IMG/VR virus record: IMGVR_UViG_3300037041_000892
Coordinates: 1-22,806 of that record
Direction: 5' to 3' (one strand)
DNA from: a virus
Length of the DNA stretch: 22,806 nt
Shown: one piece after another, positions 1 through 22,806 of the stretch
Layout: every line of letters begins with the position of its first letter
Numbering within the stretch: position 1 is the first letter of the stretch
The notes under the pieces: generated by a model
Databases searched by the model: none
What the model was told of the DNA's origin: nothing
Seen by the model: only the letters and a program-made list of their open reading frames with translations
Position numbers and translations under genes: made by a program

Positions 1-108
1 AGCTATTCAGAAAAGGACTATGAGAAGGAGATTTATGTCGATGGCTATTGGCAGGGATACCTTGAGGCCTATTGGGATACAACTGGATTAGACCTACCAC
101 TGCCATGA
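1..108 (+). CDS. C-terminal end of unknown protein (truncated by window edge)
   Basis: An open frame runs from the first base to a TGA at 106-108 and encodes 35 residues, rich in Tyr and Trp, ending GLDLPLP. The start lies outside the window. The stop overlaps the ATG of the next gene (ATGA at 105-108), the same junction as between the next two genes, which is why I take this short frame as real. I do not recognise the family. It is the visible end of a + strand operon of small genes that probably belongs to the early or replication region. Confidence 0.6.
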   Translation, partial: SYSEKDYEKEIYVDGYWQGYLEAYWDTTGLDLPLP

Positions 109-332
109 ATGAGCCATCACCTATTGAAGAACTCATTGCCTTCATCATTGACAATGATGGGCAGATAGATGTCAATGACATCCTGATTAAGGCTGAGCTA
201 ATCAATATGCGCAGCAAGCCTAGGCATGCCGGCTGGTACTTTAACGGAGGTCTTTACCGTGACCTTGAGCAGCTCAATGGCAGAACCATGTCAGAAACTA
301 ATCATCCTAAACCTATCTATTATTATCCATGA
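105..332 (+). CDS. small hypothetical phage protein (75 aa)
   Basis: The start chosen is the ATG at 105-107 because it overlaps the upstream stop by four bases (ATGA). An earlier in-frame ATG at 72 would overlap the upstream gene by 37 bases. The product starts MNEPSPIEELIAFI and is acidic at the N-terminus, with a possible helical N-terminal half and a C-terminus ending in PIYYYP. No signal peptide, membrane segment or metal-binding motif is visible. The stop overlaps the next ATG in the same ATGA fashion, so translation of the three genes is probably coupled. Function unknown. Confidence 0.6.
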   Translation: MNEPSPIEELIAFIIDNDGQIDVNDILIKAELINMRSKPRHAGWYFNGGLYRDLEQLNGRTMSETNHPKPIYYYP

Positions 333-547
333 CAGCATTACAGGAACTAATTACCTACATGGAGGAGAATTTCTACCTGACCGATGAGAGCAGAGAGAAG
401 TTTGGTGAGGCCATTAAAAAGGACAAACAGCAAATCATTGAGGCATTCAATTCAGGGCAGGCTAAGGAGGCCTCTGAGTGCTTCTGGACTAAGGGAAATT
501 ATTATTACGAAAATAAATATGGGCAGCATACTGACAGCGATATATGA
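329..547 (+). CDS. small hypothetical phage protein (72 aa)
   Basis: The start ATG at 329-331 overlaps the upstream stop (ATGA). The product starts MTALQELITYMEENF and is mostly charged and helical in appearance (KKDKQQIIEAFNSGQ). It ends in a Tyr-rich segment before the C-terminus HTDSDI. Short proteins with this type of N-terminus (an LQELI-type start, then a helix with KKDKQQII) are, from memory, frequent in Bacteroidota phages and prophages, but I know no function. A longer frame covering much of this gene in another register is the upstream extension of the next gene and is not coding here. Confidence 0.6.
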   Translation: MTALQELITYMEENFYLTDESREKFGEAIKKDKQQIIEAFNSGQAKEASECFWTKGNYYYENKYGQHTDSDI

Positions 548-551
548 TGAC

Positions 552-785
552 ATGATGGAGCAGCGTGAGCAACAACTTCAGGCAGTAGATCATCCAGCCC
601 ACTATGGTGGAGCAGAGAACACCTATGAGGCAATCAAGGTCATTGAGGCTTGGGAGCTTGGCTTTAACCTGGGCAATGTGGTCAAGTACATCAGCAGAGC
701 AGGCAAGAAGGGCAGCAGGATTGATGACCTAAAAAAGGCTCAGTGGTATTTGACAAGGGAGATTGAGAAGCTGCCCAAATTCTAA
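552..785 (+). CDS. DUF3310 family protein (related to a T7 gp1.7-type domain)
   Basis: The product has the hallmarks of DUF3310: VDHPAHYGG near the N-terminus, then EAIKVIEAWELGFNLGNVVKY, ISRAGKK, and DLKKAQWYLTREIEKL at the end. The family is common in phages. From memory the nucleotide kinase gp1.7 of T7 belongs to it, so a role in nucleotide metabolism is possible but not shown here. I placed the start at the ATG at 552, four bases after the upstream stop, because DUF3310 proteins normally begin only a few residues before the HPxHY motif. In-frame ATGs at 519 and 384 would add residues overlapping the previous gene. GC content is about 50 percent in one sampled line, much higher than in the methyltransferase that follows. 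Confidence 0.8.
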   Translation: MMEQREQQLQAVDHPAHYGGAENTYEAIKVIEAWELGFNLGNVVKYISRAGKKGSRIDDLKKAQWYLTREIEKLPKF

Positions 786-866
786 GGGCATAAACACATC
801 GTTGATTGCAGCGAGGTGTTACCTATTGGTATAATACCTAGCAGTACTAATTGCTGATAACGTTAG

Positions 867-976
867 GGTATTGCCGAAGGTGGGGCATTAAACCACCAAA
901 GTTAATTAAAGCACAAAATATGAATATAGATACAAAAGTTTATAGAAAGCACGAAACCCCCACTTTTGGCAATACC
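867..976. repeat. imperfect inverted repeat at the left edge of the methyltransferase cassette (arms A and B)
   Basis: Arm A at 867-885 (GGTATTGCCGAAGGTGGGG) is complementary to 958-976 (CCCCACTTTTGGCAATACC). Seventeen of 19 positions match, and both mismatches become G-U pairs in RNA, so a transcript could form a continuous 19-bp stem around a loop of about 72 bases. The loop holds the candidate start ATG at 920. Arm B lies inside the methyltransferase frame if the 920 start is used. A third related copy lies behind the gene (see the repeat at 979-1670). Confidence 0.75.
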
Positions 977-1645
977 TTGTTAGGTGCAGTGCCTTTGGTG
1001 TCGGAAGTGTATTTAATGGATAACATCGAATTGATGAAACATTACCCTGATAAATACTTCGACTTGGCTGTGGTTGACCCGCCTTATGGAATTGGTGAGG
1101 ATGGTGCAAGTAATCACAGCAGGGGCAAGTTTGCAAAGCCAACATTATACACGCCTAAAAACTGGGATAAAGAACCACCACCACTTGAATACTTCTATGA
1201 ACTATTTAGAGTGTCAAAAAATCAAATTGTATGGGGTGCAAATCACTTTATTAGCCGAATGCCTTATGATAGTAGCTGTTGGATAATTTGGGATAAAGAG
1301 AATGGCGAAAATGATTTTGCTGATTGCGAAATGGCTTGGGCTTCTTTTGGTACTGCAGTAAGGCGTTTTAAATTTCGCTGGGCTGGAATGCTTCAAGGCA
1401 ATATGAAAGACAAAGAAATAAGAATGCACCCAACTCAAAAGCCTGTGGCATTATATGACTTTATTTATTCAAGATATGCAACTGAAGGAATGAAAGTTTT
1501 AGATACTCATTTAGGTAGTGGTTCAAGTCGTATAAGTGCCAATAAAAACAAATTAAACTTTGTCGGCTGTGAAATTGATGAGGAATATTTTAATAAACAA
1601 AATAAAAGATATGAGGAATTTGTCAGTCAGGCTCGTTTATGGTAG
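920..1645 (+). CDS. DNA methyltransferase (N6-adenine or N4-cytosine), orphan
   Basis: The 241-residue product shows the order of a beta-class amino methyltransferase: catalytic motif IV DPPY at residues 53-56, and near the C-terminus HPTQKP followed by VLDTHLGSGSS, the SAM-binding motif I (usually FxGxG), then GCEIDEEYF. It would methylate adenine N6 or cytosine N4 in a short target, as many phage methyltransferases do to evade restriction. The start is uncertain. ATG at 920 gives an N-terminal stretch encoded by repeat arm B, not typical of the family. GTG at 998 lies just behind the repeat and directly before the first family-like residues (SEVYLMDNIELM). GC is low (near 30 percent in a sampled line) against about 50 percent in the DUF3310 gene, which points to recent transfer. 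No cognate nuclease is adjacent. Confidence 0.88.
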   Translation: MNIDTKVYRKHETPTFGNTLLGAVPLVSEVYLMDNIELMKHYPDKYFDLAVVDPPYGIGEDGASNHSRGKFAKPTLYTPKNWDKEPPPLEYFYELFRVSKNQIVWGANHFISRMPYDSSCWIIWDKENGENDFADCEMAWASFGTAVRRFKFRWAGMLQGNMKDKEIRMHPTQKPVALYDFIYSRYATEGMKVLDTHLGSGSSRISANKNKLNFVGCEIDEEYFNKQNKRYEEFVSQARLW

Positions 1646-1670
1646 GCGGTCTGCTGGCATTGCACCTAAC
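979..1670. repeat. inverted repeat flanking the methyltransferase core (arms B and C)
   Basis: GTTAGGTGCAGTGCC at 979-993 is the reverse complement of GGCATTGCACCTAAC at 1656-1670 with one mismatch in 15. Similarity extends outward: after a short unmatched spacer both copies continue into TATTGCC (complement at 970-976; direct at 1676-1682). Arm A at 861-875 (CGTTAGGGTATTGCC) resembles the same unit in the orientation of arm C. The arrangement A(direct)-B(inverted)-gene-C(direct) looks like boundaries of a mobile or recombining cassette. No transposase is present. Confidence 0.6.
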
Positions 1671-1764
1671 TATACTATTGCCGCAATATTGCGTCATATA
1701 TTGTCGCAAATATTGGCAACTTTTGCGACATATTTCCGACATATCCCCGACAGAATTGTACGGC

Positions 1765-1789
1765 AACTATCTGGAAATGCCGGATAGTT
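1765..1789. terminator. hairpin between convergent genes, possible bidirectional terminator
   Basis: AACTATCTGG and CCGGATAGTT form a 10-bp stem (one G-U pair on the + transcript) with loop AAATG. It lies 120 bases after the methyltransferase stop and 60 bases from the stop of the last late gene, where a terminator is expected. No good T-run follows on either strand, so efficient intrinsic termination is doubtful. Confidence 0.4.
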
Positions 1790-1800
1790 CTGCAATCATA

Positions 1801-1816
1801 TTCCTGACATCAGGAA
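1801..1816. terminator. short perfect hairpin TTCCTGA-CA-TCAGGAA
   Basis: A 7-bp perfect inverted repeat with a 2-base centre lies 33 bases beyond the stop of the 346-aa gene and is followed by AAATG on the + strand. A two-base loop is too tight for an ideal terminator, so it may instead be a protein-binding palindrome or a stem with a slightly opened top. Confidence 0.3.
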
Positions 1817-1848
1817 AATGATAAGCCAATTCCATCACATTCGATGGA

Positions 1849-2883
1849 TTAAGGCCTGACAAATCCTTGCTGTATCAGGCCAGCATTATCGCAATTAAAG
1901 CACAGGCCTTCACCTCTAAGATTTAATTGTCTCGCCCAAATAGCCAAGCTCTGCTGATAGCCATCTAAGAAGGTAGCCATAGCTCGCTCGGTAAACTCAC
2001 GATTGCCTTGGCTAAAGTAGTTGGCTCTGGGTGAGGCTACCTTCTGCCAAAGTATCTGATAGCACAGCAGATTTGCCCAGGCATCAACTAAGAACTCTCT
2101 CTGTTGGCAGATGAATGAATCAAGTGAGCAGACTAGCTGAGCATCTATGTATATTCCTGATTGGCTACTGTCTTGACTCCATGAGTCACCGAACCCATAG
2201 CCAAGCGGAGCTGTTACAGGGAAGATGCTCCAGCCATTGCGCCAGAGATAAGTGAAGCGAGTGGCGCACTCAATGTCCATCTGATTCCAGCCCCAATCGG
2301 TGAACATGCCTGTTGTGGTGGGAAGGAATGTGCAATCAACTGCCACCATGATGTTAATCTTATCAAAGTCAGAGTAGAACTCCGCATTGATAGGCACATA
2401 GTTCATGCCCTCAACCAGGTCGGCAGTGCCTTGGTCTAATATCTTGCCATCCTGAGTCTGAAACACATACCAAGGAATGCCAGCAACAGCAGGCCCAGCA
2501 TTATAGATGTAGATTTGCTTAACTCTCAAGGCTAGATACTTGCTGCCCTGAATGCTCACAAATGCTCCTTTCAGGATAGCCTCCTCCGGCACAACTTGCA
2601 CCTGTTGCCATTGCTGCACGAATTGCTTGCGAGTCTGGAATAGCACTTGATCTAGCTGAGCCTCTGCTGAAGTGAACAGTGCAGCTTGCACATCACGCTT
2701 CATCCTGACATAGCTGACCGATTGTGCAGAGTTCCACATGCCCACATAAGAGGCCTGCTCAGGAGTGGCAATCTTATCGAGCAGCTCCGAACTCATGCCC
2801 GGATAATCGTTGATGTAGAGGCCAGACAGAGGAGCATCAGCAGTGCATCCTTTAAGTCCGATGTAGTCTTGCAAGCAATTCAT
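1849..2883 (-). CDS. putative structural protein of Bacteroidota phages
   Basis: The product (344 residues from ATG at 2883; a GTG at 2889 would add two) begins MNCLQDYIGLKGC and continues with GLYINDYPGMSSELLDKIA. From memory this N-terminal pattern (Cys, then YINDLPG-like, then an acidic helix with an IA motif) recurs in proteins of Bacteroidota phages, including crAss-like ones, annotated as structural. A central beta-rich part (residues about 105-200) follows, and a Cys pair occurs near the end (LCFNC). I choose ATG 2883 because a TAnnTTTG box lies five bases before it. It is the last late gene, downstream of the lysis genes, an odd place for a virion protein. The exact role is unknown. 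Confidence 0.65.
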   Translation of the reverse strand: MNCLQDYIGLKGCTADAPLSGLYINDYPGMSSELLDKIATPEQASYVGMWNSAQSVSYVRMKRDVQAALFTSAEAQLDQVLFQTRKQFVQQWQQVQVVPEEAILKGAFVSIQGSKYLALRVKQIYIYNAGPAVAGIPWYVFQTQDGKILDQGTADLVEGMNYVPINAEFYSDFDKINIMVAVDCTFLPTTTGMFTDWGWNQMDIECATRFTYLWRNGWSIFPVTAPLGYGFGDSWSQDSSQSGIYIDAQLVCSLDSFICQQREFLVDAWANLLCYQILWQKVASPRANYFSQGNREFTERAMATFLDGYQQSLAIWARQLNLRGEGLCFNCDNAGLIQQGFVRP

Positions 2884-2888
2884 AGTCA

Positions 2889-2896
2889 CAAAAATA
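2889..2896 (-). promoter_or_regulatory. TAnnTTTG box (TATTTTTG) before the 346-aa gene
   Basis: The sequence matches the Bacteroidota -7 consensus exactly and sits five bases before the ATG at 2883. Transcription from it would give a nearly leaderless mRNA. No TTTG is seen at the expected -33 position, so it may be a phage-specific or sigma-independent variant, or chance. The same geometry is seen before two other genes in this window. Confidence 0.35.
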
Positions 2897-2897
2897 G

Positions 2898-3101
2898 TTA
2901 ATTATCATGACTGCCGATGTTAGGGGCAGTAATGCGGAAAATCTTATTAGTCAGGGCAACCCATGCAGAAAGCACTTGCCCCAGAATGAACATCAGAACT
3001 GAATCTGATGGCTCTACTTTCTCAATCTTATAGAGCCAACCGACTCCAGCAAGCAAGCCAACAAGCACAACAGAGGTGCAGGTGTAGGCATAGACTTGCA
3101 T
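2898..3101 (-). CDS. holin-like membrane protein
   Basis: From the ATG at 3101 the product has 67 residues with two hydrophobic helices (about 8-24 and 34-52), separated by an acidic loop KIEKVEPSDS, and a short tail ending GSHDN. This is the size and topology of a class II holin. It lies three genes after the M15 endolysin, beside a spanin-like gene. An in-frame ATG at 3218 would give 106 residues but would overlap the upstream gene by 94 bases and add a segment rich in codons rare elsewhere in this genome (ACG, CGG, CGT), so I prefer the short form. A dual start with the longer form as inhibitor is possible but unsupported. Confidence 0.6.
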   Translation of the reverse strand: MQVYAYTCTSVVLVGLLAGVGWLYKIEKVEPSDSVLMFILGQVLSAWVALTNKIFRITAPNIGSHDN

Positions 3102-3124
3102 GCGCTTACTGAATAGTGCATGAC

Positions 3125-3445
3125 TCACATGCCTGGGAACAGGCCTTTCAGAAGCCCCCCGACGAATCTGCCCCTCCGTTCCGCCCTCTCCTGCTTGTGA
3201 TTTTTCGCCTGGTTGCATGAGTCGAGGTACACAATTGATTTTGCAAGTGCTTTATTCTGCGCTCTAAGGCTATCAATCGAGCATTCAACATTGATGAGTC
3301 TTCCGGTTGAGTGCAACACCCAGGTATCATTCTCATCAATATGCTTTTCCAACTTGCTATGCTCAACTCTGGCTGTGTAAATGTCTCCGCCAATATAGAG
3401 AATGAACAGGCAGAATAGAATGAATGTGTCCTTATTTATTTCCAT
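3125..3445 (-). CDS. small membrane-anchored protein, spanin-like (i-spanin candidate)
   Basis: The 106-residue product has an N-terminal hydrophobic helix (residues about 8-24, FILFCLFILYIGG) after a short charged start, then a long charged region with coiled-coil character (HSKLEKHIDENDTW, SIDSLRAQNKALAKSIVYL) and a very basic tail (ERAERRGRF). One transmembrane helix plus coiled coil is the plan of Rz-type inner-membrane spanins. The place in the lysis cassette, between the endolysin and the holin-like gene, fits. No separate o-spanin lipobox is found in the overlapping frames. Its start overlaps the upstream gene by ten bases. Family assignment is by architecture only. Confidence 0.5.
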   Translation of the reverse strand: MEINKDTFILFCLFILYIGGDIYTARVEHSKLEKHIDENDTWVLHSTGRLINVECSIDSLRAQNKALAKSIVYLDSCNQAKNHKQERAERRGRFVGGLLKGLFPGM

Positions 3446-3735
3446 AACAACAGCTTTTTTAATTGCAGAAATAATTTAGCGTAACCAGACATTGGCACTA
3501 GCTCACCGAGTTCATTATGCCACAGCACTTTCTCCTGATAGCCCTTGTGGATGTCCAGAATCATCCGGTAAATGCGATAGATAAGGATGAGCGACCATCC
3601 GTGATGGTATAGCCATTCCTCTCCGGGATTATAGAAGTGTGGTTCTGGGTTAGCCAATTTAGTCAGTATGATTGCTCCATAGGCAGGAGTATCATAAACG
3701 AATTTAACCAGCTCCTCCCTTAGTTCGTGAGTCAT
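3436..3735 (-). CDS. hypothetical protein in lysis cassette (99 aa)
   Basis: The product begins MTHELREELVKFVYDTPAYGA and is rich in Tyr, Trp and Leu, with an amphipathic C-terminal half (YAKLFLQLKKLLLWK). There is one moderately hydrophobic stretch around residues 46-60 (GWSLILIYRIYRMIL) that could associate with a membrane. It starts two bases after the endolysin stop and overlaps the spanin-like gene by ten bases, so it is part of the same transcription unit. I do not recognise the family. A lysis-related role is suggested only by position. Confidence 0.6.
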   Translation of the reverse strand: MTHELREELVKFVYDTPAYGAIILTKLANPEPHFYNPGEEWLYHHGWSLILIYRIYRMILDIHKGYQEKVLWHNELGELVPMSGYAKLFLQLKKLLLWK

Positions 3736-3737
3736 TC

Positions 3738-4103
3738 TTAGTATGTCCAGATCACCTGGTCAGGCTTATTAGGGTCGCAATCACAGTGGATGAATCCTGA
3801 TGCTATCCCAATGCGAGTGAAGCCTGCCTTCAGCAGAGCATTCACAATGTTAAACTTGTGTGTGCCGGAGGTAGCTGCAATATCAGCTGCCCATCCCTGA
3901 ACATGACTACTATCAGCCACTCCTCCTACCTTCTTGTTATGAGCCTCTGTGCGATAGCCTGAGTTCACCTTAAATGGCACTCCGGCAATGCTGCGAGCAT
4001 TGTCTAGCATTTGCAGGAACTTGGACTGCATCTTAACCCCTGACCCAGGAGAATCAGGTGAGTCAAACTCTGTAATCTTAAAGTGCTTGAGTGGCTTAAT
4101 CAC
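3738..4103 (-). CDS. M15-family peptidase, probable endolysin (D-Ala-D-Ala carboxypeptidase type)
   Basis: The 121-residue product is a single peptidase M15 domain of the small zinc-dependent kind. SGYRTEAHNKKVGG leads into SSH at residue 67 and AAD at residue 74, and FIHCD gives His106. His67, Asp74 and His106 are the expected zinc ligands. The N-terminal HFKITEFDSPDSPGSG is typical of phage members. Such enzymes cut peptide cross-links of peptidoglycan and serve as endolysins. No signal peptide is visible, so release through a holin is expected, and a holin-like gene follows three genes downstream. The start is GTG at 4103. None of its codons is of the NCG type, which makes it a useful reference for codon bias in this phage. 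Confidence 0.88.
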   Translation of the reverse strand: MIKPLKHFKITEFDSPDSPGSGVKMQSKFLQMLDNARSIAGVPFKVNSGYRTEAHNKKVGGVADSSHVQGWAADIAATSGTHKFNIVNALLKAGFTRIGIASGFIHCDCDPNKPDQVIWTY

Positions 4104-4112
4104 AAGGTAAAG

Positions 4113-4346
4113 TTACTTAATGCGAGTGAATTTTTTGGCTCCACTTTTTACAGACTTTTTGCCAACGCAGCCCCAAGCCTTACGGCTTAAGTCATTAGCA
4201 CAAGGCGGCTTTGCGCATTTCTTAATCCCTGCTGAACGAGCGCAGTAAGAATCTCCCTTGGCTGTGCCAGGAGCAATGGAGTAGCCCTTTGCGCCAAACT
4301 TTACGGTCTTGCCTCCGACCTTAGTCTTAAATTTCTTCTCAGCCAT
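4113..4346 (-). CDS. small basic Cys-containing phage protein (77 aa)
   Basis: The product is Lys-rich (MAEKKFKTKVGGKTVKFG) with a central segment SYCARSAGIKKC, then PPCANDLSRKAWGC, giving four cysteines that could bind a metal. From memory, similar short proteins with YCARS and KxWGC motifs occur in phages and aquatic viruses (possibly DUF6321), with no known function. The strong positive charge fits a DNA-associated or packaged protein. It lies between a 41-residue basic gene and the endolysin, ten bases upstream of the latter, within the - strand unit. Confidence 0.65.
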   Translation of the reverse strand: MAEKKFKTKVGGKTVKFGAKGYSIAPGTAKGDSYCARSAGIKKCAKPPCANDLSRKAWGCVGKKSVKSGAKKFTRIK

Positions 4347-4375
4347 TTTACACTTTATTAAGTAATCATTTTACA

Positions 4376-4501
4376 TTATCTGCCCTGCCCTCTGTACTTT
4401 TTTGCTTTGCCTCCTTTTGGCTTTCTGCTTTTACTATGCTTGCCTTCTCTTCGCTTACCGAAGCTGATTTTAATTGATGATTCCTTTGATGCCTTTTTCA
4501 T
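4376..4501 (-). CDS. very small, highly basic protein (41 aa)
   Basis: An ATG at 4501 opens a 41-codon frame ending in TAA at 4376-4378. The product begins MKKASKESSIKISFGKRREG and ends KKYRGQGR. Nearly half of its residues are Lys or Arg and there are no acidic clusters. Such tiny KR-rich proteins ending in KYxGQGR are, from memory, recurrent in Bacteroidota phages. A DNA-binding or virion-DNA-associated role is possible but only inferred. Spacing to the next gene is 29 bases. No NCG codon is used, in line with the genome's codon bias, which supports real coding despite the small size. Confidence 0.65.
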   Translation of the reverse strand: MKKASKESSIKISFGKRREGKHSKSRKPKGGKAKKYRGQGR

Positions 4502-4526
4502 AGCGTAAATATCCTACTTTATGAGT

Positions 4527-4534
4527 TACTTTTG
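4527..4534 (+). promoter_or_regulatory. TAnnTTTG box (TACTTTTG) before the isolated + strand gene
   Basis: The 49-base gap between divergent genes must hold a promoter for the + strand nuclease-like gene, and it contains an exact Bacteroidota -7 box. The box ends 16 bases before the TTG start codon at 4551. No clear -33 TTTG is seen upstream. Its location where a promoter is required raises confidence in the other TAnnTTTG boxes found in this window. Confidence 0.45.
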
Positions 4535-4550
4535 TAATCCCTTATGAGCG

Positions 4551-5051
4551 TTGAAGATAACATTCACATCACGAGAAATGGGTCTGCTGCTGGTGCTTGC
4601 CAATGGCAGGCACTTCCTGAAGGATCAGGCAAATCCTAATCGGCCACAGAAGCAATGGGGCAATGACAGGGAGACTATTGACATGCTCGGTGTCATGGGT
4701 GAGTATGCAGTAAGTAAGGCTTTAAAAATTCCAATGGATATGTCTTGTGGCCTAGAAGGTGACGGAGGCACTGACCTGATGATGGATGAGTATAATATCC
4801 AAGTCAAGACAACCAAGTATAAGACCGGCAGGTTAGTCTTTAATATGAATGACAAGCTCGATGCTCACATCTACATCCTATGCTGGGCAATGGAAGGAGC
4901 AGCAGAGGTTATCATTCAGGGGTACATCAGAAGGCAGAGCATGGATGATGTCATGAGTGAGCAAAACCTAGGCTATGGCCTGCGTAAGGTCATTGAGCAG
5001 AAGCACCTCAAGCCCATCTCCCTACTTCTCGCTTATAGGGAGAAAAGGTAG
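4551..5051 (+). CDS. PD-(D/E)XK nuclease-like protein, inserted in opposite orientation
   Basis: The 166-residue product shows a PD-(D/E)XK-type core: Glu51 in MGEYAV, Asp75 in GDGGTD, and Gln84-Val-Lys86 in YNIQVKTTKY, followed by a beta-rich part (RLVFNMN, AHIYILCW). The spacing E-x23-D-x8-QxK fits endonucleases such as restriction enzymes and phage resolvases, so DNA cleavage is the likely role. It is the only + strand gene inside the late - strand region, as expected of an autonomous moron. The start is a TTG at 4551; ATG at 4578 is an alternative that would shorten it by nine residues. It converges with the MuF gene, with a palindrome in the 74-base gap. Family call from motifs only. Confidence 0.65.
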   Translation: MKITFTSREMGLLLVLANGRHFLKDQANPNRPQKQWGNDRETIDMLGVMGEYAVSKALKIPMDMSCGLEGDGGTDLMMDEYNIQVKTTKYKTGRLVFNMNDKLDAHIYILCWAMEGAAEVIIQGYIRRQSMDDVMSEQNLGYGLRKVIEQKHLKPISLLLAYREKR

Positions 5052-5089
5052 GGTGGTGAAGTAGGGTGAAAGTGTGACAAAATGGAACG

Positions 5090-5106
5090 GGTTACAAATT
5101 GTAACC
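5090..5106. repeat. perfect palindrome GGTTACAA-A-TTGTAACC
   Basis: Eight-base arms surround a single A. TACAAATTG occurs here (5093-5101) and again at 5114-5122, a start-to-start distance of 21 bases, or two helical turns. The site lies between the convergent nuclease-like and MuF genes. Without a T-run it is a poor intrinsic terminator. A binding site for a dimeric regulator or a recombination remnant is possible. Confidence 0.55.
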
Positions 5107-5125
5107 AGTTGCCTACAAATTGAAG

Positions 5126-5989
5126 TCATCTGATGCCAGTCCTGCCCTTCTCCTTAGCAGCATCATACTGCTCTTTGGACACAGGCCACAACTGATGGCG
5201 GCAATTGTAGCCGCCTCGGTAAATAAAGATTGTGCTGCTGTTAGTTCCTGCCATCCTTCCTTGCCAGCCTTTGAGATTGGGCCATGCCTTTACCTCATCG
5301 GTAGTGAAGTATCTGCCTGCTCTTGATACGCAGAATGGCCTTGAGTCTGCAATCAGTGTGCCTTGGTAATAATAATACTCTACATCCAAGTCCTCAGCAA
5401 TAGTCTGAATGTACTCGGCATTGAATGTCATCACTGAATCATTGGTTGTCTGCTTAATGTAGCGGTTAAGGAATGGCGCATCTTGTGGGCTTCCTTCAAT
5501 AAACTTGCGCAATGTCTTGTTAAGCTCCGAGCGTGAGCCAACGCCTGCGATGTTGTCCTTGAGTACCTCCTGAATTGCTGTGCCAAAGTTCTCACGAATG
5601 CCTGCACCTAGTAGCGCATCCTTTGTAGTGGCTATGTTAGCCTCAAGGATTGCCTCATAGAGTGCCTTCTTTGGTTTGAAATCACCTATGGCAATCGTAA
5701 TGTACTCATTGCTAAGTTCAGCCAGCATCTCAAAACCCTTAATGACCTCAGCAACCTGAAGCTGATATGGAGCATTCGTAATGATGGTGTTGGCAATGTC
5801 CTTCTTGAGTTTTATCAGTTCCTTGAGTGACTTTGCCCTGTCCTTAGGGTCTAAGGATAAATCAGAGGCCAAGTCAATCACCTGGTCAGATAGCTTGGCA
5901 AACACTCTCGGCAATGCCTCATCCATCCGGCTCTCTATTGCCAGCTGTAATTCCTGAATCTGCTTGATTAACTCAGTAGGTGTTGCCAT
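5126..5989 (-). CDS. MuF-like phage minor head / head morphogenesis protein
   Basis: The 287-residue product has a helical N-terminal two thirds and a C-terminal module typical of phage minor head proteins: DSRPFC at residues 215-220, then a W-rich linker and RGGYNCRHQLWPV at residues 258-270. The paired Cys/His pattern of this module is characteristic of MuF-related proteins found next to portals. They are virion components of the head, often thought to be injected or to help assembly. The gene starts on the base following the portal stop, a standard portal-MuF pair. What is missing is the usual scaffold, protease and major capsid set behind it. The next - strand genes are two small basic proteins and lysis genes. 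Confidence 0.75.
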   Translation of the reverse strand: MATPTELIKQIQELQLAIESRMDEALPRVFAKLSDQVIDLASDLSLDPKDRAKSLKELIKLKKDIANTIITNAPYQLQVAEVIKGFEMLAELSNEYITIAIGDFKPKKALYEAILEANIATTKDALLGAGIRENFGTAIQEVLKDNIAGVGSRSELNKTLRKFIEGSPQDAPFLNRYIKQTTNDSVMTFNAEYIQTIAEDLDVEYYYYQGTLIADSRPFCVSRAGRYFTTDEVKAWPNLKGWQGRMAGTNSSTIFIYRGGYNCRHQLWPVSKEQYDAAKEKGRTGIR

Positions 5990-7795
5990 TTATAGGCCTT
6001 CAGGCATTATTGGCACTAATCCAATCCTAATCTGAGCCTGCTTCTCAGCAGCCATTGTATAGAGTTCTGCCCTCTGCACATTGAATGGTTTATCATACCA
6101 TGTCGCATCCTCTTCCACTTTCTGAGTGATAAATCCTGCGAGGTTGGCACTTAGGATGTAGTCTAATTGTGAGCAGCCATTGCTTGCCAACAGCACTGTC
6201 TTTTCATCTGTGCTTTTGAATGGCAAAGGATCAAGACTACTCAAGAGCTTAAGGTATGTCTTCTGGATGCTATTCTCGCCATAGAGCTTCTCAACATAAT
6301 CCATTTCAATCCCTGATGTAATCAATGGATTGAATTTGCTTTCAACTGCCTTTTTGAGCTGCTCAGCTACCATGTCAGAGGTTAGAACATCGTAGTCGGT
6401 AGGTACAGTGATTTGAGGAAGTGCTGCCTGTATCTTATCGCTGTCCATCAAGGAAGATGCAAAAAGTGCATTATACCTCTGGAGCATGATGTAGAAACAG
6501 ACCTTGCGATACACTTGAGCCAGGTGAACGGTCACCGAGAAGCAGAAGGTGTTTAGCTCCTTCCGGTCATACTCCTTTGCTATCCCTGACTGAGCTGCTG
6601 GGATTTGGCCGAGCAACTCAAGGCCAATGGCTTTGAATCCCTGAAACTCCTTCTGAAGGATGTCCTCCTGGAATAGCTTAACTGTCTCCACAGGCCTCTC
6701 AATATAGCCTGCCGGAGGCACTGGCGGCACAAGGGGATTTGGATTAACAGCACTCACCCGGTCGATATTGATTTCCATCAGGCCGAAAGGTGATGAACTT
6801 GCCCTGCCTGAGCCTGAGCAATCGTTGCAGCTCACTCGCTCATCTTTTCTGTTTGTCCTTATCCCTGTGCCATTGCAGGTCTTACATGGAGACATCTTCA
6901 ATGCCCACTTCTGGGGAAGTGCATGCATTGCCCAAAGTATATTCAGGTCATCAGTCCTGAATAGCACTTCATTCCATGAGGGCAGACAAGGGGCTAGGAC
7001 TGAGTCATAGACTAGCTTTCCATCTTCCTCTTCATAGATGATGTTGCCTACTTTACATGCTGGCAGGTAGTTAAATTGGTAAGGCAGAATAAATACCTGA
7101 AAGGGCTGGTCATAGGTGTATTGATTGACCTGCCTGAAGAGCATTAGGCCTTCTGTGGTGATGCAGAGGAACTGATCCCACTTCTTGCGATTCATGTCCA
7201 CATAGTCCTCTACCTTAGTTATTACGAAGCTCTCATCCTCCCAGATTAGGTCTTCGCTCTCTATTATCTGAGGGTAAGGCCTTGACCAATCTAGCGTAGT
7301 TACTGCTGATGGGTCTTTAATAAATTCCTCAAAGTCAGGTACTGTAATTACAACGGCATTACTGTCTTTCAGATAGGTCTTGAGAAACACATTGAAAAGC
7401 CATGTCTCAAGACTGCCAGTCTTAGGTAGTTCCTCGGTGACATAGTGCTTCAAAGTGTTATTCTGAAGGCCAATGCGCTCGGCTATGCCTGTCTTTTGGA
7501 AGTCAGACTCAAAGGTTATTTTAAAGTCATCAGCCTGCTGAATCTTTTGCAGGAAAGTGTAAACTCTGCCTGTGGCAGTTGTGGTAGGTGCTTGCCACCG
7601 CTTCTTGCGGTAGTCTTTCATCCATGGCTCTTCCGATGGATGTTGGCTATTGAGGAGTCTTTCGGGATACTCATTCTCGAAATGATACTCAAGCTCTTCA
7701 GCTTTTTCTCTGGCCTCCTCAATATAGTCGTGCCTGCCCTCACGGATTTTCCGGTCTAGCAATTTCGATAGTAGTACCCCGATTAACTCTTCCAT
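5990..7795 (-). CDS. putative portal protein with internal DnaJ-like zinc finger
   Basis: The 601-residue product lies directly upstream of MuF and has the features of Bacteroidota-phage portal-like proteins: a helical N-terminus (KLLDRKIREGRHDY), a mixed region with KTYLKDSNAVVITVP, a conserved-looking SEDLIWED segment, and a helical C-terminal part. The name is inferred from context and length (portals are usually 400-700 residues); I cannot confirm the fold. Unusually, residues 304-330 carry CKTCNGTG and CNDCSGSG, two CxxCxGxG repeats as in the DnaJ zinc-binding domain, split by a short basic linker. A proline-rich patch (NPNPLVPPVPPAGY) follows. The insert could bind zinc and stabilise the ring or contact a partner. 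It starts 14 bases after the tail-tube-like gene stop. Confidence 0.65.
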   Translation of the reverse strand: MEELIGVLLSKLLDRKIREGRHDYIEEAREKAEELEYHFENEYPERLLNSQHPSEEPWMKDYRKKRWQAPTTTATGRVYTFLQKIQQADDFKITFESDFQKTGIAERIGLQNNTLKHYVTEELPKTGSLETWLFNVFLKTYLKDSNAVVITVPDFEEFIKDPSAVTTLDWSRPYPQIIESEDLIWEDESFVITKVEDYVDMNRKKWDQFLCITTEGLMLFRQVNQYTYDQPFQVFILPYQFNYLPACKVGNIIYEEEDGKLVYDSVLAPCLPSWNEVLFRTDDLNILWAMHALPQKWALKMSPCKTCNGTGIRTNRKDERVSCNDCSGSGRASSSPFGLMEINIDRVSAVNPNPLVPPVPPAGYIERPVETVKLFQEDILQKEFQGFKAIGLELLGQIPAAQSGIAKEYDRKELNTFCFSVTVHLAQVYRKVCFYIMLQRYNALFASSLMDSDKIQAALPQITVPTDYDVLTSDMVAEQLKKAVESKFNPLITSGIEMDYVEKLYGENSIQKTYLKLLSSLDPLPFKSTDEKTVLLASNGCSQLDYILSANLAGFITQKVEEDATWYDKPFNVQRAELYTMAAEKQAQIRIGLVPIMPEGL

Positions 7796-7809
7796 GTTAG
7801 CTTTTTAGA

Positions 7810-8703
7810 TTAAGCTCCGCAATCTACATTAAGTGTAATAGTCTCCTGACCGAAGACACAGCCATATTCATTTGTCACAGTTACTGTGAAGATGTATGTG
7901 CCAATATCACCGACAGGATTCCAAGTCAGATCACCAGTCTCGGCATCAATCACAAGTCCAATCTCAGTGATGTCATCGCTGCCACTCTGCTCTTCAATTG
8001 ACCAAACCTGCTCAGGCGCACCAGAGATTGCGCCAATGTTCAGAACCCCTGTAAAGGTGACAGTCTGCGGATCTGTGCAAGCACTTGTTATGGTGTTGCC
8101 AACATAGGTGCTGCCTGAACTTCCGGTAAAGCTGATGATGTAATACAGCCCCTCAAGGAAGGTGTCTGTGTCAAACTCATAAGGCAGAGCATTAACCTTA
8201 CTCACCCAGTTCACAACTACCTCTGCTTGCTGATAGGTGTTAAGGTCAGCAGTGATGATTGGGTCACCAATAACTGTTACATAAAGACCTGAGGCATCCC
8301 AGATGCGATTTGGTGTGAAGTAGTAGAAATCGAAGTTCTGAGCTGAACCAAGGATGTCATTGTAGAATTGCACATTCGACTGCACAACTCCCTGCATGTC
8401 CTGATAGGTCAGTGTGTGAGTCTTGGCAAGTGCCTTGGTATTCTGCATACCACGGCCAGCAGTTGTGGCTGTCTCAGGCTTTGGCTTCTCTCCTGATGTG
8501 TTAAACACTAGGTAAGCCTCACCATTCAGGTAGCGGTCATAGAGAGCAGCAATCCAAAGGTCAGCAGTTGATTTGTCTAGTGGAGTTAAGGCGGCAGACT
8601 TGCGCACATAGGCCACAGCGACAATCTTATTCTGGAACTCTGGGTCGCAGAGAAAGTTTTGATAGCACCCTACATCGGGGCATGTTAGTGAGAAAATTGA
8701 CAT
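7810..8703 (-). CDS. putative tail tube or major structural protein with C-terminal Ig-like domain
   Basis: The 297-residue product starts MSIFSLTCPDVGCYQNF. A central part (AGRGMQNTKALAKTHTLTY, then FYYFTPNRIWDASG) resembles, in pattern, tail-tube-like proteins of Bacteroidota phages in which a conserved T/N-rich strand precedes an FYY..PN segment. This is a tentative recall. The last 80 or so residues look like an Ig-like/cadherin-type fold: EIGLVIDAETGDLTWNPVGD followed by GTYIFTVTVTNEYGC, the putative-Ig (He_PIG) pattern. Surface Ig domains on tail tubes are thought to aid weak binding to cell surfaces. Alternatively this is another virion protein; a capsid role is not excluded because no major capsid gene is recognised. 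Confidence 0.5.
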   Translation of the reverse strand: MSIFSLTCPDVGCYQNFLCDPEFQNKIVAVAYVRKSAALTPLDKSTADLWIAALYDRYLNGEAYLVFNTSGEKPKPETATTAGRGMQNTKALAKTHTLTYQDMQGVVQSNVQFYNDILGSAQNFDFYYFTPNRIWDASGLYVTVIGDPIITADLNTYQQAEVVVNWVSKVNALPYEFDTDTFLEGLYYIISFTGSSGSTYVGNTITSACTDPQTVTFTGVLNIGAISGAPEQVWSIEEQSGSDDITEIGLVIDAETGDLTWNPVGDIGTYIFTVTVTNEYGCVFGQETITLNVDCGA

Positions 8704-8708
8704 TGTTG

Positions 8709-11309
8709 TTAGCAGTTTAAACAGCTTGAGTTCTTGGGCTGGAAGCCCTGAAGGAGTGCCTGAAACTTCATTTGTGATAAAGTCTCAAAAGAGCTTTGTG
8801 TGGTGAAGTCCTGAATGGTGGCTACTTCAATATCCCCTTTCACAAAGATTGGTTTTCCTGACCAGATTAAGTATGGATGCCGGGTGGCATCGGTCATCGC
8901 TAACTGTGTCTTTAAATCAAAGAAATCCGTATGCAAATCTAACGATAAGTCTTGTTTATTCTGTGGCCGCCTATGGACACCATTGCTCTGCCTGTATAGG
9001 TTCTCCTCAATGATTGGCTTCTCGCCTCCACCATTAAGGCCTATCCTAACTTTCTGCTTCCAGTTGTCAAAGTATTCAAAGCCCTGCGCCATTGTGTTGT
9101 TATCAGACCAGAACTCCAGCATGGTGCTGAAGCAGTCAGAGGCATCAATGTTGATGATGTTGCTCAGGGAGTAGAGTGAGTAGGCATTGAGATCAACTAC
9201 CTCGCAGGAGCAGCTCTGAGTGGCTGTTGAAAAGCGAGTGTCAATTACGCTTTCATCCACATTCATGATGTTGTTATACATTGAATACTCAATGTTGCAA
9301 TCTACCGTTACTGTCCAGCTCCAAGCTAAGATGTCCTCCTCTTCATCGTAGGTGCAGACCATGCCTGGGATTGTGTTGCTGAAGTCAATGATGGCGGTCA
9401 GTGTTAATCCACCAGGAGGCGGTGTGGTGTTAGGAATTTGAATCAGGTGTGTCTGTGAATAATTAACCCCATCGTATAGGCTGAATCCGTAGTACTTGAG
9501 TGGGTAATTCTCATTGATTTGGTCGATGTAGGCATCAATCCCATCATCTAAAAAGTAGGTGAATGTCAGCTCGCAGGTTGTGCCTCCTCCTGTCTCTTGA
9601 GCATTGTATAGGCCCATGCGGTAGCAGCCTGCCTTCACTGCCGGAATGGTGACACTTGCCTGCATCTGGGTAGGGGCGCAGCATAACTCCTGAATGTAAG
9701 AGCTATAAAACTCAACCTCATCAATTATTGACTTAGTCTGGATGGTTGGATAGTCAGCTGACTGATAGTTGCAGAAGTTAAGCTGCACTCGCTCAACTCC
9801 GCCTACTACTACTATTTCACCGCTGACCTCTAAGCCAACGGGCCAAGTGAGCGCAGCAACAGCATCAATGAACACCTGCTTATCATAGACAGTCACAGTG
9901 CCTGCCGGAAGTGTCGCAGCAATTACACCAAGCTGCGCACTGATTTCAGTGGCTGCTCCTGTGCCGGTGTAGTTTGTAGTGGCATTCGAAAAGAAGAACT
10001 GAAGCGGAGCAGGCCCAACTAAGATGTCAATAAATGAATCCCAGTCATCATAGGCTGGCAACTCTCCATCTGTTGTGATGTAGGGCAGCACTAGGCTCAT
10101 GCAGCAATTCCTGCTTGCCTCGCCTATCTTTTGAATAAACTGCCCATCCTGTTGGAATAGGCCAACATCAACTGAATTAATGCCTGTCAGGTTGCCCTCT
10201 ACTACATTAAACTGATACTGATCTCCAGGCTTGGCAGGCATAGCATAGAACTCAGTAGACACATAGCATCCTGAAGTAAAATCTACAAACTCAAAGTCGA
10301 ATGTGTCATCATTGTATATCCATCTGCCAGCTTGCAGAGGCTCATAAGGTAAGGCTGCTGTCTCAGTGTAGCCGGTGAGGAAGTTGTACGGACTATTGCC
10401 GTACACATCAGAGACAAACCTTTGCCAAAGCCAAGTTCCATCAAGCCTGCCTACTAGGATGAACTTCCTTCTGGTGGCATCAACGAAGTTAATCTGAACT
10501 CGATCATAAGTGGTAAAGCTCGGATGAGCAATAGACTTTGTCCATCCCTCCGGCATTGTGTACTTATTGTACTCTGCTAGGATTGATGTTGTGTAATCAG
10601 GGTCAGCAAGTGAGGCGGCAATGATGCGCTCCATGATGCTGATAATATAACTGTCATCGCCATTAAGTTGAGGCAGTTCGAATGTGCGCCTATTCTCATA
10701 AGGCAGGTTAGGAACTGGTTGCCTGTCTGGATTGCCATTGCCATCCAGAAACCAATTGTCTCCCCTGGCTAATCCAGATGTGGCTACATTGCTTATAGGG
10801 TTGAATGAGTAAGTGATTGGGAAGATTGCAGAGCCATTGATGTTTACGATGTCCAATGCCTCACTCACCTTCAGCTCCTCGTTAATCAGAGGCTCGGCAA
10901 ATGAACCTGAGTAAGCACCAGGAGTGAATGCTGTAAGTGTTGCGGAGGCAATTACATTCGTTGTGGCATTATACTGCCCAGTTATCAGCAATTGCTGCGT
11001 GTTGTCATTCACATAGAGGCTGTTGTCTCTGATGTAGATGTAGTAGTCCATGAATGGAGGATCGGGCGCAGTTGTAAATACTATCTCAAAGTTGCCAAAA
11101 TATGGCAACTCATTATAGCCATGCACAAGCTGCTTAACGCTTTGCCTTAATTGGCTAATTGATGTAGTGCCAATGGTTACCCATGTAGGCAGCAGAGTGG
11201 TTATCTGCCCCTGAATTTCATTCAGTAAGTCAGAGACTATCTGGTTATCTGGATAGAACCCGGCATTCCACCCTTGCTTAAACCTGTAAAACGGATTAGG
11301 ATTGCCCAT
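8709..11309 (-). CDS. large putative virion (tail/baseplate) protein (866 aa)
   Basis: The product starts MGNPNPFYRFKQGWNAGFYPDN. It is beta-rich, with many Tyr, Asn and Thr residues and several cysteine groups: CCAPTQ in the middle, SCSCEV later, and SSCLNC at the very C-terminus. It has no membrane segment or catalytic motif that I can see. Its start overlaps the stop of the 129-aa gene by one base (TAATG). By size, composition and position between the fibre module and the tail-tube-like gene it is probably a tail or baseplate component. The family is not recognised. The Cys-rich ends recur in other late proteins here (the 135-, 297- and 346-aa products), suggesting cross-links or metal sites in the virion. 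Confidence 0.6.
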   Translation of the reverse strand: MGNPNPFYRFKQGWNAGFYPDNQIVSDLLNEIQGQITTLLPTWVTIGTTSISQLRQSVKQLVHGYNELPYFGNFEIVFTTAPDPPFMDYYIYIRDNSLYVNDNTQQLLITGQYNATTNVIASATLTAFTPGAYSGSFAEPLINEELKVSEALDIVNINGSAIFPITYSFNPISNVATSGLARGDNWFLDGNGNPDRQPVPNLPYENRRTFELPQLNGDDSYIISIMERIIAASLADPDYTTSILAEYNKYTMPEGWTKSIAHPSFTTYDRVQINFVDATRRKFILVGRLDGTWLWQRFVSDVYGNSPYNFLTGYTETAALPYEPLQAGRWIYNDDTFDFEFVDFTSGCYVSTEFYAMPAKPGDQYQFNVVEGNLTGINSVDVGLFQQDGQFIQKIGEASRNCCMSLVLPYITTDGELPAYDDWDSFIDILVGPAPLQFFFSNATTNYTGTGAATEISAQLGVIAATLPAGTVTVYDKQVFIDAVAALTWPVGLEVSGEIVVVGGVERVQLNFCNYQSADYPTIQTKSIIDEVEFYSSYIQELCCAPTQMQASVTIPAVKAGCYRMGLYNAQETGGGTTCELTFTYFLDDGIDAYIDQINENYPLKYYGFSLYDGVNYSQTHLIQIPNTTPPPGGLTLTAIIDFSNTIPGMVCTYDEEEDILAWSWTVTVDCNIEYSMYNNIMNVDESVIDTRFSTATQSCSCEVVDLNAYSLYSLSNIINIDASDCFSTMLEFWSDNNTMAQGFEYFDNWKQKVRIGLNGGGEKPIIEENLYRQSNGVHRRPQNKQDLSLDLHTDFFDLKTQLAMTDATRHPYLIWSGKPIFVKGDIEVATIQDFTTQSSFETLSQMKFQALLQGFQPKNSSCLNC

Positions 11310-11698
11310 TAGAAAGTATTGAATTTGCCTTCACTATCTGCCCAAGTGATTTTAGAAGTAATCAAATCCTGAATAATAATTGGCTCATCAATCATTGCCA
11401 TGTAGAAGTCATACTCACCAATTGAATCGGTTGATCCACATTCCACAATCTGTCCGGCAGTATTTACGCAGACATCATTATTGGCAAGTAAGGTGATGTA
11501 CTTGGCATCATTACTAATTGGCAATTCAAGGTCATTCAGGAATGCCCAGATTCGATATTTTAGTTTGATGTAAAATCCAAAGTTGGCATCGGATTCAATC
11601 TCTAATCCTGCCCAACTTACCCATCTCTCCATCTCAGTTACAACTGGATGATTTGAGATTTTGTAAAGTGTGTATCCGTTATATTGTTGTGTATTCAT
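11309..11698 (-). CDS. hypothetical phage protein in fibre module (129 aa)
   Basis: The product begins MNTQQYNGYTLYKISNHPVV and appears beta-rich, with an aromatic stretch GFYIKLKYRIWAFLND and two cysteines flanking a short turn (DVCVNTAGQIVECGS). It lies four bases after the LamG-like gene stop and overlaps the 866-aa gene by one base. GC in sampled lines is near 34 percent, like the LamG-like gene and the fibre C-terminus and unlike the 866-aa gene, so it seems to belong to the same exchanged segment. Function unknown. A fibre accessory or capping role is only a guess from position. Confidence 0.6.
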   Translation of the reverse strand: MNTQQYNGYTLYKISNHPVVTEMERWVSWAGLEIESDANFGFYIKLKYRIWAFLNDLELPISNDAKYITLLANNDVCVNTAGQIVECGSTDSIGEYDFYMAMIDEPIIIQDLITSKITWADSEGKFNTF

Positions 11699-11702
11699 AA
11701 TC

Positions 11703-12590
11703 TTAAACTTGCCTGCCTAATTTAGTTTGGAATGCTTGCACAATTGTATAGAATTGTTTAATCTCTATGTCATTTAAACCATCGCCTATTGTAGCAAATG
11801 AACATCTTCTTGCTGAAAAATTAACTCTAATTCCGCTCGTTGCATTATTTAATGCTCCTATGGACACATTTGCATTTGGCATAAATGTTACACCATAAAC
11901 AGAAGCAGCGGCTCTTAAAACTCCATTTCTCCATATAGTTCTATTAGAAGCAGTATTTCCATTTTGATTGCCAAGAAAAAACCCAAGTGAACTCAATGAT
12001 GTTGTCCTTGCTCTAACTCCTGCTACATTTGCATCCACACCCCACAAAAAATCTGCTAAATTGGTAAGTCGGCAAAATAAAAAACAACATTGGTTATTAG
12101 TAGCACCCGTTGCGCTGCCAATATCTATGCCATTACCACTATTTAATTCAACAGGACTATAAAAACTTAAATGACCACTTGTAAGAGTTAAATTTACTGA
12201 AGGACTAAAAAATGTATTAGCCCAACTTGTTGTACCATTAGGAGTCATTCCGGCTAAACTATGTGTCCAACCGCCTCCATTAAATACTAACCGATATGCA
12301 GCATCAGCATCTCTTGGGTCTTTAAGATTATACTTGTGCGTTGCTGCCGTTGACCCCATTACTGGATAAATAGCCTTAATTTTATCCCAGACTCCAGTTG
12401 CAACCAACCCTAAAACCAAATTATTAACTGCATCAATTTCTGTAAGGCTCATAGCATAGTTACCCCCAGTTGGAGACTGCATTATGCCTACATATTCCAT
12501 AACATTTGGATGCAATGGTTGTGGCAATAGAGGTTGGGATGTGCTTCCAACTACTCTTGTTGCTCCATCGTATATTGTTGTTAATGGCAT
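11703..12590 (-). CDS. LamG/concanavalin-like putative receptor-binding or fibre-tip protein
   Basis: The 295-residue product has an N-terminal segment followed by IYPVMGSTAATHKYNLKDPR and RLVFNGGGWTHSLAG with MTPNGTTSWANT, which I know as a pattern of LamG/concanavalin-like domains in phage fibre genes. The remainder is a beta-sandwich-like series of strands (HLSFYSPVELNS; ASNRTIWRNGVLRA). Such domains bind glycans. The stop of the large fibre gene overlaps its start by one base (TAATG), so both are translated together. GC in a sampled line is about 33 percent, far below the 50 percent of the fibre N-terminus, typical of host-range genes exchanged between phages. Confidence 0.65.
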   Translation of the reverse strand: MPLTTIYDGATRVVGSTSQPLLPQPLHPNVMEYVGIMQSPTGGNYAMSLTEIDAVNNLVLGLVATGVWDKIKAIYPVMGSTAATHKYNLKDPRDADAAYRLVFNGGGWTHSLAGMTPNGTTSWANTFFSPSVNLTLTSGHLSFYSPVELNSGNGIDIGSATGATNNQCCFLFCRLTNLADFLWGVDANVAGVRARTTSLSSLGFFLGNQNGNTASNRTIWRNGVLRAAASVYGVTFMPNANVSIGALNNATSGIRVNFSARRCSFATIGDGLNDIEIKQFYTIVQAFQTKLGRQV

Positions 12591-14914
12591 TAGTTCAAAT
12601 ATGTTGCAGTTAGAATTGATGCAGTAATAGAATTGTCAGGGTCTGCGTTTACCCAATCTGCTTGCAAATCAATTGCAAGTGTTCCTGTAGTGTTGATTGA
12701 TGCAGATGTACTGCTTACCTGAAAAAAGTTATTTAAATTAGTTCCACTATGATTTAACCTTCCCAAACCAATAAACTGAAGTGTCCCAGATGCTCCTGCG
12801 GTTCTGCAAGTCAATGTAAACTCTGCATCATAATAAACGGTTGTCAAACTTCCAGTGTGGGTAAATGTTATTGTTCCAACTGCTACACCACCAATGGTCA
12901 ATTTTAAAGCACAAGTCTCAGAACCTATATCTTGATTATAAGTTCCCGATACAAACACCTTAATTGTCTTACCTACTCCAAAGAAATTAGCAGGGAGTGT
13001 TGTTACTCCGGTAACTGTTCCGATTAAGGTAGTTGAAGTTCCAGTATTGGCAACAGTAACTGTTGATGTCTGAGCAAATATTCCTAAAGCAGTAAGGTCT
13101 GCCGACTTAGTTAAACTGCCACTCGTATCGGAGATAACAACTCCAAATGCAGAACCAACTGCTAAATCTGGATTTCTATCAAGTGTCAGAATCTTAGTAT
13201 AAGCACTATCCTTACGCATTGTAAGGCTTGTGTTGCTACTTGTGGTATCACACCAGATTGATCCATTGGTTGTGCCTGATGGTGTAACTCCAGATGAAGG
13301 CGCAAGGATTACTGATGGATTGGCAGCAACAGGAGCAGCAAGGTCAAGTCTGGCCGCAGGAGAGGCAACCCCAATGCCTAACCTGTCATTGGTAGTGTCA
13401 TAGTTTAGATTACTATCCTGATTTAGTACCTGATTAGCACCTGATGTAGTTGTGAGCAATAACCTTCCGGCAGTTGCACCACTTATAATTGTTGTGCCTA
13501 ATGCTAAACTTCCCGAAGATCCTGGATAAATTGGAATATTTAATACCCCGGCAGACAAGGTTGCTGCACCACTTGTTCCTGTGGTTGTAAGAGAAATTTC
13601 CTCAACTGCCCCAGTCGATGCAGTTGTTCTTCCAAGTAATCTGGAGGTTGCCATTGTAAGGCCAGAACCAGTTACTGCTCCAGGCGCAACAAAATCAGTT
13701 CCGGCAGTAGCATTAGTGATACTTGTTGCACCACTAAATTTAGCCATTTGATTATTAGTTGGAGAGCCAGTAGTTGTAACCGTGCCAGTACCACTTGGAG
13801 TTGCCCATTGGTTATCACCTCTTAAGAATGTAGTTGCAGATGGTGTGCCTGTTGCCGATAACATTGGAATATCAACTGCTCCATTTGCAATTGTAGCAGC
13901 AACAGAACCAGGGCCAGAGGCAGTTACATCACCAGTAAGGGCAGTAATGCCTCCTCCTGTTCCACTTGATGCAGTTGTAACTCTTCCGGTAGCATCTACC
14001 TGAATGTTAGCATTAGTATATGTTCCTGCCGGACTTGGAGATAATGATTTTAGGTTTATCACTCCAGATGCTGCCTGAAAGTCTGTGGTGGCAAATGTTG
14101 CCGCACCTTTGGTAACCCCATCGGCAGCAGCATCCTGAATCCCAATTGTGCCTGTTGCGGTAATTGGGCCTCCGGTTAATGGTGATGATGTGGCAACACT
14201 TGTAACAGTTCCAGTTCCACCAGTATATTGAGGAATGTTAAGTGTTGCCCCAGTTAATGTTGCAGGGCCACTTGATCCAGATGTGGTCAATGTCAATCCA
14301 TCCTGCTTTCCATTGAATGTTGTCCAATCTGCGCTATCCAGGAAGCCATCTGTTGAGCCATTAGCTTGAGGAATGCTAATATCAGGAGCATTGCCCGGTG
14401 TTGCACTCAATGGTGCAGATGCAGTTACGGCAGTAACTGTACCAACAGGCAATCCTGTACCGGGAAAGTAGCCTATGAGCCTCCATGCTCCTGAACCCTC
14501 AGAGATGAGCATTACACAATCTCCTGCGGCAGTGACTATGTTAGCCGCACCAGGGATTATCAGTGTTGTGGCATTATAGACAATTGTTACCGGTATGTCA
14601 AAGCACAGCACAAAGCGTGACCCGGCAGGCAATGTGCCAAAGGATGTTATGCTAATTGAGCCTGAGCCTGTAACATGGACAAAGTTGCCTCCGGCTAGTG
14701 CTAGGTTGGTTGTGCCTGATGTGGCAGTGATGGCACTGCCTCGGCACTCGTAAAAGGCATTCTGAAATTCACTTGTGTCCTTCTGAGTCACAAATGATTC
14801 AATGCCATTGGTTATCCAATCTCTTAGGTCAGCAGGAGTGATGAGCTGACTGGTGTTGTCGGGGAAGAACCCTAATGAATCTGTACTTAGTTGCGCTCTG
14901 GTTCTATTCGCCAT
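12590..14914 (-). CDS. tail fibre-like protein (774 aa)
   Basis: The start MANRTRAQLSTDSLGFFPDN with LITPADLRDWI looks like a tail-attachment domain. From residue about 160 to 470 there are irregular Thr/Gly/Ser-rich units such as TGTVTSVATSSPLTGG and GPITATGTIGI, as in shaft regions of trimeric fibres. Further along, TNDRLGIGVASPAARLDL is a motif seen in fibre/endosialidase-type stalks. The C-terminal 150 residues form a beta-rich tip with strands like TSTTLIGTVTGVTTLPANF. No intramolecular chaperone signature is obvious. The start overlaps the upstream tail gene by 11 bases. Composition shifts from about 50 to about 37 percent GC towards the C-terminus, which suggests domain exchange behind a conserved N-terminus. 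Confidence 0.75.
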   Translation of the reverse strand: MANRTRAQLSTDSLGFFPDNTSQLITPADLRDWITNGIESFVTQKDTSEFQNAFYECRGSAITATSGTTNLALAGGNFVHVTGSGSISITSFGTLPAGSRFVLCFDIPVTIVYNATTLIIPGAANIVTAAGDCVMLISEGSGAWRLIGYFPGTGLPVGTVTAVTASAPLSATPGNAPDISIPQANGSTDGFLDSADWTTFNGKQDGLTLTTSGSSGPATLTGATLNIPQYTGGTGTVTSVATSSPLTGGPITATGTIGIQDAAADGVTKGAATFATTDFQAASGVINLKSLSPSPAGTYTNANIQVDATGRVTTASSGTGGGITALTGDVTASGPGSVAATIANGAVDIPMLSATGTPSATTFLRGDNQWATPSGTGTVTTTGSPTNNQMAKFSGATSITNATAGTDFVAPGAVTGSGLTMATSRLLGRTTASTGAVEEISLTTTGTSGAATLSAGVLNIPIYPGSSGSLALGTTIISGATAGRLLLTTTSGANQVLNQDSNLNYDTTNDRLGIGVASPAARLDLAAPVAANPSVILAPSSGVTPSGTTNGSIWCDTTSSNTSLTMRKDSAYTKILTLDRNPDLAVGSAFGVVISDTSGSLTKSADLTALGIFAQTSTVTVANTGTSTTLIGTVTGVTTLPANFFGVGKTIKVFVSGTYNQDIGSETCALKLTIGGVAVGTITFTHTGSLTTVYYDAEFTLTCRTAGASGTLQFIGLGRLNHSGTNLNNFFQVSSTSASINTTGTLAIDLQADWVNADPDNSITASILTATYLN

Positions 14915-17282
14915 TGTCGAAGCCTGTGCTGAATCCGTCTGTAAATGCTCCTCCTATGCCTGATGCAGTTGCTGCCATCAGTAGGCTGAACTTAGTTGTA
15001 CCACCGGAAGCATCTTCTGGCTGATTGGTGGCCTCGGTTATGAACCCTTGCACATCCAGACTGCCTGAAGTGAGCCTAACTTTCCGATACTGCTCATCTT
15101 GGCTCAAAGTTAAGAAATCGCAGAGACTTTGAGGGTAGCTAAACTCAATGCCAATCGGCTTGAATAGATACTCCTTATAGGCCGTGTTGAGGATGTCGGC
15201 ATAGATGTCTGAGTTCTCAGCTATCTGTCCATTGATTATCTCAATGCAGGCCTCCTTCTCTTCATCTCCGTTAATTGTACTTGAATAGGAAGTCTGATAT
15301 TGCCCTACCTGATATCGCAGCCTTGGGTTTGTTGTTCCATATGTGTGCATGCCTAGCACCTTCCACCACCGGCAGGCAATACGAGCTGGAGTATGGTAGA
15401 TGTTGTATAGCGCATTGATTGGAGAATTGCTGGCAGTTATGCGGTCAGAACTCATAGATACAGTACCAGCAGGCAAAGCAACAAGACCACTTTCATCAGG
15501 AATCGCATATTCAGAATCCTCAATATTCTCAATGTTAAGTTCAAATCTATTCAGCCAAATGATAAATAGGTTGTAATCATTAGGCCTGTCTGAAGATGAT
15601 GAATCATCCCTAAAAAATTGCAATCGCCTACTAAACTCAATTGCATAACCTTCAGCAATAATCTCACTTCTAAGGTCTAGCTTTTGAGTGTTGTTCTCAT
15701 TCAATGCCTTATTCCCAACAAAGTAACTTCTGCTAGTATGTATGGCAAAAGTTCCGGACTGAGCAATATTTTTCCAGTTATCATTAAAGCCAACTAATAT
15801 ATTATTGGCTAATAGTTCAGGCTTAGCCATCTGCATAACCTCGCCAATATTATCAAATGTCTGGCTGATGCTATCCTGGTAGAAGTACTCCCTCGGCTCT
15901 ACTCTTATGTTCCATTCTGTTCCAGTCCATTCAAATGCCCAGCCGAGGCAGAATATTTTGTCAAGGTTGTCAAATAAGTCTTTCCAGGATAACTCAATCG
16001 CAAATTGATTAGAAGCATTCTCATCATTGGGGCATCCGTAAAATATATCATCAATTGTAGGTGCATTCCTGATTCTTACACCATTAGTTATTGCATTGTT
16101 CCAATAACATCCATCGTTAGCCTCTGAGAAAGCATCAGATAGTAACTTATTATTAGCTCCGGTGAGCTTGTAAATTGTTCTGTTTAATATATTCTCAATT
16201 TTTAGAACCTCTGCAAAGCTGGCAAACTCTCCTGAGCTAATCTCGCTCAGCGTAACACATACATTCTCAATGAACAGTTCAAAAAAGTAAGGGCCGCCAA
16301 AAAAAACACCTCCAATTGGGTCTTCCCTTTTCATCGTTCCGCCTACTCCCCACCATGCTGATAGTATTAACTTCCAATCTGGAGGCACAGGAATAGAGAA
16401 CTGATTGTTTAAATTAAATAATGAAAGAAGTGTTGATTGGGTAATAACCTCGCTACTGCCAATGGTGTAGAATGTTTGCGCCCCAGCAGGGCTTTGAAGA
16501 ATCACAAAAAAATCAGCATTTGCGCTTTCAGATGTAATAGAAACTGTGCTAAATTGTTGCTCTCCAGAAACAGTTGCCTGAATATTTATTGTCCTTGTCT
16601 GGGTGCTGTTATTCTTAAAAATAACATTATTATCACCCCAATTTGATCCTTGTGTGTCAAAGGTTGAGCCAAAATTATTTTTAAAATCACTATTGCGCCA
16701 ATAGCAGGGAATAATTTTAGCATATTTAGGATAAACCCAATCCCAAGGAGCTACAACATCATTTGTGTCATATTCAAGACCTAATATTGCGGTTGATAAA
16801 TTGCCACCTTGTGCAGTAATATAAGTGTCCTGTTTATGTAGCCTAATGAAGTCAGGCGAAAGTGGATCAATAGCATTACCATCTAAATCAAATGGAGTAG
16901 TAATATCAATTTCCACATCCTGCCGAGCCTTGAATTGCTCACGGAAATTGTCATCAATAATGCCTACCGTTACCTCCCAGCTATCAGTGTCACAGACATT
17001 ATGCTCTTGGTAGATGCTGAGGTTAAGCATGCCTTCGAACTCAAAGTTCTGCCCAGAGTAGCCAACATCCGAGGTAATCTTAATTGCTATCTCAGCATTG
17101 ATAAAGTAGAGGTCATAGAGGTCTTTGATGAGCCTTGCGCCCTTGCCATAGAAGCGCACCTCAGTGCTGAATGGTTGGTCAATGCCATGACTCTCCATGC
17201 GGAGAGCAGTGAACTCAATCGCATCCCAGCCTATTGGCTCTTCAACCTCATCGTTGTTTAAGTAAAATCTCCAGCCTGCCAT
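14904..17282 (-). CDS. putative distal tail / baseplate protein (792 aa)
   Basis: The first - strand gene after the tape measure. The product starts MAGWRFYLNNDEVEEPIGWDA and contains RFYGKGARLIKDLYDLYF and EFEGMLNLSIYQ, beta-rich segments as in Dit/Tal-like tail tip proteins, but I cannot name a family. It has no transmembrane helix. The ATG at 17282 follows a terminator (17300-17328) and a TAnnTTTG box, so it may start a new transcript. Composition is mosaic: sampled lines between about 15.5 and 16.9 kb have 32-37 percent GC, while both ends have 43-55 percent, so the central part (roughly residues 130-590) seems to have been replaced, as in tail proteins that contact the host. Confidence 0.65.
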   Translation of the reverse strand: MAGWRFYLNNDEVEEPIGWDAIEFTALRMESHGIDQPFSTEVRFYGKGARLIKDLYDLYFINAEIAIKITSDVGYSGQNFEFEGMLNLSIYQEHNVCDTDSWEVTVGIIDDNFREQFKARQDVEIDITTPFDLDGNAIDPLSPDFIRLHKQDTYITAQGGNLSTAILGLEYDTNDVVAPWDWVYPKYAKIIPCYWRNSDFKNNFGSTFDTQGSNWGDNNVIFKNNSTQTRTINIQATVSGEQQFSTVSITSESANADFFVILQSPAGAQTFYTIGSSEVITQSTLLSLFNLNNQFSIPVPPDWKLILSAWWGVGGTMKREDPIGGVFFGGPYFFELFIENVCVTLSEISSGEFASFAEVLKIENILNRTIYKLTGANNKLLSDAFSEANDGCYWNNAITNGVRIRNAPTIDDIFYGCPNDENASNQFAIELSWKDLFDNLDKIFCLGWAFEWTGTEWNIRVEPREYFYQDSISQTFDNIGEVMQMAKPELLANNILVGFNDNWKNIAQSGTFAIHTSRSYFVGNKALNENNTQKLDLRSEIIAEGYAIEFSRRLQFFRDDSSSSDRPNDYNLFIIWLNRFELNIENIEDSEYAIPDESGLVALPAGTVSMSSDRITASNSPINALYNIYHTPARIACRWWKVLGMHTYGTTNPRLRYQVGQYQTSYSSTINGDEEKEACIEIINGQIAENSDIYADILNTAYKEYLFKPIGIEFSYPQSLCDFLTLSQDEQYRKVRLTSGSLDVQGFITEATNQPEDASGGTTKFSLLMAATASGIGGAFTDGFSTGFDNGE

Positions 17283-17286
17283 GTTG

Positions 17287-17294
17287 CAAAGGTA
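17287..17294 (-). promoter_or_regulatory. TAnnTTTG box (TACCTTTG) before the 792-aa tail gene
   Basis: An exact Bacteroidota -7 box ends four bases before the ATG at 17282 and lies just behind an intrinsic terminator. The geometry is the same as at the tape measure gene. No TTTG at -33. It would give a leaderless or nearly leaderless transcript. Confidence 0.4.
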
Positions 17295-17299
17295 AAAAG

Positions 17300-17328
17300 A
17301 AAATGCCCCTGCATGGCAGAGGCACTTT
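17300..17328 (-). terminator. intrinsic terminator after the tape measure gene
   Basis: On the - strand, GCCTCTGC-CAT-GCAGGGGC forms an 8-bp stem that includes one U-G pair. It extends by five further pairs (AAAGT/ATTTT, one more G-U) and runs into ATTTTCTTTTT. On the + strand the same positions give A-C mismatches, so the hairpin is suited to - strand transcription only. It lies 30 bases behind the tape measure stop and would stop transcription before the next tail gene unless read through or restarted. Confidence 0.65.
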
Positions 17329-17357
17329 ACACCTGTTTCTAATCTAAACCAATAGTC

Positions 17358-19781
17358 CTAAGATGAGTTTCTGAATCTGTTGTTGAGTATTTTAGTTGTG
17401 CGCCTAGGCGTTCTGATGAACTTCTCAAAGCCACGCTCATCCATGTTGAGCTGAGTGATGGGCAATGACTTTAGGATGCTGCTTAGTTCATCCAACTTGC
17501 CTACCACCGGAGAAGATCCTGAGCTGCTCTTGTTGGCATAATGTCCTGCCAGGAATAGCTCCTGCCTGCTCAGGGCATGGTTAGGAATAACCTGCGAGCC
17601 TTTGGGCAGATCAACCAGAGTGGCAGTGGCAGGAGTGAAGTAAACTTTGCCCGATTCAGTCACAACTTTCTCAACTCCTCGCTCACCGACTATTGCTCGG
17701 CCTCCTTCAAATGGCTTGCCTTTTGTACCCTCTGCGAACTCAGGCACAGGCTGGGCAGCAATAAAGCCAATCTGCACAGCTTGATTAGCCAAGGTAAGCG
17801 CAGCAAGTGGCAATGTCACCGGATTTGATGCCCATTTAGCAACTATGGAGGCAGTCTCAAATATAACTCTGGCAATAGCAGCAGCCTGCTCTGCTTTCCA
17901 TGCCTTTGTCTTTAGCTCACGCTCCTTCTGTGCCTTACGCTGATTGATTTCATCAATCTTCTGCTGATTCCCATCTGCCAGCCTGATTTCCTCATCTGCT
18001 CGCTTATTTAACAATGAAATCTCTCTGTCAATATTGGCTGTGTAGAGATTGGTAAAGCCATTGGTAAGAGTTGCGGCTAATTCAATAGTTGCCTGAATCC
18101 TTCTTTGCTTTTCATCCTCAGCCTCCTTGCGCTTTTTAGCCTCATCATCCAGACCTTGCTCGTAGGCTTTCTGCCACTTCTTCATCTCTGCCAGCCTCTT
18201 ATCATAGAGGTTTTTATCCTCCTCTAGAATCTTGACATTGGCCTCCTTTCGAATTATTAACTGCCTGTTTGCACCAGTCTCAAATTCCTTTGTTGCTACC
18301 TGAACCTGAAGTTTAGTGACATCAAGCTCCTCCTTGACAAACAAAGCACCGTATCTGCGTTGGAGGTTTAGTTTAGCCTCTAGGAATGCCTTTTCAGCTC
18401 CAAGTCTGGCAAGTGGATCATTGCGAAGTTCACCTTCCAGAATGCGCATCTGCTTGAGCAGCTCAAGAATATTAAGCCTCTGCTCATACTCAGCCTTTAA
18501 TACTTTTGGGTCAATCGGCTGAGGTAATGTTGGCGCATTGGCAACTACTCCAACAATCTTAGTGTATTGCTCCTCCATTGCCTGAAGTATCTTTAACTCA
18601 TTCTCCTGCTTGGTGAGGTTCATCTGAAGCCTGCTGTTCATTGTGCCAGCAGCAGCAATGCGAGCCTCAGATACTTTCTGCATCTGCGCATCAATCCTTG
18701 CCTCAAATGTCAATAGCTGATTTCTGGCAATCTGCCTTCTGATGCCTTCCAGATTGGCAGCAGTAATTCTGATTTGATTCTGCTGGTCTAATTTAATGGT
18801 CTCTTTGGTAAGCTCAGTCTCAATGCGCTTCTGAGCCACTGCCTCGGCATTGAACTTAGCCTGCCTTTCTGCTGCCGTTGTTCCTCCTGCTTTGGAAAGC
18901 TCGGTGGCTATGCCTGCGGCTAAGTCATAAGCACCTTTCAGGAATGGATTTAGCTTATTACCTATGGCAAGGATTAACTGGTCAATGGATGAATTAAACC
19001 TATTCTGAGAGGCAGCAAGTGAGGTAACCTGCTCATTCCCCTTGCCAAATGTGTTTTCTAGTTCGGTGGCAAACTTTGGCAGGAAGTCAGCAGCAAGCAC
19101 TTGGCCTTTCTGAAGCATCTTATTCAGCTCGCCTGTGGTTACACCCATAGCTTTGGCAGCTATGCCGAATGCACCGACAAGTCGCTCACCAAGCTGGCCT
19201 CTGAGTTCTTCAGCCTGAACATTGCCTTTGGACATCATTTGTCCAAGTGCCAGGAATGCGCCTTTGGTGTCCTCGGCACTCAGGCCCATCACTTGCGCAG
19301 CCTTAGCAACTGCTGCGAATTGCCTGTTGGTCTCCTGACTTGTCTGCCCGGCTAGGTTGGCAGCAGAGGCAAAGGTCTTATATCCTTCCACTGCGCCTCT
19401 AAGGTCTAGGCCTAGCTTCTGTGCTGTCTGCCTGATGAACTCAAAGTTCTTATTGCCCATCTCGGCAGAGCCGGAGGCAAAGTCAATGGCTTTCTTCATT
19501 GACTCAAACTTTATCGTTGTCTCAAGAACAGCAGCAGCAAATTGCTTTATCTGACTGACAGCAAAAAGGCCACCAAGCACTCCACCAACCTTGCCAGCAA
19601 TGCTGCCAAGTTCGCCCATTGACTTATTGGTATTGTTGCTCTCCTGATTGAACTTCTTGAGTTCAGCCAATGCCTGCTTTTCCTCTGTTGATAGCTTGTC
19701 AAAGGCCTGAGCAGCCGCATCTATGTTGGATGTCTCAACAACATACCTAATCTTGATGTCATTGTTACTAAGTGTTGCCAT
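17358..19781 (-). CDS. tail tape measure protein (807 aa)
   Basis: Residues about 45-250 form a tape-measure domain: VLETTIKFESMKKAIDFASG, then FIRQTAQKLGLDLRGAVEGYKTFASAA, QVMGLSAEDTKGAFLALGQMMSKG and QAEELRGQLGERLVGAFGIAAKAMG. Long coiled coils follow (about 300-610, rich in E, K, Q, A), then a hydrophobic segment and a Gly-rich C-terminal part (FAEGTKGKPFEGGRAIVGERG) usual in tape measures. The protein sets tail length and enters the tail lumen. With the usual 0.15 nm per residue the tail would be about 120 nm, so a sipho- or myovirus. The gene is flanked by intrinsic terminators on both sides and has a TAnnTTTG box four bases before its ATG. The preceding gene carries a frameshift signal, the standard place for one. 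Confidence 0.9.
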   Translation of the reverse strand: MATLSNNDIKIRYVVETSNIDAAAQAFDKLSTEEKQALAELKKFNQESNNTNKSMGELGSIAGKVGGVLGGLFAVSQIKQFAAAVLETTIKFESMKKAIDFASGSAEMGNKNFEFIRQTAQKLGLDLRGAVEGYKTFASAANLAGQTSQETNRQFAAVAKAAQVMGLSAEDTKGAFLALGQMMSKGNVQAEELRGQLGERLVGAFGIAAKAMGVTTGELNKMLQKGQVLAADFLPKFATELENTFGKGNEQVTSLAASQNRFNSSIDQLILAIGNKLNPFLKGAYDLAAGIATELSKAGGTTAAERQAKFNAEAVAQKRIETELTKETIKLDQQNQIRITAANLEGIRRQIARNQLLTFEARIDAQMQKVSEARIAAAGTMNSRLQMNLTKQENELKILQAMEEQYTKIVGVVANAPTLPQPIDPKVLKAEYEQRLNILELLKQMRILEGELRNDPLARLGAEKAFLEAKLNLQRRYGALFVKEELDVTKLQVQVATKEFETGANRQLIIRKEANVKILEEDKNLYDKRLAEMKKWQKAYEQGLDDEAKKRKEAEDEKQRRIQATIELAATLTNGFTNLYTANIDREISLLNKRADEEIRLADGNQQKIDEINQRKAQKERELKTKAWKAEQAAAIARVIFETASIVAKWASNPVTLPLAALTLANQAVQIGFIAAQPVPEFAEGTKGKPFEGGRAIVGERGVEKVVTESGKVYFTPATATLVDLPKGSQVIPNHALSRQELFLAGHYANKSSSGSSPVVGKLDELSSILKSLPITQLNMDERGFEKFIRTPRRTTKILNNRFRNSS

Positions 19782-19785
19782 GCCT

Positions 19786-19793
19786 CAAAGATA
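19786..19793 (-). promoter_or_regulatory. TAnnTTTG box (TATCTTTG) before the tape measure gene
   Basis: An exact match to the Bacteroidota -7 element ends four bases before the ATG at 19781, directly behind the terminator at 19801-19829. No -33 TTTG is seen. The spacing to the ATG equals that at 17282. Confidence 0.4.
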
Positions 19794-19800
19794 GGCAATA

Positions 19801-19829
19801 AAAAAGCCACCGAATATCAGTGGCCTTTT
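19801..19829 (-). terminator. intrinsic terminator between the frameshift gene and tape measure
   Basis: On the - strand GCCAC-(9-base loop)-GTGGC is followed by TTTTTTATT. AAAAG/CTTTT extends the stem with one bulged G. It lies 20 bases downstream of the stop of the -1 frame (19849-19851) and 70 bases downstream of the 0-frame stop (19899), so it fits the end of the longer product better. T-runs on both sides could let it act in both directions. Confidence 0.6.
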
Positions 19830-19848
19830 GTCTCTGAAATTAACAAAT

Positions 19849-20136
19849 CTATCCCTTACCCTTTCTGTTCTTCTGGGCAGCAATATAGCTGCTCACGATT
19901 AAATAGTATTCGTAGATTGGCCTTTCGACCAGGAATTTAAGTCTGATAGGATCGCCACTTGCGACTCTAAACTGCTCATCAAATCTGAGTCTGTGCTGTC
20001 TGACAATTGAAGTCCAATAATGTGTTTCAGGTTGTTTAGGCTTTGTAGAGTTTCTGCCTGCAAATAGTTCGGGAAATTCGTGCTGTATTCGGTCAAAGAG
20101 GGCAGATAAGCGTACTCGGGCAGATTCAAAAAAAAA
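19849..20136 (-). other. -1 frame extension of the gene before the tape measure (programmed frameshift or homopolymer error)
   Basis: At 20128-20136 the - strand has nine T in a row (read as GGT TTT TTT TTG), a classical -1 slippery run. After one -1 slip the frame stays open for about 93 codons to TAG at 19849-19851, and the total product is 267 residues. The new C-terminus (ESARVRLSALFDRIQHEF, later FDEQFRVASGDPIRL, KFLVERPIYEYYLIVSSYI) is charged and protein-like. It has no NCG codon, as in the endolysin gene, while the 0 frame over the same bases has six NCG codons in 76. The -1 frame therefore looks like the coding one. Either ribosomes or RNA polymerase slip here, or one T is missing in the assembly. 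Confidence 0.75.
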
Positions 20137-20651
20137 CCCTGAACATCATTGTGCTTCATCCAATGCTCGAGCTTCTGCTTGTTGTATGGGTACTGGTAGT
20201 CTAGTGGATTCTCCTGTTCATCAAAGTAAACAACTGTTGCCAGCTTCAGCTGTCGCAGTAGGCTCACACTCATCTCCATCTGCTCCTTGAGTCGGGAGGC
20301 CATGATGCCCACTTCATAGAGCTTCTTGTCATCCTTCTTCTTCTTGTCCATGAGAAGGTTTATTAGGCCATTGTTCCAGCCCCTGAGGAAGTCAGGATTA
20401 ATCTGCCATAGTTCCTCGGTAAAGATGTCACGAGCAGCCACTGCCCTCTGGAATGGCACATTGACTTCAGCTACAAACTTAAAGTAATTGATGCCTCCTG
20501 ATGTGAAGGCAAACTCAATCTGATCCCATCGGTCTTGTGGGGCTACTCCCCTGTAAAGTATTCGGCCACTTTCTGCTTGTAAAGGTGCTTCTTTTGCCAC
20601 TTGTTCAGCAGCAGCAGGAGCAGATGATTTGCGCCTAAAAATATTGAGCAT
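19899..20651 (-). CDS. gene before tape measure, putative tail assembly chaperone (250 aa in 0 frame; 267 aa via -1 frameshift)
   Basis: The product starts MLNIFRRKSSAPAAAEQV and continues with ILYRGVAPQDRWDQIEFAFT and NVPFQRAVAARDIFTEELW. No family is recognised. Residues 1-174 are common to both forms. In the 0 frame the last 76 residues (Ser/Leu/Asn-rich, ending GQSTNTI) look like a shadow frame, and the -1 frame carries the convincing C-terminus. Position just upstream of the tape measure plus a T9 slippery tract recalls the G/GT tail assembly chaperones of many tailed phages, although here the two products differ only slightly in length. The start ATG lies inside the upstream membrane protein gene (109-base overlap), where both frames avoid NCG codons, so both seem real. 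Confidence 0.65.
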   Translation of the reverse strand: MLNIFRRKSSAPAAAEQVAKEAPLQAESGRILYRGVAPQDRWDQIEFAFTSGGINYFKFVAEVNVPFQRAVAARDIFTEELWQINPDFLRGWNNGLINLLMDKKKKDDKKLYEVGIMASRLKEQMEMSVSLLRQLKLATVVYFDEQENPLDYQYPYNKQKLEHWMKHNDVQGFFLNLPEYAYLPSLTEYSTNFPNYLQAETLQSLNNLKHIIGLQLSDSTDSDLMSSLESQVAILSDLNSWSKGQSTNTI

Positions 20652-20938
20652 AGATAGAATGGATAGTCAAACATTAGCCAGGAGATGACAAGGAATTGCC
20701 AAGCCCCTGAACAGAAAGGGCATTCACCTAGAGGCTTCGCCCAATGTGTCGGTAACTTCTGAATCTGGGAGAGATACCACTGCCCAGCTGGGTGATCCTC
20801 CAAAAGGTAGTCCAGAAAAAGCGAGAAGGATGCGCTGAGTGCGCTGATGAGCAACAACTTCAGTAGGCTCGCTATCGTGTGGAAGCTCAATGAGGCAGCA
20901 ACCTCTGCGCTTGCCTCCGCAACTTGCATCAAAATCAT
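20543..20938 (-). CDS. membrane protein with CPFC motif (131 aa)
   Basis: The product has a hydrophobic segment at residues about 22-46 (SLLKLLLISALSASFSLF) and a second long one at 82-115 (FLVISWLMFDYPFYL and LLLLLL), with GECPFCSGAW between (Cys73, Cys76) after KPLG. The C-terminus is basic (NKWQKKHLYKQK). Small phage membrane proteins with a CPxC-x-G-xW motif behind the first helix are known as hypothetical proteins; from memory the layout resembles DUF1360-type proteins. It starts six bases after the previous stop and overlaps the next gene by 109 bases in a different frame. Function unknown. A competing frame at 20724-20948 has an ATGA junction but no protein-like content. Confidence 0.65.
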   Translation of the reverse strand: MILMQVAEASAEVAASLSFHTIASLLKLLLISALSASFSLFLDYLLEDHPAGQWYLSQIQKLPTHWAKPLGECPFCSGAWQFLVISWLMFDYPFYLCSIFLGANHLLLLLLNKWQKKHLYKQKVAEYFTGE

Positions 20939-20944
20939 AGTTTA

Positions 20945-21352
20945 TCATGGGTAAAGGATTGGCTGATTATCGTTGAAAATATTAAGGGCTACCCAGTTGT
21001 CCTCCTGGTTAGTGTAGGTCTGGGAGAAGCTCATGCAGATGTCTGTGTACTCTTTGCCATCACCGGCTGTGAATGTCACAGGCTGCAATGTAGCACTATT
21101 TGTGAAGCTCACAGTGTACTGCCCTCCCCAAGGATTAAGGAAGGCCTCAGGCATTGCCTCAAGGTCAGCCTCAATAAAGCCATCTAGGTCAATTGCGAGC
21201 AGTTGCTGGATGCGTACATTCACTCCGGGTTTGGTGATGTTAAGCAGAATCTCGGCCTCGGTGTAATCGGTTGGCACTTGCACATAAAAAGCGGTCGGGC
21301 AAGCATTGAGAGGCTCGCAGACTTTAAAACAATCATTGCAGCATTGTGCCAT
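20945..21352 (-). CDS. Cys-rich hypothetical phage protein (135 aa)
   Basis: The product begins MAQCCNDCFKVCEPLNACP, five cysteines in 18 residues followed by a beta-rich domain (FYVQVPTDYTEAEILLNIT; QYTVSFTNSATLQPVTFTAG). The remaining part is acidic and has the look of a small structural protein. Comparable proteins with a Cys-rich N-terminus follow the terminase in some Bacteroidota phages (recall only). The start overlaps the large terminase gene by 20 bases in another frame, indicating co-translation. It might bind a metal or form disulfides in the virion. No family name can be given. Confidence 0.65.
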   Translation of the reverse strand: MAQCCNDCFKVCEPLNACPTAFYVQVPTDYTEAEILLNITKPGVNVRIQQLLAIDLDGFIEADLEAMPEAFLNPWGGQYTVSFTNSATLQPVTFTAGDGKEYTDICMSFSQTYTNQEDNWVALNIFNDNQPILYP

Positions 21353-22667
21353 ACTTTTCCAGATTAAAGTTGCTCGTTATCTCTGCAAAGTTAGAGAATA
21401 TAAAGTAACGGAAAGCATCCAATGCGTGAGACTTGTCCGGGTTCTTGTTCTTCCAGGCATCCAAGCTGCCCTGCCTGTCTACCTTAGCCTCCTTCAGGTC
21501 AGTGATTAGCTCATCACACCTTTTGCTGCTGATTTGCACCTTTGCCTTTTGAAGGGTCAGGATGGTGACCAACCTGCTGGCAATGTGGCTCGGATTGCTT
21601 CGAGCAATCTGCAATTGCATGTCTGGGATGCCGAGATAGTTCTTGATGAGGGCATATGCTGATATGTTGTCCTGAGTGAAGGCATTGCGAGAAGCACCGG
21701 AGGCATCACCGTTGATGATGTAGGTCATATCGGGGAACTCTTGCCGGATGGTCTGGCAAAGGGCCGCTAAATCACCTATGCGATAGACCTTGATGATGTT
21801 GATTGTCGCATAGAAGATGCCATCCTCTGAGTTCTTGATGTATTGGCCTACTACGCAAGTGTTGGTAACATTGAAGTCAAAGGATAGGTAAAGGTTATGC
21901 ACCGGAGAGGCCTTGATGTAGCCATCGTACACATGCTTGCTGTACTCGAAGCTGGTGGCAAAGAGCGACTCCCTATCCCAGACTCCCCATTGCCCTAGGG
22001 CATACACTTCGTAATAGGTCTGGCTCACTGAGCGCAGTGCCTCCATCCTTGTGACATACTCATCATCCAAGAAGTTGAGCGCATCACGGTAAGTACCGTG
22101 CAGCCGAAGGATCTGATTCTGTTCTTTGGCTGGCACATCATCAAAAAACCGCTTCTTAATCCAGTGGCTATCTGATACAGGATTGAATGTCAGAAAGAAT
22201 CGCTTTGGTGTGTCTGACTTACCCCTGAGTCGCAGGGTGATTTGGGTGAAGTCCTCAAGGCTCAATTCGGTGGCTTCCTCAATCCAGATGTACTTAGCCT
22301 GGCTAAGTGACTTTAGCTTTTCAGGATCATCACAGCCAAGAAAGACAATCTTGTTAGTGCCAGACTGAAGCTCCAAGTAGCTGGTCTTTGCCTTAACCAG
22401 CTTCTCAAATCCCCACTGGCTTATCTTGTTTCTGAAGTCAGCAAAGACCGAGTTCCTCAGAGTGCTGGCCACCTTGCGGATGACAAAGTAAGTCTGGAAT
22501 TGGTTGGCCTTATGGTTGCATATCTCAGCCAGCAGTAGCTGAATCATTGTCTGACTTTTGCCAGATCCTGCTCCGCCCCATAGGATGTTGTATGTCTTTG
22601 GCTCAACCAAAGCAGGCAAGTACTTCTGACTCCATAGGTCAGGTGATGACAAGTCAATGAGTGCCAT
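21333..22667 (-). CDS. terL: terminase large subunit (ATPase-nuclease)
   Basis: The 444-residue protein shows the full set of motifs. Walker A is GGAGSGKS at residues 31-38; Walker B with catalytic Glu is KYIWIEEA at 125-132; the coupling motif is FFLTFNPVSDSHW at about 157-169. The nuclease acidic residues are Asp264 (LSFDFN), Asp321 (INGDASG) and Asp417 (SHALDAFR). The ATPase pumps DNA through the portal into the capsid and the C-terminal RNase H-like nuclease cuts the concatemer. The length is normal for the family. The ATG shares one base with the stop of the small subunit (TGATG). It is the first complete gene of the late unit in this window. Confidence 0.93.
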   Translation of the reverse strand: MALIDLSSPDLWSQKYLPALVEPKTYNILWGGAGSGKSQTMIQLLLAEICNHKANQFQTYFVIRKVASTLRNSVFADFRNKISQWGFEKLVKAKTSYLELQSGTNKIVFLGCDDPEKLKSLSQAKYIWIEEATELSLEDFTQITLRLRGKSDTPKRFFLTFNPVSDSHWIKKRFFDDVPAKEQNQILRLHGTYRDALNFLDDEYVTRMEALRSVSQTYYEVYALGQWGVWDRESLFATSFEYSKHVYDGYIKASPVHNLYLSFDFNVTNTCVVGQYIKNSEDGIFYATINIIKVYRIGDLAALCQTIRQEFPDMTYIINGDASGASRNAFTQDNISAYALIKNYLGIPDMQLQIARSNPSHIASRLVTILTLQKAKVQISSKRCDELITDLKEAKVDRQGSLDAWKNKNPDKSHALDAFRYFIFSNFAEITSNFNLEKYGTMLQ

Positions 22668-22806
22668 CAGTTGCCCTCTTCCTCCTTCCTTAGCACCTTC
22701 GGCACAATGACCTCGTGCATCTGCACACTGACCTGCTCCTGGTTCATCAGGCCAAGGTCTCTGGCTATGATATTATGATTAAAGAAGCCACTAGAAGCCC
22801 CTTCAA
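22667..22806 (-). CDS. terminase small subunit, C-terminal fragment (start outside window)
   Basis: A - strand open frame entering at the right edge encodes 45 residues containing GASSGFFNHNIIARDLGL and QVSVQMHEVIVPKVLRKEE before TGA at 22667-22669. The FNxNIxARxLGL segment followed by a strand-rich tail matches the end of small terminase subunits of Bacteroidota phages, and the overlap with the large subunit start (TGATG) fits. The DNA-binding N-terminal domain is not in the window. The assignment comes from context plus this short segment. Confidence 0.65.
   Translation of the reverse strand, partial: EGASSGFFNHNIIARDLGLMNQEQVSVQMHEVIVPKVLRKEEEGN

Follow-up and report, generated by a model that had tools for sequence, protein, structure and literature searches.

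A candidate programmed -1 ribosomal frameshift with two selected C-termini in the gene before the tape measure gene of uncultured tailed phages

Described tail gene frameshifts and the layout of the locus

Frameshifts in tail assembly chaperone genes are widespread, and the usual frameshift switch of phages only adds a domain to one of the two products. Chaperones of the G/GT type are encoded between the major tail protein gene and the tape measure gene; both of their products, made in a fixed ratio, are needed for tail assembly and are absent from virions. Xu, Hendrix and Duda reportedly described these frameshifts as a conserved family in 2004, and to our knowledge the unshifted product of the described cases stops near the slip site. 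The hallmark of a programmed -1 ribosomal frameshift is an X XXY YYZ heptamer in the 0-frame phase, and a stimulatory structure downstream of the slip site is common, not obligatory.

The gene analyzed here resembles lambda G/GT in its -1 shift, its position directly before the tape measure gene, its shared N-terminus and a second frame that encodes an extra domain. However, the lambda shift lies near the 3' end of G and the unshifted product simply ends (reviewed in PMC5009743), whereas the unshifted product of the present gene continues for 67-85 selected codons, and no sequence homology between the two was detectable. With the E/E+E' genes of P2 and of the P2-like phage Smp131 it has in common a T-run slip site, a -1 shift and a location in a tail gene operon. 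The slip sites T6G, T7G and T7C are given for these phages (T6G for P2 and T7G for Smp131) in PMC3931495, which cites Christie et al. 2002, and the second frame of P2 extends only 37 nt back into E; in the present gene, by contrast, both frames are used and conserved over about 230 nt, and homology was again not detected. Potyvirus P3N-PIPO, made by polymerase slippage, and influenza PA-X likewise have a common N-terminus and a second possible C-terminus that an overlapping, conserved frame encodes (PMC5009743), but these belong to RNA viruses of eukaryotes and use other shift mechanisms, whereas ours is a DNA phage gene in a tail-assembly position with two tails of similar length. No description of a long dual-coding swap in phage tail genes was found in the open-access literature searched; we regard this swap as the new element, T-run slip sites being already known in this role.

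The window, that is, the whole stretch of DNA analyzed, covers the 22,806 bases of an IMG/VR virus record; the record may be fragmentary. The features that concern the frameshift gene are listed below.

20543..20938, minus strand: upstream small gene, 131 aa, with a weak likeness to DUF1360; overlaps the frameshift gene
20130..20651, minus strand: N-terminal part that both products share, 174 aa, conserved across relatives
20126..20138, minus strand: slippery site GGTTTTTTTTTGA, with T9 at 20128-20136
19849..20130, minus strand: -1-frame C-terminal tail, 93 aa (19852-20130; TAG stop at 19849-19851), homologous across relatives
19899..20129, minus strand: 0-frame C-terminal tail, 76 aa (19902-20129; stop at 19899-19901), under purifying selection
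19902..20129, minus strand: dual-coding stretch, both frames constrained in the substitution test
17358..19781, minus strand: tape measure gene (tail length), PHROG tape measure match with E 2e-62

The 0-frame ORF (20651-19899) encodes 250 aa, consisting of the 174 shared residues and the 76-aa tail, and the -1-shifted product would have 267 aa (174 shared and 93), which is 17 aa longer. On the minus strand the tract reads GGT TTT TTT TTG at 20138-20127, with the nine Ts at 20136-20128, and the next codon is AAT. An earlier note on this DNA, made from its letters alone, had given these positions, a -1 frame that stays open after the tract, like the 0 frame, and ends at 19849-19851, and the difference of 17 residues, all of which we confirmed. 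Its count of NCG codons was also exact, with six in the 0-frame tail and none in the -1 tail; there are none in the shared N-terminal part either.

The frameshift gene starts with ATG in 74 of the 79 main-clade loci examined, and its start overlaps the upstream 131-aa gene by exactly 109 nt in 72 of 74 main-clade loci. This overlap (20543-20651 in the window, minus strand) is likewise dual-coding by the substitution test described below (dSN/dSS 0.12), and with both overlaps added, two reading frames are in use over about 40% of the frameshift gene. A terminase gene lies upstream of the frameshift gene in 81/81 relatives, and in the window two small genes lie upstream of it as well. The portal-like gene of the window (5126-7795, minus strand) is located about 13 kb downstream of the terminase gene (21333-22667, minus strand), past the tail genes, which is an unusual order. 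Searches of the window with PHROGs recognised no capsid gene and no tail tube or major tail protein gene, and no Rfam or tRNA features were found in it.

In the gap between the frameshift gene and the tape measure gene there is a terminator-like hairpin with a T-run (19800-19825, minus strand), followed by TATCTTTG at 19786-19793 (minus strand), five bases before the tape measure ATG, which resembles the -7 promoter element of Bacteroidota. This element, together with a distant similarity of the tape measure protein to those of Leeuwenhoekiella and Polaribacter phages, hints at a host among the Bacteroidota. A search of GTDB genomes with the N-terminal part and the terminase as queries confirmed no host, and among named phages there was no near relative of the frameshift gene, only distant matches to the terminase and the tape measure protein.

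The slippery site and its conservation

We collected relatives of the gene by scanning IMG/VR viral contigs, which yielded 118 distinct sequences usable around the tract; these are metagenomic assemblies from many separate metagenomes and are mutually non-independent. The tract is GG-T9-GA in 113 of them. The remaining five keep GAT TTT TTT, two as T9-A (GAT TTT TTT TTA) and three as T7-A (GAT TTT TTT ATT); the latter (L309, L311 and L316) come from three metagenomes and retain both frames. Thus, NNT TTT TTT in the 0-frame phase, which is the U UUU UUU heptamer, is common to 118/118 relatives. The phenylalanine codons of the slip site are TTT in 224/224 cases, with no TTC at either position, while elsewhere in the N-terminal part 57% of the phenylalanine codons are TTC and 43% are TTT. 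Judged from these counts, the conservation of the slip site exceeds chance. Other sense-strand runs of at least eight Ts in the relatives form two offset clusters, one after the frameshift gene and one after the tape measure gene. The window also has a second sense-strand run, T8 at 16299-16306 (minus strand), within a large structural gene (14904-17282), whose ORF continues through it.

The -1 tail is homologous in all intact relatives (90-102 aa, 36-90% identity) and carries the conserved motif LVERP[IV]YEYYL. We considered an independent start of the -1 part and rejected it, since no ATG, GTG or TTG occurs before codon 66 in 109 of 113 relatives; having no start codon of its own, the -1 tail would be reachable only by a shift. 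These results suggest that the frameshift is almost certainly programmed.

Homopolymer tracts are error prone, so that a T missing by sequencing or assembly error from what is really one continuous gene has to be considered. In one relative (L004, 426-1250), a one-base difference indeed puts both parts in one frame. However, this locus looks chimeric, with the N-terminal part of one lineage and a C-terminal part that matches, at 99% identity, that of L221, a locus of normal layout, and we rejected it as evidence for a fused gene, the difference being probably an artefact of assembly or recombination. Moreover, about 117 distinct contigs, drawn from many metagenomes, share the layout of the window, and selection acts on the 0-frame tail (see below), leaving the missing base a negligible probability. 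In a further exception, L327, an indel immediately ahead of the tract, itself still T9, disrupts the reading frame; neither L004 nor L327 changes the conclusion. The programmed shift that the earlier note proposed is thus borne out by the alignment of relatives that it had asked for, in which about 117 members retain both the tract and the -1 C-terminus, the -1 part having no start of its own.

Two tails read from the same bases

In the relatives, the 0 frame remains open past the tract for 67-85 codons (76 in 90 loci, and 67, 78, 82 or 85 in nearly all others), and no intact locus reaching that far has a 0-frame stop within 67 codons. Given the -1 protein and the codon use of the family, the 0 frame would stay open by chance in 2-26% of simulations. 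Because openness alone is therefore too weak as proof of coding, we used a substitution test, in which substitutions were counted on a tree and sorted by their effects in both frames. For the 0 frame, dSN/dSS, which sets the rate of -1-silent changes that alter the 0-frame protein against the rate of changes silent in both frames, was 0.089 (95% bootstrap, 0.053-0.138), and the controls gave 1.07 (single-coding N-terminal region, with an identical relative frame) and 0.88 (third frame of the overlap). A repetition on 108 diverse sequences gave 0.122, and the result held in thirds of the overlap and in both clades (main, 0.073; divergent, 0.242). The -1 frame was equally constrained in the overlap (dNS/dSS 0.12, 0.071-0.189), and its wobble positions had a heterozygosity of 0.13 within the overlap, as against 0.49 just beyond the 0-frame stop.

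The chance openness just mentioned would suit a gene in which function is confined to the -1 tail while the 0-frame tail is passive, held by constraint on the -1 protein or at the RNA level, and so would the NCG codons of the 0-frame tail, with which it looks overprinted. Yet among changes silent in the -1 frame, 111 were also silent in the 0 frame against 9 expected, an excess of about 12-fold that was absent in the control, and the changes nonsynonymous in the -1 frame were skewed to 0-frame-silent ones too (NN/NS 0.38). A constraint at the nucleotide level would not track 0-frame codon positions, and the lack of 0-frame stops within 67 codons speaks in the same direction. We therefore consider a passive 0-frame tail very improbable; the approximately 230 bases are almost certainly truly dual-coding, with both C-termini selected, as far as substitution patterns can tell.

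The 0-frame tail has few charged residues and is rich in Ser, Thr, Asn and Gln, and its NCG codons are absent from the other parts of the gene; this composition, too, gives it the look of an overprinted segment. Structure models were made for the two parts separately, not for the fused product, and are of moderate confidence. The AlphaFold2 model of the 0-frame tail has two predicted helices, spanning 186-214 and 222-243 in the numbering of the 250-aa product (mean pLDDT 66), and the model of the -1 tail has three (mean pLDDT 72).

Since both frames are under purifying selection, the shift would swap one selected C-terminus for another, as the earlier note had suspected in preference to an added domain. 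Its statement that the true C-terminus lies in the -1 frame was half right: that end is conserved, but so is the 0-frame C-terminus, whose conservation in homologues it had taken to count against a shift. The two are conserved together, which indicates that both ends are real.

Mechanism of the shift and role of the gene

Taken together, these observations lead us to read the locus, with a probability of about 0.77, as follows: in a family of uncultured tailed phages, the gene in the place of the tail assembly chaperone carries a programmed -1 ribosomal frameshift, and both of its tails are selected. Alternatively, RNA polymerase may slip on T9 to give T10 (and T8) mRNAs, of which the T10 form would be translated into the -1 product and the T8 form into a short product of 174 aa ending at a TGA after the tract. 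Bacterial transcriptional slippage has been described for runs of nine (PMC5009743), the length found here, and the +1 frame stops directly after the tract in all loci examined. This immediate stop, however, is a by-product of the Glu/Asp codon that is conserved in the -1 frame. In addition, three relatives from three metagenomes have only T7-A (L309, L311 and L316) and have lost the run of nine Ts, yet keep both frames, so that the phase of the heptamer is conserved and the run length is not. Slippage by polymerase is thus unlikely as the main mechanism, although T9 could still add some of it in most members. The survival of the site with only T7 favours -1 slippage of the ribosome at U UUU UUU, which we consider quite probable; of the two mechanisms that the earlier note had offered, it is the ribosomal one that fits better, transcriptional slippage less so.

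No stimulatory RNA structure was found in the window itself (z +0.6), and none was found to be shared among the relatives. Some lineages, those with the shortened tract among them, have a strong hairpin that starts 6 nt past the first heptamer (z -3.8 in L304 and z -3.6 in L309). In L289, L297, L304 and L309 it is a near-perfect hairpin of 9-10 bp, CUCCCGGAG/CUCUGGGAG, placed 6 nt past the first U UUU UUU and absent in the window, and it is possibly a lineage-specific frameshift stimulator.

The tape measure gene lies downstream of the frameshift gene in 104/104 relatives with enough sequence to be tested, which makes a role as a G/GT-like tail assembly chaperone probable on position and logic, not homology. 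As in G/GT, the gene is immediately upstream of the tape measure gene and a conserved -1 slip site leads into a second frame without a start of its own. A short unshifted product is not found, the 0 frame continuing for its 67-85 selected codons, nor does the shift bring a whole-domain gain, the shifted product in the window being longer by only 17 aa. With part models of moderate confidence, searches of PHROG, Pfam, PDB and BFVD matched the gene to no known tail assembly chaperone, either in sequence or in fold. The G/GT placement in the earlier note therefore holds for position and logic and not for homology to known chaperones.

Most ribosomes would read GGT TTT TTT TTG in frame and produce the 250-aa protein with its 76-aa helical tail. 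A fraction would slip back one base on U UUU UUU, with the Phe tRNA re-pairing on UUU, and produce the 267-aa protein, which has the same 174 residues and a different 93-aa tail, so that one functional C-terminus would be exchanged for the other. We infer from the gene sequences that both products are expressed, and likewise their ratio; the -1 form is probably the minor one, because in E. coli U UUU UUU is weaker as a slip site than A AAA AAG (PMC5009743). If the roles are as in lambda G/GT, the more plentiful form would cover the tape measure protein, and the scarcer -1 form would bring in the tail tube. It seems rather likely that one slip site chooses between two long, overlapping and individually selected C-termini, the 0-frame tail being overprinted with a binding job of its own. 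If this is true, the frameshift acts like alternative splicing of the chaperone tail, not like a domain-adding extension.

An ORF listing with ordinary start codons reveals only one of the two products of such a gene. With its many relatives and slip sites reduced to T7, this natural system would suit tests of how phages set the ratio of their chaperones, and also the study of the origin of overprinted protein segments. Selection on both frames over about 230 bases past the slip site, throughout a family, would mean that the unshifted product, too, can carry a functional tail of its own.
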